A stretch of DNA of 64,000 nucleotides from a virus: positions 1 through 64,000 of the IMG/VR virus record IMGVR_UViG_3300025009_000089; one strand, given 5' to 3'. The notes under the pieces are model-generated. The model had not been told where the DNA came from and made no database searches. It saw only the letters and a program-made list of their open reading frames with translations. The position numbers were made by a program, and so were the translations under genes. Shown in pieces: positions 1-64,000 of the stretch; the stretch's first letter is position 1, and every line of letters begins with the position of its first letter.

Positions 1-398
1 CTTCCAGACAAGCCATCTCTACCCTCGCCATGAGAGTTCCGCTTAATTTGGTTTTCTACCTCACTAATCTTGGCTTGTGATTCGGCTCGGTCTGCCTCAT
101 AAATCTCTTCTGGGATCTCCATTAGAACAGCCCTTTGATTGTTACCCACACTAGGATTCGTGGCACTACCAATATTAGTCGGTCTGCCAATCTTTGAATC
201 CCCAACAGGTGAGCCATCATCAACAGCGTTCCATCCAGCGTCCTTGAACATCTGAATGCGATCTCCAGTATCATTCACAAATCGGCGCACGAAACCGACC
301 TTCTTCGGTGCAGTCAAGATATTCCTCGACCCTAAAGGTATTCTTTTTCGCGGTTGCTCGCTTTTAACACTCTCTATTTTATTTATCTGCTCTGGCAT
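1..398 (-). CDS. Conserved phage morphogenesis-region protein, C-terminus cut by window edge
   Basis: An open frame runs from an ATG at 398 off the left edge (132 codons visible). It begins MPEQINKIESVKSEQPRKR and contains GFVRRFVNDTGDRIQMF, then a segment ending in KAVLM-like RAVLMEIPEEIYEADRAE and a charged helical part. I recognise this only as a type of small protein found in phage head-gene clusters, and no biochemical role is known to me. It follows the scaffold-like gene, so the major capsid gene probably lies just beyond the edge. The tail of the protein is missing. Confidence 0.7.
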   Translation of the reverse strand, partial: MPEQINKIESVKSEQPRKRIPLGSRNILTAPKKVGFVRRFVNDTGDRIQMFKDAGWNAVDDGSPVGDSKIGRPTNIGSATNPSVGNNQRAVLMEIPEEIYEADRAESQAKISEVENQIKRNSHGEGRDGLSG

Positions 399-413
399 AA
401 CATAATCCTCTTA

Positions 414-1367
414 TTATTCTTGCATACTTGCAATATCTTTAATATATTGTTCTTCGGACATTATGCCTCCGCGAACAAATTGATTCATGATACTAACTTG
501 TTCAGGCGTAAGATCAGCTTTGCTGAAAGAAGTTGAAGCACCTTTATTGTTTGAGCCTTTATCAACAGGAGAAACAGGTCCAATGGGTTTAACAGTCTCT
601 TTAGTAGTTGTAGTAGTTGAGGTGTTCTTAGGTGCAAACTTTTCTGGAAAAACCTCTTGAACTTTCTGTCGTACCAGTGCATAAATCCTAGGCAGTGGAG
701 CACCAACATAATTCTGCGCTACACTATCAGCAAACTGCGCCATATCGTTGTCTTCCAAGTACCACTCGTTATCCTGAATCCATTCATCATACACAGGATT
801 TTCAACAGCACCAGCCTTGGACGTATCATTAATTTTTGGTGCAGCAAGATCATTTTTCTTTGCCTCGATCTGTGCGTCTAGCTCTTCGACCTTATCAACA
901 TCAGCAAGTTCAATAGCCGACTTGCGTTCCTTTTTAAGAGATTCGATCTCAGCAGTTAGTTTCTTAACTTCAGTCTGATAGACTTTCTCATTGTGTTCCT
1001 TAAGTGCATTTACAGATGACTGAACAGCACTCAGATTTTCCTTTAAATCTTTATTATGCTTACTCATTGCCTTCTGAATGTCTTTCGACCTCAGAATGTA
1101 CGTGACTGCATCAACTGCATCTTCACCTACATGATCAGCACGCCAGCCAAGTTGTGAAGCAAGTTCTTCTACAGAAGGAGCAATCTTGGTTTGATCAGAA
1201 TCAGCATTACCATTAGGGGTTTTAGTTTGATTGGAAGATTGATCATCACCAGATTTAGCTACCACAACAGACTTGCTGATATCATCAGTAGTTTCTGTTG
1301 CTTCTGTAGAAGAACCATCAGTTGCTTCGGCTGCCATAATAATGTCTTGCACAAATTCTTCTGCCAT
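414..1367 (-). CDS. Scaffold-like head assembly protein
   Basis: 317 residues, strongly acidic and low in complexity at the N-terminus (Ser/Thr/Asp/Glu-rich, residues 10-65). A long predicted coiled coil follows at about 90-180, rich in Glu, Lys and Ala. After a Thr-rich linker (about 250-265) comes a short basic/helical C-terminal tail with LTPEQVSIMNQFVRGG. An acidic coiled coil with a small C-terminal helix-turn-helix is the usual build of internal scaffolding proteins, and its place between portal and (off-window) capsid agrees. The start at 1367 has an AGGTG Shine-Dalgarno site. The family is assigned by architecture and position, not by a diagnostic motif. Confidence 0.6.
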   Translation of the reverse strand: MAEEFVQDIIMAAEATDGSSTEATETTDDISKSVVVAKSGDDQSSNQTKTPNGNADSDQTKIAPSVEELASQLGWRADHVGEDAVDAVTYILRSKDIQKAMSKHNKDLKENLSAVQSSVNALKEHNEKVYQTEVKKLTAEIESLKKERKSAIELADVDKVEELDAQIEAKKNDLAAPKINDTSKAGAVENPVYDEWIQDNEWYLEDNDMAQFADSVAQNYVGAPLPRIYALVRQKVQEVFPEKFAPKNTSTTTTTKETVKPIGPVSPVDKGSNNKGASTSFSKADLTPEQVSIMNQFVRGGIMSEEQYIKDIASMQE

Positions 1368-1379
1368 AATAACACCTAT

Positions 1380-1712
1380 TTAAAAGAGTAACCGAGCCAA
1401 AACATCATTATCATTAATCAATACATAAGATTCATCATCCTTGCCAGGCATTGACACACCAGCATATCGAGAATAACTAATCTTATCGCCAACTTCTGCC
1501 CAGGCAACTCCGTCATCAAGGTCTTTCCAGGCAGTAGGTCCAATGGCAATCAATGTGCCAACTGTAGCAGCTTGCTGTTCCTTTTCCAGAGTTGTTTGTG
1601 GCAAATAGATTCCGCCCTTAGTCTTTTCTTCAACCTTCTCAGGAAGTACCAACAAGTGTCCGCCAGTCGGAATAATACCGGATTGATTAATATCCATAAT
1701 GTTTGTGCTCAT
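1380..1712 (-). CDS. GroES-like co-chaperonin
   Basis: 110 residues with the layout of the Cpn10/GroES fold. An N-terminal strand PTGGHLLVLPEKVEEKT leads into the mobile loop GGIYLP (residues 33-38), the segment that docks on GroEL in known GroES proteins. Then come GTLIAIGPTAW, GDKISYSRYAG and a terminal strand YVLINDNDVLARL. Cellular GroES is about 95 residues, so this is full length. Phage-encoded co-chaperonins such as T4 gp31 redirect host GroEL to fold the capsid protein. Lying directly between scaffold and portal genes fits that role. An AAGGG site precedes the ATG at 1712. Confidence 0.88.
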   Translation of the reverse strand: MSTNIMDINQSGIIPTGGHLLVLPEKVEEKTKGGIYLPQTTLEKEQQAATVGTLIAIGPTAWKDLDDGVAWAEVGDKISYSRYAGVSMPGKDDESYVLINDNDVLARLLF

Positions 1713-1759
1713 AATTATTACCCTTTTAAATAATTGTTCTTATTAATAACTGCGTATGC

Positions 1760-2014
1760 TTAGTAACCACTGATCTCATCAACTTCGTTATCTACAGAAG
1801 TATCTTCAAAAGAAATATTAAGAAGCTGATCCAGACCAGCTATTTGACCAACTAATCTATTAGTAGTTCCATGTGTAGCAGCTGCCTCATAGCCTATACT
1901 ATTTCCATTGGCAAGCTGATCAACTATGGACTGCCTAGTCTTTTTAATCTCAGCAAAGATCTCTTTCGTTACTGGATGGTTTTTCCACTCTTGGAATTGT
2001 TCGCTAGTTAGCAT
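1760..2014 (-). CDS. Conserved hypothetical phage protein
   Basis: 84 residues from the ATG at 2014, starting MLTSEQFQEWKNHPVTKEIF. A longer frame starts at 2053 but overlaps the upstream gene. The 2014 start has a GGTG site and begins with the typical TSEQFQEWKNHPVT helix seen in small proteins of phage portal/scaffold clusters. It is mostly helical with an acidic C-terminus and no catalytic motif. It lies between the DUF2829 gene and the co-chaperonin gene. Function unknown; a structural or assembly accessory role is only a guess from position. Confidence 0.6.
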   Translation of the reverse strand: MLTSEQFQEWKNHPVTKEIFAEIKKTRQSIVDQLANGNSIGYEAAATHGTTNRLVGQIAGLDQLLNISFEDTSVDNEVDEISGY

Positions 2015-2034
2015 CTTGACACCATAAGTATAGA

Positions 2035-2553
2035 TTATTCTACAATATACCAATCTTCATCAAGCATATCAGATTGGCTTGCTAACCAACCTGGAATCCA
2101 TTCTTCTTGTGCATTATACATAGCAAAGTATGGTTGACAATTAAGTGGTTTATCTTCACCAATGAACTTAGCAGTACGATCATTTACTTTTCTATGTGTT
2201 CCTTGAGTATTATATGGAGGCAAGCTCAATGGTTCCATATACACTACAAACATATTCTTTCCATTCCATTTAGTTCTGGCTATTTTGTAACCTTTCTTTG
2301 CTGCTTCAATAGCTAAACCAAAAGGCATTCCAGTTGTTTTACGATAAGCCCTTTCAAAAACTTCTTTAGGACTCCAAGAAATATATCCTTCATGCTTTGG
2401 ATGATTAGACTGTCCACCATCTAAATATTCTACAAGAAAGCCATCATCATTACCATTTTCATCTGAAGGAAGTTCCCATCCACGATAATCATTATACTCT
2501 TGACGAGTCATTTTAAGTGCTTTAATTTCTTTGACTCCAATAAATCTTTCCAT
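2035..2553 (-). CDS. DUF2829 (Tad2-like) protein with N-terminal phage domain
   Basis: 172 residues from the ATG at 2553, which has a GAGGAG site; the longer frame begins with TTG. The first ~75 residues carry FIGVKEIKALKMTRQEYND and GYISWSPKEVFERAYR, a module seen in phage proteins. The C-terminal ~97 residues match the DUF2829 pattern: FGLAIEAAKKGYKIARTKWNGK, then MFVVYMEP, then PYFAMYNA, and a closing WLASQSDMLDEDWYIVE. DUF2829 is the family of Tad2, which sequesters cyclic ADP-ribose-type signals made by Thoeris immunity. Anti-defence function here is inferred from the family. It sits in the head cluster, so expression may be late or it may enter with the virion. Confidence 0.8.
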   Translation of the reverse strand: MERFIGVKEIKALKMTRQEYNDYRGWELPSDENGNDDGFLVEYLDGGQSNHPKHEGYISWSPKEVFERAYRKTTGMPFGLAIEAAKKGYKIARTKWNGKNMFVVYMEPLSLPPYNTQGTHRKVNDRTAKFIGEDKPLNCQPYFAMYNAQEEWIPGWLASQSDMLDEDWYIVE

Positions 2554-2564
2554 CTGAGTTCTCC

Positions 2565-2732
2565 TCAATTCTGATTAGCTTTCTCCAATTCTTTCTTTCG
2601 CTTATTTGCAGCAGTTATTACATTCCCAGCATAAAAAACATTCTTGTCGGAAGCATCATCCTTGTTTTTACCTAAGCCAAGTGCACGTAAAAAAGAAAAT
2701 GTACCTTTCTTTTTCTTCTCTAATTCATCCAT
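2565..2732 (-). CDS. Small basic phage protein downstream of portal
   Basis: 55 residues from the ATG at 2732 behind GGAGATAAT. The sequence starts MDELEKKKKGTFSFLRALGL and continues with FYAGNVITAANKRKKELE. It is Lys-rich and largely helical, with no catalytic motif. It begins ten bases after the portal stop, and its own stop overlaps the Shine-Dalgarno site of the DUF2829 gene, so it is clearly part of the operon. The strong ribosome site and tight spacing are the main support. Function unknown. Confidence 0.6.
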   Translation of the reverse strand: MDELEKKKKGTFSFLRALGLGKNKDDASDKNVFYAGNVITAANKRKKELEKANQN

Positions 2733-2741
2733 ATTATCTCC

Positions 2742-4952
2742 TTAACTATATTCACGTTCAACCGTACTTTCTTTTAATCCACCAGGAGCTTTGCCTAAAC
2801 TTTGCTGAGATCTACCAAGCTCTAACTGCCCAGAAATTTGCTTATCCTTAAGAGCTAAATCTATAGCATCATTGTCCATGTCTGCAATTGTCTTCTCTTG
2901 CTCGAGCTGCGCTTTTGGAACTTCAACCAAAATCTTCTGAGTTTCTGCATTCAACTTAGCGACCTTTGCACTCAGCTCTGCAATCTCAGCTTTGAGCTTC
3001 TCCACAGATAGTTGCTCAGCTGGATCAGGTTGGTCTTCTGCAGGAAAGAACCTTTCAACATCTTCTATATCAAGTGCAAGTAAGTATTGCCGTAATATTT
3101 CCTGATCATTAAGTCCTTGTCCTCGCAACTCTAGCATGGCCTTCGCCTTGAGAAGTCGCTGCATCATTGTCGTGCTGTTCGGATCGCTAACCGGCACTAC
3201 ATCGAAATCTGCACTAGAGAAGTCAGCCTGAACAATTGCCTGCGTATCATCCAGGACAACACTATATGTCATCTGATCAAGATAAAGAGCATTCAGTCTA
3301 CGTAACTTAATGAACTCTTTATACTGACTACGATAAAGTCTCTTATGAATGGCACTGTAGACTTGCAGCCCTTGTTCAATCAATGCGAGAACAGATTCAG
3401 CCGGAACATTCGCGCCTGGTGAATTACCTGCAAGAATCTCTGTCATGCCGGCTAGTTCTTTACCACTCTCGATTAGCAATCCGAGCAACTGGAAAAGGAC
3501 ATTACTTGGCTCACGCACTGGCATGGGGAAGATGTTCTTGCGAAGATCGTCACCGGTAGCATCAACTGGTTTCCATTCGCCTGATTTAACTTGAATGGAT
3601 TTGCCCCGCCCGAGTTTAAGTCCTCTCCCCAGGAAGCCACTTTGACGATTCGATAACGTCCCAGCATCTAGCAACTGATTAATTACTGTGTTTATGGCTG
3701 AGTTGCTGCTCATCAATAGAGAGCCAAACCCCATACCATAAAATCCGCCATCAATAGCAGGCATGAAAATGAATCTAGTAAAGTATTGCTCAGGAATGAT
3801 TTTAACAATCGGTCCGTTCGGATCAACTACACCGGCTTCATCAGACTTGCGAATAATCCCATCTGTGGCAAACCGAGGAGATATCCTAACTAACTTCTGT
3901 GATTGGTCATGAACAGTTACTACATACGGCTCTTGATAACCATCCCCATCTAGGTCATACCAACGATGTTGTTCAAGAAACAAATGTGGAGTGTCTTCAT
4001 CTACGTCAGCAGTCTTATCACTGGTGGCCTGGCCAAGTTCTGCTACATCAAACTTGATAAAGATCCCAGAATTGATGCGCTCGACAATTTCGTTATGGTA
4101 CAAATAGATTCTATGTGTAACTCGTGGAGCCCTCTCCAGTGATTCGGCAAAGTAATTTACAACCAAATCATCAGCGAAGACTATCTGAGATACAGACTTC
4201 CGTTCAATTGCATCAAAGTAACTCTTTTTGAACACACAACCGATTGCAGGTAACGTAAAAAGTAGCTGATCAACTCCTTCTTCCCAATCTTCCATTAGTG
4301 ACAGAAGCTGGAAAGACATAAACTGAGAAATTCGTTGAGCTTTATCAAACTTAACGTTGTCAGGATCAGCTCCAACTACCTTACCTTTGACAACCTCATT
4401 CCCCTTAATGAGTTCTGGATATGCTCTGGCAGCAAACTGGATGCAAGCATTAATGATTAAGGGATATTTAACATTCGCTACAACTTCGCCTGCATAGACT
4501 TTCTTCTTTACGAGCAGCTTCGCCAGGTCAATGATCTGTACATTGAGGGCTTCCCAGTCAGTACGGCTAGCAAGATCGAGCTTATAACCCTCCAGAACCT
4601 TAGTTGTAATATCTGCTAAGATTTCCTTAGTTTGTTTATCAGCCAAGTTTGTGATGAGAACAACTGCTTCAGCACGCAGAGCTTCTTTTTCTACAAGAGC
4701 AGTAGTAAGTGGGTCAACTTGAATTGGATTTATAATATCTTCAATAGGTTCTTCAGTTGCCCAAAAGGGAACTTGGCCCATGAGACTTGCCTGTTCGTCA
4801 TCAGGTAGATTAGTACCGGTATTAAGAGTTGAGTTGGTTCGTGTAGGCAGCTTCGCTGCTTGACCAGCTATAATCGCATTCGCCATCGGAGTCGCTGGAT
4901 TGCCTGGATCAACAAGTTCCTCTACAGGAAAGTCAAAACCATTATTAGCCAT
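2742..4952 (-). CDS. Portal protein
   Basis: 736 residues. The segment HRWYDLDGDGYQEPYVVTVHDQ (about 330-350) and the region KIIPEQYFTRFIFMPAIDGGFYGMGFGSLLMSSNSAINTVINQLLDAG are characteristic of podovirus-type portal proteins, including the turn before the wing/stem helices. Long helices with AEIAELSAKVAKLNAETQK at the C-terminus would form the barrel. The dodecameric portal sits at one capsid vertex, is the docking site for terminase and the route of DNA entry and exit. Length is typical for the group (about 700-750). The gene follows TerL, separated only by an inserted HNH gene that ends two bases before this start. Confidence 0.85.
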   Translation of the reverse strand: MANNGFDFPVEELVDPGNPATPMANAIIAGQAAKLPTRTNSTLNTGTNLPDDEQASLMGQVPFWATEEPIEDIINPIQVDPLTTALVEKEALRAEAVVLITNLADKQTKEILADITTKVLEGYKLDLASRTDWEALNVQIIDLAKLLVKKKVYAGEVVANVKYPLIINACIQFAARAYPELIKGNEVVKGKVVGADPDNVKFDKAQRISQFMSFQLLSLMEDWEEGVDQLLFTLPAIGCVFKKSYFDAIERKSVSQIVFADDLVVNYFAESLERAPRVTHRIYLYHNEIVERINSGIFIKFDVAELGQATSDKTADVDEDTPHLFLEQHRWYDLDGDGYQEPYVVTVHDQSQKLVRISPRFATDGIIRKSDEAGVVDPNGPIVKIIPEQYFTRFIFMPAIDGGFYGMGFGSLLMSSNSAINTVINQLLDAGTLSNRQSGFLGRGLKLGRGKSIQVKSGEWKPVDATGDDLRKNIFPMPVREPSNVLFQLLGLLIESGKELAGMTEILAGNSPGANVPAESVLALIEQGLQVYSAIHKRLYRSQYKEFIKLRRLNALYLDQMTYSVVLDDTQAIVQADFSSADFDVVPVSDPNSTTMMQRLLKAKAMLELRGQGLNDQEILRQYLLALDIEDVERFFPAEDQPDPAEQLSVEKLKAEIAELSAKVAKLNAETQKILVEVPKAQLEQEKTIADMDNDAIDLALKDKQISGQLELGRSQQSLGKAPGGLKESTVEREYS

Positions 4953-4954
4953 TA

Positions 4955-5521
4955 TTAATTTCCTGTAATGTTATCAGTATTAATTTTATTTAACCAATTC
5001 TTAATACACTGACCTGAAGTACTTTTAGTATCACAATCAGGCCAATCTAAGCATTGCTCAGCAGCTAATCTTGTTGCAGCCGCTTCAATGTAATCTGCAA
5101 AACTACCTAAACGATAGTTTTTATAATTTACCATAATATCAGCTGTCCAACAAAGTTTTCGTTTATTGAACCTTACTCCAGTAATACCAGAAGAATTATT
5201 ACTACTTATTTTTGAGTTTCTTGCATTACATTGTTTAGATGCTTCTCGTAAATTAGTTATTCTGTTATTTGCTGGATTTCTATCAATATGATCAAGCCCA
5301 TTTTCTGGTATATATCCATATACATATAACCAAATAATTCTATGAGCAAGATATGGTTTATTATGAATACATACTTTGTAATAACCATAATTATCTATGG
5401 TTTTAACTATGTCTCCTTTAGAAACTCTATGAGCATTTGGATTTTTCCAAATTAGCTCTCCAGTTTCTGGAATATAATTAAATAAATGCTGAACAAGTTC
5501 TTGCGATACTATTGCTTGCAT
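4955..5521 (-). CDS. HNH homing endonuclease with AP2-type DNA-binding domain
   Basis: 188 residues. An N-terminal FNYIPETGELIWKN leads to the HNH core: HRIIWLYVYGYIP, then LDHIDRNPANNRITNLREAS. The second half has SGITGVRFNKRKLCWTADIMV and YRLGSFADYIEAAATRLAAE, an AP2-like three-strand/helix DNA-binding domain. Such free-standing endonucleases nick or cut DNA and spread by homing. The gene is more AT-rich than its neighbours, has its own GGAG site, and ends two bases before the portal start, so it looks inserted in the terL-portal junction without breaking the operon. Same architecture as the genes at 20328 and 36561. Confidence 0.88.
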   Translation of the reverse strand: MQAIVSQELVQHLFNYIPETGELIWKNPNAHRVSKGDIVKTIDNYGYYKVCIHNKPYLAHRIIWLYVYGYIPENGLDHIDRNPANNRITNLREASKQCNARNSKISSNNSSGITGVRFNKRKLCWTADIMVNYKNYRLGSFADYIEAAATRLAAEQCLDWPDCDTKSTSGQCIKNWLNKINTDNITGN

Positions 5522-5567
5522 AATAATCTCCTAGATTATTTTATATAGTTCCTAGAAATATTAAAAT

Positions 5568-5615
5568 ATGGAAGTCCGTCTAGGAGTCGACAAAGGCCGC
5601 TAAGCCACCTTCCAT
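5568..5615 (-). ncRNA. Compact three-stem hairpin between terL and the HNH gene
   Basis: On the minus strand the 48-nt segment is closed by ATGGAAG/CTTCCAT (7 bp). Inside are a GC-rich arm GGC-TTAGC-GGCC-type and a second arm GTC...GAC. It resembles a shortened tRNA-like cloverleaf. It lies in the only gap of the left late block and is followed by a moderately T-rich stretch, so it could instead be a terminator or a processing hairpin. Function not established. Confidence 0.35.
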
Positions 5616-5633
5616 AAAATTGTTTAGTATATA

Positions 5634-8186
5634 TTAATATCCTGTAACATAATTAGTTTCAGCTTCATTATATTGTGTTGATGCTTCCCAGGCTTCAAAT
5701 TCCCAATAGGGCTTTGCAACTGCTCGCTTCAAGCCAGACATAATCAGATATCGAGTACAGTCCATAAGGTGGTCCTTGTCTTTAACAATCTGACCGTTTT
5801 CATCGCGGCGATAAATCCGAAACTCACTAAACCAATTAACCAGCGAACCAAACACTTTCAGGCGGTTAGTGCTCAGCATTTGCCACACAGCATACAGGCC
5901 GGCTTCAACAGATTTGTTAGCATTCTCGAGGTCAAGGCCTAAACCAAAGTATTGTTCAAAAAGTTGCTTTCCATCATCCTGGGAACGACCATGTGCAGCT
6001 GAATCCACCACGCCTGGAATCCAACTTCCCCTGGCTTTAATAGCATCCGCATGGATCAGTGGCAACTGTTGGCCCTGATAATATTCGGAATACAGATAAG
6101 TTATGTTGCTGGTCGGATCTGTGGCTGCCCAAACAGTTGCCGTCTTCTTCCAGCCAACATCCAACGCATAACAGCGGAGCCAATGATCGGGAATAGCGAA
6201 GTCAGCGACAGTGATATTAGATTCGAGGATTGGATAAATTGCACCAGATCCAAGCTGAGGTACGCCCTTTGACCTGGCGTCTCGTTGATGAGGTGGTAAG
6301 GCTGCCCAGAGTTTATCTTTCTGTTCTTTGGTAAGGTGTGGTGCATCATCCCATGTTGCCTGGATTAAGAATTTACTGCCTTCTTGATTATCCTCAATCT
6401 TTCCGTTCGGCATGAACTGAAGAACAGTATCGGTGAGGCCCTCTAAAGGAGTAAAGGTCAACATGATTAGACCATTCGTTGTCATGGTCCGAGTTATACA
6501 TTCAGTATAGATTGGCAATGGACATTCTTCATCCAGCCAGATTAAATCTTGCTCAGTTCCTTCAAATGACTTGCGACCTTCTGCATATGACTTGATCTTA
6601 ATCCGAGATATACCACCAGAGATATGCTTGACCAAGATCATGTCGATGGCGTTAGCAACTCCACCAGCCTTAGGAGATGTCTTGATTATATACTTTTCTG
6701 GGATGAGTCCAGTACCATACTCTTCGGGATTGCCAATCAGCTTATACTGAACGATGTCACGAGCAGTTGTACTGGTTGTTCCACAGGCCCAGATGGAAAC
6801 TGGCTTGGTGAATCTCTTGCCTGTCCACCAACTTGGATAGCGTCCAGTTGCGTGTAGAGTTGTTTCGTATGCACCAATTCCTTCAGAGTTATGAGTAACA
6901 ATTCCACCAGCAATAATAAATGTATGACTAGCATGATCAACTTCAATACAAGTACAGTCAGAAATTACATCTGGAACAATTGAATATATTAATCTATCAA
7001 ATGAACTTTCTTTATCATTATATCTTTCTTTCTTTCTAGGAAGTTCAAAAGGACAAAATAGAAGCTTAACTGTAATAATATAAGCTAATTGTCCATTCCT
7101 TTTAATTCCATCAGAGTTGGTATATGATTTTATCTTTTCTTTTACAACTGTTTTTCCACCTAAAGACTGAACTAAAGTACAAAAATCATCTTTCAATCTT
7201 GAGGATATTGTAGTATATGACATTGAGTTAGTGGGATTAATATAACCATCAGAATCCATTAAACCAGCTAACAAAGCTTTTCGCTGCTCAATTGAAGAAA
7301 GTAAATAATCTATTGGAATAAATTTAGTATGACTTTTAGTTCCAAGTAAACCAAGTTCTCTTAGATACTGAGTATATTCATTTGGAGCCTTACCAGTATG
7401 TAATCCACCTGGCTTAGATATGCAATAACCAAGATATCCAGCTTCTTTAATTAGTAAGAGATTTTTAGGAATTGTTTTGGCAATTTTTGAAACAATAAAA
7501 TCATCTTGTGTTGAAAATCTTACTCTATCAACAATACTTCCATCCCCTAAAAGAATCCCCATAAAATATGGATCTATAAACAAATTAATTTTATCTAATT
7601 GCCATGCTTGTCCTTGAGGAACTGAAGCACGCATTCTGGCAATAGGAGTTGCTCCAGAATCACCAAGAATGGTTAAAGTATTAGCAACTTTATATTGATT
7701 ATAAAATGGATTTGCTTCTTTTTGTCCATGAGATTGTCTATATGGATATCTTGCATTATAAGGAAGATATTTCCAAAGATGCTCACCACAACATATTACC
7801 TCATCATCTGAATCAAAAGTAATTTTAAAAAGTTGTTTTGGCCCTTGAGGATAGACACCAGTAACTTGAGTTAATGATCCATCACCAGCTATAACTGTTT
7901 CGCCAAGTTTAATATCTTCAATAGCTTTCCAGCCACCGGGAGTAGCTACTTTAGTTCCATGTTTAAGGGCTTTGCCTATGCGGTTTGCAGCCATGATGCA
8001 ACGCTCAGAAAAATCTGCGCCGGCTGCAAAGAACTGCATATGCTTAGGATAGTTATTTCGACTTAGCTCGCCGTCATCTGGATAGTACTGAGTAATCTTA
8101 TTTTGCTTGATCCGGATGTTCTTGGCTTGCAAGAGTTTGAGGTATTGCTCTTTGCGGTCTCTATCAAGGTGGGAAAGATCCATCAT
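5634..8186 (-). CDS. Terminase large subunit (TerL), interrupted by an intein
   Basis: 850 residues as encoded, 489 after removal of the intein (residues 73-433). The exteins rejoin to form the Walker A motif AANRIGK-SEG of the packaging ATPase, followed by Walker B DLIWLDEECP. The C-terminal nuclease half has CYALDVGWKKTA, VDSAAHGRSQDDG and LMDCTRYLIMSG, giving the acidic residues of the RNase H-like headful nuclease. TerL docks on the portal, pumps DNA with ATP and cuts concatemers. Because the insertion splits the ATP-binding lysine from the following serine, unspliced protein should be inactive. The start overlaps the terS stop (TAATG). Confidence 0.92.
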   Translation of the reverse strand: MMDLSHLDRDRKEQYLKLLQAKNIRIKQNKITQYYPDDGELSRNNYPKHMQFFAAGADFSERCIMAANRIGKALKHGTKVATPGGWKAIEDIKLGETVIAGDGSLTQVTGVYPQGPKQLFKITFDSDDEVICCGEHLWKYLPYNARYPYRQSHGQKEANPFYNQYKVANTLTILGDSGATPIARMRASVPQGQAWQLDKINLFIDPYFMGILLGDGSIVDRVRFSTQDDFIVSKIAKTIPKNLLLIKEAGYLGYCISKPGGLHTGKAPNEYTQYLRELGLLGTKSHTKFIPIDYLLSSIEQRKALLAGLMDSDGYINPTNSMSYTTISSRLKDDFCTLVQSLGGKTVVKEKIKSYTNSDGIKRNGQLAYIITVKLLFCPFELPRKKERYNDKESSFDRLIYSIVPDVISDCTCIEVDHASHTFIIAGGIVTHNSEGIGAYETTLHATGRYPSWWTGKRFTKPVSIWACGTTSTTARDIVQYKLIGNPEEYGTGLIPEKYIIKTSPKAGGVANAIDMILVKHISGGISRIKIKSYAEGRKSFEGTEQDLIWLDEECPLPIYTECITRTMTTNGLIMLTFTPLEGLTDTVLQFMPNGKIEDNQEGSKFLIQATWDDAPHLTKEQKDKLWAALPPHQRDARSKGVPQLGSGAIYPILESNITVADFAIPDHWLRCYALDVGWKKTATVWAATDPTSNITYLYSEYYQGQQLPLIHADAIKARGSWIPGVVDSAAHGRSQDDGKQLFEQYFGLGLDLENANKSVEAGLYAVWQMLSTNRLKVFGSLVNWFSEFRIYRRDENGQIVKDKDHLMDCTRYLIMSGLKRAVAKPYWEFEAWEASTQYNEAETNYVTGY
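6888..7970 (-). mobile_element. Intein with LAGLIDADG endonuclease, class 3 signature, in TerL Walker A
   Basis: The intein is residues 73-433 of the terL product, 361 aa. It starts with Ala (ALKHGTKVATPGGWKAIEDI) rather than Cys or Ser, and ends GGIVTHN, with Ser as the first downstream extein residue. Block B reads CCGEHLWKY with Trp138 two residues after His136. Block F reads CIEVDHASHTFIIAG with Cys413. Block G has Thr431 before His432-Asn433. This Trp-Cys-Thr set is the mark of class 3 inteins. Two LAGLIDADG helices are seen, FMGILLGDGSI and ALLAGLMDSDGYI. The DNA is distinctly more AT-rich than the flanking exteins, consistent with lateral arrival. Confidence 0.9.
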
Positions 8187-8872
8187 TATGACCTTTTAAT
8201 ATTGTGAAAAGGATCAAATGATAGGTCTTCTAAAATTGTGAGGTCTTCCATCAGAATGGGTTCTTCAAAAGATTCGTCAGGAATAAATAGGCCAGCCTGT
8301 TCTTCAGTACAGAACAAATCTTCCAGAGATAAATCATCCTCGTTAGCAGGCATCGTGACAACAGCATGATCTGAAGCAAGAGGAATAGTCGTAAATGATA
8401 AGTTTTGTCGTAAGGACTTTTTAATCTCTGGAAGATTTTTACCACCTGTGCGGTTGATAGCTTCTTCGATTGCAGCTATCTCAGCATCAAGTTCTTCGTC
8501 AGTTTTGGTTTGCAGCGTCATGTCGATGTTCAATCGATCGGGTGCCTTATAACCATTGCGATCGAGAACATCTTTAGCTGCATTAAATTGTACAGATGCT
8601 GGAACAGCTTTGCGGGAACCCTTGTCAAGCAAGTGAGCAAAGGTATCTAAGGCTTCTCTGTTGAGGCTGACTAACTTTTTGCGAACGTCCAAAGTTGCTT
8701 CGTGCGCCCTGTCTTGAAGGCCATTCAAGTAGGCTTGCCCAAGAGGTGAGCGAAGGATTGTAGATACGGATGATTGTGCCATACCAAGACGCTCAGCAAT
8801 CTCTTGGTTTTTGTACCCGTTGAACGCCATCTGGATAATGTTGCGGTGCTGAGATTTTAGCTCTTTCAACAT
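8186..8872 (-). CDS. Terminase small subunit-like DNA-binding protein
   Basis: 228 residues. The N-terminal LKSQHRNIIQMAFNGYKNQEIAERLGMAQSSVSTILRSPLG is a clear helix-turn-helix (about 15-45). A helical oligomerisation region follows, then a long acidic tail (EEPILMEDLTILEDLSFD). This is the usual plan of TerS proteins, which recognise the packaging site and regulate TerL. The gene directly precedes terL and its stop overlaps the TerL start. The start at 8872 has no obvious Shine-Dalgarno site, and an in-frame stop lies shortly upstream, so initiation may be weak or coupled to the upstream leader peptide. Confidence 0.75.
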   Translation of the reverse strand: MLKELKSQHRNIIQMAFNGYKNQEIAERLGMAQSSVSTILRSPLGQAYLNGLQDRAHEATLDVRKKLVSLNREALDTFAHLLDKGSRKAVPASVQFNAAKDVLDRNGYKAPDRLNIDMTLQTKTDEELDAEIAAIEEAINRTGGKNLPEIKKSLRQNLSFTTIPLASDHAVVTMPANEDDLSLEDLFCTEEQAGLFIPDESFEEPILMEDLTILEDLSFDPFHNIKRS

Positions 8873-8970
8873 GGCTGGCAGCTTTACAGGTAAGATAGGT
8901 TAAATGGATGTTGTGAACCTTTTGGAACTTTACTATTTTAAAATGACATATTATGGTAAAAATAGCAACA

Positions 8971-9024
8971 TTAAAATGCATAAGGACTTAATTTTCCTGC
9001 TTTTTCCATAATGCCGGCAAACAT
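8971..9024 (-). CDS. Possible 17-residue leader peptide ahead of terS
   Basis: On the minus strand AGGAGGTGCAATATG gives an unusually strong ribosome site, seven bases before an ATG at 9024. The frame encodes MFAGIMEKAGKLSPYAF and stops at 8971, about 100 bases before terS. A TATATTATA segment just upstream could be a -10 element for the late operon. A near-perfect Shine-Dalgarno site on so short a frame suggests a translated leader. It may also be a remnant. No function can be assigned. Confidence 0.35.
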   Translation of the reverse strand: MFAGIMEKAGKLSPYAF

Positions 9025-9131
9025 ATTGCACCTCCTATAATATATAAGGGCTGCCTGTTTTGCTAATGCTGCCAAGTTTCTATATTAGCCAAGTTGAATG
9101 CTGATACCAATATGATTGTTCCCGACTGAAG

Positions 9132-9145
9132 GTTCACTTATGAAC
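9132..9145. promoter_or_regulatory. Palindrome GTTCACTTATGAAC, candidate operator
   Basis: Perfect 5-bp arms GTTCA/TGAAC around a 4-base centre. The identical 14-mer recurs at 14924, and a variant with centre AATA is at 24503. Recurrence in three noncoding spots suggests a repressor or activator site; the binding protein is unknown. Confidence 0.4.
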
Positions 9146-9475
9146 GCTGGTGTGACTGGTGCAAATTGACGGCAATCAGAGATGGCTTGTTTCCGCAAAT
9201 TATATGAGAAACCCTAATCCACTACAGGAGGATCGAGGCATCAACATGCAGGCAGGTCACACACTAGAAGAATTGTTCCCTCCGCTACGCGGACAAACGG
9301 ACAGCAGGTATTGATCATGAGCAGATATCTCTGGCAAACTGTGGAACAGTTCAACAGATAGAATATTTCAATGTGATGGTCCTGACAAACTGGTAAGCAT
9401 CATACAAGTTACACCAGGCTATATTGGCAAGGTCCAGGCAAGTTACACCAGGCAGAATGGGGAACAGAATAACTC

Positions 9476-9507
9476 TTGACAGGCTGAACATGGGGAAGTA
9501 TTATAAT
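9476..9507 (+). promoter_or_regulatory. Sigma70 promoter, early operon
   Basis: TTGACA at 9476-9481 is a perfect -35 box. TATTAT at 9499-9504 lies 17 bases on and overlaps a perfect TATAAT at 9502 (20-base spacing). It points to the early genes from 9683. Confidence 0.75.
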
Positions 9508-9530
9508 TGGGAAAGGACAAGCAATTGGAA

Positions 9531-9566
9531 AAGAAAGAATGGTGGAAAAGAAAGAATGGTGGAAAA
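9531..9566. repeat. Tandem 17-bp repeat, two copies
   Basis: The unit GAAAAGAAAGAATGGTG occurs twice head to tail between the two early promoters, probably a local duplication. It may be a binding site or simply slippage. Confidence 0.6.
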
Positions 9567-9572
9567 TAAATC

Positions 9573-9601
9573 TTGACAAACCTTTCAACAGGCTATACAT
9601 T
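9573..9601 (+). promoter_or_regulatory. Second sigma70 promoter, early operon
   Basis: Perfect TTGACA at 9573-9578, 17-base spacer, TACATT at 9596-9601. It starts transcription about 75 bases before the first early gene. Confidence 0.75.
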
Positions 9602-9682
9602 GGAGATAACAAGAGGCAGATAGTTACTTACCTGAATAACCGGGAAAGTTAGAAACAACTTTAACTTTGAAGGAGAATTATT

Positions 9683-9865
9683 ATGAAAAGACTTGGTAAT
9701 CTTTGGCAAGGTCAGGTGAATGGAAGCAATCAGGTTATTAACGTAGTTGGTACTTATGGAGATGGTTTCCCCGTTGTTCGTATTGAACAAGGCCAGGATG
9801 TTGGAAAGGCTTTTGCCATTGATTGGAATACCGGAGAAGTTATCAAAGAAATTAATTATAAATAA
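9683..9865 (+). CDS. Small early protein, unknown
   Basis: 60 residues beginning MKRLGNLWQGQVNGSNQVI and ending NTGEVIKEINYK. It looks like an all-beta small domain with alternating hydrophobic residues, and has no catalytic motif or cysteines. An AAGGAG site precedes the ATG by eight bases. It is the first gene after the two tandem early promoters, a position where phages often place host-takeover proteins. That role is only a positional inference. Confidence 0.65.
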   Translation: MKRLGNLWQGQVNGSNQVINVVGTYGDGFPVVRIEQGQDVGKAFAIDWNTGEVIKEINYK

Positions 9866-9885
9866 ACATGCTCTCAAAATAAAAC

Positions 9886-9912
9886 TTGACAATATCCTGG
9901 TCATGATACAAA
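9886..9912 (+). promoter_or_regulatory. Possible promoter
   Basis: TTGACA at 9886-9891, with TACAAA at 9907-9912 at a short 15-base spacing. Followed by a 9-bp hairpin (9925-9946, GGGA-GAAAA/TTTTC-TCCC) before the next gene. Weaker than the two upstream promoters. Confidence 0.35.
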
Positions 9913-9976
9913 ACTGGCCTTAACGGGAAGAAAATAGTTTTCTCCCATTCAAACACTTTTTAAATGAGGTAATATT

Positions 9977-10390
9977 ATGGCACAGTCAATCTTTGTAACA
10001 CTTGATACTTTGAAGACGGAAACTTCTGTACCTGCAATTGGTAGCATGGTTAGTCATACTTTGCCTCGGAGTATCTTTCCGACATCTGAACAATTTGCAG
10101 ATGAACAAAAGTTGGTTGCATGGGCGACTGAGGCTGGATGTCTTCATGCCTGCCTTCAGAAAGGTGTACAGGCAAAACTGATAGATGCTCGTGCAACCTT
10201 CAAAGCAACCAAGAAAGGTGCGGAATGGTCGCCGGAATTAGGTCAAAGCAATGTGGATGGCATGAAGTGGGAAGCTGCCGAACGTCCGGCAAGCGCAAAG
10301 AGTGACGAGCAGAAAGCGATTGAAGCTATGGCCAAATTGACGCCTGAACAACTTGCGGCAATCATCGCAGGTATGCAGGCAAACAATTAG
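9977..10390 (+). CDS. Early protein with conserved C-terminal helix, unknown
   Basis: 137 residues. The N-terminal part has SIFVTLDTLKTETSVPAIG, and the middle is Lys/Ala-rich. The C-terminus ends AIEAMAKLTPEQLAAIIAGM. That last amphipathic helix resembles the tails of the proteins at 21055 (LGNLPPEIRDAVLAQF) and 27619 (LGKLSADQIELIKRQF). The start has a GAGGT site. No known family recognised; the shared tail suggests a common partner within the early proteins. Confidence 0.7.
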   Translation: MAQSIFVTLDTLKTETSVPAIGSMVSHTLPRSIFPTSEQFADEQKLVAWATEAGCLHACLQKGVQAKLIDARATFKATKKGAEWSPELGQSNVDGMKWEAAERPASAKSDEQKAIEAMAKLTPEQLAAIIAGMQANN

Positions 10391-10401
10391 CAACCAACAA
10401 A

Positions 10402-10432
10402 CTCGGGCATAGTCCATGCGATTGTGCCCGAG
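10402..10432 (+). promoter_or_regulatory. 8-bp hairpin between early genes
   Basis: CTCGGGCA and TGCCCGAG form a perfect 8-bp stem around a 15-base loop, right after the stop at 10390. There is no T-run behind it, so an mRNA-stabilising or processing hairpin is more likely than a terminator. Confidence 0.45.
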
Positions 10433-10447
10433 CCTAGAGGTGCAAAC

Positions 10448-10573
10448 ATGAAATATTCAAAACGATTCATAAGTTTCTTTAACCGAAAATCCGCGCCATA
10501 TCTGCCTGAATGGGTTATTGAGGCATGGTATGTGCAATTCTCAGAAGTTGACTTTCACTTGGTGACATTATGA
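10448..10573 (+). CDS. Small early protein, unknown
   Basis: 41 residues, MKYSKRFISFFNRKSAPYL at the start and FSEVDFHLVTL at the end. It is basic at the N-terminus and aromatic-rich. Its stop overlaps the next ATG (ATGA), a typical sign of translational coupling. A weak GAGGTG site lies upstream. No family recognised. Confidence 0.45.
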   Translation: MKYSKRFISFFNRKSAPYLPEWVIEAWYVQFSEVDFHLVTL

Positions 10574-10785
10574 AAACCTTGAAACTGCAAAAAGATGTAA
10601 CCTATGGAATTGAGTTTGCAAAAGCAATTAAATTGACTTCCAACAGGGAAGAAATGAAAATGGTTCGATGCTTACTATGTGGAGATATTCACAATGTTTC
10701 AAGTATGCTCAGATATTTGAATGTATATCCTGAACGGCTGAACAAGGCCATTAAGACAGGAATATATATTGAATTGTGCCGGTAA
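10570..10785 (+). CDS. Small early protein with CxxC pair, unknown
   Basis: 71 residues. The middle has MVRCLLCGDIHNVSSMLRY, a single CxxC followed by His, a possible half zinc site. The rest is helical and basic. It starts inside the stop codon of the previous gene. A strong terminator follows at 10816, so it closes the first early transcript. Function unknown. Confidence 0.6.
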   Translation: MKTLKLQKDVTYGIEFAKAIKLTSNREEMKMVRCLLCGDIHNVSSMLRYLNVYPERLNKAIKTGIYIELCR

Positions 10786-10815
10786 TAAAAAGCCTAACAA
10801 CCTTGATTTAACCTT

Positions 10816-10856
10816 AGCCCGATTAGGTTCATGTGACCTTTTCGGGCTTTTCTTAT
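10816..10856 (+). terminator. Rho-independent terminator
   Basis: AGCCCGA (10816-10822) pairs with TCGGGCT (10842-10848), with an inner AGGT/ACCT stem, followed by TTTTCTTATT. It ends the first early unit just before the repeat-rich origin-like region. Confidence 0.8.
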
Positions 10857-10939
10857 TGCTAATGCCTAACAAACTGTAAATTGCCTAACAGACTGGATTG
10901 CATAACTATAGATTAGATGCTAGGTGTATGTGCGTTCGA

Positions 10940-11135
10940 TGATGAACAGAGCTATAGGGTGTCCACACGTAACCAGATGGTGACACACGTAGCCAAACGT
11001 AGCCACTTGGACACACATAATTGGCACCAAACGGACACTAAACATTACCACCAGGCATCGGATGGCACCGGCTGGACACACATAATTGTCACCACCTGGC
11101 ACCACACTAACATCAACTGTCACCATATGGACACA
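10940..11135 (+). repeat. Left phased array of GGACAC/CACCA boxes
   Basis: A run of short degenerate boxes (ACCA, GACAC, GCCA) recurs about every 10-11 bases, for example GGACACACATAATTGGCACC and the following units. Spacing near one DNA turn places all boxes on the same face of the helix. A computed 94-codon frame through this stretch is a by-product of the repeats. Confidence 0.65.
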
Positions 11136-11209
11136 GGCAAGCTAGAAAAAGGTAATCATTTCAAAGAGTTGCGTGCCTGTGTGTCCAAAAGTGGCCAATA
11201 GTGTCCAAC

Positions 11210-11318
11210 CGTACACCACCCCCCTGTGTCGTGAGTGTGTGATGGTAGTCTGTTTTAGTATTTAATTTTTTTATTAAATACTTAAATACGAGGTCCAGAG
11301 ACGGGGGGGAGGTGTACG
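11210..11318. repeat. Nested inverted repeats at the centre of the array region
   Basis: Outer arms: CGTACACC-A-CCCCCC at 11210-11224 and GGGGGG-A-GGTGTACG at 11304-11318, 14 of 15 bases complementary. Inner arms: AGTATTTAAT (11257-11266) and ATTAAATACT (11273-11282) around six T, perfect 10 bp. Both are centred near 11265-11270. Confidence 0.85.
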
Positions 11319-11339
11319 CACGGACTCTTTTGACGCCAA

Positions 11340-11540
11340 CCGTACACAGCCCTCAAATTCTCCAACAATATCAACCACTTACACAAGCAACCTGTCACCA
11401 ACCGGACACAAACGGCACCACAACAGTACCACCCGTAACCAAAAATCGTCACCACCCGGCACCAAACCCTTGACAACCGTCACCAACCCATGTTACACTG
11501 TAACCAAATGTGGCCACCTGTAACCACCAACCAACCTCAA
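11340..11540 (+). repeat. Right phased array of CACCA/ACAC boxes
   Basis: Box starts follow each other at about 9-13 bases, averaging near 10.5 (CACCAACC, GGACACAAAC, GGCACCACAA, GTACCACCC, GTAACCAAAA, GTCACCACC and so on). Same orientation as the left array. Confidence 0.65.
11470..11499 (+). promoter_or_regulatory. Promoter embedded in the right array
   Basis: Perfect TTGACA at 11470-11475, 18-base spacer, TACACT at 11494-11499. It would drive the gene at 11555, and binding of a protein to the surrounding repeats would repress it. Confidence 0.5.
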
Positions 11541-11554
11541 CCAACGGAGCTATA

Positions 11555-11740
11555 ATGAAAGCCAAGGACTTAATAAAACTACTCGAAACACAGCCTGAAG
11601 ATGATGTAATTATTATGGAAGAGGACAATGAAATTCTTACCGGCTATACAATCCATCTTATAACTCCAACATTAGTTAGAAGTAACGATGTTAGAAAAGC
11701 TATATGTTTTAAGAAACACGCCTGGATATTTCGTATTTAA
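11555..11740 (+). CDS. Small acidic early protein, unknown
   Basis: 61 residues from the ATG at 11555, which has an ACGGAGC site; an earlier ATG at 11510 lies inside the repeat array. Sequence MKAKDLIKLLETQPEDDVII then EEDNEILTGYTIHL. Short N-terminal segments of the form DLIxxLxxxPxDxxVxx are common in small phage proteins of unknown role. It is followed closely by the RHH-like gene with a copy of the same ribosome-site sequence (CCAACGGAGC). Confidence 0.6.
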   Translation: MKAKDLIKLLETQPEDDVIIMEEDNEILTGYTIHLITPTLVRSNDVRKAICFKKHAWIFRI

Positions 11741-11762
11741 TTCAACCAACGGAGCAACCATT

Positions 11763-12341
11763 ATGTCAAGCCCTCATATGTCATTTCGCCTGAACCATTA
11801 CCAACTCGCCAAAGCATTAAGAATCCTTGTAACTCTGGAACCTGACCAACCAATAGCATCATTATCCCAGGCAGCCAAGCTAATAATCATTGACTGGATA
11901 TCGAAGCACTCTATTCACACATCTTTAGAGTGCGCTCAGGCAGACATAAAAGCTATTGAGACAATCATCGCTCTGCCTGTAGATCGAATAGACCCATACA
12001 CAACCATTCGGCAGATTATGGCTCAAGCAAAGGAGCAATCTCAACCATTCCAGGCACAACAAGAATTTCAGATAAAAGCCCAGGCAGTTAAATCAGCCCA
12101 GCAGATACAGAGAGATATCGAAGATACCAGACTCTTTGAACAGCTCAGACGTGAACATGCATTAAAAGAAGCACAAGAAGCAAAAGATAAAGAGATTGAC
12201 GAACAAATAGAATTATCTTTGCAAACAAGAAAACCACTTCCCAAACCGTCAGAATTTCATGATCCAAACAACACAGACTCAGAAATATCCACTGTAACTG
12301 ACTTCAGCCCGCCGAAAGATTGGATTGACAGCGAGGAATAA
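11763..12341 (+). CDS. Ribbon-helix-helix-like protein with coiled-coil tail
   Basis: 192 residues from the ATG at 11763 (GGAGC site); a longer frame from 11688 overlaps the upstream gene. The N-terminus MSSPHMSFRLNHYQLAKAL then SLSQAAKLIIIDWI reads as strand-helix-helix and is clearly related to the protein at 15619 and more distantly to that at 16215. The middle is a long Gln/Glu/Lys coiled coil (REHALKEAQEAKDKEIDEQI). Probably a dimeric DNA-binding regulator. Lying next to the repeat arrays, it is a candidate for their binding protein. Confidence 0.6.
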   Translation: MSSPHMSFRLNHYQLAKALRILVTLEPDQPIASLSQAAKLIIIDWISKHSIHTSLECAQADIKAIETIIALPVDRIDPYTTIRQIMAQAKEQSQPFQAQQEFQIKAQAVKSAQQIQRDIEDTRLFEQLRREHALKEAQEAKDKEIDEQIELSLQTRKPLPKPSEFHDPNNTDSEISTVTDFSPPKDWIDSEE

Positions 12342-12355
12342 GCATAACTAATGAT

Positions 12356-12399
12356 CGGGCATAACGTGGTGGAATTACACAGTTTTTACGTTATGCCCG
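12356..12399. repeat. Perfect 12-bp inverted repeat
   Basis: CGGGCATAACGT (12356-12367) and ACGTTATGCCCG (12388-12399) with a 20-base spacer. It lies 15 bases after the RHH-like gene. There is no T-tract, so an operator or processing hairpin is more likely than a terminator. Confidence 0.8.
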
Positions 12400-12597
12400 T
12401 TACAGCCCTACAACGGCCTACACGCCACGTTCCCAACCGTCCATGCAACCGTACCAACACGCCACGTCCGGCCCGCTACGGCCATCCTACGACCATCCTG
12501 GACCTATCCCGGCCGGCCACCATACTATATACACGCCACCGACCAACTACCACACCGTAGCACACACCACAACCGTAAACCGCCTACATGTTTTTTG

Positions 12598-12626
12598 TTG
12601 ACAACCCTGCATGTATACGGTAAAAT
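12598..12626 (+). promoter_or_regulatory. Consensus sigma70 promoter
   Basis: TTGACA at 12598-12603, 17-base spacer, TAAAAT at 12621-12626. It restarts transcription after the second array and serves the genes from 12707 on. Confidence 0.8.
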
Positions 12627-12706
12627 AACACAAGATACAGCCATACCCATTGTTCAGGTAGCTACGCTGCAAACTACAAAGCACTTAACAGTTAAGGAGA
12701 AAAACT

Positions 12707-12871
12707 ATGAAAGCATCAAACAAGGTGGAAATCACAATAGATGCTAACGGTACATTAAAAACTATTACCTTTAACGGAAGTCTTGAAAAACTTATAGAAC
12801 ATTTCTACAAGGCTGGCCTTATCACAAAAACAGAGTTTGAACAGTTCAAGGAAAGGCCTGAAAAAGGATAA
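12707..12871 (+). CDS. Small early protein, unknown
   Basis: 54 residues, MKASNKVEITIDANGTLKTI then LEKLIEHFYKAGLITKTEFE. A beta hairpin followed by two short helices is likely. The start has a strong AAGGAG site six bases upstream, and the gene is the first after the consensus promoter at 12598. No family recognised. Confidence 0.65.
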   Translation: MKASNKVEITIDANGTLKTITFNGSLEKLIEHFYKAGLITKTEFEQFKERPEKG

Positions 12872-12882
12872 ATAATAATTTA

Positions 12883-12924
12883 GCCTGAATTACACTAGCT
12901 TAGTTTAATTAGTGTAATTCAGGC
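12883..12924. repeat. Perfect 15-bp inverted repeat
   Basis: GCCTGAATTACACTA (12883-12897) and TAGTGTAATTCAGGC (12910-12924) around a 12-base loop, in the gap after the gene at 12707. It is followed by AAAAAT on the plus strand, not T. It could be an operator or an mRNA end-protecting hairpin. Confidence 0.8.
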
Positions 12925-12951
12925 AAAAATCACAATAACTGAAGAAAAATT

Positions 12952-13131
12952 ATGAACATGGCAAAAGAAAGACATCGATTAATTATAAAAATCCTTCGTG
13001 AAGATTATACTGGACTGACTAAAAATGTATCTGACCGTCAAATTCTAAACGATATTGTAACAATCTTATTATCCAGGAAAATATGTCCGAAAAGCATACA
13101 AAAACTATATAAACGATTAGACAATATCTAA
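12952..13131 (+). CDS. Small basic early protein, unknown
   Basis: 59 residues, MNMAKERHRLIIKILREDY at the start and CPKSIQKLYKRLDNI at the end. Highly basic and helical, so nucleic-acid binding is possible but unproven. The ribosome site is weak (GAAGAAA). It lies after the 15-bp inverted repeat, which might control its expression. Confidence 0.5.
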   Translation: MNMAKERHRLIIKILREDYTGLTKNVSDRQILNDIVTILLSRKICPKSIQKLYKRLDNI

Positions 13132-13177
13132 CAATTTTGCTTAATCACTTGATAAGGATTAACTATTGGAGACTCTC

Positions 13178-13366
13178 ATGCAACAGTTAAAGCCAAACCA
13201 AATAGATGCCTGGCCAGTTTTACGATGGTCCGAAGCAGCCAGCCTATTTAAAAAGTTAATCCACTCCAACGATATGCACCAAGAAAAATACCTTAGCCTT
13301 TTCACAGCAATACTTAGTAAAAGATTAGCTACTAAAATGCTGGAATTAATTATACCAATGAGATAA
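13178..13366 (+). CDS. Small early protein, unknown
   Basis: 62 residues from the ATG at 13178, which sits seven bases after a TTGGAGA ribosome site. A TTG start at 13166 would overlap that site and is less likely. MQQLKPNQIDAWPVLRWSEA begins a helical protein without cysteines or catalytic motifs. Function unknown. Confidence 0.5.
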   Translation: MQQLKPNQIDAWPVLRWSEAASLFKKLIHSNDMHQEKYLSLFTAILSKRLATKMLELIIPMR

Positions 13367-13401
13367 CTTTCAGCTAAATTACAACAATCAGAGGTTATAC
13401 A

Positions 13402-13482
13402 ATGAAAACATTCATCGAATTTGGAATCAGAGGTGATTTACATAGTGGAACAATCAAAAATTGTTTAACCCAACGGAGATAA
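13402..13482 (+). CDS. Possible 26-residue peptide
   Basis: MKTFIEFGIRGDLHSG with a GAGG site nine bases before the ATG. Its end carries the ribosome site of the next gene, so it may be a coupling leader. Short length makes the call weak. Confidence 0.3.
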   Translation: MKTFIEFGIRGDLHSGTIKNCLTQRR

Positions 13483-13483
13483 T

Positions 13484-13918
13484 ATGAAAACCACTTCAAA
13501 AAGCGTAACCTCTGAATTATCCGCATGTAAGAAAACAGCTCTAATTTGGCAAGAACTTGCTCGTACTGGTGATAAATATAAAGAGAGTGCAATTATTAAA
13601 GTATTTTCATCTGATCCTTATTTTTCTAACGATTGTCCTTGCTGTGAATTTGTTGGTGATACAGAATCATATGACGGTATAAAATTAGATGACACTCTTA
13701 ACAATTGTCCAGCTTGCCCAATGAAGGATTTCTGGCCAAGTAATATGCCTTTCTATATGTGCTGTGATGAAAAATCAGAAGATGATTTTATTGGGATCTT
13801 TATGATGTGGACAGATGCAGAAAAGTTTAAAGATCGTCGAAAACATGCCACCACAATATATCACCTCGCTCTTGAAGCATCTGAATACTGGCAAGGGATG
13901 AAAGATATGAATTCATAG
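13484..13918 (+). CDS. Cysteine-rich early protein, probable zinc-binding
   Basis: 144 residues. The centre has DCPCCEFVGD, NNCPACPMKDFW and FYMCCDEK, several CxxC-like pairs that could hold one or two zinc ions. The rest is helical and acidic. An ACGGAG site precedes the ATG. Fold and role are not recognised. Zinc-bearing small proteins like this in phage early regions often bind nucleic acids or host proteins, but nothing here proves it. Confidence 0.65.
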   Translation: MKTTSKSVTSELSACKKTALIWQELARTGDKYKESAIIKVFSSDPYFSNDCPCCEFVGDTESYDGIKLDDTLNNCPACPMKDFWPSNMPFYMCCDEKSEDDFIGIFMMWTDAEKFKDRRKHATTIYHLALEASEYWQGMKDMNS

Positions 13919-13981
13919 TTGATTAACCAAACTAAGCAACGAAGTTGCCTACCTGTAACCACCAGCCATAAGGAGAATATT

Positions 13982-14122
13982 ATGCACCATTGGACACATT
14001 ACAGATGGACTGAGGGCACAGAAGTAATTACAAACCACAGTGATTATATAGAAGAGATGTTTTATACCTTTTCAGCAGTTTCAAAAAGACTGGGAGATTA
14101 TTGTTGGCGGAAAGCTTGGTAA
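13982..14122 (+). CDS. Small early protein, unknown
   Basis: 46 residues from the ATG at 13982 (AAGGAG site); a longer TTG-started frame from 13919 lacks one. MHHWTHYRWTEGTEVITNHS is rich in His, Trp and Tyr. No motif recognised. Confidence 0.5.
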   Translation: MHHWTHYRWTEGTEVITNHSDYIEEMFYTFSAVSKRLGDYCWRKAW

Positions 14123-14147
14123 ACCTCAAATTAGGATATAAATCATC

Positions 14148-14360
14148 ATGGCTTATACTACTCACAACTATAGAACAAAGAAAGAAATTAAACTTGCCCT
14201 TGCAGCCGGCCAGAAAATAACTTGCTTCCAGCCCGGACCTTTTGGACCATCAGTCCCTGCGAACGGAACAATCTATTTAGAAGGCCCACACTTTCAGGAG
14301 CCTCACAAATGGTACGGCCAGGGCCAGATGAAGGATGGCCAGCTGGTGAATATTAAATAA
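14148..14360 (+). CDS. Small early protein, unknown
   Basis: 70 residues, MAYTTHNYRTKKEIKLALAA with a Gly/Pro-rich central part (FQPGPFGPSVPANGTIYLEGP). The KKEIKLALAAGQ helix followed by small beta strands is seen in several tiny phage proteins. AGGAT site upstream. Function unknown. Confidence 0.6.
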   Translation: MAYTTHNYRTKKEIKLALAAGQKITCFQPGPFGPSVPANGTIYLEGPHFQEPHKWYGQGQMKDGQLVNIK

Positions 14361-14391
14361 GATTCAAACAACTTAAAAAGGAGCAATCATC

Positions 14392-14586
14392 ATGAATAAG
14401 CAAAGCTACGAAACTCGGTCTGGTTATTTCTGCAAATGTGGAAAATCAATTAAAATGAACCTCTTTAGTAAGAAAAATAGAAAAGATTTTCTTTGTTACA
14501 AGTGCCACAGAATTTCAATCGGAAAGCCAGCTCAGCATGTGCCACGAAGAAAAAGGCTTGATGCAGGACTGCCAGTACATAACTAA
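14392..14586 (+). CDS. Zinc-ribbon-like small protein
   Basis: 64 residues. GYFCKCGKSIKMN and DFLCYKCHRIS place Cys pairs CxC and CxxC about 20 residues apart, a probable zinc ribbon. The C-terminus is basic (PRRKRLD). It has a strong AAAGGAG site. Possibly nucleic-acid binding; no family name can be given. Confidence 0.6.
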   Translation: MNKQSYETRSGYFCKCGKSIKMNLFSKKNRKDFLCYKCHRISIGKPAQHVPRRKRLDAGLPVHN

Positions 14587-14687
14587 ATTGATTGCCTAAT
14601 CACCAGGTCAAAGCCCTTGCAACCATAAGAAGTTTTTGACCTGGTTATGAGTTAGTCAATTTAATAACCTCAACAATGGAGCTAGCC

Positions 14688-14888
14688 ATGAAAGCTAAGC
14701 AGCGTAGCAATAAGAACCATTTCACACCGATTGAAACCATTAATATCGAAGCTATTTGCCTTGGTATTCTTTGGACATTCGGTGCAATAGCCACAGTTAG
14801 CCTGCTTATCTTCTTTGGAATCCACGAAGTAAAGGAAGTATTCCAACCAATTGTTGATGCTTTGCAAGTTCAGCCAACGATCAAGTAA
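14688..14888 (+). CDS. Small single-span membrane protein
   Basis: 66 residues from the ATG at 14688 (GGAGC site); the ATG at 14676 would cover that site. Basic N-terminus (MKAKQRSNKNHF), then a hydrophobic span ICLGILWTFGAIATVSLLIF, then a helical tail. Probably an inner-membrane microprotein, role unknown. Confidence 0.55.
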   Translation: MKAKQRSNKNHFTPIETINIEAICLGILWTFGAIATVSLLIFFGIHEVKEVFQPIVDALQVQPTIK

Positions 14889-14923
14889 AAACCATGCTAT
14901 CTTGCCAAATGTTTAGTTTAGCT

Positions 14924-14937
14924 GTTCACTTATGAAC
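14924..14937. promoter_or_regulatory. Palindrome GTTCACTTATGAAC, second copy
   Basis: Identical to the 14-mer at 9132, in the gap before the gene at 14979. It runs straight into GTTCATTATAAAA, adding another half site. Candidate operator. Confidence 0.4.
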
Positions 14938-14978
14938 GTTCATTATAAAAACCAACCAATTGGGAGACTGTAGCAATT

Positions 14979-15167
14979 ATGAAAGGCAAAACAATTCGTT
15001 TCTACAACAGATTTGGAACTCATATGGGATGGAAATATCTTGCCAATGTAACATACTTTGAATTGATTAACTGGCTCAAGACTGGCAACACATTAAGATT
15101 CCAGAAACAAATCTTGACTAAGCAATCCACCAGTAATGAAATCTTCAAACTTTTGCGGAGGTCATAG
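14979..15167 (+). CDS. Small basic early protein, unknown
   Basis: 62 residues, MKGKTIRFYNRFGTHMGWKY. Basic and mostly helical. A GGGAGA site lies 12 bases upstream, and its end carries the GGAGGT ribosome site of the next gene. No known family. Confidence 0.5.
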   Translation: MKGKTIRFYNRFGTHMGWKYLANVTYFELINWLKTGNTLRFQKQILTKQSTSNEIFKLLRRS

Positions 15168-15169
15168 CC

Positions 15170-15616
15170 ATGAAAAAACTCTGTCCAGTTTGCAACACTC
15201 TCAATGAAGCAGTCGCATTCAATTTAACGGAAAAAGAAATTCATAACATTGCAAAGATTGGCTTGTCCGAACAGCTTTGCAAGACTTGCTATCAGAAGGA
15301 ACTTGCCACCAGGTTAGAAACAACAAAATCCGAACTCATCCCACTGAATAAAGAGAAAGAAATTACTCAAACTGCTTACCATAAAGCCTATGAAGCCTGG
15401 AAAGACGTAGCCAGCATTTATCAAGCTATCGACTATAATCTCAACATGAATAAGCACGCAATCAAAATGAAAGAATCAGTCAAAATTAGGGTACTAAAAA
15501 CTAGTGAACCAGTCAACATTGAACTCCTTTGTCAGCAGATTCTATCATCCCTAAGTAAAGAACAACAACAGGCGATCATTCAAACCTTTAAAGCAACTCA
15601 AACTATTGGTAATTAA
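15170..15616 (+). CDS. Zinc-binding protein with coiled coil, unknown
   Basis: 148 residues. MKKLCPVCNTLNEA and LCKTCYQKELATRLE give two CxxC pairs about 30 residues apart, a likely zinc ribbon. A long helix/coiled coil follows (ETTKSELIPLNKEKEITQTA), then a helical C-terminus (LLCQQILSSLSKEQQQAII). The gene is two bases downstream of its neighbour and has a GGAGGT site. Function not recognised. Confidence 0.65.
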   Translation: MKKLCPVCNTLNEAVAFNLTEKEIHNIAKIGLSEQLCKTCYQKELATRLETTKSELIPLNKEKEITQTAYHKAYEAWKDVASIYQAIDYNLNMNKHAIKMKESVKIRVLKTSEPVNIELLCQQILSSLSKEQQQAIIQTFKATQTIGN

Positions 15617-15618
15617 TC

Positions 15619-15882
15619 ATGAGCAGTCCAATCATAACATTCCGCCTCACCCACCATCAACTTGCTCTCGGCCTGCAAATTGTACGCAGCCTGGAGCCAA
15701 ATTTCCAACTTACCAGCCTATCGCAACTGGTTAAGATCATCTATACTGATTACCTGGCAAAAATGCCCCTTGATCAAACAGATGAAATAGACCAAGACAT
15801 TATGCAAGAAATTCAAGTTTTCATCTTCAACCCCAGAAAGAAAGAAATCAACTTAGCATCACTAGCAGATCAAGAGGCTTAA
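15619..15882 (+). CDS. Ribbon-helix-helix-like regulator, paralogue of the 11763 product
   Basis: 87 residues. MSSPIITFRLTHHQLALGLQ and SLSQLVKIIYTDYLAK align well with the N-terminus of the protein encoded at 11763, including the SLEP linker. The shared strand-helix-helix pattern suggests a dimeric RHH DNA-binding domain. It lacks the long coiled-coil tail of its paralogue. It starts two bases after the previous stop. DNA binding is inferred only from the pattern. Confidence 0.6.
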   Translation: MSSPIITFRLTHHQLALGLQIVRSLEPNFQLTSLSQLVKIIYTDYLAKMPLDQTDEIDQDIMQEIQVFIFNPRKKEINLASLADQEA

Positions 15883-15883
15883 C

Positions 15884-16186
15884 ATGAAAAGAATACAAGT
15901 AAACAACATTGTTATTTGTAAAACATATTATGCAGTATGTGTTGGTTCAATATCAGTAATACAATTTGAAGAAATAATGATACCTAAAGCTACAGTACAT
16001 AATTTCAGCACAGGTTTCACTTATGACTGGTATTTGTCTGATATTGGCATTGAATATGAAAATGAATCATATGTAAACAATCTTAATCGAGTATTTGAGA
16101 CGGAAGAAGAAGCCAGAAACTGGATAAGCACTGAAACATATCAACAGGAGTTATGGCATCATAGAAGCTTTTGTAGCTATATGTAA
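15884..16186 (+). CDS. Early protein, unknown
   Basis: 100 residues, MKRIQVNNIVICKTYYAVCV with many beta-prone stretches, then FETEEEARNWISTETYQQEL. The last segment resembles the end of small domains in which a Thr/Glu-rich turn precedes a helix. It is coupled to the preceding gene by one base. No family recognised. Confidence 0.6.
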   Translation: MKRIQVNNIVICKTYYAVCVGSISVIQFEEIMIPKATVHNFSTGFTYDWYLSDIGIEYENESYVNNLNRVFETEEEARNWISTETYQQELWHHRSFCSYM

Positions 16187-16214
16187 ATTAAACTATTAAT
16201 AAAGGAACCCAATC

Positions 16215-16475
16215 ATGAGCAAAACTCGTGTAGTTTCAACCAGAATGACTATTGAAGACCTTGCCAAAGCTCGTGACGGCCTACTTGCCAAAGGCATCGA
16301 TCCAGCTGATTTAACAACAACTAGCCAGCTTATCAAACTTACTTTCTATTACGGAATTATTTATTTATGTCACGATCCAAAATCCCCTCCCAGCCAGGAA
16401 GCTACAGACTTTGTAAAGCAGAAATTCAGCCAAACAAAAGTAACCAGAGGAATGGCTTTAACTGATCTGGAGTAA
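16215..16475 (+). CDS. Ribbon-helix-helix-like protein, third paralogue
   Basis: 86 residues. RVVSTRMTIEDLAKARDGLL then TTSQLIKLTFYYGIIYL repeats the layout of the proteins at 11763 and 15619 (short strand, helix, S/T-S-Q-L helix). The tail is polar (EATDFVKQKFSQTKV). An AAAGGAA site precedes the ATG. Probably a small DNA-binding regulator; targets unknown. Confidence 0.55.
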   Translation: MSKTRVVSTRMTIEDLAKARDGLLAKGIDPADLTTTSQLIKLTFYYGIIYLCHDPKSPPSQEATDFVKQKFSQTKVTRGMALTDLE

Positions 16476-16479
16476 ATCA

Positions 16480-16596
16480 ATGAAATTAATTATTAAACTT
16501 CTTGCATCTATTATTATTTTAATTCTATTCGGCATTGCAGGAGAAATGGATTATCAACATACCATCTTACAACAAGAACCATTAGTTCAATATTAA
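16480..16596 (+). CDS. Membrane microprotein
   Basis: 38 residues: MKLIIKLLASIIILILFGIA is one hydrophobic span with a basic start, then a short polar tail. The ribosome site is GGAG inside the preceding gene's end. Role unknown. Confidence 0.45.
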   Translation: MKLIIKLLASIIILILFGIAGEMDYQHTILQQEPLVQY

Positions 16597-16623
16597 AAGA
16601 ACAACCTTATTAGGAGAATAAAT

Positions 16624-16920
16624 ATGTTTGAAGGAAAAAAGATTAAATACTTTAATGGCTATGCTATCTATGATGCAATTGTAATTTCTTGTATAAAAGA
16701 TATCGGAATCAGTATTGTGCAAGAAAGTAATCAGGAGAAATTTTGTCTTTGCCATAACATGAAAAATTCTCCAAAATTTATACCCGGAAAAGGAGAAATA
16801 ACTCAAACAAGGAAAACATTTACAAAGATTAGGCAAATGATAATAAATGGTTATGTAGACGGTCCTGCTTTGAATGGATCAAAAAATCCAAGCACAATTA
16901 AATGCCCATTTGGAAACTAG
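16624..16920 (+). CDS. Early protein, unknown
   Basis: 98 residues beginning MFEGKKIKYFNGYAIYDAIV. It contains CLCHNMKNSPKFIPGKGEI and is basic overall. An AGGAG site precedes the start. Mixed alpha/beta with no catalytic motif seen. Function unknown. Confidence 0.6.
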   Translation: MFEGKKIKYFNGYAIYDAIVISCIKDIGISIVQESNQEKFCLCHNMKNSPKFIPGKGEITQTRKTFTKIRQMIINGYVDGPALNGSKNPSTIKCPFGN

Positions 16921-16924
16921 TGTC

Positions 16925-17161
16925 ATGAAAAACTTCCCACAATATAAAACTCCAGCTAACTTTCTTTGCCCAGCCTGCAATCAGCCATGCACCATAATTG
17001 CCTTAGACGATTCATTTGGCTATTCTGGTACTCATTGCACTTATGGCCAAGCTGGCATTCACTATCCATCTGATTATGGCTCACCTGTAACTGATTGCTG
17101 CGAAGCTGATGTACCAGAAGCTGAGATGGATGAACCAGATTATTATGATTATGGAGAATAA
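16925..17161 (+). CDS. Zinc-ribbon-like acidic protein
   Basis: 78 residues from the ATG at 16925, directly after the previous stop; a longer frame from 16874 overlaps that gene. NFLCPACNQPCTIIALDD, with HCTYGQAGIHYPSDYG and TDCCEADVP, suggests a zinc ribbon completed by later cysteines. A very acidic tail (EAEMDEPDYYDYGE) follows. Unknown role. Confidence 0.6.
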   Translation: MKNFPQYKTPANFLCPACNQPCTIIALDDSFGYSGTHCTYGQAGIHYPSDYGSPVTDCCEADVPEAEMDEPDYYDYGE

Positions 17162-17322
17162 TTATGTGGAAAAAATTTGGTACATGCAAAGTTTGTGGAA
17201 AAGATTAAAGTTAAAAGTACCAAATGTTCTGCCAAAGCATTCAGTAAATAAAACTGTCTGCTCAGGATCAAATCTACCAGGATCAAATCATTGTTATGAA
17301 ATTATAAAAAAGGATATGAATC
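17162..17322 (+). other. Short stretch with broken zinc-ribbon-like frame
   Basis: After a GGAG site an ATG at 17164 opens MWKKFGTCKVCGKD and stops. Neighbouring frames continue with cysteines (KSTKCSAKAFSK, or TVCSGSN and HCYEI). It may be a decayed or frameshifted zinc-ribbon gene. No intact gene is seen here. Confidence 0.3.
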
Positions 17323-18876
17323 ATGGTAATGAAATACAAAGGCAAGACTCTGACCACCGAACAAGAAGCGCACGTTAACACAATTCTTGATGGCAACAAT
17401 TATGCAATCCAGGCCCCACCAGGTTCTGGAAAGACCTTCTTGTTGCTCGCAATGGCGCGCAAAATGTCAGGATATGGACTATCCATCTCATTTAACAAAC
17501 TACTGGCTCAAGAGGCAGCAACCAAGTTTTCCAGTAACATAATGTGCAAGACCGGCCATGCCTTAGCCTACGGAACCATTGGTTACAAGTACAAAAAGAA
17601 GCTCAGCAAATTGACAGGCAAACAACTAGCTGATACTTTCGACATTGGAGAATGGCAGTTATATAATAGTCCAGCCAACAAAGGTTACTTAATTCTCAAT
17701 ACGATCCGTAAGTACTGTTACTCTAGTGACGAAGTTATTCAGTATAAGCATTTGCCTCGACTAACAATCTTGCAAGATACTGACCTGGATATTATGCGTG
17801 AAGATTTGGTGCAATACGCAAATCTGGTATTCAACGAAATGGCCGATACAAACAAGCCTATGCCAATTACCCATGATGTTTATCTGAAAATCTGGGCATT
17901 AACAAACCCAATCATTAACAAAGACTTCATCTTCTTTGACGAATACCAAGATAGCAACCCAGTCATTGCACAGATTATCAAGAATCAATCTTGCCAAAAG
18001 ATTTTCGTTGGCGACTGTTTCCAACAAATCTACAGTTGGCGTGGTGCCGTTAATGCACTTCAAGATGACAATCTGGCAAAGCTCTACATCACTAGAAGTT
18101 TCCGTTTCGGTGAAAACATTGCAAGTATGACAAACACCATAATTACTGGCTATTATCCATATCAATTCGAGTATGTTCCATTTCATGGTAACGATGATGT
18201 TACCTCATCTATCCATTATGAGCCACTTCCAAGCGTAGACGCTATCCTCTGCCGGACAAACAAAGGAATTATTGCAGAAACAATCGAAGCGCTTGGCAAA
18301 AATCTTTCTGTCCATATCCTTGGTGGGACTCAACAACTTACATATCTTATCAACTCTATAATTCAACTCAAATTGCAGGGATATTCAAATCATCCAGATC
18401 TATTCCTTTTTAAGAACTTTATCGATCTAGTTGAATATTCCAATTCTCCGATGGGCGGAGACATTAAACCCATCCTAAAGTTAATCGAACTCTATGGCAG
18501 GGAAAGATTGCTATCTATTTTGGAATCCACTGTGGAAGATCCAAACGAAGCCGACGTTACCATAACTACAGCTCATAAAGCAAAAGGTTTGGAATGGCCT
18601 AGAGTGAGACTGGCTAATGATTTTAAAGTTCCATCTGATCAGGGGAATCCCACAACTGAAGAAACCAACATATTATATGTAGCTGCCAGTCGGGCACTTC
18701 ACCAACTCGATGTAAGCAAATGCGAGGCTTGCTGGCCTCATACTTTTGACAAGGCCCGCAAGGTTGCATATGAACAATGGCAAGTAGATCAAATGAGTAA
18801 AAGAGATATTAATACTATGTTTAAAGATGTTGTTGGTAAGCATATCAATGAACTTGAAAATGATGTTAAGTTTTAA
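17323..18876 (+). CDS. SF1 (UvrD/Rep-type) DNA helicase
   Basis: 517 residues with helicase motifs in order. Walker A is IQAPPGSGKTFLLLA (31-38). Motif II is FIFFDEYQDSNP (about 204), motif III is GDCFQQIYSWRGA, motif V is ITTAHKAKGLEWPRV, and motif VI is LYVAASRALHQL. This is the set of SF1A 3'-5' helicases, shorter than UvrD (about 720) because the 1B/2B insertions are reduced. It would unwind DNA using ATP during replication or recombination. It lies upstream of the Cas4-like nuclease and Sak4-like ATPase and probably works with them. Confidence 0.88.
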   Translation: MVMKYKGKTLTTEQEAHVNTILDGNNYAIQAPPGSGKTFLLLAMARKMSGYGLSISFNKLLAQEAATKFSSNIMCKTGHALAYGTIGYKYKKKLSKLTGKQLADTFDIGEWQLYNSPANKGYLILNTIRKYCYSSDEVIQYKHLPRLTILQDTDLDIMREDLVQYANLVFNEMADTNKPMPITHDVYLKIWALTNPIINKDFIFFDEYQDSNPVIAQIIKNQSCQKIFVGDCFQQIYSWRGAVNALQDDNLAKLYITRSFRFGENIASMTNTIITGYYPYQFEYVPFHGNDDVTSSIHYEPLPSVDAILCRTNKGIIAETIEALGKNLSVHILGGTQQLTYLINSIIQLKLQGYSNHPDLFLFKNFIDLVEYSNSPMGGDIKPILKLIELYGRERLLSILESTVEDPNEADVTITTAHKAKGLEWPRVRLANDFKVPSDQGNPTTEETNILYVAASRALHQLDVSKCEACWPHTFDKARKVAYEQWQVDQMSKRDINTMFKDVVGKHINELENDVKF

Positions 18877-18890
18877 GGAGGATCATTAAT

Positions 18891-19091
18891 ATGAAAAATA
18901 TAAGTTTATGGGTGTTTGGTGAAATTGCAGTAATAGGATTAATTTTAGGGTTAATTTTAATTTTTATGTATATGGCAAGTATTCTCAACTCAACTACTTT
19001 ACAAACACAAGTAATAAATCCAAAAGCAGATGTGGAGTGTGTAGTTGTGAATGCGGCTAGTTCTATTTCTGTTGATTGCTGGAAAAAGTAA
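18891..19091 (+). CDS. Small membrane protein
   Basis: 66 residues with an AAGGAGG site. VFGEIAVIGLILGLILIFMY is a single membrane span, and the C-terminal part has two cysteines (ECVVVN, DCWKK) and would lie outside. First of a run of tiny proteins between helicase and HNH gene. Role unknown. Confidence 0.6.
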   Translation: MKNISLWVFGEIAVIGLILGLILIFMYMASILNSTTLQTQVINPKADVECVVVNAASSISVDCWKK

Positions 19092-19117
19092 TATTGAAAT
19101 TTAATGAGGCCTAACCT

Positions 19118-19291
19118 ATGAACAAACGACAACTAAAGAAAATAATCACCTTATATAAAGAAGGCTTATCTTGTGAAATCTGCCTATCTGTTATGCTTGA
19201 CCTTATGCGAGGTAAAAGCCCTATTGAGAAAGCAATGGCAATTCATACTTTTTATGAATCAATATTTATGCTAACTAAGAAGGAGGCTTAA
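19118..19291 (+). CDS. Small early protein, unknown
   Basis: 57 residues, MNKRQLKKIITLYKEGLSCE, helical and basic, with ICLSVMLDLMRGKSPIEKAM. No clear ribosome site. The reading frame carries the ribosome site of the next gene at its end. No family recognised. Confidence 0.45.
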   Translation: MNKRQLKKIITLYKEGLSCEICLSVMLDLMRGKSPIEKAMAIHTFYESIFMLTKKEA

Positions 19292-19294
19292 AAG

Positions 19295-19465
19295 GTGATC
19301 AAACGCAAATTCTTGCCAGAACTCCTCGGAATGAACCTTTACCAGACTTCTTGCGGCGAATGTTTTTATGCCTGGAATCATAAACATGCCATTAATAAAA
19401 GGCCAAACGAACTGATTTATTTTGTTACAGACGTTGGAAAAAGAATATTGATTATTAACAAATAA
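19295..19465 (+). CDS. Small early protein with GTG start
   Basis: 56 residues from GTG at 19295, with AAGGAGG ten bases upstream in the end of the preceding gene. MIKRKFLPELLGMNLYQTSC followed by GECFYAW gives a CxxC pair. Possibly half of a zinc site. Function unknown. Confidence 0.45.
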   Translation: MIKRKFLPELLGMNLYQTSCGECFYAWNHKHAINKRPNELIYFVTDVGKRILIINK

Positions 19466-19477
19466 ACTAGAGTAAAT

Positions 19478-19738
19478 ATGGATAAAGACAAAATAATAGA
19501 TTTGACTATTAAGCTCCTTTTTTGGGCTGTTATAATATTCTTTGTAGCTAAAGCCGATTTAGAAAAGAATAAGATGATAGCCGAACTGCAAGAAAGAGCA
19601 AATCTTGTGCCTGTCATAACTGTTGATACCCTAGGAATTTGTAAAGTAACTCAAGGAGGCAAAACATACATGCTGATTGATGTTACTAATGAAACGAAAG
19701 CACTTGAGGAAGTTAAACAAAACACTGCTACGGAATAG
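19478..19738 (+). CDS. Small membrane protein with coiled coil
   Basis: 86 residues. LTIKLLFWAVIIFFVAKADL is a membrane span near the N-terminus, followed by a charged helix (EKNKMIAELQERANL) and a small beta part with GKTYMLIDVTNETKA. This layout resembles inner-membrane phage proteins such as o-spanin partners or superinfection proteins, but nothing settles it. Confidence 0.55.
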   Translation: MDKDKIIDLTIKLLFWAVIIFFVAKADLEKNKMIAELQERANLVPVITVDTLGICKVTQGGKTYMLIDVTNETKALEEVKQNTATE

Positions 19739-19750
19739 GAGAAATAAATT

Positions 19751-19834
19751 ATGAAAAAGCGATACAATGCACTAGCAATAATTTACATAATCAAAAGACG
19801 TATGTTTGAACATTATCAAATAATAAGAATATAA
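19751..19834 (+). CDS. Possible 27-residue peptide
   Basis: MKKRYNALAIIYIIKRRMFE behind an AGGAG site. Basic and hydrophobic. Too short to be sure. Confidence 0.3.
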   Translation: MKKRYNALAIIYIIKRRMFEHYQIIRI

Positions 19835-19861
19835 ATTAATATCTAACCAAGAGGAGAAATA

Positions 19862-19972
19862 ATGTGCGAAAGATTACTCGAATACTTCATGCTTTTCTTA
19901 CTCGCTTGCGTAACATTCAGTCTTTTTTTACGCGAAAAAGTAAAAGCTCTTACGATCAGGATAGGAAAATAA
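19862..19972 (+). CDS. Membrane microprotein
   Basis: 36 residues: MCERLLEYFMLFLLACVTFS is one hydrophobic span, then a basic tail REKVKALTIRIGK. GAGGAG site five bases upstream. Role unknown. Confidence 0.45.
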   Translation: MCERLLEYFMLFLLACVTFSLFLREKVKALTIRIGK

Positions 19973-20006
19973 TGCGAATAGCCAGACTACATATTTGGAG
20001 GGTAAA

Positions 20007-20165
20007 ATGAATAACATAAAAAATACTTTAATCTTCCTCGCATCTTTTATAGTTATAGGATTATTTGTCCTTCTTATTGATCAATTGTACCCCACACCTC
20101 CGATTGATCAAGCAGTTTTGCAACCGTTTTCTAATAGAAATGTTCTTACCAGTTTGGATAAATAA
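20007..20165 (+). CDS. Membrane microprotein
   Basis: 52 residues with a GGAGGG site. TLIFLASFIVIGLFVLLIDQ forms one membrane span, and the outer tail is Pro- and Asn-rich. Last of the tiny proteins before the HNH gene; no motif for holin or spanin function. Confidence 0.5.
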   Translation: MNNIKNTLIFLASFIVIGLFVLLIDQLYPTPPIDQAVLQPFSNRNVLTSLDK

Positions 20166-20243
20166 CTTGGCTTTACCTATAGATTGAGTAAGTATTTAAG
20201 GATTTTATTAAATAGTAAAAGGTCAAAAAAGTGAAAAGAGTAG

Positions 20244-20272
20244 TTGACAAAGCACCGGGTTCCGGTTATAGT
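20244..20272 (+). promoter_or_regulatory. Consensus sigma70 promoter
   Basis: TTGACA at 20244-20249, 17-base spacer, TATAGT at 20267-20272. It serves the HNH gene and probably the recombination genes downstream. Confidence 0.8.
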
Positions 20273-20327
20273 GGGGGGAACAAATTACGGCAAACGACTA
20301 TAAACCTTTAGCCCAAAAAAGCCACCC

Positions 20328-20996
20328 ATGAGTAAGCTACTGATAACTGATAAAAGCTTTATAACTGATAAACAAATATACAATGCTTTCCATGAAAAAT
20401 ATATTTGTCTTCCAGATATTGGCCTTTTAATATCTAAGGAAACTTTAACCTTAGTTGGGGCATTAAATGATGATGGTTATATTAAGACTTCATTTAAAGA
20501 AAAGAGTTTTGGTGTGCATCAAATAATTTTTTGTATGTTTCATGGATATATTCCAAAAATAATAGATCATATTAATCGCAACAGAGCAGATAATAGAATT
20601 GAAAATTTACGAGAAATTTCTGCGACTGGAAATATGATAAATAAAGATGTAAATAAAAAAAAGCCTTTAGGTATTAAAGGAGTTAATTGGGAACGCAATG
20701 ATAAGCGTTGGAGAGTTACTATTCGTTATAATAATAAATTAGTTCATATTGGAAGCTTTAAAAACTTTTTAAATGCTGTAAGAGCTAGGCATTATGCTGA
20801 GCATCAATTTGGATACGATGAATATGATATAGTCAGTGCTGCTCAAAAGTATCTAATGTGGATTGGTAAGTTTTCTTTTAGTACTAATATTAAATTAGAG
20901 GAGGAAAATAAATACAATAAAGATTCAATTAAGAATGAATGGGATTTTTTCTTACTAACAAAAAAACAAAAAATTGATAACCTTATTAAAAAGTAG
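20328..20996 (+). CDS. HNH homing endonuclease with AP2-type domain
   Basis: 222 residues. The HNH core is FGVHQIIFCMFHGYIPKI, then IDHINRNRADNRIENLREIS. The AP2-like part is IKGVNWERNDKRWRVTI, then LVHIGSFKNFLNAVRARHYA. A helical tail of about 60 residues is not found in the copy at 4955. The DNA is very AT-rich, more than the genes either side. The ribosome site is poor. It sits between a consensus promoter and the gene at 21055, so it appears to have landed in a leader region. Confidence 0.85.
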   Translation: MSKLLITDKSFITDKQIYNAFHEKYICLPDIGLLISKETLTLVGALNDDGYIKTSFKEKSFGVHQIIFCMFHGYIPKIIDHINRNRADNRIENLREISATGNMINKDVNKKKPLGIKGVNWERNDKRWRVTIRYNNKLVHIGSFKNFLNAVRARHYAEHQFGYDEYDIVSAAQKYLMWIGKFSFSTNIKLEEENKYNKDSIKNEWDFFLLTKKQKIDNLIKK

Positions 20997-21054
20997 TTTG
21001 CACCAAGTCGGGCATGTCGCCCATTCTACAAACCCCTAATTAGGAGAATCAAAA

Positions 21055-21417
21055 ATGAGCATGATCAAAGTAGTTAGCAACCAGGCATCTCGTGAGATTA
21101 CCGTAACTGAGCCGGCAGTCCTCAACCTCGGAACTATCGAGGAAATGGTACAGGCTCTCGGTGAGGATCTTACCGTGAACATGATCAAGAACCAGCTGAA
21201 GGTCAGTTTCCGGGCAGTTATTCGGCGTAAACTTGAAGAGAAAGACGACAATAACGAGTTCAGCAACACTGATGAAGCCATCGTGGCTGAGGATTTCAGC
21301 GACTGGAAGCCGACCTTGCGCATTACCAAGACTCCTGAGGAGAAAGCTCTGGAAGCTCTTGGTAATCTGCCTCCGGAAATTCGTGATGCAGTTCTGGCCC
21401 AGTTCAACAATCGGTAA
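21055..21417 (+). CDS. Early protein with conserved C-terminal helix, unknown
   Basis: 120 residues. MSMIKVVSNQASREITVTEP begins a beta-rich part, then an acidic stretch, then the tail LEALGNLPPEIRDAVLAQFNN that resembles the tails of the products at 9977 and 27619. Codon use is more GC-rich than its neighbours and it has a TAGGAG site. It sits just before the nuclease-Sak4-SSB set, so a replication/recombination role is plausible but unproven. Confidence 0.7.
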   Translation: MSMIKVVSNQASREITVTEPAVLNLGTIEEMVQALGEDLTVNMIKNQLKVSFRAVIRRKLEEKDDNNEFSNTDEAIVAEDFSDWKPTLRITKTPEEKALEALGNLPPEIRDAVLAQFNNR

Positions 21418-21564
21418 TCCTAACTCAGTTAATTAACCTTTTACTGCCGGAAACGCATTGGATAGCAAGTCCATGCGCACCATTCGACCTGAATTGACAG
21501 GTATCGCCAGCATGACGATGTTGGAATCGGCTTCTTGGTAAAGTTCAACGAGAGGATTTCTCAA
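21418..21564 (+). other. Leader before the Cas4-like gene
   Basis: About 147 bases with no gene of its own. It contains TTGACA near 21494 without a good -10 box at the right distance, and the ribosome site GAGAGGA of the next gene. Confidence 0.4.
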
Positions 21565-22536
21565 ATGAATTTTTACGAAAAAATAGACTACAGTGCATTA
21601 TCTACCTATCTCACGTGTCCACGCAGGTTCTTGTTCCAATATGTAATGAACCTCAAGCCAGCCGGACAATCAATACATCTTGTCTTCGGATCTTGTTGGC
21701 ATTACGGCCTAGAAGCTACTTACAACATTCTAATTAAAGATTCTTCTCCATCTGTTCTTGATGCAACTGAAACTTCCATCAAAGCATTCCACAAGCTCTG
21801 GAAGCTTGATGGCGAACCATTTTGGAAAAACGAGGATGCAATCTTTCCAAAGTCTCCCGGCCATGCCGCAAACATGTACAAAGGCTATTGGGATCGCTTT
21901 CTCGTAAGTGATGTAAAAAATCGTTCAATCTTGGCTGTTGAAGCACCATTTTCTATTGACCTATCTACTAAAGGAACAAAGCTGCCAAATTATATAGGCC
22001 GCATCGACCTGATCTTTTCCAGCGGTGAAAACGGAATTGATATTCTCGACCACAAAACAGCGAAAGCTATCTACTCTACGACACCACAAACTTTTGAAAT
22101 GTCATTCCAGTCAGACGGTTATCTAACTGCTGGCAGAATTTTTTATGATAAAATCCCAACCATTACTTATCGAGTGGCTCTTTGTCAGAAAAGCAAAATT
22201 GACTTCGTCCCAATTACGATCAACAAACGATCCGCTGCAATAGAACACTTCTTGTCTGATCTTTGTCATTATGCCGATGAGATTCAGCAAAACTTAAACC
22301 TACTTGAAGAAGATAAGATTAACTGCCGGGAACGCTCGGATGTGCTGCAATCCTTCCATCGCAATCCAGGCTATGCTTGTACGACATTTAGCTCAGTTTG
22401 TCCTTATTACGATCTTTGCAGACTCCGAAATAATCCGTTGCATTGGATGGAAAAAGCACCACAAGGATTTATTCATTCTGAATGGGACCCGGACAAACAT
22501 GAGGCAAACACGAAGCAGAGGTTAAGTGAAGTCTAA
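21565..22536 (+). CDS. PD-(D/E)XK nuclease, Cas4/RecB-like with Fe-S cluster
   Basis: 323 residues from the ATG at 21565 (GAGAGGA site). The N-terminus has YSALSTYLTCPRRFLFQY, the CPRRF cysteine typical of the family. The catalytic core is YIGRIDLIFSSGENGIDILDHKTAK (Asp, then Asp-x-Lys). The C-terminus has CTTFSSVCPYYDLCRL, three cysteines which with the first would hold a 4Fe-4S cluster. Cas4/AddB-type exonucleases make single-stranded ends for recombination. The next genes are a Sak4-like ATPase and an SSB-like protein, a well-known phage recombination set. Confidence 0.87.
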   Translation: MNFYEKIDYSALSTYLTCPRRFLFQYVMNLKPAGQSIHLVFGSCWHYGLEATYNILIKDSSPSVLDATETSIKAFHKLWKLDGEPFWKNEDAIFPKSPGHAANMYKGYWDRFLVSDVKNRSILAVEAPFSIDLSTKGTKLPNYIGRIDLIFSSGENGIDILDHKTAKAIYSTTPQTFEMSFQSDGYLTAGRIFYDKIPTITYRVALCQKSKIDFVPITINKRSAAIEHFLSDLCHYADEIQQNLNLLEEDKINCRERSDVLQSFHRNPGYACTTFSSVCPYYDLCRLRNNPLHWMEKAPQGFIHSEWDPDKHEANTKQRLSEV

Positions 22537-22562
22537 AATTAATTCATTTAAAGGAGTTTTAA

Positions 22563-23372
22563 ATGAACCCACCAAGTTCAGTTACACCAGAAAGTTTTCA
22601 CAAAACAAAGCTGGCAGCTAAAAAACGTATTTTTGATCTTAAATTTTTACTGACCGGAAACTCAGGTTCTGGAAAAACCCACTTCACAGCCACTTACACT
22701 AAAGGCCCACTTCATTATTATCTTTTCGACAAGGGAGGTGAAAAAACTGTTGAAAAAATCATGGGCAGTAGGAACGATATTACTATCGATAATTTCTCAG
22801 CCGACTCTTTACTCTTTTCTGATTTTTGGCGGACATTCCAGGAGGATGAAAAAAATGGTTTGTTTCAGTGGCTGAAGGAACAGTCAGGCATGTTAGTCCT
22901 TGACTCTTTGACGAATGCTAACAAGAAAGCAATTCATGAAATTGAAAAGAAAAGCGGCATTACTCCAAGTGGCATTGGTAAAAAGATCGACATGAAGATG
23001 GGCATGGCGCCTGCTCATTGGGGCCAACTATTGAACTGGATGAGCACTTTGGTAAGTTCACTCCAGGAACTTCCTTGTGCAGTTGCAGTCACTGTCCATT
23101 TGCACACGCTTATGAATTCTGATCAAGAAGTAGTGGCAAGATATCCTGCAGTCAACGGTCAGTTCAGGCAGTTATTGGCTGCTGATTTTGATGAAGCATA
23201 CTTGCTGACTACACAAGGAACGAAACGACAAATCTTCTTTACTGAGAAACTTGCATTTGAAGCAAAGTCACGAGTGTTTGATATGCCAAAGGTTGAAGGA
23301 ATATCAATGGATCAGCTTGCAAACGCATATTTGGCAGGCAAAACAGTTATTCCACAATCCATCTCAGCTTAA
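22563..23372 (+). CDS. Sak4-like RecA-fold ATPase
   Basis: 269 residues. Walker A is LTGNSGSGKTHF (32-39), and the Walker B-like strand is GMLVLDSLTNA (about 110-118). DKGGEKTVEKIMGS and PCAVAVTVHLHTLMN agree with the compact RecA/KaiC-like core seen in phage Sak4 proteins. Sak4 helps single-strand annealing together with an SSB. Its place between a Cas4-like nuclease and a DUF669-like protein supports this. AAAGGAG site upstream. Confidence 0.8.
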   Translation: MNPPSSVTPESFHKTKLAAKKRIFDLKFLLTGNSGSGKTHFTATYTKGPLHYYLFDKGGEKTVEKIMGSRNDITIDNFSADSLLFSDFWRTFQEDEKNGLFQWLKEQSGMLVLDSLTNANKKAIHEIEKKSGITPSGIGKKIDMKMGMAPAHWGQLLNWMSTLVSSLQELPCAVAVTVHLHTLMNSDQEVVARYPAVNGQFRQLLAADFDEAYLLTTQGTKRQIFFTEKLAFEAKSRVFDMPKVEGISMDQLANAYLAGKTVIPQSISA

Positions 23373-23389
23373 TTAAAGGAGTTTTAATT

Positions 23390-23674
23390 ATGAAAATTGG
23401 ATTCAAACCAAAAACTTACAATGACGTTGTATGCTTTAATGTTGTTGATGATGTTATAAATGCAGATCAATTTATAACTGCCCTTTTTAGTGCTATTTCA
23501 GCAGAGTCAGAAAATAATCTTGACTTTGTTGTAACTGTAAATAGTAAAAAGGAGGCTGAAAAGGTCAAAGAAGATTTTTATCAAATAGTTGCAGATGAAT
23601 TAAATATAACAAGAGAAGAAGCAAAGAAATCAATATTAAATATTCACTATAAAGGAGAAGATAAAACAGAATAA
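23390..23674 (+). CDS. Small protein in the recombination operon, unknown
   Basis: 94 residues, MKIGFKPKTYNDVVCFNVVD with an alpha/beta pattern and acidic centre, then LNITREEAKKSILNIHY. AAAGGAG site; spacing of 17 bases from the Sak4-like gene. No family recognised. An accessory of the recombination set by position only. Confidence 0.6.
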   Translation: MKIGFKPKTYNDVVCFNVVDDVINADQFITALFSAISAESENNLDFVVTVNSKKEAEKVKEDFYQIVADELNITREEAKKSILNIHYKGEDKTE

Positions 23675-23715
23675 AACTAAAATAAAACAAATTAATCTAA
23701 ACAAGCCAAACTAAC

Positions 23716-23753
23716 TTTTGATCGAAGAATAGTTCTTTGGTCACGCATCAAAA
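23716..23753 (+). promoter_or_regulatory. Hairpin in the leader of the SSB-like gene
   Basis: TTTTGAT (23716-23722) and ATCAAAA (23747-23753) close a hairpin with an inner AAGAA/TTCTT stem. Located 20 bases before the gene at 23775, so it may influence translation or transcription. Confidence 0.4.
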
Positions 23754-23774
23754 CTATCTAAAGGAGTATTAACT

Positions 23775-24197
23775 ATGTCTATGATTCCTAATCTGTCCGA
23801 AATTCCTGACAAAGCACCTGTTGAAGCTGGCGAGTATGACTTGACTATCTCTAAGGTCAAAGAGACCAAGTCTCAGCGCACAGGCAGGTATGGTTGTCAG
23901 CTGATTATTAACATCGACGGAGAAGATAACGCTTCAACTATCTTTCACACTCTCTGGTATGGAAATTACAAAGATTATCAGGGCGACGATGAAGAAAAGA
24001 ATAACTTGATGTGGAGAATGGTAAAAGATTTTCTCCGTGCACTTGGTCTTGATCCAGACCAGGAAACTGACGAATCTGATTTGGTTGGTCTGAACTTTAC
24101 AGCTGAACTCAGTTTTAATGATGGCATGAGCACAGACGATGATGGTAATCCGATCAAGGTTGGTCAGCCAAGGAATGAAATTGCAAGAGTCGTTTAA
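23775..24197 (+). CDS. DUF669-like single-stranded DNA-binding protein
   Basis: 140 residues. The pattern is EIPDKAPVEAGEYDLTISKVKE, QLIINIDGEDNASTIFHTLWY, LMWRMVKDFLRALGL and GLNFTAELSFNDG. It is an OB-like beta barrel with an inserted helix and matches the DUF669/SSB-like proteins that accompany Sak4 in phages. It would coat single-stranded DNA made by the nuclease and helicase. The C-terminus is not acidic like cellular SSB tails. AAAGGAG site. Confidence 0.7.
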   Translation: MSMIPNLSEIPDKAPVEAGEYDLTISKVKETKSQRTGRYGCQLIINIDGEDNASTIFHTLWYGNYKDYQGDDEEKNNLMWRMVKDFLRALGLDPDQETDESDLVGLNFTAELSFNDGMSTDDDGNPIKVGQPRNEIARVV

Positions 24198-24265
24198 TAA
24201 CGGAGCTTTATGATCAAGTTTAATTCGATATTAGAGTCTAGTTACCACTTTCAGTTAGCTAGGTT

Positions 24266-24287
24266 TGACATTGTCGGAACAATGTCA
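24266..24287 (+). ncRNA. Perfect 9-bp tetraloop hairpin
   Basis: TGACATTGT (24266-24274), loop CGGA, ACAATGTCA (24279-24287). No T-run follows, so it is not a classical terminator. It may be the 5' stem of a noncoding RNA that includes the tRNA-like fold. Confidence 0.6.
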
Positions 24288-24334
24288 TTCTGAACGAGGC
24301 GTTGATGTGACGCCTACAAGATATCGAAAAAGAA

Positions 24335-24486
24335 AAGCTGGTGGCGAAATGGTAAACGCTAAGACAGATTAAATGAGTAGCGGCGAGCGAAAATTGCCTA
24401 GATACCTAATTAACTTCTTGTTATAGGGATGCATACCTAAAAAAAGGTACTTCAAACTCATACAGGTTCGAATCCTGTTCAGCTTT
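24335..24486 (+). ncRNA. tRNA-like RNA with anticodon arm replaced by a multi-stem domain
   Basis: Acceptor arms AAGCTGG (24335-24341) and TCAGCTT (24479-24485) pair over 7 bp (one G-U). A tRNA-Leu-like D arm follows (GCG...CGC, loop with GG, 24344-24359). The T arm ACAGG-TTCGAAT-CCTGT (24462-24478) is canonical. Between them lie 102 bases instead of about 20-35. ATGAGT (24373-24378) pairs with ACTCAT (24456-24461) next to the T arm and encloses hairpins GGCGA/TTGCC (24382-24398), CCTA/TAGG and TACCT-A6-AGGTA (24434-24449). No anticodon stem can be drawn. It may be a decayed tRNA, an intron-bearing tRNA or a dedicated tRNA-like RNA. Confidence 0.6.
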
Positions 24487-24497
24487 TTAATATTAAC

Positions 24498-24572
24498 TTG
24501 TCGTTCAAATATGAACGTAACTTTTTTAAATAGTTTCGCAAGTATTTGAACGACAACTTTTATTTTTATTTA
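24498..24572 (+). terminator. Long hairpin followed by T-rich tract
   Basis: TTGTCGTTCAAATA (24498-24511) and TATTTGAACGACAA (24543-24556) are a perfect 14-bp stem with a 31-base loop, followed by CTTTTATTTTTATTT. It works as a rho-independent terminator for the RNA region. Its 5' arm overlaps a GTTCA-AATA-TGAAC palindrome (24503-24516), so it may also be an operator. Confidence 0.7.
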
Positions 24573-24644
24573 TCTTTACTAAGAATTAATCTGCTAAAAT
24601 ATTAATGTTTAGCAAAGATAAATATCTTACAAAGGAGACACATT

Positions 24645-24959
24645 ATGATGGATTTTACTAAAATAACAATTGGTTCAGAAGTTTATTATTCAGTTAGGCC
24701 AAATAGAAAAAATACAAATCCAAAACCTCCAGTTAAATGTAAGGTAGTTTATATTTTTAAGGCATTTGAAATTCCAAAAACAGCTAAAGTTATTAAGTAT
24801 TATGGAGAAATGGTAATTAATCCAAAATATGCTTCTTTGTTTGGGCCAAATAAAAGTGATCGTATTGTATTAAAAAGAGGTAAAAAGGATTTTATAATTA
24901 TTCCAGTTCATAATAATACTCTTTCCTGGATAGATTTAAAGTTAGTAGAAGCTAATTAA
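24645..24959 (+). CDS. Unknown basic protein
   Basis: 104 residues, MMDFTKITIGSEVYYSVRPN followed by a Lys-rich beta part and a hydrophobic strand FIIIPVHNNTLSWID. The start has an AAGGAG site and lies 70 bases after the terminator. The pattern might be a small beta barrel that binds nucleic acid. No family recognised. Confidence 0.55.
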   Translation: MMDFTKITIGSEVYYSVRPNRKNTNPKPPVKCKVVYIFKAFEIPKTAKVIKYYGEMVINPKYASLFGPNKSDRIVLKRGKKDFIIIPVHNNTLSWIDLKLVEAN

Positions 24960-24969
24960 GGAGCTTATC

Positions 24970-25299
24970 ATGACTGACTATGAAAAATATCGTGGTAAAT
25001 GTAAAGAATTTTCAGAAGAATTAATTAAAAAAGCTCCAAGTCTTAGATTAGTTCGAGGACATTACTATTGTCCGATATGGGGTAAGCAAGAACATTGGTG
25101 GTGTGAAGATAAGATTGGAAAGATAATAGATCCAACGAAAGATCAATTTCCGTCAAAAGGAAATGGAGAATATATAGAATTTAATGGAATATGTATTTGT
25201 GCTGAATGTGGCACTGAAGTTAAAGAAGAAGATGCTATATTCATGTCAAGGTATCCTGTTTGTTCAGATAGTTGTGCTAGAGCTTTAGTTGGATTATAA
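24970..25299 (+). CDS. Zinc-binding protein, unknown
   Basis: 109 residues. The C-terminal half has CICAECGTEVKEEDAIF and YPVCSDSCARALVG, two Cys pairs in the spacing of a treble-clef or zinc-ribbon knuckle. Upstream are YYCPIW and HWWCEDK, which may add a second site. AAGGAGC site. It is directly followed by the DNA ligase gene. Function unknown. Confidence 0.6.
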   Translation: MTDYEKYRGKCKEFSEELIKKAPSLRLVRGHYYCPIWGKQEHWWCEDKIGKIIDPTKDQFPSKGNGEYIEFNGICICAECGTEVKEEDAIFMSRYPVCSDSCARALVGL

Positions 25300-25313
25300 T
25301 AGAGAGGCTACCT

Positions 25314-27062
25314 ATGAATCATGAAGAACTCATAAAAGAAATCTCCCAGGCAAACATGGCTTATGCTTCCGGCATACCATTCATGACAGACAGCGAATAT
25401 GATCTGTTATGGCAACAGCTTTATGCTATTGATCCACATAATAATATCCTCTACCATACCGCACAAGGCCGAGCTGCTCTTACTGGCAAAACCTGGCACA
25501 AGCATCCAATCTACGGAACAAACAAAGCATTTAACATGCTTGACCTTAAACCATTCCTTACAAGATTTGGTAGCTATGTTCTTCGGATTGAGCCCAAATA
25601 CGATGGATGTGCAGCAGTTATAACACTCACAGACTCTGGAGTAAACATTACTCTTGAAGGCGACGGTAGATGTGGACGAGACATAACTCATTTAATGCCA
25701 TACATCACGTTTCCATTTCAGCTGAGACATTTTCAACCAGTCGAAATACTTATCCCATTAGCTGATTGGAATCCAGATTATGGAGCAAATCCAAGAAATG
25801 TAGTTGCTGGCTGGCTAGATCGCAAATATGATAAACCTTCTGCCCTGATGACAGCAATCCCCCATAATCATGGCAACCTATTTGAAGAATATACCTACTC
25901 CGGTAGCTTAGAAGCTATGGGAGATTTTCTACTTGATACATACAATAAATGGTCAAAGATCTATCCGATGGATGGTTTGATGATCAAGGTTGCAGACGAG
26001 AAAGTTCGGTTGGTCGCCGGTAATAATGGCCAGACCAATAACTGGTCAATCGCTTGGAAACCTCCTATCCAAGTTAAAGAAACAAAAGTTGTTAATATTG
26101 AATGGAATATCTCACGACTCGGCAAAGCAATTCCAACAGTTGTCTATGAACCGATTGAACTTTGTGGCACGACTAATAATCGCGTAACAGGCAATAATGC
26201 AAAATGGATTGATGAACGTTGGATTATGCCAGGATCAGTCATTTCTGTTGGCAAGGCAGGCGAGATAATTCCAAAAATTTTATCTGTTAAAAACATTGAA
26301 AATTATAAAAATTTACTTCCTATTCACTGTCCAAAGTGTACTGAAATTCTCCAGTGGGAGGGAGTACATCTTGTTTGTAATGGAGGCAATTGCATAGCTA
26401 AACTCATCGTATCAATTGCTTACTTCTACTCTCAAAAGGGAATAAAAATCGACGGTGTAGGCGAAGGCATTATAGAAAAGCTACTCCAGAGTGAAAAATG
26501 TTATTCAGTATTATCAACTAAGCCTTGGGCACTCTTAGATCCTCTTAGCTACAATCTTGTGCCAGACATTATAAATACAATTGGAGTAACAATTTATAGT
26601 AACATCGCTGAACAAGTATTTTCAATGAATAATCAATGCACAATGGCCCATTTTGTAGCAGGATTAGGATTGCCCGGACTTGCATATAAGTCCTCTTTGC
26701 GGCTTTGCCAATATTTAAAAACCGGTCAAATTAACATTCACATAACTGATAATGCCAAACGCAGCTTTATTGAAGCAGCTACTATTTATACTGAAGCAAT
26801 TAAGGAAATGAAAAACTTCTCTTTCGCCCCATTACCAAGTGAGGCGAAAGCGATTTATTGCATTACCGGATCGTTAAGCCAATCCAGGGAAGTTATGATA
26901 GAAATTTTGAACGGTTATGGATATGAATTTTCATCTGGAGTAACGAGGGAAACAAATTATTTAGTCGTCGGTATTGATCCAGGCAGAACTAAGATAGAAA
27001 AGGCAACTCGTTACAACATACCTCAGATAACTGAGGAACAACTTTTTAACCTTTTACGGTGA
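25314..27062 (+). CDS. ligA: NAD-dependent DNA ligase
   Basis: 582 residues. The adenylation site is EPKYDGCAAVITL with Lys95. Next come EGDGRCGRDITHLM, the OB-fold, and a zinc finger (CPKCTEIL and CNGGNC, with ECxx variants). After HhH repeats (GVGEGIIEKLL) there is a C-terminal BRCT domain (ITGSLSQSREVMIEILNGYG and NYLVVGIDPGRTKIEKA). Bacterial LigA is about 670 residues; this one is shorter because the N-terminal Ia and inter-domain parts are reduced. It seals nicks using NAD+. Overlaps the next start by GTGA. Confidence 0.92.
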   Translation: MNHEELIKEISQANMAYASGIPFMTDSEYDLLWQQLYAIDPHNNILYHTAQGRAALTGKTWHKHPIYGTNKAFNMLDLKPFLTRFGSYVLRIEPKYDGCAAVITLTDSGVNITLEGDGRCGRDITHLMPYITFPFQLRHFQPVEILIPLADWNPDYGANPRNVVAGWLDRKYDKPSALMTAIPHNHGNLFEEYTYSGSLEAMGDFLLDTYNKWSKIYPMDGLMIKVADEKVRLVAGNNGQTNNWSIAWKPPIQVKETKVVNIEWNISRLGKAIPTVVYEPIELCGTTNNRVTGNNAKWIDERWIMPGSVISVGKAGEIIPKILSVKNIENYKNLLPIHCPKCTEILQWEGVHLVCNGGNCIAKLIVSIAYFYSQKGIKIDGVGEGIIEKLLQSEKCYSVLSTKPWALLDPLSYNLVPDIINTIGVTIYSNIAEQVFSMNNQCTMAHFVAGLGLPGLAYKSSLRLCQYLKTGQINIHITDNAKRSFIEAATIYTEAIKEMKNFSFAPLPSEAKAIYCITGSLSQSREVMIEILNGYGYEFSSGVTRETNYLVVGIDPGRTKIEKATRYNIPQITEEQLFNLLR

Positions 27063-27277
27063 ACAAAATGCTCAAAGAAGAATGTAAAGTAACTGCACGA
27101 ATAGACAAAGACTTGTACGAACAAGTCCAGGAACACTTCCATCATGGGCAGCAAACAAAACTGTTCAGGCAAATATTCCTTTCGTTGAAAAGCATCATTA
27201 ATGGTGGAAAGCTGAATGAAGTTCTTGATTATATGTACAAGGGAAAGGCATTAACTTTGCCTGGCATTGAGGAATAG
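27059..27277 (+). CDS. Small regulator-like protein, ribbon-helix-helix pattern
   Basis: 72 residues from GTG at 27059, which overlaps the ligase stop; an ATG at 27068 is an alternative. CKVTARIDKDLYEQVQEHF then TKLFRQIFLSLKSIIN reads as strand-helix-helix with a conserved RIDKDLYEQ, typical of small RHH proteins. Possibly a repressor of the operon. Translationally coupled to the ligase. Confidence 0.55.
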   Translation: MNKMLKEECKVTARIDKDLYEQVQEHFHHGQQTKLFRQIFLSLKSIINGGKLNEVLDYMYKGKALTLPGIEE

Positions 27278-27279
27278 TC

Positions 27280-27606
27280 ATGACCTTTAATGAATATCAA
27301 GCCTTGGCAAATTCAACCGACATTTATCCACCAGATAAAGCTCTTGATTGCCATATTCTTGGCCTTGCCAATGAGGCTGGTGAAGTAGCAGGCAAGCTCA
27401 AAAAGATTTATCGTGACAAAGATGGTGTTATTTCACCAACTGATGTACTTGAAATATCTAAAGAGCTTGAAGATGTTTTGTGGTATCTATCTTGTACAGC
27501 TTACGACCTCGAAATAACACTTGAAGATATAGCAATAATGAATATTAACAAACTTGCTGATCGTAAAGAACGCAATAAGCTAGGTGGTTCTGGAGATCAT
27601 AGATAA
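27280..27606 (+). CDS. MazG-like nucleotide pyrophosphohydrolase
   Basis: 108 residues. LGLANEAGEVAGKLKKIYRD and EISKELEDVLWYLSCTAYDL carry the ExxE...ExxD pattern for magnesium in all-alpha MazG/dUTPase-type NTP pyrophosphatases, followed by NINKLADRKERNKL. This family hydrolyses NTPs or dNTPs to monophosphates. Phages use it to adjust nucleotide pools or dampen ppGpp-type responses. Full length for a single-domain MazG. Starts two bases after the previous stop. Confidence 0.85.
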   Translation: MTFNEYQALANSTDIYPPDKALDCHILGLANEAGEVAGKLKKIYRDKDGVISPTDVLEISKELEDVLWYLSCTAYDLEITLEDIAIMNINKLADRKERNKLGGSGDHR

Positions 27607-27618
27607 GGAGATTTCTTT

Positions 27619-27909
27619 ATGCCACTAATGGATCGTATTTACTGCCGATCATTCTTAGAAATGTCATATCCAGAGCAAGCCAGATTAATTGAACGCGTTC
27701 GGACTATGCGAACATCTGCGATGAATGCAGCACTTGTTAAGTCTCAGAAGATCACAAAGTCTGCAATGAAGAATATTTCTAAGAACTCTGGAACAAAGCG
27801 CGGCAAGAAGATGCTGGCTGATCCTACAAAGAATGCAACAGACTTGCTTGGCAAACTTTCAGCAGATCAAATAGAGTTAATCAAAAGGCAGTTTCAAAAT
27901 TTAAATTAG
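27619..27909 (+). CDS. Small basic protein with conserved C-terminal helix, unknown
   Basis: 96 residues. A Lys/Arg/Asn-rich middle (KSAMKNISKNSGTKRGKK) precedes the tail DLLGKLSADQIELIKRQFQN, which resembles the ends of the products at 9977 and 21055. Basic enough to bind nucleic acid. AAGGAG site. Sits between MazG and the ParB-methyltransferase gene. Confidence 0.6.
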   Translation: MPLMDRIYCRSFLEMSYPEQARLIERVRTMRTSAMNAALVKSQKITKSAMKNISKNSGTKRGKKMLADPTKNATDLLGKLSADQIELIKRQFQNLN

Positions 27910-27918
27910 GTTAAAGCT

Positions 27919-29349
27919 ATGCAATTATTTCAGATAGAAGAAAGAAACATTTCCGACATAATCATCAAAGATCGCGCACGATCAGCTGTAGGCGACATCT
28001 CCAGTCTAGCCGATTCAATCTCAATGGTCGGCCAACTTCATGCGATCCTCATAGATTCGAACAATGTCTTAATCGATGGTCTTCATCGTATCGAAGCCTT
28101 TAAAAAGCTTGGGCGAGAAACAATTGAGGTTCGAGTCTTTGACGGCATTACTGAGGATGATCATTTCTTGATCGAACTTCTTAGTAATATGGACCGTAAG
28201 GAATTTCTATGGCATGAGGAAATAGACCTCAAGTATAAGCTGCATAACTATTGGGTAGATGCTGCAGGCAAGGAAGGCAAATCTTGGGGCTATCGCGAAA
28301 CTGCCAAACGGCTCAAATGCAGTCTCGGAGGTCTATCTACTGACCTTGCCTTCGCAGAAGCTCTTAAAGTCTTTCCGATCCTTAAAGAACAGTCTACTAA
28401 AGGTCGAGCTAAAGAAGCATACAAAGCTCTTGGTGAGCAAGCTAAGGCGCTTCAGCGAATGGGAAGCTTTACCGATGCTGAAAAAGGGCGTTTAGTTGCG
28501 TTACAGAACGGAACCATGACAGCCCCAATAAAAAATACTGTAACTCAAAATGTATTTGAGAAAACCAAGCAAGCTAAGGAAAGACTTACCGAGTTTGACG
28601 AAGATGATGAAGATCTTAACGATGAACAAGAACCAATCAGATCTAACATCCAAGTAATTTATGTAGCCGAAAACTACAAGACTTTTCTCGATAAGATTCC
28701 AAGCAATTCTGTAGGAATGGTAGAACTTGATCCACCATATGCAATTGATTTCAATGACAACTATGGCAAGACAAACAAGATCGAATGTAAAGCCCAAGAT
28801 TGGGATGAAAAAGAACTTTATGACTTCTACTTCAATTATCTCCCGTTAGTCTATGAGAAAATGCTTGACTGTAGTTGGGCTTTAGTCTGGACAGGCAAAG
28901 AACATTTTATTCAGATCAACAATATTGCAAGGGAAATCGGATTTGGTGTTCAGTCTCCTGGATCATGGAACAAAGTTGGTGGCAGTACCAATAAGCCGAA
29001 GACAAATATGGTGAGCAATTGGGAAATGTTCCTCTTGCTGCGTAAGGGAAATGCACAGTTCAATACTCCTAGCTTATCATCTTCAATTAACATAAGTACA
29101 GTCAGCTCAAGTCAACGCATCCATCAATGGGAAAAGCCTATAGAGCTTTATGATCATTTCTTAAAAGCATTAGGTAAACCTGGAACTTTATTTATGAGCC
29201 TGTTTGCTGGTTCTGGCAATTGCTTGATTAGTGCAGCCAAAGAAAAAATGATGCCCGTTGGATGTGATAAGAGCCAGAAATATATTCCAGAATTTTACCA
29301 GAGGCTTGAGAATTATCTGGGAATAACTGCTGACGTAGAGGGACTTTAA
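27919..29349 (+). CDS. ParB-like domain fused to N6-adenine/N4-cytosine DNA methyltransferase
   Basis: 476 residues. The N-terminal half has LHAILIDSNNVLIDGLHRIEAF, the ParB/Srx-type core, and continues with a helical HTH region. The C-terminal half has the catalytic motif VELDPPYAIDF (DPPY, about 271-274) before the SAM-binding MSLFAGSGNCLISAA (about 429), the motif order of beta-class methyltransferases, then EFYQRLENYLG. It would methylate DNA at a site that may be chosen by the ParB-like part, probably protecting phage DNA from restriction. No matching restriction enzyme is present. Confidence 0.85.
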   Translation: MQLFQIEERNISDIIIKDRARSAVGDISSLADSISMVGQLHAILIDSNNVLIDGLHRIEAFKKLGRETIEVRVFDGITEDDHFLIELLSNMDRKEFLWHEEIDLKYKLHNYWVDAAGKEGKSWGYRETAKRLKCSLGGLSTDLAFAEALKVFPILKEQSTKGRAKEAYKALGEQAKALQRMGSFTDAEKGRLVALQNGTMTAPIKNTVTQNVFEKTKQAKERLTEFDEDDEDLNDEQEPIRSNIQVIYVAENYKTFLDKIPSNSVGMVELDPPYAIDFNDNYGKTNKIECKAQDWDEKELYDFYFNYLPLVYEKMLDCSWALVWTGKEHFIQINNIAREIGFGVQSPGSWNKVGGSTNKPKTNMVSNWEMFLLLRKGNAQFNTPSLSSSINISTVSSSQRIHQWEKPIELYDHFLKALGKPGTLFMSLFAGSGNCLISAAKEKMMPVGCDKSQKYIPEFYQRLENYLGITADVEGL

Positions 29350-29351
29350 CT

Positions 29352-29525
29352 ATGCTCTCTAAAGATGATAAAGATTGGCTTGAAAATAAATGTGGTAAAG
29401 TTGATAGACCATTACTTTATGCAATGCTTATAATTATATTAATTAGCTCTTTTGATAATTTTGAGAGTGTAATAATTAAAATAATAAATAATATGAAACC
29501 TCCAATAACAATGGAAATAAAGTAA
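29352..29525 (+). CDS. Small membrane protein
   Basis: 57 residues, MLSKDDKDWLENKCGKVDRP then LLYAMLIIILISSFDNF, a short hydrophobic span. Its stop overlaps the next ATG (TAATG). Unknown role; weak ribosome site. Confidence 0.45.
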   Translation: MLSKDDKDWLENKCGKVDRPLLYAMLIIILISSFDNFESVIIKIINNMKPPITMEIK

Positions 29526-29794
29526 TGACTAAGTATAAAGTAGGCCAACTATCTGAACAGAAAGCTCCCATCACGCCTGGTTCCAACTGTTGCCTACACA
29601 AAAACATCGTGCCACTCGAAATAGGTTTTGCCTCCAAGAGCTGGCCGAACGGCTATAAAAATGAGCCAAACTATAACTTTGCTATCAATATCATCAGCGC
29701 AAATGTTATCCGGGTTCGTTCTTATCTTTGCTTAGATTGCAAACAGGAAATTAAAGCTCCGAACCCAGGAGCATTGACTAAAGATAGGATATAA
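29525..29794 (+). CDS. Small zinc-ribbon-like protein
   Basis: 89 residues with SNCCLHKNIV at the start and YLCLDCKQEIKAP at the end, so four to five Cys/His residues that could form a zinc site. Coupled to the previous gene by overlapping stop/start. Function unknown. Confidence 0.5.
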   Translation: MTKYKVGQLSEQKAPITPGSNCCLHKNIVPLEIGFASKSWPNGYKNEPNYNFAINIISANVIRVRSYLCLDCKQEIKAPNPGALTKDRI

Positions 29795-29797
29795 AAA

Positions 29798-29974
29798 ATG
29801 AAATTAAGAATTTTAAGAAAATATTCTAAACAATTAGATTGTCATCTTATGGATGTTAGGTATGGTGGACCAAATCCAATGAAAATAGTAAATTATGATA
29901 CATTACAATATTTTAATGAAGCAACTTCTGAATGGATAGATGTTCCTATAATAGAAGAAAAAGAATTAAATTAA
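29798..29974 (+). CDS. Small protein, unknown
   Basis: 58 residues, MKLRILRKYSKQLDCHLMDV then EWIDVPIIEEKE. No clear ribosome site. A compact beta-rich protein is likely. Its end carries the AAAGGAAC ribosome site of the polymerase gene. Confidence 0.45.
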   Translation: MKLRILRKYSKQLDCHLMDVRYGGPNPMKIVNYDTLQYFNEATSEWIDVPIIEEKELN

Positions 29975-29986
29975 AAGGAACTAGCA

Positions 29987-32509
29987 ATGATAATTCCTAG
30001 CATATCAACTACAGCAACTCCGCAGAAAGAAGGTTCTTTCGATTGCTTGGCTGTAGAGTGCGCTCCAACTGACAACATACTTACGGCTGAAATCGCAATG
30101 GTTGGCGAAGCTCCAGGCGAAATAGAAGTCCTGAAGAATGAACCTTTCGTAGGTCCGACAGGATCTCAGCTTAATCGCATCTGTGCAGCAGTCAGACTCG
30201 CAAGATATAAAATCTATCTCACTAATGCTTGCAAAGCTAAGTTACCTAAAAACAATACTGCTGTATTATGGACTGATAAAGGCTACCGCCATCCAGACTG
30301 GAGCAAATTGCAAGCTGCCCTAATCGATGAACTTGCTCAATTTCCAGGCAAAGTAATAATGTTACTCGGCGCTACTCCAATGAGATTATTGTTGGACGAG
30401 CCTAAGTTCGATTCAATCACAAAATATCGCGGTTCTTTCTACCATGCTGAAGACTTCCCACATTTGAAAGACAAACTTGCAGGTAAGATAATCGGTTTGT
30501 CTTATCATCCATCTTTCACCCTCCCATACGGTCAGCCTATCCACTTCTACACGATGATCGCAGACTTTACAAAGGCCCTGCGAATCATTGAAGATCCAGA
30601 ATTGCTTGTTGACAATGTGGAAATAAAAATCAAGCCTAGCTTTGAAGAAATCATGCAGTTCTACGCCTTGATTAAGACAAAGGAATATGTAGCATTTGAC
30701 ATCGAGGCTACGCCAGAATTTATTACCTGTTACTCATTGGCAGTCTATCACGATAACAAGATTCTCTCCATGTCTGTTCCTCTAATGAACAACCAAGGCA
30801 ACTATTGGGCAACAGCAGAAGAGATAAAAATCTGGATTGGACTAGCTGAAATACTTAACAACGAAGCTATCGGCAAGATTTGTCAAAATGGAATGTTCGA
30901 CATCATGTTTACTTTTCGTACCATGATGATTAAAACAGATAACTTTTATTTTGATACAATGCTTGCGCAACACATATGCTATACAGAACTTCCAAAGGGA
31001 CTTGATTATTTAACTTCAACATACACCTACTATCCATATTACAAAGATGAAGGTAAGCAATCACATCTTAAGGCTATCAAAAACTGGCCACAATACTGGA
31101 CTTATAATGCCAAAGACTCAGCCTACTTATTGCCAATAACTGAAAAGCTCCTTGAAGAGTTGGGTGAATTCGATTCTATGGACGCTATGGATTATACAAT
31201 GAACCTCCATAAGCCTCTTATGGAAATGGAATTCAATGGCATCCTGACTGATACAGACGGAATCGAGAAGATCAAATCTGATTATGAAGTCAAACTGATT
31301 GAGCTTCAAGCAGAGTTGAATAAGCTCGCAGGTAAGGAGATTAATCCAGGTTCAGCGAAACAAATGGTTGCATACTTCTATGGCACTTGTATGATCAAGC
31401 CATATGTGAATCGCAAAACTGGATCAGTCACATGCGATACTGTAGCCCTCCACAGAATTGCAAAGAAAGATATTAAAGGATCTGAAGAAGCTAGAATCAT
31501 CATAAAGATTCGTAAGTATCAAAAGATGGTATCTACATACTTTAATATCCAGGTCGATGATGATAAGCGTCTCCGATGTAACCATAAAATCTCTGGAACA
31601 GTCTCAGGCAGGATTGCTACTGAAAAGACTTATTTTGGTACCGGGTCAAACTTGCAGAATCAGCCGTATGTTTTCAAATATTATCTCATTGCTGATGAAG
31701 ATTGGATTCTCTGCGAATGTGATCTTGCAAAGGCTGAAGCTCATGTAGTTGCATACCTAACTCAAGATGCCAACATGATTCAGTCGTTTGAATCAGGAAT
31801 TGATGTGCATAGTTTTAATGCAAGCAAGATATTTAATGTTCCGATTGAAGAAGTAATTCATGAGGCGAAGACTAAAAAGGCTGATCAGAAATCTACTATG
31901 CGTTACATGGGCAAGAAAGTAGTCCACGCATCCAATTATGCAATGGGGCCACAGACATTCTCTGACAACCTTGCAGCTGAGGAAATTTTCAAATCTCAAT
32001 CAGAATGTAAGCGATTGCTTGATAGTTATTCTGACCGCTTTCCTGGGCTGAAACGCTGGCATAGATCAATCGAAGAAGAGGTTCAAAAGAATCGTGTTCT
32101 CTACAACTTGTTCGGCCGGCCTCGTAGGTTCTTAGGTGAAATGAATGCAGCATTATTCAGGAATGCTTATAGCTATAAACCTCAATCAACAGTAGCAGAA
32201 TTGTTAAATCGTGGAATGATAAAAGTAGTAAATGATCCCAGGCTAGGCAAAGATGGATTCGACATTCGCTGCATGACAACTGTTCATGATTCGTTCGTGT
32301 TTCGGTTTCACAAAAGCCAAATTTCAAACCTGCCTCAGATTCTTCTTATCATTAAAGATCATCTAACACACACATTTACTTACAAAGGTAAAAGTTTCAC
32401 CATCGGTTTGGATGCTAAGATCGGTACCCAATGGGCTGGTAACACGGCTGAAATCAGTAAGTTTACTCAAGAAGAATGTGATAAAGCTATTGAGAAGATA
32501 GGTTTTTAA
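29987..32509 (+). CDS. DNA polymerase I with N-terminal uracil-DNA glycosylase-like domain
   Basis: 840 residues. The N-terminus (about 1-190) is a family 4/5-type UDG fold: IAMVGEAPGEIE (40-47), EPFVGPTGSQLNRI, and GLSYHPSF. A 3'-5' exonuclease domain follows with VAFDIEATPEF (about 235) and further Asp residues. The polymerase part has TGRIATEKTYFGTGSNLQNQP, then motif A CDLAKAEAHVVAYL (about 577, in place of DYSQIELR), motif B GKKVVHASNYAMG, and motif C VHDSFVF (about 765). It is probably the replicative polymerase. The altered motif A (Ala-Lys for Ser-Gln) is unusual but keeps the catalytic Asp and Glu. Confidence 0.9.
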   Translation: MIIPSISTTATPQKEGSFDCLAVECAPTDNILTAEIAMVGEAPGEIEVLKNEPFVGPTGSQLNRICAAVRLARYKIYLTNACKAKLPKNNTAVLWTDKGYRHPDWSKLQAALIDELAQFPGKVIMLLGATPMRLLLDEPKFDSITKYRGSFYHAEDFPHLKDKLAGKIIGLSYHPSFTLPYGQPIHFYTMIADFTKALRIIEDPELLVDNVEIKIKPSFEEIMQFYALIKTKEYVAFDIEATPEFITCYSLAVYHDNKILSMSVPLMNNQGNYWATAEEIKIWIGLAEILNNEAIGKICQNGMFDIMFTFRTMMIKTDNFYFDTMLAQHICYTELPKGLDYLTSTYTYYPYYKDEGKQSHLKAIKNWPQYWTYNAKDSAYLLPITEKLLEELGEFDSMDAMDYTMNLHKPLMEMEFNGILTDTDGIEKIKSDYEVKLIELQAELNKLAGKEINPGSAKQMVAYFYGTCMIKPYVNRKTGSVTCDTVALHRIAKKDIKGSEEARIIIKIRKYQKMVSTYFNIQVDDDKRLRCNHKISGTVSGRIATEKTYFGTGSNLQNQPYVFKYYLIADEDWILCECDLAKAEAHVVAYLTQDANMIQSFESGIDVHSFNASKIFNVPIEEVIHEAKTKKADQKSTMRYMGKKVVHASNYAMGPQTFSDNLAAEEIFKSQSECKRLLDSYSDRFPGLKRWHRSIEEEVQKNRVLYNLFGRPRRFLGEMNAALFRNAYSYKPQSTVAELLNRGMIKVVNDPRLGKDGFDIRCMTTVHDSFVFRFHKSQISNLPQILLIIKDHLTHTFTYKGKSFTIGLDAKIGTQWAGNTAEISKFTQEECDKAIEKIGF

Positions 32510-32574
32510 TTAAGAGATAATAAAATGGGAAAGCCCATTCAACCATCGTATGTTGCTATTCAAGGAACCTTTTC

Positions 32575-33846
32575 ATGTCGAGGCAATTAGATAATTGGTT
32601 ATCACACTACATGAAGTACACACAGCGAACAGAGCCACCAGAACTTTATCATCTTTGGAGCGGACTAACTGCTATTAGCTCTGCCTTGCGAAGAAAGTGC
32701 TATTGTAACTGGGGAGCACTTCGTGGTCATGTTTATCCAAACTTATTCGTTTCCCTAGTCGGACCTCCAGGCGGACGGAAAGGCACAGCCATGAAAATTG
32801 CAAAGAGCTTTGTTCAGAAACTAGACGTTAATATCGGAGCAGATTCGCTAGGCTCCACCCAGGCGTTGTATAAAGAACTCATGGACAGCGAAGATACTTA
32901 TGTTGACCATGCTGGATTTACTCGCAAACATAAGAGCGTATCAATCTGGTCAGAAGAATTTCAAGTCTTTTTGAACGACAGAGACCAAATGCTTCTCGCA
33001 TCCCTGACTGACCTGTTTGATTGTGCAGATACTTGGAAGTATAAAACCTTAGCCAGGAAGACTGAAGACATATCCAATTGTTGGCTAACGCTTTTTGGTT
33101 GCATAACTCCTAGTCTTTTGCAATCTAAGCTGAGTCAAGACGCAGTTGGTGGTGGATTGATCTCTCGAATCATTTTCGTAGTTGGCCAAGGCCCCAAGCA
33201 AAGAAGAGCCTTGCAGTTCTTGACTGAAGAAGAAGAAAGTACACAGAAAATGTTAGAAAACGACTTACAAGAAATTGCAAACCTATCAGGACAGTTCACC
33301 CTCAGTAAGGATTTTCTCAAAACTTATGTTCGTTGGTATGAGCAAGATTATGACGAGTCAGGTGTGCCAAGCGAGAGGTTTCTTGGCTATAATCATAGAA
33401 GACCGCTTCATTTGAATAAGGTCTGTATGCTTGTATGTGCTGCCGAGTCTGACAACATGATCATTACGGCTGAACATTTCGAGCAAGCACTAGCAATAAT
33501 GCAAGCAACAGAACTTGAGATGCCAAACGCTTTTTATGGACTTGGTTTGTCCAGTCAGGCTAACATCTATGCAAAGATACTTTCATTCATTGATAGTCAC
33601 GAATCTTTTGAATGGACAGAACTGGTTAGAAACTTTCACCTAGATGTAGATAACATACCTCAGCTACGAGGCTATGTTGAAATGGCTGAACAATCGGGGA
33701 TACTCAAAGCCGAGAATTCTGCTACTACTTGTATGTATACTACCATTCGGAAGAAACAAAAGCTTCGTGATCCAACGTATCTTGATAGAACAATATTTAG
33801 ATTGATGGACAGGAATGTTATTAAAAATCAAATGGAGAAAAACTAA
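32575..33846 (+). CDS. DUF3987-type ATPase/helicase-primase-like protein
   Basis: 423 residues. NWLSHYMKYTQRTEPPELYHLW is followed by the P-loop-like LVGPPGGRKGTAMKIAK (62-71), SEEFQVFLNDRDQMLLASLTDLFD, and WLTLFGCITPSLLQSKLS. These are the hallmarks of the DUF3987 family, RecA-like ATPases that replace replicative helicase or primase parts in many phages. The gene lies between polymerase and exonuclease, as expected for a replication factor. Whether it is a true helicase is not shown by the sequence. Confidence 0.75.
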   Translation: MSRQLDNWLSHYMKYTQRTEPPELYHLWSGLTAISSALRRKCYCNWGALRGHVYPNLFVSLVGPPGGRKGTAMKIAKSFVQKLDVNIGADSLGSTQALYKELMDSEDTYVDHAGFTRKHKSVSIWSEEFQVFLNDRDQMLLASLTDLFDCADTWKYKTLARKTEDISNCWLTLFGCITPSLLQSKLSQDAVGGGLISRIIFVVGQGPKQRRALQFLTEEEESTQKMLENDLQEIANLSGQFTLSKDFLKTYVRWYEQDYDESGVPSERFLGYNHRRPLHLNKVCMLVCAAESDNMIITAEHFEQALAIMQATELEMPNAFYGLGLSSQANIYAKILSFIDSHESFEWTELVRNFHLDVDNIPQLRGYVEMAEQSGILKAENSATTCMYTTIRKKQKLRDPTYLDRTIFRLMDRNVIKNQMEKN

Positions 33847-34470
33847 ATGACACCAGCTACTAAAGTACTATTCTTTGACACTGAAACAAGTGACTTCATT
33901 AAAAAAGCTCTGCCTGCCAACGATCCAGAACAGGCCTGGACAGTACAAATCGGAGCAATTCTTGCCAGCCAAGAAGAAGAATTTGATCAAATGAATGTCA
34001 TCATCAAAAGTAATGGCCGGTCAATGAATTATTATGCCCAAGAAGTGCATGGCATCACCATTGAGCGAGCAGACCAAGAAGGGATAGACGAACTAATTGC
34101 TGCTGAACAGTTTGGTTTAATGCTTCGACAGGCAGACTTGGTCGTATGCCATAACTTTGAATTTGATTGGAACTACGTTTATCAGATGATGGAACGCAAC
34201 TTTGAAGAGCTATCAGATCTGGCGAGAAGTGCCTTCTATCTTGACCTTCCAAATCATTGTACCATGCGCGATAAGAATGTCGTCAAAATGTGTGGCTTGA
34301 AAAACAAGGCTGGCAGACCAAAATGGCCAAAGCTAACCGAGTTGCATGAGCACTTATTTGGTGAATGCTTCGATGGAGCGCATGATGCTTATGCAGATAT
34401 CAGCGCAACTAAAAGATGCTTTTTTGAATTGGTGACTAGAGGAATTGTTATTCCGAACTTAGAGGATTGA
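33847..34470 (+). CDS. DnaQ-like DEDDh 3'-5' exonuclease
   Basis: 207 residues. Exo I is VLFFDTETSDF (Asp11, Glu13), Exo II is VVCHNFEFDWNY, and Exo III is GAHDAYADISATK (His and Asp). The catalytic set DEDD with the final His is typical of proofreading or RNase T-type enzymes. It sits one base after the DUF3987 stop. It may proofread or trim ends together with the polymerase, which has its own exonuclease domain. Confidence 0.87.
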   Translation: MTPATKVLFFDTETSDFIKKALPANDPEQAWTVQIGAILASQEEEFDQMNVIIKSNGRSMNYYAQEVHGITIERADQEGIDELIAAEQFGLMLRQADLVVCHNFEFDWNYVYQMMERNFEELSDLARSAFYLDLPNHCTMRDKNVVKMCGLKNKAGRPKWPKLTELHEHLFGECFDGAHDAYADISATKRCFFELVTRGIVIPNLED

Positions 34471-34471
34471 A

Positions 34472-34648
34472 ATGATTATGGATAAAAATATAATGTTATC
34501 TTACTTGAGAAACCCATACGGTATTGATGAACTTGAATTACGTACAGCAAGGTTACAAGCTGCCAACGAGCTTGAAAGGCTTTATAAGATTGAAAAAGGA
34601 TTGAAAGATATTGTATCAAAAATAGAAAAACATAATAATGGAGCTTAA
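34472..34648 (+). CDS. Small helical protein, unknown
   Basis: 58 residues, MIMDKNIMLSYLRNPYGIDE followed by a long charged helix (ELRTARLQAANELERLYK). Coupled to the exonuclease stop (TGAAATG). No family recognised. Confidence 0.5.
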   Translation: MIMDKNIMLSYLRNPYGIDELELRTARLQAANELERLYKIEKGLKDIVSKIEKHNNGA

Positions 34649-34650
34649 CT

Positions 34651-34983
34651 ATGCAAATTGATCCTTGTCCATCAGAAGATGATTACGAATCTGGTCCTTC
34701 ATTACGAGCATCAGAATGGCAAAACTTTGCTACTAGAGTCTTTAATCATATTGAATCCTACACTGTTCCGCAATACGGAGATAAAGGACACGATCAATGT
34801 TCAGAATTTAGCGAAGCTGATTTCATCACCCAAATGAAAAAGTATCTAAATAGGTATGGAAAGAACTCTAGAGAAGGTCAACAGAGACTTGACTTGCTAA
34901 AGATTGCACATTATGCAGGGATGCTTTATACAAAATTAGCTGAAGAAACTCAAGAGCTTGATAAAATAATCATGCATGAATAA
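34651..34983 (+). CDS. Unknown protein, DUF3310-like pattern possible
   Basis: 110 residues. The segment FITQMKKYLNRYGKNSREGQQ then LDLLKIAHYAGMLYTKLAEE resembles the DUF3310 helix pair (KYLxRY... DLxKxxxY). The N-terminus is acidic (IDPCPSEDDYESGP). The role of DUF3310 is unknown. The GGAGC site is strong, so the gene is real. Confidence 0.5.
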   Translation: MQIDPCPSEDDYESGPSLRASEWQNFATRVFNHIESYTVPQYGDKGHDQCSEFSEADFITQMKKYLNRYGKNSREGQQRLDLLKIAHYAGMLYTKLAEETQELDKIIMHE

Positions 34984-34991
34984 GGATATTT

Positions 34992-35189
34992 ATGGAAATC
35001 CAAAAATTCATAATCACTATCCAGTGGGGAAAGGGCCTCCATTATGTTGCATCTACTTGTAATACTGAAAAACATGCATCAGAATTAGTTGCTTTCCATA
35101 CTGAAAAATGTGATAAATTAAAACTTAAAACCAGCCGCGGAGCTAAAGCAACTGTGCGATCCTGGCAATTAGTAACAGAGTCTAAGTGA
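34992..35189 (+). CDS. Small protein, unknown
   Basis: 65 residues, MEIQKFIITIQWGKGLHYVA with alternating hydrophobic strands and a basic tail. AAGGAT site. Overlaps the next gene by GTGA. No family recognised. Confidence 0.5.
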   Translation: MEIQKFIITIQWGKGLHYVASTCNTEKHASELVAFHTEKCDKLKLKTSRGAKATVRSWQLVTESK

Positions 35190-35422
35190 ATAAATTTATG
35201 AAAAAATTAACTGAACTAGATTTACAAAATGCTCTAGATGAATGCGAATTATTACAGTTCAAATCTCATGGAGATTGGCTGGCTGGCATGATTAAGAGAT
35301 TGAATGCTACGCTTGGACTTATAACAGAAAAGAAAATTGTTAAAAGTTTTCCGGCACTGGCAAAACAAACTGTGATTAAAACTGGCAATTCTATTGATCC
35401 AGAAGTTCCATGCAAGAGTTGA
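35186..35422 (+). CDS. Small helical protein, unknown
   Basis: 78 residues from GTG at 35186 (ATG at 35198 is an alternative). LTELDLQNALDECELLQFKS and WLAGMIKRLNATLGLI form two helices. It starts inside the previous stop, so translation is probably coupled. Unknown role. Confidence 0.5.
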   Translation: MNKFMKKLTELDLQNALDECELLQFKSHGDWLAGMIKRLNATLGLITEKKIVKSFPALAKQTVIKTGNSIDPEVPCKS

Positions 35423-35455
35423 AGTGATTAACTACACCTGGAGGGTGTAATAAAA

Positions 35456-35641
35456 ATGACTACGTTCAAATCTACAGTGCTGCAAAAACTCCAAACTTAT
35501 TTACTTTCTCGGGAAGCAGAACCAACTAGAGATGCAGCCAACGTAATAATTCCTAATGGAGTTACAGCAGCAGCTACTATTCAGGCAATTAAAGATTGTA
35601 TTAAAATAGTGGAGGGAACAAATAATGAAAGCACATCTTAA
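35456..35641 (+). CDS. Small protein, unknown
   Basis: 61 residues, MTTFKSTVLQKLQTYLLSRE, with a GGAGGG site. The stop overlaps the start of the next gene (ATGA type). All-helical, no motif. Confidence 0.5.
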   Translation: MTTFKSTVLQKLQTYLLSREAEPTRDAANVIIPNGVTAAATIQAIKDCIKIVEGTNNESTS

Positions 35642-35879
35642 AACACTTGATAGAGCACATATTAATGCGCCATTGCTTCGAGAATTTCTTACTAAAGAGC
35701 TAACTGGTGCTAGCATAATTGCTATTGAGGAAAAGATTAAGCAACTCTATAGTCAGATACGAGTTTTAGCTGATATAAAAGTACATCTAATGAATGGCTC
35801 AAAAGACTGTACAATTGATCTCAGAGAAGCTTTACATAATGATTTGATATCAGCCTTAGCTCATGAAGATGGAGAATGA
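35625..35879 (+). CDS. Small helical protein, unknown
   Basis: 84 residues, MKAHLKTLDRAHINAPLLRE with helix-rich remainder. It overlaps the gene before it by 17 bases, and the GGAGGG site in that gene serves it. Its end contains the GGAGAATGAGA site of the ThyX-like gene. No family recognised. Confidence 0.5.
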   Translation: MKAHLKTLDRAHINAPLLREFLTKELTGASIIAIEEKIKQLYSQIRVLADIKVHLMNGSKDCTIDLREALHNDLISALAHEDGE

Positions 35880-35883
35880 GAAT

Positions 35884-36546
35884 ATGAAAATAACTGTAAC
35901 CAAAATCACTAATTTATCAGATGCTCATTTAGCTATTGAATCTACAATGCGATCTGGATTTACTGCTAAATGTTCACTTGATCAGTTATATAGATGGGAA
36001 CATAGTCCAAGTAGAACGCAGTTATTTTGGATACACATGATGAATATTCCAACAAAAGTTAGTGTTCATCTTGTTCGTCATGCAGCAGTAGGGCAGCAAC
36101 ATTTTGTCATGAGTAACAGATCAGATCGTGGAGGGGCTGGTGATGACCAAGTCACACGAAACTCTCCAGTTAATCATCGCATGTTACTTAATGCCCAGCA
36201 TTTGATTGATATGAGTAGAAAGAGATTATGTTATCAGGCGAGTAAAGAAACACGTAATGTAATGCTGGAAATTCAAAAAGCAGTAGAAGGGATTGATTCA
36301 GTTCTTGCTAATTATATGGTACCAAATTGTGTTTATCGTGGTGGCTATTGCTGTGAGCCAAAACCATGTGGGCAATATAACATTAAACGATATGATCCTA
36401 CAGCTATAACTAAAAAGATAAGTATAAAAGATCAAGAAAGTAAAATTCATAGGTGCAAAAAGCATCATAAAGATTTTACTGGTAGCATTTGTCCTGAATG
36501 TGACGATGAGAATAGTGATAACTTAGTTGCGTATCACGAAGGATGA
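35884..36546 (+). CDS. ThyX-like (flavin-dependent thymidylate synthase-fold) protein
   Basis: 220 residues from the ATG at 35884, which has a GGAG site; the ATG at 35863 would cover it. VSVHLVRHAAVGQQHFVMSNRSDRG resembles the ThyX substrate loop (RHR...S..S.R) but in altered form. NHRMLLNAQHLIDMSRKRLC and MVPNCVYRGGYCCEPKPC are seen in phage ThyX-like proteins. A Cys/His-rich tail (HRCKKHHKDFTGSICPECD) adds a zinc ribbon. Whether it still methylates dUMP is uncertain, since the canonical RHR motif is missing. Confidence 0.5.
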   Translation: MKITVTKITNLSDAHLAIESTMRSGFTAKCSLDQLYRWEHSPSRTQLFWIHMMNIPTKVSVHLVRHAAVGQQHFVMSNRSDRGGAGDDQVTRNSPVNHRMLLNAQHLIDMSRKRLCYQASKETRNVMLEIQKAVEGIDSVLANYMVPNCVYRGGYCCEPKPCGQYNIKRYDPTAITKKISIKDQESKIHRCKKHHKDFTGSICPECDDENSDNLVAYHEG

Positions 36547-36560
36547 AAGAGGTATATTTT

Positions 36561-37178
36561 ATGGCAAATATTGTATGTATGCAAGATGGGAATGGTAATG
36601 TTTATGCTACATATATGAAAGAAGAAAGCATAAATAAATTAAATAAAGTAACTGAGAAGAAAGAAATTACTTTAAAAGAATTAAGAAAGATGTTTATTTA
36701 TAATCCTGAAACGGGTGATTTAATATATCGTGATCCTCCAAGAAAGAAAAAAATTTATTTTCCTAATGCCGATGGAAAAGCTGGATATGCTAATTCTAAA
36801 GGTTATAAACATGTTTCTATTAGAGGAAAAGTATACTCAGTACATAGATTAATATGGTATATTTATTATGGTAAGAAACCAAATAAAGATATTGATCATA
36901 TTAATAGAAATCCATCTGACAATAGAATAATAAATCTTAGACTTGTTACTAAACAACAAAACTGTTTAAATAGAAGTATAAGTAAAAATAATATTTCAGG
37001 TGTTACTGGAGTTAGTTGGAATAAACAAATAAATAAATGGCAGGCAGGAATTACTATTAATAAAAAATATATATTATTAGGAGTATTCTTAAATTTTGAA
37101 GATGCTGTAAAAGCTAGAAAATCTGCTGAAGATTTTGCAGGCATAACAAAATTTAAATTTCATTTAAACAAAGTATAA
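36561..37178 (+). CDS. HNH homing endonuclease with AP2-type domain
   Basis: 205 residues from the ATG at 36561 (AGAGG site); the ATG at 36543 overlaps the previous stop. The HNH core is YSVHRLIWYIYYGKKPNK, then IDHINRNPSDNRIINLRLVT. The AP2 part is SGVTGVSWNKQINKWQAGI, then YILLGVFLNFEDAVKARKSA. Very AT-rich with many AAT/AAA codons. Last gene of the plus-strand operon, directly before the shared terminator. Confidence 0.87.
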   Translation: MANIVCMQDGNGNVYATYMKEESINKLNKVTEKKEITLKELRKMFIYNPETGDLIYRDPPRKKKIYFPNADGKAGYANSKGYKHVSIRGKVYSVHRLIWYIYYGKKPNKDIDHINRNPSDNRIINLRLVTKQQNCLNRSISKNNISGVTGVSWNKQINKWQAGITINKKYILLGVFLNFEDAVKARKSAEDFAGITKFKFHLNKV

Positions 37179-37187
37179 ACAAAGTAT
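37166..37187 (+). repeat. Tandem 11-bp repeat at the end of the HNH gene
   Basis: AAACAAAGTAT occurs twice head to tail across the end of the HNH gene, just before the terminator. Confidence 0.5.
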
Positions 37188-37197
37188 AAACAAGAAA

Positions 37198-37238
37198 GCC
37201 AGAACCTACGATAACTTGTAAGTTCTGGCAATCTTTTT
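37198..37238. terminator. Hairpin terminator between converging operons
   Basis: GCCAGAAC (37198-37205) and GTTCTGGC (37222-37229) form an 8-bp stem. On the plus strand CTTTTTATT follows; on the minus strand the trailing sequence is also T-containing. It separates the early operon from the late gene ending at 37237. Confidence 0.8.
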
Positions 37239-40200
37239 ATTGCACCGTATTTGTTACTTCAAAATATCTTTTCAATATCACCTCTCGTTGCTGTTGCAAC
37301 TGTCCAAGCCTTTCACGAACATTTGTTGTCTGATCAATCTTTTTCAACTTATTAATTACTGCCTGGTTCCGATTTAGTGCGGATTGAAAATTTTCATGCA
37401 CTTTCATTTGTTTGAATCCATCCAGGTTTGAATTCAAGAAAGTTCGCTTGTCTTCCGAGTTTTCAAGTTGCTTCTTGAATATGTCTACTTCCTTGCTGCC
37501 CTTTCCAAACTCTTGTTCGTTGCTAGACTTTTTGTAATCCTCACCTCGTCCGTAATGCCAATAGTAGAGTTTGCCTGCAATCGGAATGGACTCTACAATT
37601 CTGGCATGATCAAAATCTATTGTATCTCCCGTAATGTAAGCTCCATACAATTGGTTAAGATCCTTACTTATGGAATTTACAAATCTGAATGGTGGCAAAA
37701 TTTGTCCTATTAATCCAGATCCTAGCCCCTCTCTAGTAGTCTGCATCCTTACAAACTTTGATGCTCCACCCATAGTTAGAAAGTTTTCAATCACGTTGTC
37801 TTCAAACTTAGTTTCTTTTCCCAACATCCAATCCTTCAATTCATCCGCTCCAGCATTAGCAAGTGTCAGTAAACTCACCAGCTTGATCATGTTACCAATT
37901 CCTTCAATAACCTGATCCCGTTCGCCAGTCTTAATTTTGTGCCAGGCTTCATTTCGGAAAACATCAAACTGTTTGAGTGTGTATGTCTTGAGCATATAAA
38001 ATACTCGACCATTTCCACTCTTTAGGTATTGCTCTGACATTTCAGAAAGCGCCACAGGCTGGAAGTCAAGCAATCTATGATACAACAACATCTTTACATT
38101 GTCTGTTGGATTGTTTGCAAGCAAATCATTTATTACACTCTCAGACTGTGTACCAAATATTGGCTTGATTTCCTTCAATAATGTTTGCCGTCTATCCTCA
38201 GTGCTGGCCATAGCTTTGTAGTTACTAAATGCATTGTTGATCAATGTCTCCTTGCCTATCGAATCAATTCTTTCAAGTCCGACTTTTTTAAATACCCAAC
38301 TTACTGCATTTCCTAACGTAGTTCCATCTGCAAATTCCTGGGCTATCCTTTCAATCCCGAGGTCTTCCTTAGTTATTTCAGACTTCTTAGTTATGGCCTT
38401 ACCAACATTCTTAATCGTATCAGCAAGTCCACGTGGTGTCCATACTTTGCCAACATACATCGCCCAAGCCAAATCACCAATCTGAGTCAGCGCAGATATA
38501 GGCGAACCCATCACGTCGATGTATGACATATTTTTGTATGCATTAACTATTCCTGTAGCTCCATGTTCGTGGAATCTAGCATCAAGAATATCCCTAACTA
38601 CTTTTTCATCATCTGCTTGGATTCTACCAGACATTCGCAAGTCATTAATATATGTTCCAATATTCTCAGTGTAATCTCTTTGCAGTTTGTACTTATCCAA
38701 TTCTTGTTCAATTCGCAAGAGGTCGCCAGAAACATCTTCTATGCGTGCAGTATTGTTGGATTTTTCATACTCTGTGAGCATTACCTGCTTTCGTTTCTTC
38801 TCAGTCTTCAGGGTTGCTATTCTTTCTGGAACCTTACCAAAGAAACGTCTTGCTTCTATTTTCTTCGTCATACTATAGATGTATTGCATCAATGCTGCAT
38901 CACTATCCATGTAGAACTTATTCAATTCTGGTGGAACAGTTTCATATTGCCTGGCTTGAATGTTTCCTGGTCCACCAAGTCCTAGGTTCCTGCCAAGTAT
39001 TGTGTTGCTTGCAATATCTGCTGCCTGTTCAGGATATTCAATCTCAAACTTTTCAACTGTCATACCCAGTTTGTCTGCATAAACTTTGATTGCATCAGTA
39101 ATAACTGGGCGTTGAGAAATTCCTTTAGTTGCCTGCAAGAAGCCTTCTTGATCCTTGATTATGCGAGGCCAGTATTCTTCGATAAAACCTACGTCGTAAC
39201 CAACATCAATTGCATCCTGACGAATTTGATCCAAGACTGATCGTAACTTTTCTTGATCAGCAGCCATGTTGTACTTTGCTGCAATCTCTTTTATCTTAAC
39301 CTCGTCTGAATTTCTCCTCGCTGCATCCCAAACAAATTTGTCTTGCGGACTCATTTGCTTAGTCTTCTCAAGGAGTGGATGTGCAATTCGTAATGCAGTT
39401 ACAATCTTTTGGGCTGTCCGAAAGTCGAGGTTTCTAATCTCTGAACGGAGCATTGGATCTACATTCTTAAGTCTAGTTGATATAGACCCCAATCCCTTGT
39501 CGAGGAGTTGCTTAATTTCATGTCCACGCATACGAAGAGTCTGGCCGATTGTACGGACCAAACTATTTCGTTCGCTGAACATTTGATGATAAACATCATC
39601 GCTAATCTTCTGAACTGGGGCTTCACGAACCTCGAACATAGGCATACCTTCACGGAGTGCCTCAGCTTGGCGCTCATAAAGCTTTCCGCTTTCTACTTCA
39701 CGAGCTAAACCAGAAACAGTCTGCTTACCAAAGCTTAATAACTGCTGGAAGAAGTCCATTACTCGTTGAATCACTTTACCAAACGCAGTGTTTCTGTATT
39801 CTGCTCTGTTGACCATAATCTGCGCGAACATGTTCGCACGATTTTCAACCATCCTCTGCTTCGTATCTTTGTGAGTACTCAGAGCAAAATCAAGCTTACC
39901 TGCTTTGCGAAGTTTATTAAACTCCTTATTCAATGCACTATCATCAGCTTCTGTAATCAGCCCAAGATTGTCAAGGACATGCTTGTTCTCATGCCAAAGA
40001 GTCTTGTTGTCTGCAAAGTTTTCATCAAGAAGAATCTCATTTCCAATCGTAATGCCAAGAATTTTTCCATCCTTTGACATCTGCCCAGTTTCAATTGCTA
40101 ACTTAACAAGACCTTGACCAGCTCCTTGAATACTATTAATTGTTAAACCTTGACCATTCTTAAATCTAACTGATATTGTTCCATCAGTAGATTGATTTAT

Positions 40201-43011
40201 TTCTTGTACTGGAAAAGCTAGTTTAATATCAGCAAAATTTACTTTACCTAAGGCTTCTTGATTTTCAGTTGTTTGAAACTGTGAATTAAAATCTTTTCCT
40301 GCAGCATCTCTACTAACAGGAAAAGCTACTTGATTTTTTCCATTTTGACTTATTAATGTTGTGGGCCAAGAATCTTTATAATCAAATTTATTTGGATTAT
40401 TTTGTTCACTCCAACGAATAGAAGTTGCTCTAAAATCTACAGGAATTGTTTTATATCCTAATGCTTTTAAAGCTCTTGCTCTATGTCTACCTTCATGCCC
40501 AATAACTTTTGGATTATTTATATCATCAGTATTAATTAAGAGATATGGAACATCACTAAATTTAGTTCCATTTTGAATAAGTTCTTGAATACCATCTGCT
40601 TTATCTTCACTCTGGCCTTCTTCAGCGAGTAAAAGAAAATCATCAATTGACATACTAATCAATTTAGATCTAGACTTAAATCCTGTTGTACTTTTATCTT
40701 TAATTACTTTTTGATCAAAAAGTTTTTCAACTGCTTGCTCTTCACCTACCTGAAACTGTGGAGCACTACCTACTTGCCGTTCATTAGTGAACCTACTCTG
40801 CAAACCTCCAGGCAAGTTTCTAGGAACCTCAGTTTCAACTGATTGCCTATTTGATGTCGGAATATCTCCGAGATCTTTAGCAATTTGTTGAAACCATGCT
40901 TGACGTTTGTTCTGCTTAGCTAAAGACGTAACAACATTTTGTTTTGCTCCAGCTTGTGCTGCTGTATCACTTTTGACATTACCTTCAATATTAGCAAGCT
41001 GTGTCTCAAAGAACTTCTTCCGCATGAACGCTTCTGTTCCAGGAGTCATTTCTTCTCGGCGAAGAGTTAGTTCCTTCTTAATGCTTTGCCAATAATTTTC
41101 AATAATAGCCTGCTCTGGAGGAGTAAACCTTTCACCAATCTTTCTTATATAATTTGCATAATCTTCAATCTGTTTTAAATTATTTTCTTCAAGCGGTTTA
41201 AGTGTTTGCTGTTCAGAATCTAATGTTTGTTGATCAGATTTGAGCTTAATTAAACCATTTGCATAATTAGCCATTTCTACAGGCAATAAATTATTAGCCT
41301 CAAAATTTTGAAAAGATTCAGCAGCATCTTTTTCTATACCAACCTTCTCTCCTACATTTACTGTCCCAAAAAGTTCTTCAAGATATTTCTGCCTACCATC
41401 TCTAGTAGTGTATGGAGCAAAAGCCTTCTTAACCTCAGGCGTTTCTTTATCAAGTAACTCATTACGCCTTTTGTTCAATGTAATAAGTTTATCTTCAATT
41501 ACTTTTCTTTCTTCTACACTAGGTGAAGTTTTAGCATCTAATGCATATGGATCAAACTTTTTATTATATTGTTCAGAGAGAGTTGTAATCTCATTATCAA
41601 TATTTGTAATCCTTTCATTAAGCTGGCTTGCATCAGCAATTCTCTTCTCAGCTAACTTATTTTCAATTTCTTTTACTTCCTTCTCTTCAGGAGAAAGAGC
41701 TTCATATTCCTTCTTAGCAAGTTCTTCTTTCTTCTGTATTCCAGAATTAATTCGATCTAAAAGGTTCTGACTATTTTTATTATCTTCAATAGTCTTCCTA
41801 ATCAATTCAGCCGGATCAACATTTAACTCTCTGGCCTTCTGATCAAGTTTATAAGGATCATCAAGAATTTCTTTATTTAAATTAAGAGTTTCATTTAAAG
41901 TTTGAATACTCTTAGCAAGTTCATCTTCTTTCAAATTAAGAATATTCGCCGCTCTTCTGTCAAGCTCAATCTCTGCATCAGTCTTTCCAGGTCCAGGATC
42001 TTTTGCTTGTGTAGAGAAGCCTGCATTAACTGCTGCACCAGCCCCACCGCCTACAGCACCAGCGGCCATGCTTTCAATAATGCGTTCAATATTATCAGCA
42101 GTCAGTAACTTCTCATCTGTATTTGCTACAGTATTAAGAACACTAAGCAGCTCTTGCCCACCTTCCTGCAGGGCTTCTTGAGGAATGTTTGTAAGCAATT
42201 CCTTTGCAGATTTTTTAACCATTCCAGTAGAACCCTTACTCAGAGCATCTACAAATGTATCTACTAACTTACTATTACCACCAGCAAACTCTAGTGATGT
42301 TGCCAAAGCACCAAACAGTAAGGCAGTCTCAGGAGCATCAATGCCTTTTTCTTGTAACAACTCTGCATACATTCCACCAGACTCAAGTGGCATCACTGAT
42401 CCAGCAATACCAACCTTGCCACCAAACTTCTTCAGTGCCTGGCCAGTAAGTTGCTTTCTTACTTGATTTTCTGTTAAGTCACCAATTCCACGTTTAACTG
42501 ACTGCTTAATAGCTTCATCAATTCCTTTCTTAAGCAAAGTTCTGCCTGCCAAACCACCAACAACAGTACCTGGACCAGGAGCTATAACAGATCCAGCAAT
42601 CGCACCTACTGCTGCTTCGGCCATACTTGGAACAAGTTCACCTAAAGTTCCTTGTGCCCAGTCAACAGCACCACCAATTCCAGTTTCACCAGTATAAATA
42701 TCTTTAAAGGAATGTTTCTTAGGATACTGTTTGGCTTCTTCAATATTTCTATTATAGCCTTCCATACCAAAGTCTTGCAAATTCTGGCCAACAGATTCAG
42801 CACCAAGCTTTTTCAATCCTGATCCTGCAAGTGCAGTAGCACCATATGCAGATGCTTGAAGATTCTGAAGTCCTCTTTGAACACCAGGTATGAAATCAGA
42901 ATCAGTTGATGCAGGTTTATTTACTGACTCAGCAGCACCAAACATCTTAGCAAACTCGTCTGGTTCATCTTCATTACTAATTCCAAACATCTTATCAAAC
43001 TCATCCATCAT
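37237..43011 (-). CDS. Giant internal virion/ejection protein with metallopeptidase and ParB-like motifs
   Basis: 1924 residues. The N-terminus has a doubled DEFDKMFG/DEFAKMFG motif, then a Gly/Ala-rich hydrophobic part (VGAIAGSVIAPGPGTVVGG). A long coiled coil spans about 340-720. Near 838 GHEGRHRARALKAL marks a ParB-like fold, and at 1007-1011 LWHENKHVLDNL carries HExxH, a zinc metallopeptidase signature with a later Glu-rich helix. The C-terminus (GNGRVFYMLKTYTLKQFDVFRN) is helical and conserved in phage. Large proteins of this kind are packed in podovirus heads and ejected into the host. The region 40140-40720 is AT-rich and may be an insertion. Confidence 0.75.
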   Translation of the reverse strand: MMDEFDKMFGISNEDEPDEFAKMFGAAESVNKPASTDSDFIPGVQRGLQNLQASAYGATALAGSGLKKLGAESVGQNLQDFGMEGYNRNIEEAKQYPKKHSFKDIYTGETGIGGAVDWAQGTLGELVPSMAEAAVGAIAGSVIAPGPGTVVGGLAGRTLLKKGIDEAIKQSVKRGIGDLTENQVRKQLTGQALKKFGGKVGIAGSVMPLESGGMYAELLQEKGIDAPETALLFGALATSLEFAGGNSKLVDTFVDALSKGSTGMVKKSAKELLTNIPQEALQEGGQELLSVLNTVANTDEKLLTADNIERIIESMAAGAVGGGAGAAVNAGFSTQAKDPGPGKTDAEIELDRRAANILNLKEDELAKSIQTLNETLNLNKEILDDPYKLDQKARELNVDPAELIRKTIEDNKNSQNLLDRINSGIQKKEELAKKEYEALSPEEKEVKEIENKLAEKRIADASQLNERITNIDNEITTLSEQYNKKFDPYALDAKTSPSVEERKVIEDKLITLNKRRNELLDKETPEVKKAFAPYTTRDGRQKYLEELFGTVNVGEKVGIEKDAAESFQNFEANNLLPVEMANYANGLIKLKSDQQTLDSEQQTLKPLEENNLKQIEDYANYIRKIGERFTPPEQAIIENYWQSIKKELTLRREEMTPGTEAFMRKKFFETQLANIEGNVKSDTAAQAGAKQNVVTSLAKQNKRQAWFQQIAKDLGDIPTSNRQSVETEVPRNLPGGLQSRFTNERQVGSAPQFQVGEEQAVEKLFDQKVIKDKSTTGFKSRSKLISMSIDDFLLLAEEGQSEDKADGIQELIQNGTKFSDVPYLLINTDDINNPKVIGHEGRHRARALKALGYKTIPVDFRATSIRWSEQNNPNKFDYKDSWPTTLISQNGKNQVAFPVSRDAAGKDFNSQFQTTENQEALGKVNFADIKLAFPVQEINQSTDGTISVRFKNGQGLTINSIQGAGQGLVKLAIETGQMSKDGKILGITIGNEILLDENFADNKTLWHENKHVLDNLGLITEADDSALNKEFNKLRKAGKLDFALSTHKDTKQRMVENRANMFAQIMVNRAEYRNTAFGKVIQRVMDFFQQLLSFGKQTVSGLAREVESGKLYERQAEALREGMPMFEVREAPVQKISDDVYHQMFSERNSLVRTIGQTLRMRGHEIKQLLDKGLGSISTRLKNVDPMLRSEIRNLDFRTAQKIVTALRIAHPLLEKTKQMSPQDKFVWDAARRNSDEVKIKEIAAKYNMAADQEKLRSVLDQIRQDAIDVGYDVGFIEEYWPRIIKDQEGFLQATKGISQRPVITDAIKVYADKLGMTVEKFEIEYPEQAADIASNTILGRNLGLGGPGNIQARQYETVPPELNKFYMDSDAALMQYIYSMTKKIEARRFFGKVPERIATLKTEKKRKQVMLTEYEKSNNTARIEDVSGDLLRIEQELDKYKLQRDYTENIGTYINDLRMSGRIQADDEKVVRDILDARFHEHGATGIVNAYKNMSYIDVMGSPISALTQIGDLAWAMYVGKVWTPRGLADTIKNVGKAITKKSEITKEDLGIERIAQEFADGTTLGNAVSWVFKKVGLERIDSIGKETLINNAFSNYKAMASTEDRRQTLLKEIKPIFGTQSESVINDLLANNPTDNVKMLLYHRLLDFQPVALSEMSEQYLKSGNGRVFYMLKTYTLKQFDVFRNEAWHKIKTGERDQVIEGIGNMIKLVSLLTLANAGADELKDWMLGKETKFEDNVIENFLTMGGASKFVRMQTTREGLGSGLIGQILPPFRFVNSISKDLNQLYGAYITGDTIDFDHARIVESIPIAGKLYYWHYGRGEDYKKSSNEQEFGKGSKEVDIFKKQLENSEDKRTFLNSNLDGFKQMKVHENFQSALNRNQAVINKLKKIDQTTNVRERLGQLQQQREVILKRYFEVTNTVQ

Positions 43012-44225
43012 ATTTCTCCATTAGCGATTTTCTGAAGAATAGCTTCTCTAGTAATGTTTGGATTAGCTTTAATCAAGGCATTGATCTTAGTTCTTTGTTC
43101 AGGAGTAACTTGTGGTGTAGTAGTTGCTGTTGGCATATTATCAACATATCCAGTACCTTCAGCATTTGGCATTTTAATTACTTGCCTCTTAGCCATCCCA
43201 GTAGGATCGTTCGGATCAGGTTCTTCAATTACTAAAGGCTTTAATGGGTTTTCTTTAATAGGCGGATTTTGCAACACATCACCCTGAATACCCCGCAATT
43301 TATTTTCTGCAATAACTCCCTGCTCATCAATACGATTCTTATCTGCATCAAGAGAAAGTTGATCTCTTGCAATCTGATTACGATCTAAAGTAGAAAGAAA
43401 ATTTGCACGATTCATATCTCGATCTGCTTCAGCATTTATTATTTGTGCATCAGATCTATCTTTTTTACTTTGCAGACCTCGTACAAACATTCCACCAATA
43501 CTATTATCTACAGGTTGCTCTGACTCTAATGGAGTTGCTCCAAAGAATCTACCTTTCTGAGCATTTGCATAAGCATCATATCTAGCTTGCTGCTGTTTAT
43601 GATAATCATCCCAAGTTGGTGTACCAGCTGGCCCCATCATATTACCCAGGCCTCGACCTCGTTCATTTATTGGTACACTTGGATCAACGGTAATGTCCAA
43701 ATTACCAACTCGTTGACTACCATTTGAATTTATTCTTTCTAAATTAGTTTTATTTTGCCTATCATTATCATTCCGATTATATGAAAGAGTATTTCCACCA
43801 ATATCATAAGTGACTATATCGCCTTCAGTTGATACAGTCATCTTGCCTAGTTCTGAATCTCTTTGAGTATTAGGAGTTTCATTAATTTTTGGCAAGTTTA
43901 AACTTGTTGGATCTTCATATAATTTCGGTACTTTCGGCTCACCAAGTGGAGAAGTTTGTCTTGCTGGAGTTTGAATATTTTTCAAAGTTATTCCTGGTTC
44001 ATTAGTCGAAGCTTCTGCACCAAATGCCTTTGAAGGATCATTAATACTTTTTCTATATTCTGCTGTATTTTTTAAATTATCAATTGCATTAATTATACGA
44101 GGAGTTTGATTCAGCTTTATTGGCTTACCCTCTTCATTATAGGTACTCATAGGATTACTTCTATTAAGCCAAGGCGCGGATTTTAACTTTCTTTTCTTCT
44201 CTTCTTCAGTTTGATTCAAAGCCAT
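43008..44225 (-). CDS. Internal virion/ejection protein, candidate
   Basis: 405 residues, highly polar (Asn, Gln, Pro, Thr, Asp). It starts MALNQTEEEKKRKLKSAPWL, has a coiled segment (SKKDRSDAQIINAEADRDMN), and ends with LIKANPNITREAILQKIANG. Mostly disordered with few hydrophobic residues, as in ejection proteins. It overlaps the start of the 1924-residue gene by four bases (ATGA), so the two are probably made and packaged together. Assignment is by position and composition. Confidence 0.5.
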   Translation of the reverse strand: MALNQTEEEKKRKLKSAPWLNRSNPMSTYNEEGKPIKLNQTPRIINAIDNLKNTAEYRKSINDPSKAFGAEASTNEPGITLKNIQTPARQTSPLGEPKVPKLYEDPTSLNLPKINETPNTQRDSELGKMTVSTEGDIVTYDIGGNTLSYNRNDNDRQNKTNLERINSNGSQRVGNLDITVDPSVPINERGRGLGNMMGPAGTPTWDDYHKQQQARYDAYANAQKGRFFGATPLESEQPVDNSIGGMFVRGLQSKKDRSDAQIINAEADRDMNRANFLSTLDRNQIARDQLSLDADKNRIDEQGVIAENKLRGIQGDVLQNPPIKENPLKPLVIEEPDPNDPTGMAKRQVIKMPNAEGTGYVDNMPTATTTPQVTPEQRTKINALIKANPNITREAILQKIANGEI

Positions 44226-44248
44226 TTTAGCCTCGCAGATTAATTTTA

Positions 44249-45217
44249 TTATTCAAATGCACTAACAGATTGAGAAACAACACTGTTCAAAGATGTTAAG
44301 GCAGCCTGTGCAGTCTTAGCAAAAACATCCGCAGCAGCAGCAAGTGCCTGAACATTAACTTGCCCACCCTGCACAGCATTATCTCTTCTATGACGATACA
44401 CCTCAATTCCAGCACCCATTTCAGCAAGTTTCGATTGCAAAACCATTTGATCACGATTCTGTCTTGCTCTGTACCAGTCTGCTGCTGCACTCATCATCTT
44501 AGCTTTTATATCTGTATTTAATGCTGCGATTCTTGCCGCTGCATCAGGAGCTACTGCCAGCGCTCTAATATAATCAATTGCTGCCTGCATTGCTGTCAGC
44601 CGAGATTCAATAGCCTTACCGATTGCAAACTTAATAGTTTCGATGGCTATCTCAATTTGTTTTATAGCAACTGTAGTTGTTGCAATACCGATCCTGCCTG
44701 CCTGTTCAAATGTTGCTTGGTTAAGATCATAAATCATTGGTCCCTGAACAAGTGAAAATCCTCTCGCAGCATATCCAGCAGCTATACCACTAGAAACTCT
44801 CTGCCCATCCCTAATAATTCTGTCTCTTTCACGCTGAATTATTTGATCTTCAAGTGCATCAGGTATCCCTGTTCCACCATTAGTAATTGTATTTACTAAC
44901 CAATTTGTGGCTTCATCAAATGCATCACTTGTCAGAGGATAATAAGTAGCAAAAAAGTTTGCTAACTGATTAGACAGTAGGGCAATCAATGCATCACGTT
45001 CTGCTTCATAATTATATTTTGAATCATCGACTGTTGGTATTTCTGGTTCTATTGCTTCAACAGTAAATCCTGTAGCAGTTGTGGGAGGAGTAAGATAAAA
45101 ACCTGCATTACTTCTAATAAGATCTTCCGCAGCATCTTGTGCCGATTCAGTTGATGTATTTGCAGTAGTAATGGCATTTTCAATAATTTGATTTATAATC
45201 TCTGCGGCAGTAGCCAT
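44249..45217 (-). CDS. Internal virion protein, candidate
   Basis: 322 residues, Ala-rich and helical. MATAAEIINQIIENAITTAN starts a long run of helices with IGIATTTVAIKQIEIAIETI. The centre has GTGIPDALEDQIIQRERDRI. Such all-helical Ala/Ile-rich proteins next to a giant ejection protein match the smaller ejection proteins of podoviruses. Coupled to the upstream gene at 45217. No enzymatic motif. Confidence 0.5.
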   Translation of the reverse strand: MATAAEIINQIIENAITTANTSTESAQDAAEDLIRSNAGFYLTPPTTATGFTVEAIEPEIPTVDDSKYNYEAERDALIALLSNQLANFFATYYPLTSDAFDEATNWLVNTITNGGTGIPDALEDQIIQRERDRIIRDGQRVSSGIAAGYAARGFSLVQGPMIYDLNQATFEQAGRIGIATTTVAIKQIEIAIETIKFAIGKAIESRLTAMQAAIDYIRALAVAPDAAARIAALNTDIKAKMMSAAADWYRARQNRDQMVLQSKLAEMGAGIEVYRHRRDNAVQGGQVNVQALAAAADVFAKTAQAALTSLNSVVSQSVSAFE

Positions 45218-46398
45218 TAAAGTCTCCTATTTAATTGCATAATTTCAAACATAATACTATCAAGATCAAAACTATAACCATTATTTTTAAGTATAAAATC
45301 CCAATAATGGCCAGAAAGCATACTTCCCATATTAACACGTTGCTTTGTCATTGTAGTACTTGAATCTTTCATTTCAAATGTACGAGTCTGTCCATCAGCT
45401 TCAACTGTGAGTAAAAGTTTTCCGCTTGAACTTACTCCTAAATACGCTGAAGTAACTCTCTTCTTATAATCCGACCCTAATGTAGATCGGCCAAAATCAA
45501 TCAGTGCATCTATTTTAATTCCATTATCAGTGCTTCCAGTTAATTCATAAATACCATCTCTTGCTATACCATAGTTTTTACCTTCATGTGAATAGAAAGA
45601 AAGATAACCATAATTATCATATTGACCAGTTGCATTAGTATCCATATTAACTACCCAAACTCGAGCAGTCGTATCAAGTGCAGCAACATTGTCAATTGTT
45701 GCAGCAATACCAGAAGTAGCAATAACTACATCACCTGTTATTATAGAAGTATCGAATGAAGCAAGAAAGGATCCGATAACCGTGAATGTGTCAGTCGTCT
45801 GCATGGAAGCCAGCAACTGGGAGATGTATATATGGCTGCCTGTGATAGTATCGACAATCTGGCCGGAATTGTCAAGCACGACAACAAAAACTGGACGATG
45901 ACCAAATGCATCCAATGTATAGCAGAAGCTGTAGAGCTTACGCTCGAACGGAGTTGCATCATAAATACCAGAAGAAGCAAGAGCAGGAAAATAAGCCGTA
46001 CCTTCTCCATATTCTCCTTCACCACCCTTAGCAAGCATTGCCGGAAAGTCAGCATCGCCGTCAAGATAAGAGATGGTGCCGAGAATGCCAGAAGATACCA
46101 GACTGGGAAAGGTTGAAAATCCATAGTTAGTCAACACAGGCACATACAGTCCACCCTCGGCATAGGACTGCATTGAGGGAAACGATGAATCTCCTGCACC
46201 GTAACTGGTGATATCTCCACCAAATCCAGCCAGTGCTGGAAACAATGCATAGCCGTAATTGCTCGATGCCGTGGCAACCATCTCGCCAACCCCTGACATT
46301 GTGACGCTTGCTACTTGGAGATTGTCTAGTGTCAGCGTACCAACACCTGTCATCAGCACTTCATAATCTTGGATTGTCAGTGTTCCATAACCTATCAT
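45217..46398 (-). CDS. Tail/fibre protein with repeated FPxL elements
   Basis: 393 residues. The first ~150 residues contain short repeats of the form FPAL/FPSL with Gly and Tyr (ALFPALAGFG, SSFPSMQSYA, STFPSLVSSG, ADFPAMLAKG, AYFPALASSG). The remainder is beta-rich (RVWVVNMDTN, TVEADGQTRTFEMKDSS). This suggests a trimeric or propeller-type tail appendage. Both ends overlap neighbouring genes. Function inferred from context only. Confidence 0.5.
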   Translation of the reverse strand: MIGYGTLTIQDYEVLMTGVGTLTLDNLQVASVTMSGVGEMVATASSNYGYALFPALAGFGGDITSYGAGDSSFPSMQSYAEGGLYVPVLTNYGFSTFPSLVSSGILGTISYLDGDADFPAMLAKGGEGEYGEGTAYFPALASSGIYDATPFERKLYSFCYTLDAFGHRPVFVVVLDNSGQIVDTITGSHIYISQLLASMQTTDTFTVIGSFLASFDTSIITGDVVIATSGIAATIDNVAALDTTARVWVVNMDTNATGQYDNYGYLSFYSHEGKNYGIARDGIYELTGSTDNGIKIDALIDFGRSTLGSDYKKRVTSAYLGVSSSGKLLLTVEADGQTRTFEMKDSSTTMTKQRVNMGSMLSGHYWDFILKNNGYSFDLDSIMFEIMQLNRRL

Positions 46399-47693
46399 CA
46401 GACACTCCCGTACTGGACTTCACCAGTTTTAAATACAGCGGATGTTACCTTATCGCCTGCTGTGTAAAGATAACCGTAAGCATAAAGTTGAAGCAATCTA
46501 GATACTGTAGGAACTGTACTAGTGTGAACAACAGAAACTTCATCAGTCTTAGCCATGTAAACAATTACATTATCAGATTGACGATAAATTCTAATTTCTG
46601 TCAGTTCAGTTTGTACTGAAAACATGGTCTTTACCATGGTTCCATTTTCATACACTCTCACTCCATTCTGATCACAGATAATACCATGCGAAAACCTCGC
46701 TACTCCAGCTCCTTCCATGCCTTTAGTTGATATGCTAACACAAGCACTTGTTACTCCTGACGCTGCAGTGAACTTGATAAATGTTCCAGCATTAAGAGGA
46801 TTTATTGATCGTGCCCAAGTATTCCAGCCACTATTAGTTAGTTGCAGTATCTCTTGATAAGTCAGTGGCTCGTTTACACTGGTCGTAGGCTCCTGCGCTG
46901 GCATGGTGGTTTCGACAGTGTAAGTCGAGGTAGGGACGGTCTGGTCTCCTACGAGAGGAGTCCCATCATTATAAGTATCACTGCCTGATGGAATTATGGG
47001 GGTGTCATACCCATCAGCCATTTCAATATCAAAAATGCCGTCCCATGATTCACCTTCTTCGTCTTCCAATGAGGTCCACGATACTTTGCCATCTTGAAGA
47101 ATCTCGTCCATCAAAGTATCATAGTTTTCCTGATCAAATCCTGTAGAATCCTCAGAAAGCGTTTGCGTAGGCTTAGAGTTTTCATACTCAACAAAGTGAT
47201 ACAATCCGTAGCCAACAAAACCAACCCAGAACGCGAGATAACTCCCATCAGAGTATGAGTATTTAGGCACCCCAAGTTCACTCTTGCCTTGATACCAGAC
47301 GATGTTGTGATGGTTGACCCGTGCTTGCATGTCGGTAACTGTCCCATCCCAGTCGTTCGGGTACAGTGCCCGCATCATATCGTTTTCTTGCAGTGTCGTA
47401 GCTAGATAGATACCTTTTTTTCCTGACCTTGTTCCATCAGGCGGAGCATCACCAATGAAGCCGTCAGGATAGAAAATCCCCTTGCTCGTCATGGTATAGC
47501 CTGTCACTAGCCCACCAGTCTCGTCTATCCATTGGCCATCCTCTAATTGAGTCCAACCATCAGGGATGTAGTAGTAACTCAAGGTAGACTGGCCAGACGT
47601 TCCGGTAGTCGTTGAAGTGTAACCCTCAGTGCCAGCTGTTCCACCATATCTAGTGACTAATTCATATTTATAATCTTTAATTAGTATGCTCAT
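46398..47693 (-). CDS. Tail fibre-like protein
   Basis: 431 residues, beta-rich, with Gly/Thr-rich N-terminus (GGTAGTEGYTSTTTGTSGQS) and an acidic central part. The C-terminal part (KMFSVQTELTEIRIYRQSDN then IVYMAKTDEVSVVHTS) resembles a lectin-like beta sandwich. It overlaps the next gene by four bases. Receptor binding is plausible from neighbours; no catalytic motif. Confidence 0.5.
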   Translation of the reverse strand: MSILIKDYKYELVTRYGGTAGTEGYTSTTTGTSGQSTLSYYYIPDGWTQLEDGQWIDETGGLVTGYTMTSKGIFYPDGFIGDAPPDGTRSGKKGIYLATTLQENDMMRALYPNDWDGTVTDMQARVNHHNIVWYQGKSELGVPKYSYSDGSYLAFWVGFVGYGLYHFVEYENSKPTQTLSEDSTGFDQENYDTLMDEILQDGKVSWTSLEDEEGESWDGIFDIEMADGYDTPIIPSGSDTYNDGTPLVGDQTVPTSTYTVETTMPAQEPTTSVNEPLTYQEILQLTNSGWNTWARSINPLNAGTFIKFTAASGVTSACVSISTKGMEGAGVARFSHGIICDQNGVRVYENGTMVKTMFSVQTELTEIRIYRQSDNVIVYMAKTDEVSVVHTSTVPTVSRLLQLYAYGYLYTAGDKVTSAVFKTGEVQYGSV

Positions 47694-49465
47694 GGCATTC
47701 CTATTGCGTATTTATCATAAGGCCCGACCGGACTTTGTGGGACAATTGGAGGACATTGATATGATGCGAGAGCATCTGCCCTTGGGTCATCACCATAAAG
47801 ACCGAGAGCAAAGTTGTCAGCATTTCCAACTGGAAAAGGAAGTTCGCCCATTATCTGCCACAAATCTGTACTTTCAGGAATCCAGTTTAGCGAAGCAAAT
47901 GCGTACTTCTCAACATCATTCACTGTATACTTAACGACTCCAATCAGAAATATTTTCTCAGGCGTGACCATACAAGGACGGACGCTGATAAGATCGACAC
48001 CATCAGAGCATCCAGGCAAGGCAGTCCATCCAGTAAATGGAGAGCCATAATGCACCGCCCTAACCCCAACCTTGACCTTGTTGCTGACACACAGGTAAAG
48101 ATGGGTATCGTCGAACACCCCGGCGTAGGTAATATCCGGTCGTACTCCTTCCTCTCCTGATACCTGTGAAGGGACAAGGACGGTTGCGAGGAATAGCCCT
48201 GTCGCGGTGAACTTGACTGCGCCGTACTTCCGAGTCCATGTGTAGATAATCCCAGCATGGTCATGGAACATCACAGAGTCATAGGGGACAGTATGAATCG
48301 TATTTGGAAATGCACCAACCAATTGCTCAAACATCCTTTTTGCATTAAACCAGTCAGTTAGACAGTCCTCTGTTGCAAGGTCGTCAAGTAGCGCAAGAAA
48401 CTGACTTGAATTTACCAGATTGACATTACCATTTACGACCATCGAATAAAACAACCTCCAGTGATCATGCTCTGGATTATCGTCATAATATTCAGACGCT
48501 TCACATAATTCATGTCCAGATGAGTACAGATGGGTAGAGGCATTCACAGCGTGAAATAATGTACCGTCAAATGCGTAAGATCCTACAGGTTCGCAGGAAC
48601 CATCGTTTTCTGATGTTACAAAAATATTTCTTAATGTAATTGGGATTTCGTCTGTAACTATATCTATAAACCTGATACTGCCAGACACCCCAGCCATAAC
48701 GTCAATAGTATATCCAACCGTTTTCTGAAGAGGGTCACCGACGAAATCATACAACCATGTGTTGTGCGCTGAAGTGTATCTATCTGCTCCTGTTTTATAA
48801 TATGTTACCCAAGGAGCATACCCATCGGCGTACTCTATCCGCTTTGCTACACAGTCTATTCTGCTTTGCTGACTTCCGTTGGCAATATAAAATGAGGTAT
48901 TTTTCTCAAACATCTGCTGCCACCAGACAATGCCTCCGGTTTCAGTAAAGTCATATAACAAATAATCCGATACAAGAATGTTATATAGTTCCCCGACTTG
49001 TGGAAGCAATACAGGATAGGAAGAATAATCCTCTACTAAGACTGTATCTGGTCCTGAGGTATCGCCATCAACAAGACCAAAATATGAACTGTTCACAGAT
49101 GGAACAAATTTCATAGGATAATAACCAGTCAACGGATCAATAGAACTATTAAAAAATGTAGTGAACTCCCCAGCAACCCCTAAGTCTTTGAACATCACAT
49201 ACAGATCCTGCGCTGGATTGAATCCGCCTGCCCAGTAGTCGGCAACGGCAATCTTGATGCCATCCTGAGTCGAGCAAGTTACAACCGCACCCATAGGAGC
49301 AGCCACCCTGCCTCCATCAAGATCCTTGTTGAGTTGCCATACCTTGAACCTGAATCCGTCCCAGATCGGACAGGCAGCCGGAATATCCATTTCTTTGATC
49401 TGTGCGAGTTTCTTCTTGGCAAACCATCTACGCTTAAGGCTGCGATCACCATCGAAGGTGATCAT
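47690..49465 (-). CDS. Large tail-associated structural protein, unknown
   Basis: 591 residues, beta-rich throughout (DGDRSLKRRWFAKKKLAQIK, AADVDTSG-type strands). It has many Tyr/Trp/Asp and no transmembrane or catalytic signature. It is flanked on both sides by overlapping fibre-type genes, so it is most likely part of the tail appendage. The beginning (MITFDGDRSLKRRWFAKKKL) and a DxxNP-type middle are not recognised. Confidence 0.5.
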   Translation of the reverse strand: MITFDGDRSLKRRWFAKKKLAQIKEMDIPAACPIWDGFRFKVWQLNKDLDGGRVAAPMGAVVTCSTQDGIKIAVADYWAGGFNPAQDLYVMFKDLGVAGEFTTFFNSSIDPLTGYYPMKFVPSVNSSYFGLVDGDTSGPDTVLVEDYSSYPVLLPQVGELYNILVSDYLLYDFTETGGIVWWQQMFEKNTSFYIANGSQQSRIDCVAKRIEYADGYAPWVTYYKTGADRYTSAHNTWLYDFVGDPLQKTVGYTIDVMAGVSGSIRFIDIVTDEIPITLRNIFVTSENDGSCEPVGSYAFDGTLFHAVNASTHLYSSGHELCEASEYYDDNPEHDHWRLFYSMVVNGNVNLVNSSQFLALLDDLATEDCLTDWFNAKRMFEQLVGAFPNTIHTVPYDSVMFHDHAGIIYTWTRKYGAVKFTATGLFLATVLVPSQVSGEEGVRPDITYAGVFDDTHLYLCVSNKVKVGVRAVHYGSPFTGWTALPGCSDGVDLISVRPCMVTPEKIFLIGVVKYTVNDVEKYAFASLNWIPESTDLWQIMGELPFPVGNADNFALGLYGDDPRADALASYQCPPIVPQSPVGPYDKYAIGMP

Positions 49466-50286
49466 ACCAGTATCTCAGTCTGCCCGGAGAAATTCGTCCA
49501 AAACTCTACTGGAACAGGAGTAAATGAGTACTCCCTGATACTTCCTGGACTAGTTCCTACAAGAAGAAACAACTTCTCAACCTCTTCACTTGCAAACACA
49601 CCTGTAATATGATCAATTCCTGTAGCAAAAGAATCTGTTGTTGTGAGGGTAGAAAAATCCCACGGAGTTGAAAGGTCGAACCTGGAAAGCACTCCAGGCA
49701 CAGCGTCTACTGTATATATTCGCTTACCTGTTGGAGATGCGAATATTTGTGGAGTGAACGCTCCAGTAAAGAAATACTCAGCATCAACCTTTATTGCTGA
49801 ACTTATGTTGAATGGAGATGATAAGTTATATTTTGTTAAATAGAGCCCCCCACCTGTTGTATTGACAGCAAGAATCAACTGCTGCCCTGTAGGCTCGAAC
49901 ATCCCGGAATGAATCCAGTATGATCCCGTTCCTGCTGCATCTGTAAAATTTTTCACACCTACATATGATGCAGTAGATAATCCCCCAGCGAGAGAATACT
50001 GATAGACATTAAATACTCCATAGCTTTGACTTTGACAAATATACAAAGCACTATCATTCGGCGCAATGAAACAGGAATACAGATATGTTGTGGGAGAAAG
50101 GGTATCTCCGGTAAATACTGCTGTGCTTATATCCCATGGAACTGAGAGACTTAGTTCTCGTACACGATTGGGGACAACTTCTGTTGAGACAAAGTAAGCC
50201 CTTGTTCCAGAAGAATTAAAGCATAGGCTTAAGCCGTTCAGACTACCTATGCTCTTGCTTGAAAGATATGTATATATATCAGCCAT
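49462..50286 (-). CDS. Beta-propeller-like tail protein
   Basis: 274 residues with recurring units that end in Leu-Ser-x-Pro-Trp-Asp-x-Ser (SLSVPWDISTAVF, DLSTPWDFSTLTT) and units such as GTRAYFVS, GKRIYTVDA and SALYICQSQ. The pattern resembles seven-bladed propellers that occur in phage tail appendages. It overlaps the genes on either side. A binding role is likely; no enzymatic residues seen. Confidence 0.6.
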   Translation of the reverse strand: MADIYTYLSSKSIGSLNGLSLCFNSSGTRAYFVSTEVVPNRVRELSLSVPWDISTAVFTGDTLSPTTYLYSCFIAPNDSALYICQSQSYGVFNVYQYSLAGGLSTASYVGVKNFTDAAGTGSYWIHSGMFEPTGQQLILAVNTTGGGLYLTKYNLSSPFNISSAIKVDAEYFFTGAFTPQIFASPTGKRIYTVDAVPGVLSRFDLSTPWDFSTLTTTDSFATGIDHITGVFASEEVEKLFLLVGTSPGSIREYSFTPVPVEFWTNFSGQTEILV

Positions 50287-50753
50287 TATGCCGCCGGAAA
50301 CCCGATGTTATACGCATTGATAGGCTGTACATTGCCGATGGTCATGTAGGAGTTGCCAATTATCAAGTCTTTACTGACCGTTCCGACAGTTCCTTGTACC
50401 CGTTTTTCTGTGGTGCTTAAAACTCCTGTATCAGAACTCAACACGCCCCGATAGAACGAAGCATATCCGGATGCGACATTCGTTCCGGTCCATGTTTCAG
50501 CAGCAGCTTTAGCAACAACCCCAGAAGCAGGAGCGTCGAACGTCCCGCCTGTACCACCACCATTTACAGAAATAGTACAAAGCAAAGTTGCCGAACCAAT
50601 CGCTGCATCAGCCGTGGCTGGGATAAGTGCATCTGCTGCTGCCTGACTTGTTGCAGAACCATAAATCTTAATAAGAAACCCGCTCATGCCAGTGGCAAAG
50701 TCATCGCTACCGAGCATATGATTACGTAAACCTGTGCTTACTTTAAGAGCCAT
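50286..50753 (-). CDS. Small tail-associated protein
   Basis: 155 residues, Ala/Gly/Thr-rich beta protein (MALKVSTGLRNHMLGSDDFA). It contains the pattern LIKIYGSATSQAAADAL and ends with VQPINAYNIGFPAA. Proteins of this type occur in podovirus tail clusters next to the 131-residue protein. Overlaps the next gene by one base. Confidence 0.5.
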   Translation of the reverse strand: MALKVSTGLRNHMLGSDDFATGMSGFLIKIYGSATSQAAADALIPATADAAIGSATLLCTISVNGGGTGGTFDAPASGVVAKAAAETWTGTNVASGYASFYRGVLSSDTGVLSTTEKRVQGTVGTVSKDLIIGNSYMTIGNVQPINAYNIGFPAA

Positions 50754-50761
50754 TATTCACC

Positions 50762-51157
50762 TCAATCCAGTGCGGCGATGATTTCGCCAATTTCAAAAGT
50801 TAATGGACTAGCATTGCTTATCGCTCGTGAAGTTGCAAGAGCACCATACATAATACAATTTCCTGCTGTAGCCGCAGTCCAAATGCTTACATGAGTTACC
50901 GTGTATGTCCCTGCTGCGACTGCTGGTGTAAATACAACCTGCGTTGTGCTGGCAGACGATCCGGTTGTTGATGTTCCCATAGTAACAGCCTTGCGGATAT
51001 AGTCAGCGTCGGTGCCAACGATCATCTCAGCAGTTGCACCAGTTTCAGTTGGGTCAGCTGTGTGAATTGCAACAAACCAAGCCGTAGGTCGAGTTACCGA
51101 GTCAGTATTAAATGTCCAGTTAATAAGGAGATTTTCGCCGTAGTTAGTAAATGACAT
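50762..51157 (-). CDS. Tail fibre-type protein, small
   Basis: 131 residues. WFVAIHTADPTETGATAEMI and the following strands match a common small phage tail protein with an HTxDP motif. It ends ASPLTFEIGEIIAALD, a typical closing strand. Beta-sandwich likely. RBS GGAG upstream on the minus strand. Confidence 0.6.
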   Translation of the reverse strand: MSFTNYGENLLINWTFNTDSVTRPTAWFVAIHTADPTETGATAEMIVGTDADYIRKAVTMGTSTTGSSASTTQVVFTPAVAAGTYTVTHVSIWTAATAGNCIMYGALATSRAISNASPLTFEIGEIIAALD

Positions 51158-51166
51158 AATTTCTCC

Positions 51167-51673
51167 TTATGCCGAAACGAGTGCGAACCCGACCGGAACT
51201 CGTAATGCACCAAGATTGGCCATAGTAAACGGAGATGCAAACAAAGCTGCCGAAACTAGCAAGCCGGTATTTGATCCTCTAGTTATTCCAGTCGTAATAA
51301 ATGCCCCTCGTATCGTCGCTGCCCCTGTAAATGCAAACTCATTTGGTGATGCCGATGTAGTAATTGATCCAGCTACTGGTGATGGTAAAGTCAATGTCAA
51401 CCGATTTGTACCAGTTGTAGTGTATCCAGTATTCTCTCCACAAGCATCCATGAACGTAGTCATTGTATCCGTTGCCAGTGGAGTATAATTATTTTCAAAT
51501 AGTGAAAGATAGTAAGTCGAATATTGACTTCCCCCTCTCAATACTGCATTAAGCATGTATGTAATCATATCTCCAGGCATGAGATTATGTACCTCTTGCT
51601 GAGAAATGATCTGCCCATCCTCGCCTACATGCGTCGGAGTGTAAACGAACCCGACTTTATAATCATTATTCAT
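51167..51673 (-). CDS. Tail structural protein, unknown
   Basis: 168 residues, MNNDYKVGFVYTPTHVGEDG. Beta-rich with Thr/Ser/Gly (TNRLTLTLPSPVAGSITTSA). Similar in style to the proteins at 50762 and 50286, so probably another tail component. One-base overlap with the upstream gene. Confidence 0.5.
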   Translation of the reverse strand: MNNDYKVGFVYTPTHVGEDGQIISQQEVHNLMPGDMITYMLNAVLRGGSQYSTYYLSLFENNYTPLATDTMTTFMDACGENTGYTTTGTNRLTLTLPSPVAGSITTSASPNEFAFTGAATIRGAFITTGITRGSNTGLLVSAALFASPFTMANLGALRVPVGFALVSA

Positions 51674-52905
51674 TATGCCTCTCTTCGAATTTGTTCAGCA
51701 GTTATCCAACTACTTGCTGCCATAGATGACATTGATGCATCTTTAAGACTTGTTATAGCCTGTTTCATACCATTTTCTTCCCGAATCAACATAGCTCCTT
51801 TATCACTGTAATCTGGTGCTACTTGCTCCTCCTGTATGTTCTTTATTTCTCCTCCATTTCCTGCCATTATTAAACCTCGCGTTGAAAACCAATAAACATT
51901 TCCATCTGATCGTTTTTGCCCAGTACCAAGTGACGCACCATAATCAAGTTTAGTTAATTGCTGAAAGTTCTCTGGACCACTTCCAGCAAAGAAATAAGTC
52001 TTATCTGCTACAATCCAAACACCATCATCAACAGGTTCAACTACAGTTATATTCTCGCTGAATTGAAAAACACTATTACTTAATTGAGAAACAAGATCAG
52101 TTGAATATGCTTCAGTCACATACAGCAAATTATCTTTTGCAATCAAAAGTCTACCATTATGTTCTCGAATAATTTGCCCCGCTGGTGGCTTTGTAATAAA
52201 TAAAGTTTCAAGAACCTTTCCACCATCATAAGCAAGTGTTACAGAATAACTCAGTGTGCCAATCACAACATCTCCACACTGATAAAAGACTTGACCATTC
52301 GCAGTAGTCATGTACAAACGAATTCCGATAACTTGACTATCACTTGAAGATGGAAGACTTGTAAAAACAACACTACTATTATCTATAACTGAAATTGATG
52401 TAATATCACTTGATCCAGACTCATTATCAAGTGCATCATAAAAAGTCAGGCAACATAAATAAACTCCTGCTCCAAATATTCCAGAAGAGCTATAAACTAC
52501 TGGAGCAGTCGGATTACTCATACCCCAATTTTGAGCCACACCATTCAGAATCTTTTTTCCTCTCAAACCATCACTAAAAAACAATTCATTATTATGCTCA
52601 TAATAAGTAAAGGTATCACCAAGTACTCCACCTAAAATATCAATCTTTGTCCAATCAGTATTGACTTTTTTAAGTGTTGTACCTTCAACAATAAAGTGTC
52701 CTTGAGAACAAGCAAAGCCATATTTTATATCAAACCCACTGCATTTCTTCGTACTACCGTTCCTCATTTTGATCTTACCTGCATTAGTAAAATCAACACT
52801 TACAGCATTTCTAACCATCGTACTTGAATCTTCTGAATTAACTGGTAACGCATGATCTTCAGCGCGATTATTCATGCCTTTAAAAGGCCCAAGTGAAAGC
52901 TTCAT
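51673..52905 (-). CDS. Podovirus tail/hub protein, beta-propeller-like
   Basis: 410 residues. MKLSLGPFKGMNNRAEDHAL is a typical start of a podovirus tail hub-like protein. It continues with MVRNAVSVDFTNAGKIKMRN, SGIFGAGVYLCCLTFYDALD and REHNGRLLIAKDNLLYVTEA, the last being a propeller-like signature. Beta-rich and lacks membrane segments. Sits next to the adaptor-like gene at 52917, where P22 gp10-type proteins are found. Confidence 0.6.
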   Translation of the reverse strand: MKLSLGPFKGMNNRAEDHALPVNSEDSSTMVRNAVSVDFTNAGKIKMRNGSTKKCSGFDIKYGFACSQGHFIVEGTTLKKVNTDWTKIDILGGVLGDTFTYYEHNNELFFSDGLRGKKILNGVAQNWGMSNPTAPVVYSSSGIFGAGVYLCCLTFYDALDNESGSSDITSISVIDNSSVVFTSLPSSSDSQVIGIRLYMTTANGQVFYQCGDVVIGTLSYSVTLAYDGGKVLETLFITKPPAGQIIREHNGRLLIAKDNLLYVTEAYSTDLVSQLSNSVFQFSENITVVEPVDDGVWIVADKTYFFAGSGPENFQQLTKLDYGASLGTGQKRSDGNVYWFSTRGLIMAGNGGEIKNIQEEQVAPDYSDKGAMLIREENGMKQAITSLKDASMSSMAASSWITAEQIRREA

Positions 52906-52916
52906 TTTAGCTCCTT

Positions 52917-53585
52917 TTATCTAAGCATGAATCCACGAGTATATGATGGAATAGTTAGTTCAAGAGTTCGCATGGCTTCAAGGAAAAATCTTTTATATTT
53001 AAGTGTATTTTTCATTTCGTCATCTTTATCATCCTCAAGCCGCTCATATGCTTTCCATGCACCAAAATTAACTAAGAGAGCTTCTTGTAAATGTTCTGGA
53101 ATTCCATCTGGAGTATCATCATCATTAATCATATTAACTGGTTTTCGATAATAATGTAATGTTACAGTTTCACTACTTGTAGGAATACCTTGATAATATA
53201 ATTTTCCTCCATGTTCAATAGATTCAGAAATTCTTCCTGATTTATTCAGCAATGGATAAGTTTCTGCAAATTCAATAAATGAATGTGCTATATCAATCTC
53301 ACTTCCAGTAGATGATGATACAAACTGCAAGTCTCTATGAAAATTAGTTGGCATATTTACATAAGCAGCACTAGTTGAAGTTGTCACAGTATCTATTGTA
53401 AACAATTCAGGCAATGGTGGAGTAAGCGAATTTGGTAATGGATCCTCAATTCCATCCAACAACGAAGGCATTCCGCCTGCAATTTCATAAACACCCTGAT
53501 TAATAAAATCGCCTAAATGATCAAATATTGCAGGATTATCAATAAGAATATTTACTTTATTTATTAAATATTCAAAGGTAGCCAT
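52917..53585 (-). CDS. Head-tail adaptor-like protein
   Basis: 222 residues. MATFEYLINKVNILIDNPAI, then LHYYRKPVNMINDDDTPDGI and EHLQEALLVNFGAWKAYERL show the pattern of P22 gp4/T7 gp11-type adaptors that plug under the portal. It has helices in the first and last parts around a beta core. It lies next to the hub-like gene at 51673. Good fit by position and motif. Confidence 0.55.
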   Translation of the reverse strand: MATFEYLINKVNILIDNPAIFDHLGDFINQGVYEIAGGMPSLLDGIEDPLPNSLTPPLPELFTIDTVTTSTSAAYVNMPTNFHRDLQFVSSSTGSEIDIAHSFIEFAETYPLLNKSGRISESIEHGGKLYYQGIPTSSETVTLHYYRKPVNMINDDDTPDGIPEHLQEALLVNFGAWKAYERLEDDKDDEMKNTLKYKRFFLEAMRTLELTIPSYTRGFMLR

Positions 53586-53593
53586 AATTTTCC

Positions 53594-53833
53594 TTATAAA
53601 TCATCTGGAGTTATTGGTGTAGTTATAAAATTCTCTTCTGGTTCAGGCCTATGCACAGGAACACTTTGCTTCTCACCTAACGGCTTCGGATCAGTATAAT
53701 GTGGATGCTTTTCTTCCCAACATGTATCAGCACAAACAAACAACTTATCCCAAGTCATTCTGCATTCAGATGCATATCTTTGAAAACCGCATTGATCACA
53801 GATTACTAAATAATCACCAGGTTTATATGACAT
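53594..53833 (-). CDS. Zinc-ribbon phage protein
   Basis: 79 residues. GDYLVICDQCGFQRYASECRMTW and LFVCADTCWEEKHPHY give two Cys pairs in a zinc ribbon, followed by PEPEENFITTPITPDDL. This small protein type is widespread next to head-tail connector genes. Function not known; possibly an assembly factor. Confidence 0.7.
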   Translation of the reverse strand: MSYKPGDYLVICDQCGFQRYASECRMTWDKLFVCADTCWEEKHPHYTDPKPLGEKQSVPVHRPEPEENFITTPITPDDL

Positions 53834-53836
53834 AAT

Positions 53837-54238
53837 TTATCCTTCACGATAAAAACGATGGCCTTTAATTTCAACAATGAATTTCATACCTTTGATCCAG
53901 TATGGTGGTTGGTGGTTCGGCATACCCAATAAAGCATAATAATGTGTTGCACCATAAAGTGTATCACCAGCCAACCATTCATTGAATCCTGCCTGAGCAT
54001 TTTCCAATACCTTTGCTGAGGTGACAACATTTCTAATCCAAACAGATGGATGATCTAGACCTAAATTAAAACAACTAAATTGCTTTCGTGATAGCACAAC
54101 ATTCGATACTGGCCAGTTATTTTTCTTCGCTCGATTGAGAATAACCTTGACAACTGCTTTCTGTCCAGCAACTGACTCCCCTCTAGCCTCATGATAGATT
54201 GTCAAAGTCAGCCAAAACAAGGCTTGTGTTATATCCAT
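53837..54238 (-). CDS. SleB-type cell wall hydrolase (endolysin candidate)
   Basis: 133 residues from the ATG at 54238, which overlaps the stop of the peptidase-like gene (TAATG) behind a GGTGAG site. TIYHEARGESVAGQKAVVKVILNRAK is the hallmark of the SleB/hydrolase-2 family (EARGE with the following glutamine and ILNR). ATHYYALLGMPNHQPPYW gives a second conserved block. It would cut peptidoglycan. No signal peptide is seen, so it would need a holin or be carried in the virion. Confidence 0.85.
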   Translation of the reverse strand: MDITQALFWLTLTIYHEARGESVAGQKAVVKVILNRAKKNNWPVSNVVLSRKQFSCFNLGLDHPSVWIRNVVTSAKVLENAQAGFNEWLAGDTLYGATHYYALLGMPNHQPPYWIKGMKFIVEIKGHRFYREG

Positions 54239-54963
54239 TAACTCACCGCCTTTCGCGCAAAAGCACACTCACCACCGCGCTTCATAAATACCTCAGCAAA
54301 ATCATCAAGGTCCATTACCCAGTATCCATTACGCAAAAGGTTCCAATATGGCCATGAGTTTGGCCCACCAATAATGTTTTGATGGAGATTAATAAATGTT
54401 CCCGCAGTACAGTGTCCGCCAACTACTTCACCACCGGGAGTACTCAGTCCATCCACTTCCCGAGGATACATCATACCCTCAGTCCATTCAAGCCCAAGTA
54501 TTGCAGAACCATAATAATCAATACCTCTGATTACTTCATCAATAGTTCGTGCTCGACAATAAGATTCAATCAAACCTTCTTGCTTGGCAGTTTGCATTAC
54601 CGCTGCAAGAGACGTTCCATAACTAATTGGTTTCGATCCTGGTCTTTCTGAGCCTGGCCACTGATCATTATCCTGGCACCTGAAATAAAACTCAAGAGCC
54701 CATTCGTCACCAAGAGTTCTTATTCCAGGCTCATGTTCCATAAAAGCAGTGAAGCCAAATCCACCACATGCACTCCACTTAGCCTGATTAAGCAAAGGTT
54801 CCTTGAACTTCTTTACTCGATATTTGCTGATCAACTCTCGATATCGCAAATCAATACCATCATCAATCGGAGGAACTGCAAGAAGATTTGGAGCAGTAGG
54901 ATCAGCTTGAAAGATTAAGCCACAACGAAGATCTTGAATTTCACTACCATCTTTAAGTATCAT
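54238..54963 (-). CDS. Papain-like (C1) cysteine peptidase-like protein
   Basis: 241 residues. LLNQAKWSACGGFGFTAF supplies the Gln and catalytic Cys, VVGGHCTAGTF the His, and WPYWNLLRNGYWVM the Asn-like turn, the order of papain-fold enzymes. There is no signal peptide. It overlaps the hydrolase gene by one base. It may be a virion-associated protease or amidase. The active-site assignment is by pattern and not proven. Confidence 0.6.
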   Translation of the reverse strand: MILKDGSEIQDLRCGLIFQADPTAPNLLAVPPIDDGIDLRYRELISKYRVKKFKEPLLNQAKWSACGGFGFTAFMEHEPGIRTLGDEWALEFYFRCQDNDQWPGSERPGSKPISYGTSLAAVMQTAKQEGLIESYCRARTIDEVIRGIDYYGSAILGLEWTEGMMYPREVDGLSTPGGEVVGGHCTAGTFINLHQNIIGGPNSWPYWNLLRNGYWVMDLDDFAEVFMKRGGECAFARKAVS

Positions 54964-54965
54964 AA

Positions 54966-55457
54966 TTAATTCACAGTCTGATTTATTTGTTGAATTGCTT
55001 TAAGAATTGTTTCTAAGTTCTTCTCTTGAGCTTCCTTCACTTCTTTAACTTCACTTTCAAGTTTCCCAAACCTTTCAGCACCTGCTGCCATTTTTTCTTC
55101 AAACCGTTCATGACATGTTTCTCTAGCATCAGCACAAGTTGGCCTAGTGATAAATCGTGGTTCTCCATCAGACATTTCAAACATTTTAAGAACAGACTTA
55201 ATCGCATTTTCAATCTCTGATAGCCTACGATCATAATCAAGAATTCTAATTCGTGTTTGAGTTGTTTCTGCAAGAACTAAATCATTTGCAGTAAACTTAA
55301 TATCATGAGCGTCAAGCCGAGTATGTGCTCGTTCTATCTCACCCTTTGTCTTTTGAATCTTTCCACCAAGCCCAACAAGAGAAAGTGCCCAGCCAAGAAT
55401 AACTCCAAATGCTCCTGCTGCACCAGCAAAAAAAGTAAATCCTCCATTCTCCGGCAT
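54966..55457 (-). CDS. Membrane-anchored coiled-coil protein
   Basis: 163 residues. FFAGAAGAFGVILGWALSLV is an N-terminal membrane span, followed by long heptad helices (LDYDRRLSEIENAIKSVLKM and EKMAAGAERFGKLESEVKEV). It has two cysteines near the middle (CADARETC). An anchor with a long coiled coil next to a hydrolase suggests an i-spanin-like or holin-like lysis role, but this is inference. Confidence 0.55.
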   Translation of the reverse strand: MPENGGFTFFAGAAGAFGVILGWALSLVGLGGKIQKTKGEIERAHTRLDAHDIKFTANDLVLAETTQTRIRILDYDRRLSEIENAIKSVLKMFEMSDGEPRFITRPTCADARETCHERFEEKMAAGAERFGKLESEVKEVKEAQEKNLETILKAIQQINQTVN

Positions 55458-56006
55458 TTAATATTCCTTCTCGTCGTCTTTATAAAGCGCATCTTCATTA
55501 TCAGGTAACCGAGTGTCAAGAATCTTCGCCCAATGATTATTCCTCGCAGTAGCCAGTCTTCTTAATCGATCTTTTACTGTAGGATTCTCCAATGGATTAA
55601 CATCTTCTTTACGGTTCTTAGTAAACCATGAAAAGAACAAGATTCCCATTGTACTTACTGCAGTCAAATATATTCCAGTTACTGAAGTCAACATCTTAAT
55701 CTTAGGCCATAAATCAAGATCAGAAGCAAGAACCAACTCTATACAATTCAGAAAAAACCTACCATTCGCACCCATGAACGCACTTAGATTCTTAGCTGAA
55801 CAAGACCATTCAACATCATGACAAAGACCAGCTGGATTGAGATAAACCTTGCCTATTTTATCAGGCACTATTGCATCTCCCCAACCTTGGCCAGCTCCAC
55901 AGAATGTTGGCCATGCCTCGGGAGGCAAATCATGAGGCCATAGAGGTTCAAGAAAATCAGGAATAGTAAGATCAGCCCCCCAATAAGAAATCTTAACAAA
56001 ATTCAT
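55458..56006 (-). CDS. Phospholipase A2-like protein with membrane span
   Basis: 182 residues from the ATG at 56006 (GGAGGAAG site); the 56051 start overlaps the nuclease gene. FCGAGQGWGDAIVPDKIG is followed by PAGLCHDVEWSCSA. The Gly-rich calcium-type loop and the Cys-His-Asp (CHD) dyad recall phage PLA2-like domains. A later hydrophobic span (TGIYLTAVSTMGILFFSWF) would anchor it. It could disturb membranes at entry or lysis. The assignment is a pattern match only. Confidence 0.45.
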   Translation of the reverse strand: MNFVKISYWGADLTIPDFLEPLWPHDLPPEAWPTFCGAGQGWGDAIVPDKIGKVYLNPAGLCHDVEWSCSAKNLSAFMGANGRFFLNCIELVLASDLDLWPKIKMLTSVTGIYLTAVSTMGILFFSWFTKNRKEDVNPLENPTVKDRLRRLATARNNHWAKILDTRLPDNEDALYKDDEKEY

Positions 56007-56461
56007 TTCTTCCTCCAAACCCAAGGCTGGACTGGAGCAGGACCAGACCACAATCCTACTCGATTACCAGCAGAAATACCTTGAAGCTTTTCCCATGCCT
56101 GACAAAATGACTTCTTACAGTATTGCGGATAAACCCAAGCATATCCAGCAAGTAAAAGTTGTTCTTGCACACATTGTGTTCCGAGCATGACCACAGCTAC
56201 CGACCGGTCGTATGTACGTCCCCCAGTTGGCAACACATCGACAACCTTACCCTTGATCATAACATCTACAAAATCCTTAGCCGCAAGGCCGAAGGCTTGA
56301 GACTTCTCTGGAGAATCAATGCCATAGAGCCTGATCGTTGTCAGTCCAATCTCATCAACGACTTTAATCGTATCACCATCAATGACTCTAACTACTGTGG
56401 CTGGCTTGGCTTGAGCAATTGAAGCAACAAGTAAGAAGAATAAGATTATAATTTGATACAT
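56003..56461 (-). CDS. Secreted thermonuclease (staphylococcal nuclease family)
   Basis: 152 residues from the ATG at 56461; the longer frame from 56500 lacks a ribosome site. MYQIIILFFLLVASIAQA is a Sec signal peptide. The mature part has VVRVIDGDTIKV, IRLYGIDSPEKSQAF and YDRSVAVVML, the OB-fold with the Arg-Glu-Arg catalytic set of micrococcal nuclease. It cuts DNA/RNA with calcium. A periplasmic nuclease in a phage might degrade extracellular or competing DNA. It overlaps the upstream gene by 16 bases. Confidence 0.85.
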   Translation of the reverse strand: MYQIIILFFLLVASIAQAKPATVVRVIDGDTIKVVDEIGLTTIRLYGIDSPEKSQAFGLAAKDFVDVMIKGKVVDVLPTGGRTYDRSVAVVMLGTQCVQEQLLLAGYAWVYPQYCKKSFCQAWEKLQGISAGNRVGLWSGPAPVQPWVWRKK

Positions 56462-56634
56462 AATTTTACACCTGTTGGTTGGTAGCGAAACCGCTCGCAA
56501 CTTACGCCGGCTCTGCCATGATCATCGAATGAGAAACATGGTCCTGGCTCATTACAATACCGATCCTTGACAAAATGCAAACCTTCATCATTTTTCTTGA
56601 ACAACTGCAAACTGTCTTCCGAAATCACCCGCAT
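56446..56634 (-). CDS. Small cysteine-containing protein, unknown
   Basis: 62 residues from the ATG at 56634 behind CAGGAGAAAG, a strong ribosome site. MRVISEDSLQLFKKNDEGLH then DRYCNEPGPCFSFDDHGRAG and SCERFRYQP. A longer frame starts at 56790 inside the upstream gene and has no such site. Three or four Cys residues suggest disulphides or a zinc site. Unknown role. Confidence 0.55.
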   Translation of the reverse strand: MRVISEDSLQLFKKNDEGLHFVKDRYCNEPGPCFSFDDHGRAGVSCERFRYQPTGVKLCIKL

Positions 56635-56662
56635 AACTTTCTCCTGAAAGTTGAAGTAAGGT

Positions 56663-56746
56663 TCAATCACAGTCTTCGTTTGGATAATTACATATTGGAC
56701 ATCTTGGGCCGGTGTAGTTATGGCCACAACGCGTACAAGTGTGCAT
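56663..56746 (-). CDS. 27-residue zinc-ribbon peptide
   Basis: From the ATG at 56746 the frame reads MHTCTRCGHNYTGPRCPICN and ends PNEDCD. Two CxxC pairs 12 residues apart are a textbook mini zinc ribbon. It starts five bases after the stop of the upstream gene and lies entirely in a different frame from the long computed frame that covers it. The four-cysteine pattern is unlikely by chance. The ribosome site is weak (GGTGA). Confidence 0.5.
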   Translation of the reverse strand: MHTCTRCGHNYTGPRCPICNYPNEDCD

Positions 56747-56750
56747 CTCG

Positions 56751-57533
56751 TCACCAATAAATCGTTACTTTTTGGCTGTTGTCCTTCCAAGGACCTTGCA
56801 AATAGACCCCTCCATGGCTCGTCCCGGTGTCACTGTCGCCGTCACCATTCGGCCCAATCCCGGGCTTGAATACCGTGCCGTACATAGGCGCTTTGGAGTT
56901 TCTGCTGCAAGAAGGCTGGTCTCTGCAATTCTTTGATGTGTTACTGACCACGAACTCTTTGCCGGAGGAGAACACCAGCTTTATGGGCCCGGGCCCAAAC
57001 TCCGGACCTTTCTTGTTGATGCGCCAGGCCCATCGGCCGTTCCTCGACCCATAGCTATCATACTCTGCTTTGTGTGTATATGATCCTGCCGGAGTCCCAG
57101 GTTCAGTCGGTGTAGAAGCCGTTCCGCTCTTGGCAGTGTAGGTCACGCCGTCAGCCATCTTGATCACGAACACCAACGGCCGAGCATACTGGTCGCCGGA
57201 CTTGGTCAGCAGGAAGACCGGTGCGCCTTTGTACGGAGTCCCGAGCCGAGCGACTTCGCCGTTGACACTGACGTAGGTAATCGAGCCAGCCTGCAGGGTC
57301 CTGAACAGGATGCCTGCGGAGCCATTGCCTTGGTCGGTCGAGCGCTCGAAGGTGATTGGATGTGGGAATGTCTTGTTGCCGGACGGAGGTGTGACAGGCG
57401 GTGTGACAGGCACTCCTCCCGGGAAATACTGAGCACAGAGAGCGTTGCATTCGTTAAGGGACTGCGGAACAGTTACTGCCCCTGCCGGCACCGCCCAGAG
57501 CAGGGCTAGGACCAGGATAAGGCGGAACATCAA
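56751..57533 (-). CDS. Secreted beta-rich protein, unknown
   Basis: 260 residues. MMFRLILVLALLWAVPAGA is a Sec signal peptide. A Pro/Gly-rich linker (VPVTPPVTPPSGN) precedes the mature part, with SYGSRNGRWAWRINKKGPEF and CRDQPSCSRN (possible disulphide). GC-rich. No family recognised. It sits in a run of exported proteins, which is uncommon in phages. Role unknown; possibly an envelope or adhesion factor. Confidence 0.65.
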   Translation of the reverse strand: MMFRLILVLALLWAVPAGAVTVPQSLNECNALCAQYFPGGVPVTPPVTPPSGNKTFPHPITFERSTDQGNGSAGILFRTLQAGSITYVSVNGEVARLGTPYKGAPVFLLTKSGDQYARPLVFVIKMADGVTYTAKSGTASTPTEPGTPAGSYTHKAEYDSYGSRNGRWAWRINKKGPEFGPGPIKLVFSSGKEFVVSNTSKNCRDQPSCSRNSKAPMYGTVFKPGIGPNGDGDSDTGTSHGGVYLQGPWKDNSQKVTIYW

Positions 57534-57904
57534 TCTACCTCCTCGATCTGGCCTTCAGGTTCAACCGGTTCATCAGGGAAGGTGGGAGCCGCAGGTACGG
57601 GCTCGATCGGTTTGACCTCTTCTTTGATCTGGGTCGTGGTCGTCGAGGTCGTGGTCTTCTTGGACATATCCGGTACAAGTTTGCCAACTGCATCCCTGAT
57701 CCCACCAAGAGAGGCGAGTCCACCGTCTGCTGCTGCCGACCCACTGGCGTCCTGAGTAGGAGTCGTAGCCGTCGTCAAGCCTTGTGCATCGGTCTTCATC
57801 GTCCCGCTGCCGGTCTGACTGAACGTAACCTCAGTCGGACTGTAATTCACTGAGCAACTTGCCAATAAGCCAACAGCCATTAATGCTCCCAAAAGTCTCT
57901 TCAT
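57530..57904 (-). CDS. Lipoprotein, unknown
   Basis: 124 residues from the ATG at 57904 (GGGGGAAG site); the frame from 57961 overlaps the upstream gene. MKRLLGALMAVGLLASCSVN is a lipoprotein signal with lipobox LLASC. The mature part is low-complexity (Ser/Thr/Pro/Glu, TTTSTTTTQIKEE). Might be an o-spanin-like or surface-coat lipoprotein. Overlaps the next gene by four bases. Confidence 0.65.
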   Translation of the reverse strand: MKRLLGALMAVGLLASCSVNYSPTEVTFSQTGSGTMKTDAQGLTTATTPTQDASGSAAADGGLASLGGIRDAVGKLVPDMSKKTTTSTTTTQIKEEVKPIEPVPAAPTFPDEPVEPEGQIEEVD

Positions 57905-57957
57905 TTCTTCCCCCAAAAAGTTAAATTTTAATTTCAGAAACGCCCGCTCGTCGCCGG

Positions 57958-60228
57958 TCATTGGGATATCGTCACACTTCCAGTCCCGCCAAGCCCCGCG
58001 CCTTGCGCGCCGCTGAGGGATGCCGCGCCTGCTGGCGGATCGGGCGGAACTTCTCCCTCAAGCACAGCCGCAAGAGAATTGCGGACCCCGTAAAATGTCG
58101 CCTCGTCGGTCGTCAGGTTCCAGTATGCATCATCAACATCTGCGTCGGTGAATGCGCCGTCTATGATTGCCATCATCGCCGCTTTCCCATCTGCAACAGA
58201 AACCATGTGTGCATATTCCCAATCCTCGATAGCATCCCTGATGTGTTTCATCCTGATGCTCTCAATTGGGATATCGTTCGTCCCGCCAATGATGGGAGTG
58301 TCTGCCGCCAGAGTTGTCCTCCCTGTCGCGCTTGCCACACCAGGATATATTAGATGCCCATCCCCGTTCGAGCCAAAAACGAAAATATCGTCGTAGGGAT
58401 TTCCCGCTGCTGCCACATTTCCAGGGCCATAGATATTATCATAGGTCGTTTGCCAGTAGATCGTCCCAGTCAATTCATACTTCGCCCAGATGAATCCGGG
58501 AAATCTATTGAACAGCGGATTTGCATCGGCTGACCAGTCTATTTGACCGCCGGACCACTCTGGACCAGTGAGCCAGCAACCATTATTATCACAGGCCAGA
58601 TACCCCCACATCTCGTCATTCGGATATCCTGGATAGGTGTCGCGTGATACCTTCGTACCGCCGACAGTACAGGTTTTATCCCATCCAGGGCAAACAAAGG
58701 TGTATGAGTTTGCACTATAAAAACCATGATTTGCGAAGTCCTCAAGCCCTATTCGCATTTTTGAGTTAGTATATACCTGCTTAAAGGTTCCTGCTCCCCC
58801 AGTGTTGACGGCGTTAACATCCTCCGCTTGGTCTATAACAGCATCACACTTATTCCAAGTCGATCCTCGCCAAGTGGTCGTCTGGTCGCACCTTGGTTCG
58901 TCAAGTGTGCCGAAAACCAAAGTGTTCCAGGGGTCCCATCCTTCTGCCTCAAATTTGTCGTAGACAATCTGAACGTACTGCCGCGCTGCTGTCTCTTTAT
59001 CAGCAGCATCAATATCCGTTCTGGTTGCAGAGTCGGCAGGCCACTCGGAAGGCACGCGGCGGAATGCTTGTTTTGCCCCTGCGTATGGCCCTGAGGTAAT
59101 GGCGGTGCCGTCAAACACGCCTTCAACAATCGTCTGCCAGGGGTCCCAGTTGACCACAGTCAACACTTTATTGACAGCATCCCACGGCATGTATGACGCC
59201 CCGACCATTGATTTGCCGCCGCTGGGTATCGCTCCCATCTTGTGATACAGAAAAGCCGTCATGTAAGTTTGAGCGAGAGCCACGGCCTCTGCGGTTCCGT
59301 TAAATGCCGGGTCCTGGTCCATGCCGTGGCCGTATGTGGCATAGGATTGCTCAAAAACGAACGAAGAGTGAAAGGATGACGTGGAGGGTAAAACAAAATC
59401 CCACACTTCGACCGTCACCGGCAGGACAATGTTCGATTTGCCATCTGCCAATATTGTCGCTGTGCCGGTATAGGCTCCTGCCGGTGTCGTTGTCGTTGTC
59501 CCGAGATCAACCCACACCCCCTGGACTTTGCCGGACGTCACGGAGAAGGGGAAGGTGTTTCGTGTTTCTCCGAAGTATCTATCGACTTTTGGCAGCAGTG
59601 CATCTGGGTACATCCCGGTTGGATAGTCTACCCTTGACTTGCGGTTCGGTGCGTCGATCTCTGAATAGTAGGTTGCAGGGTTTGATGGGGCATAAACCGA
59701 CAGATATGTCCCGTCGTATTTCCACTTGTAAGCAGCATCCAGCACGGTCTCGTTATTGCCATCATGCCAATTCGACTGCCCAGTGCCCCCGTAATAAAAC
59801 CCCACCTCTTGATCGTGGTATGCGCTTGGAGTGCCGCTCCATACATGCTCAATAGCTCCGATGTTCTTCCGCCAGACCCCGCTCCCCATGTCCGTCCAGT
59901 CGCCAACCACTCCTTTTACGTCTACTGATTTTGTCCAGTGATAGTGCTGCTTGTACAGGTAGATATCATCAATCGTATCGCTGCCCTTGGTGAGATTTGA
60001 CACGACGACATCGACATTTGTCAGGGATTCGCCATCAGCGTAAATTATCACCTGGAATGATTCTATTTCATTCTTTGCCAGCCTGATCGTCAGCGATTGC
60101 GCCCCACTCGTCCCATCCTCGCCGTCCTGCCGATATTTGGTCAGGGAGTTGTCGAGCCAAGCATTCATTGCAGCAAATGACTGGCACGGTGTCAGGATGA
60201 GAAATAGTAAAAACAAAACCCTCATCAT
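57958..60228 (-). CDS. Secreted DUF4091/GH123-like protein (candidate glycoside hydrolase)
   Basis: 756 residues. A signal peptide (MMRVLFLLFLILTPCQSFA) is followed by an N-terminal beta domain with RLAKNEIESFQVIIYADGES, typical of DUF4091/GH123 proteins. The barrel has FEAEGWDPWNTLVFGTLDEP (Asp-Glu candidates for catalysis) and a helical end with SIRMKHIRDAIEDWEYAHMV, also typical. The C-terminus has PPDPPAGAASLSGAQGAGLG, a Gly-rich tail. It could degrade capsule or lipopolysaccharide glycan. A signal peptide on a phage enzyme of this kind is unusual. GC-rich. Confidence 0.75.
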   Translation of the reverse strand: MMRVLFLLFLILTPCQSFAAMNAWLDNSLTKYRQDGEDGTSGAQSLTIRLAKNEIESFQVIIYADGESLTNVDVVVSNLTKGSDTIDDIYLYKQHYHWTKSVDVKGVVGDWTDMGSGVWRKNIGAIEHVWSGTPSAYHDQEVGFYYGGTGQSNWHDGNNETVLDAAYKWKYDGTYLSVYAPSNPATYYSEIDAPNRKSRVDYPTGMYPDALLPKVDRYFGETRNTFPFSVTSGKVQGVWVDLGTTTTTPAGAYTGTATILADGKSNIVLPVTVEVWDFVLPSTSSFHSSFVFEQSYATYGHGMDQDPAFNGTAEAVALAQTYMTAFLYHKMGAIPSGGKSMVGASYMPWDAVNKVLTVVNWDPWQTIVEGVFDGTAITSGPYAGAKQAFRRVPSEWPADSATRTDIDAADKETAARQYVQIVYDKFEAEGWDPWNTLVFGTLDEPRCDQTTTWRGSTWNKCDAVIDQAEDVNAVNTGGAGTFKQVYTNSKMRIGLEDFANHGFYSANSYTFVCPGWDKTCTVGGTKVSRDTYPGYPNDEMWGYLACDNNGCWLTGPEWSGGQIDWSADANPLFNRFPGFIWAKYELTGTIYWQTTYDNIYGPGNVAAAGNPYDDIFVFGSNGDGHLIYPGVASATGRTTLAADTPIIGGTNDIPIESIRMKHIRDAIEDWEYAHMVSVADGKAAMMAIIDGAFTDADVDDAYWNLTTDEATFYGVRNSLAAVLEGEVPPDPPAGAASLSGAQGAGLGGTGSVTISQ

Positions 60229-61238
60229 AATGCGACCCCCAGCAGATCGTCAGCGCGAGCGTCATAATCTGTGTTATCTCGGTCGAAGATAAGGCCTATG
60301 TAGTCTCCCGCAGAATAGGTTGAGTCTGTTACAGATATTCTCTCAACCCCGCCGACATAGACTTTTATCGTGGTCCCTGACACGCTCAATTTGATCGTAT
60401 ACGTACCAGAGGCGTATGATCCTATATATGTGTCAATCGGGGTTACGGTGGTTCCAGAAAAAGACGACAAGAGGACTTTTCCTGTCTCTCCGAAATACGC
60501 TATGTATCCGGTCTTTGGCGTGCCGGTTGAGACTCTCGCCAGAACTCCAGCGCTGTCTGTTGCGCCGTTATATGTGACTGACGCGCTTACCTCTTGGTTC
60601 GCAGTCCCCAGTGTTGACTCATGATATACTAGATTCTTTGCCCACGTTCCAGACCCTCCAGCATTTCCACCAGATACCGATATGCCTCCACCGATTGCGG
60701 TGTAGTTCGCTGAGGTATCAGAGGAAAAGTCATCAGATACCCCGACAGATGCAGGGTCGAGGCTGTCGGTCAATGCGAATGTAAGCCACTTACCCGCGGT
60801 ATCACTGTATATAGCCCCAGTAGTCCCATTGCGGGCAATGCCGCTTACGTGGGGCGAATCCTCATAGGTTGGAAAAGTATCGAAAGCGAATGATGCGCCG
60901 CCCGCAGCGATCAAATCGACCACCCGATCAGCACTCAGCAATTTGTCTACGTCCCCATTCCCGGCAGTGTCGTCAATCAGCCCAGCAACCGAGGAGGTCC
61001 ACTCATATGTGCCTGCGCCGGTCGCTTGAATGATTTGGTTGGTTGCTGTGGGGAGAGATGTGAGGCCTACAAATGCAGAGAAGGGCGCATTCTTTACCTT
61101 CCACGCGTCTGCCGAATCGCTAATTAGAACCTTGTCGGCACCTACAGGGGTAGCCTTGGTCGGATAACTTGATGCTGCTGCACCAAAGACAGTTGATGGA
61201 AGCATTAAAACTGCCATAATAATAAATAATTTTTTCAT
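60225..61238 (-). CDS. Secreted protein with C-terminal lectin-like sandwich
   Basis: 337 residues. MKKLFIIMAVLMLPSTVFGA is a signal peptide. The first half resembles phage fibre N-termini (KATPVGADKVLISDSADAWK with ATNQIIQATGAGTYEW). The second half (DDFSSDTSANYTAIGGGISV, YIAYFGETGKVLLSSFSG, GTTIKVYVGGVERISVTDST) is a jelly-roll/concanavalin-like sandwich. It overlaps both neighbours by four bases. It may be a fibre exported by mistake or a genuine surface protein. Confidence 0.6.
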   Translation of the reverse strand: MKKLFIIMAVLMLPSTVFGAAASSYPTKATPVGADKVLISDSADAWKVKNAPFSAFVGLTSLPTATNQIIQATGAGTYEWTSSVAGLIDDTAGNGDVDKLLSADRVVDLIAAGGASFAFDTFPTYEDSPHVSGIARNGTTGAIYSDTAGKWLTFALTDSLDPASVGVSDDFSSDTSANYTAIGGGISVSGGNAGGSGTWAKNLVYHESTLGTANQEVSASVTYNGATDSAGVLARVSTGTPKTGYIAYFGETGKVLLSSFSGTTVTPIDTYIGSYASGTYTIKLSVSGTTIKVYVGGVERISVTDSTYSAGDYIGLIFDRDNTDYDARADDLLGVAL

Positions 61239-61534
61239 CTCTCCCGTACCCTCATAGTTATATCATGCTCCCATTTATGCCCTGCTGATGTAACACATCG
61301 AAAAGTCAACTTGTAAGGACTCATAGATGCAGAACCAGCTCGAACCTTTAAAGACACTGCGTTTGATGTTTGCACCACTGTCGTTTGATCAGTAATCGTA
61401 CTGGAGACATCTGTTCCTGCTTTATCAACCGCAGTTACTGTTGAAGAAACAATCGATTCACCACTTGCAAGATTGAGAGCAAACGAAACCTGGACTGTAA
61501 ACTCTTCATAGGACTGTTTTATCACTTCATTCAT
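61235..61534 (-). CDS. Small beta-sandwich phage protein
   Basis: 99 residues, MNEVIKQSYEEFTVQVSFAL followed by SIVSSTVTAVDKAGTDVSST, an Ig-like pattern. It is found in tail/fibre clusters of phages. Overlaps the next gene by ATGA and lies two bases after the 792-residue gene. Role unknown. Confidence 0.6.
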   Translation of the reverse strand: MNEVIKQSYEEFTVQVSFALNLASGESIVSSTVTAVDKAGTDVSSTITDQTTVVQTSNAVSLKVRAGSASMSPYKLTFRCVTSAGHKWEHDITMRVRER

Positions 61535-61535
61535 A

Positions 61536-63914
61536 TCATTCCGCCTCTAAGTGTGCGAATGAGGTTCTTGGTGCGATGGCTAGTATCTTAGTATCTGTTC
61601 GTTCCCTGAAGAACTCGATCTGCCGCTGCTGCATTACATATTTTTTGATTACACCAGCGGTAGTCGTATAAACAATGCCAGCACACCCTGCCTGATCATC
61701 CCCAACTTCACCAGTATCCAACTGCCCCATAACTATATGAAGAGCAGTAATGTGAACAATATCCTCACCAACCTCTTGGGGTGTGAATGTACCGATGACC
61801 GTAACGCTACCTGATAATGCTGCCGTATCTGGTGATTCCTGTGCTTCGACCACTCCGAATACAGTCACAGTCCCGACGAACGCTACAGAATCATTTCCTA
61901 TTTCAGAGACGATTAATGATCCAGTTACCGGAGCATAACCTACGGTTCCTGAGAAGACGACCGAATCCCCCCCGCTCTCATTGACATCAAGTGATCCGAC
62001 GACGAGCACAGTCCCTGAGAACGCGGGAATGTCTACGCCCTGCTCGATTGCTGCTGTAGTGCCTGAAATGTAAACATCACCTGTGAATGAGCCGGTGTCT
62101 GATTGATCAGTGCTTGCGAGACTGCCGGTTACGTAGACAATGCCCTCGCCATCCGCAGTGTCACTACCAGTCTCCTGAACTACAAGCGAGCCTGAGATTG
62201 CAGACCCCCACGACACAACACCTTGCCATGTTGCAACATCAGAACCTGTCTCGGTGGCTGCCAGAGTGCCAATAATGAATGTGTTACCTGATGCAGCAAG
62301 AGTATCACTTCCTGATTCCGCTGCAGTGAGAGTTCCGTTAATTAGAACATCTCCAGTTAATGCGAAGGTGTCTGTACCTGCCTCGGTTACACCGACGGTT
62401 CCAGCTACCAGAATATCCCCTGATATTGCACCAGTGTCTGTACCTGTTTCCTGAGTAGCTAAGGCTCCTGAGATTATTACATCCCACGATACCACGCCTT
62501 GAATGATTGAAGTGTCCTGCCCTGATTCAGTTACTTCAAGCACTCCAGTGACAAAAGCATCACCAGCAACTGATGCTGTATCCACTCCAACTTCAGAAGC
62601 AGTGAGAATGCCTGAGATTATGACATTACCAGTCAATGCCGCTGTGTCTGCACCAATTTCCTGTCCTGCGAGCGTGCCGAATGTCGTAATGCCACCAGTC
62701 GCTGTGAGAGTATCAGTCCCAGTTTCCTGCGCCGATATTTCCACTGCAATCGGAATATTACCAGCTATCGCGGATATGTCTGTACCAGTCTCTACGCCTG
62801 ATAGTATCCCGTTAACAAGAACATCTCCACTAACTGCCAGCGTGTCCTCGCCACTCTCCTGCGTTGCTACGGTGCCGGTGACAACAACATTGCCAGTCAG
62901 TGCTGCCGTGTCGTTGCCGATTTCCGTGCTTGCCAACGCCCCGGAGATAATTACATCACCAGCAAGTGAAGTGGTATCGTCTCCTGAATCTGTTGTGGCA
63001 ATAGTGCCAGAGATAAGAACATTCCCAGTAAGGGCTACTGAATCTTCCCCAGTCTCTACCCCGGCGAGTGTCCCGCTGACTCCAGCATCACTTACTGATC
63101 CGCTCAAAGCCATTGCGTCATCTCCGACCTCGGAGACAGAAAGAGGACCAATATTAAGAACCCATCCATCATAAATGGGTAAGCCATTCTCGTCGGTGAC
63201 TATCGCGCCGGTTTCGTCACGAAGGATACCATCAGTGAAAAAGGCGAAAAATGAGTCACTACCTATCTCACTGACTGCAAGCGTTCCCTCAACGCCTGCC
63301 TCGCCGCCTGACACCGTTCCCGAAAGACTGGCAGTGTCAGCACTTGGCCCTTCGGAGACATCAATCATCCCCATGATGCAAGCTTCGCAGGCTATGGTCG
63401 CAGTATCTTCCCCAGTCTCTTGTACTGCGAACGTCCCTGTGATTGGACTCACATAATAGACTGTCAGATAAACATGATCGACAGCACGGGAATAGTTGGT
63501 TGTGTTTGATGGTTTGAGCAGAACACCGAATGTCGAAGCATTGACATCGCCCGGGGAAAGCGTGTTGCCAAGAAGGTTCGCTTCTCCACCGACCGTGAAC
63601 GTCTGGTCAGTGTTAGCAATAGTTGCAGAGAAAGCCGAGGCCGTCCCGGTCCCTGCCGATCCATCCTTGGTGAGCTGAACCGTCAGTTCCCGCCGTGCCG
63701 CTGAGTTGCCAGCTGCCTGGTACTCGGTGACAATCTCAATGCCAATGATTGTCGCTTCAGTAGGAATGGAGAACCCGAACCCAGTCGCCGCCATGATAGC
63801 GGATGTAGCCGTAGCTGTGGCTCGTTGATCATCAGAACCATAGACATATGACGGGTTGCTCCAGCCAGCAACAATACTGGCTGAAGCTGTAGGATTACGG
63901 GTTGAGGACGACAT
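61536..63914 (-). CDS. Large repeat protein, tail/fibre-like
   Basis: 792 residues. The N-terminal domain (residues 1-160) has GFGFSIPTEATIIGIEIVTE and VYYVSP-type strands. After it come about 20-25 tandem repeats of roughly 20-22 residues of the form GTLAxxExGxDTxALxGxVxxSG, for example GTLAGVETGEDSVALTGNV and GALASTEIGNDTAALTGNV. The C-terminus has VMQQRQIEFFRERTDTKILAIAP. Repeats this regular form a beta-solenoid or beta-sandwich stalk. They are also visible at DNA level as near-66-base units. Probably an adhesion or tail-fibre stalk. Confidence 0.7.
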   Translation of the reverse strand: MSSSTRNPTASASIVAGWSNPSYVYGSDDQRATATATSAIMAATGFGFSIPTEATIIGIEIVTEYQAAGNSAARRELTVQLTKDGSAGTGTASAFSATIANTDQTFTVGGEANLLGNTLSPGDVNASTFGVLLKPSNTTNYSRAVDHVYLTVYYVSPITGTFAVQETGEDTATIACEACIMGMIDVSEGPSADTASLSGTVSGGEAGVEGTLAVSEIGSDSFFAFFTDGILRDETGAIVTDENGLPIYDGWVLNIGPLSVSEVGDDAMALSGSVSDAGVSGTLAGVETGEDSVALTGNVLISGTIATTDSGDDTTSLAGDVIISGALASTEIGNDTAALTGNVVVTGTVATQESGEDTLAVSGDVLVNGILSGVETGTDISAIAGNIPIAVEISAQETGTDTLTATGGITTFGTLAGQEIGADTAALTGNVIISGILTASEVGVDTASVAGDAFVTGVLEVTESGQDTSIIQGVVSWDVIISGALATQETGTDTGAISGDILVAGTVGVTEAGTDTFALTGDVLINGTLTAAESGSDTLAASGNTFIIGTLAATETGSDVATWQGVVSWGSAISGSLVVQETGSDTADGEGIVYVTGSLASTDQSDTGSFTGDVYISGTTAAIEQGVDIPAFSGTVLVVGSLDVNESGGDSVVFSGTVGYAPVTGSLIVSEIGNDSVAFVGTVTVFGVVEAQESPDTAALSGSVTVIGTFTPQEVGEDIVHITALHIVMGQLDTGEVGDDQAGCAGIVYTTTAGVIKKYVMQQRQIEFFRERTDTKILAIAPRTSFAHLEAE
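61740..63440 (-). repeat. Tandem ~66-bp coding repeats within the 792-residue gene
   Basis: Units of about 66 bases (22 codons, with some 20-23 codon variants) repeat over about 1.7 kb with strong similarity at the conserved codons for Glu-x-Gly-x-Asp-Thr and Leu-x-Gly. Exact copy number was not counted by computation. Confidence 0.75.
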
Positions 63915-64000
63915 TTACGCGTGAGTAATAGTAGCAGCGGTAATGGTAACGGTCTGACCCGCCGTAATACTAACAGAGTCTAGAATGATATCAGAAGCCG
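63915..64000 (-). CDS. C-terminus of a structural protein, start beyond the window
   Basis: A frame enters from the right edge and stops at 63915, one base before the start of the 792-residue gene. The visible end is SVSITAGQTVTITAATITHA, typical beta-strand repeats of phage virion proteins. Too little remains for a family call. Confidence 0.55.
   Translation of the reverse strand, partial: ASDIILDSVSITAGQTVTITAATITHA

Follow-up and report, generated by a model that had tools for sequence, protein, structure and literature searches.

What kind of element splits the ATP-binding Walker A motif in the gene for a phage large terminase subunit (TerL), and does it do more there than splice itself out and spread? 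We addressed this question in a 64,000-nt window (positions 1 to 64,000 of record IMGVR_UViG_3300025009_000089) taken from the 68,440-base contig of an uncultivated tailed phage. The element is almost certainly a bifunctional class 3 intein, consisting of a Hint splicing domain with an inserted LAGLIDADG homing endonuclease, that interrupts Walker A in a TerL of the Terminase_6 type. The locus is laid out below; precursor residues Trp138, Cys413 and Thr431 correspond to intein residues Trp66, Cys341 and Thr359.

5634-8186, minus strand: terL precursor gene (N-extein, intein and C-extein), a single open frame running from 8186 to 5634, with 850 codons plus stop
7971-8186, minus strand: N-extein, 72 residues, ending in AANRIGK (the first half of Walker A), delimited by alignment to empty alleles
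6888-7970, minus strand: intein, 361 residues, Ala1 to Asn361 (precursor residues 73-433), an exact gap against intein-free TerL alleles, with a structure model at pLDDT 94.8
7773-7781, minus strand: block B His64-Leu-Trp66 (precursor His136 and Trp138), aligned to the HLW of gp41-1_WCT (6riz)
7539-7571, minus strand: LAGLIDADG motif 1, PYFMGILLGDG, read from the sequence and aligned to yllGlwiGDG of PI-SceI
7245-7274, minus strand: LAGLIDADG motif 2, LLAGLMDSDG, read from the sequence, with Hom_end and LAGLIDADG_3 matches
6948-6950, minus strand: block F Cys341 (precursor Cys413), the predicted first nucleophile, invariant in 43 relatives, unlike Cys339
6888-6896, minus strand: block G Thr359-His360-Asn361 (precursor Thr431-His432-Asn433), invariant in 43 relatives
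5634-6887, minus strand: C-extein, 417 residues plus stop, starting at Ser434 (+1) in SEGIGAYE, delimited by alignment to empty alleles

The exteins identify the host protein, matching the Pfam domain Terminase_6N (E=5.8e-19) and, in PHROG, several families of TerL. A C-extein search of IMG/VR yielded 80 loci, many of them more than 95% identical in protein, and the insertion site could be read in 76 contigs, including the window. The site is empty in 67 of these, holds a 361-residue intein in five and holds a mini-intein of 158 or 195 residues in the remaining four. The empty alleles read AANRIGK/SEGIGAYE or close variants, with neither an extra nor a missing residue at the site; taking out the intein therefore leaves Walker A complete, with the NRIGKS junction that they share. 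Many intein-free relatives have a C-extein 96-97% identical to that of the window. The DNA of intein-free L010 and L026 is collinear with the window on both flanks (~85-91% identity), skipping at that site just the intein segment. Isolate phages, including EBPR podovirus 1 and Chlorobiaceae phage CV-1-33, also carry an uninterrupted motif, with Thr replacing Ser in several.

These alleles fix the insertion point between Gly-Lys and Ser of Walker A, with Lys72 preceding the intein and Ser434 following it. A sequence-only reading of this DNA had proposed the same insertion, and had named intein-free homologues that fail to match at Gly-Lys/Ser as the observation that would overturn it; the empty sites and the isolate phages do match there. 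Its coordinates (6888-7970, given with no strand) agree to the base with the reading frame and the empty-allele boundaries on the minus strand, as do its Ala start, THN end and following Ser (Ala73, Thr431-His432-Asn433 and Ser434). It had also described the intein as AT-rich relative to the exteins, which is borne out by GC contents of 31.9% for the intein and 45.2% for the exteins, compared to 40.4% for the window.

We considered contig L002/L005 as an independent second occurrence and rejected it; over a 7,196-bp stretch it has 100% identity with the window, and we therefore treated the two as one virus. Only three distant relatives emerged when one genome per bacterial or archaeal species was scanned, and we therefore make no host inference. 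The TerL of Podoviridae sp. ct2G2228 (MW202785) is split in its annotation into two ORFs (L086, 1878-3510), with a frame break past the ATPase domain.

Class 3 inteins do not require a nucleophile at position 1 and are distinguished by Trp at B:12, Cys at F:4 and Thr at G:5, with Ser or Thr at +1 (PMC5222942, PMC7664689 and PMC5050341; we took our definitions from these and PMC7891396). The boundary set by the empty alleles puts Ala73 at intein position 1, and not a Cys, Ser or Thr nucleophile. Trp138 lies two residues past the block B His (His136-Leu-Trp138), at B:12; Cys413 replaces Asp at F:4; and Thr431 occupies G:5, followed by His432-Asn433 and then by Ser434 at +1. A PDB profile search aligned the Trp and the Cys with those engineered into gp41-1 to mimic class 3 (6riz: C1A, F65W and D107C). 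Across 43 aligned inteins, Cys341, Thr359, His360 and Asn361 are invariant, whereas many have A, V, S, M or T in place of Cys339, which together with Cys341 makes up the CTC motif. We rejected this second Cys (precursor Cys411) as an alternative nucleophile, as it varies in the family whereas Cys413 does not. His64 and Trp66 are invariant among the scanned loci as well, but that count is biased because the scan pattern contained CCGEHLW; the arrangement HLW...C...THN also occurs in isolate phages SPLA3, PhiPA3, N1M2 and FishSpeaker, which were found by similarity alone.

The intein matches Pfam Hom_end (E=1.3e-7) and LAGLIDADG_3 (E=4e-5), both within their cut-offs, and both motifs keep their acidic residues (LLGDG and LMDSDG). 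Structure prediction with AlphaFold2 on the lone intein sequence was unusable (pLDDT 33); repeated with the 43-sequence family alignment, it produced a Hint plus LAGLIDADG model with a pLDDT of 94.8 and a pTM of 0.92. The fold matches PI-SceI and I-DmoI; PI-SceI, which likewise joins a Hint domain to a LAGLIDADG endonuclease, is the best solved match (E 3e-20). The class 3 entries 6riy, 6bs8, 6rix and 6zgq match the model at E <1e-3. Thus, the earlier assignment to class 3 is supported by alignment, intein-free homologues, the structure model and solved class 3 matches. Its residues Trp138, Cys413 and Thr431 are correct in precursor numbering and fall in the expected blocks, and both of the LAGLIDADG motifs that it mentioned are present (FMGILLGDG and LLAGLMDSDG).

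The distribution and divergence of the intein bear on how it came to occupy this site. Occupied sites are scattered across the TerL tree, on which the full intein requires at least four changes. Between the window and contigs L003 and L004, pS is 0.54-0.55 for the intein and 0.73-0.77 for the C-extein, a comparison limited by saturation and by the differing base composition of intein and extein, and it points to inteins that have diverged less than the genes that house them, the pattern predicted for horizontal transfer. The endonuclease has a dN/dS of 0.12-0.28 in all pairs, which argues for an endonuclease that was functional recently, and purifying selection acts on both intein functions. 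In three relatives with a mini-intein (L012, L017 and L018), the host C-extein is 97% identical to that of the window and the splicing domain just 58% identical; consequently, that mini-intein and the window's intein probably arrived separately. No clear co-conversion tract, seen as raised identity beside the insertion, was found when the window was compared to five empty alleles and one mini-intein allele. Taken together, the presence of empty, 158-residue mini-intein and full alleles in closely related phages and the lower synonymous divergence of the intein compared to TerL point to a horizontally moving element.

The mini-inteins of L012, L017, L018 and L046 (158 and 195 residues) are endonuclease-free class 3 inteins at the exact site of the 361-residue inteins, and such small natural class 3 mini-inteins may be useful in protein engineering. 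A free-standing HNH endonuclease gene (4955-5521, minus strand; HNH_3 E=1.9e-16) lies directly downstream of terL and is absent at the same place in close relatives L010, L026 and L012. It is probably a second homing element adjoining the intein-bearing gene. In L055, which also has a full intein, terL is likewise followed by an HNH gene, 47% identical to this one.

Splicing chemistry has been established for other class 3 inteins (PMC5222942), and the same sequence of steps would apply here. Cys413 in block F would attack the Lys72-Ala73 peptide bond and take the N-extein as a thioester, the N-extein would pass to Ser434 at +1, and Asn433 would cyclise, rejoining the exteins as ...NRIGKSEGIG... 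and re-forming the ATPase site. Homing is predicted to begin with a cut by the endonuclease near the GK/S codons of an intein-free TerL allele, and repair of that cut would copy the intein in. Because the precursor separates the Walker A Lys and Ser, its ATPase activity should need splicing, and a RadA P-loop intein is cited in PMC6195587 as blocking ATPase activity. By this analogy, it is a reasonable inference that TerL ATPase function, and hence packaging, depends on splicing.

Two alternatives question whether the element is a working class 3 intein at all. One holds that it is a class 2 intein or a bacterial-intein-like domain, which starts with Ala and uses direct attack by the +1 Ser, and that the Trp-Cys-Thr set arose by chance. 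Ala1 is indeed common to class 2 inteins, but these have direct +1 attack and no block F Cys or Trp-Cys-Thr set (PMC5222942, PMC7664689), and the block B Trp, block F Cys and block G Thr are all present here, with Cys413 invariant; moreover, the clean empty-site junction means that TerL is rejoined. We regard this alternative as extremely improbable. The other holds that the intein has decayed and lost the ability to splice, so that this phage has a dead TerL. Splicing here is predicted, and from a metagenome-derived contig, but the catalytic residues and both LAGLIDADG motifs are all intact, the frame has neither stop nor frameshift, and both extein and intein are under purifying selection. 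In particular, the C-extein dN/dS of ~0.05 against empty alleles fits a working TerL and therefore a precursor that still splices, which leaves the decayed intein with scarcely any chance of being correct.

A further alternative accepts the class 3 intein and adds a regulatory role, whereby TerL stays inactive until the redox state or the stage of infection lets Cys413 start splicing, so that packaging is delayed or made conditional. The Walker A insertion would indeed make TerL activity depend on splicing, and a disulfide on the catalytic Cys blocks the class 3 P-loop intein DnaBi1 of M. smegmatis (PMC6195587). Cys132-Cys133 and Cys411-x-Cys413, two Cys pairs close to the active site, are also kept in every intein at this position of TerL, including the mini-inteins. 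However, splicing was fast for five TerL inteins of mycobacteriophages placed in a reporter (PMC5050341), Cys411 varies in the wider family, and a scattered distribution fits a parasite. Most near relatives have no intein (67 of the 76 readable sites are empty); since their gene is uninterrupted, the lineage needs no intein to regulate packaging, and the many empty alleles argue against any required role of the intein in packaging control. The late control suggested in the sequence-only reading thus finds no support here, and overall, we consider a regulatory switch very unlikely. Its specific form, in which the two Cys pairs kept even in diverged mini-inteins act as a redox trap and keep TerL switched off up to the late stage of infection, is a highly doubtful proposition; if true, the intein would set the time of packaging in its carrier phages.

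A class 3 intein that interrupts a terminase has several known counterparts. A 2020 count gave 1701 class 3 inteins, 82.5% of them with LAGLIDADG motifs (PMC7891396), and in mycobacteriophages TerL is the most frequent intein host and the P-loop Lys/Thr has been called the 'classic' site (PMC5050341). Our intein joins a class that already numbers far more than a thousand, at the favoured P-loop Lys/Ser site. Plasmid pCQ4 provides a same-site precedent in a terminase family protein. Regions spanning at least 80% of our intein are present in 558 phage records, all at less than 60% identity.

One counterpart is mycobacterial DnaB intein 1 (Msm DnaBi1, MchDnaB1; 6bs8, 6rix, 6riy), which shares the class 3 signature, Ala1 and the Gly-Lys/Ser P-loop site (flanks FGVGK/STLGL; PMC5222942) and whose splicing domain matches ours in sequence and fold. 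It differs in its host, the replicative helicase DnaB, in being a mini-intein with no endonuclease and in having DxxH in block B instead of CxxH. The TerL intein of Vibrio phage JA-1 (YP_008126830.1, annotated 'intein-containing') likewise has an Ala start, a THN end and a block F Cys, is of the LAGLIDADG type and is inserted after the Walker A Lys (GIAK/T, +1 Thr). However, it belongs to another TerL branch (Schitoviridae) and lacks Trp at B:12 (DHINIV compared to EHLWK), making it class-3-like. The mycobacteriophage inteins TerL1-a to -e and TerL6-f also occupy the TerL ATPase domain; TerL1-a lies between the P-loop Lys and Thr, and TerL1-c, -d and -e are class 3. Unlike ours, the named TerL1 class 3 inteins lie outside the P-loop, and the one in a Terminase_6 protein (f) interrupts the C-motif instead of Walker A (PMC5050341). 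PI-SceI, the yeast VMA intein (1vde, 1lws), shares the two-domain architecture but is class 1 and resides in a cellular host protein. Finally, a single-sequence search of the PDB matched the splicing domain best to gp41-1 and its engineered WCT form (6qaz, 6riz), although natural gp41-1 is class 1 and the WCT form does not splice productively (PMC7664689).

Within one phage group, this TerL site exists in three states, empty, with a mini-intein or with a full homing intein, and some of these alleles have C-exteins ~97% identical to one another. This allele set offers a close view of the cycle of intein invasion and loss, and its intein-free members are matched controls for experiments on whether packaging is affected by an intein in the P-loop.

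Elsewhere in the window, the minus strand encodes a 1924-residue protein (37237-43011) with no Pfam match at E<=0.001, and a protein with a Tad2-like domain (2035-2568; Thoeris anti-defence 2-like, PF11195, E=1.1e-22), a possible anti-defence gene. A family A DNA polymerase at 29987-32509 on the plus strand combines N-terminal uracil-DNA glycosylase superfamily and 3'-5' exonuclease domains in one protein.
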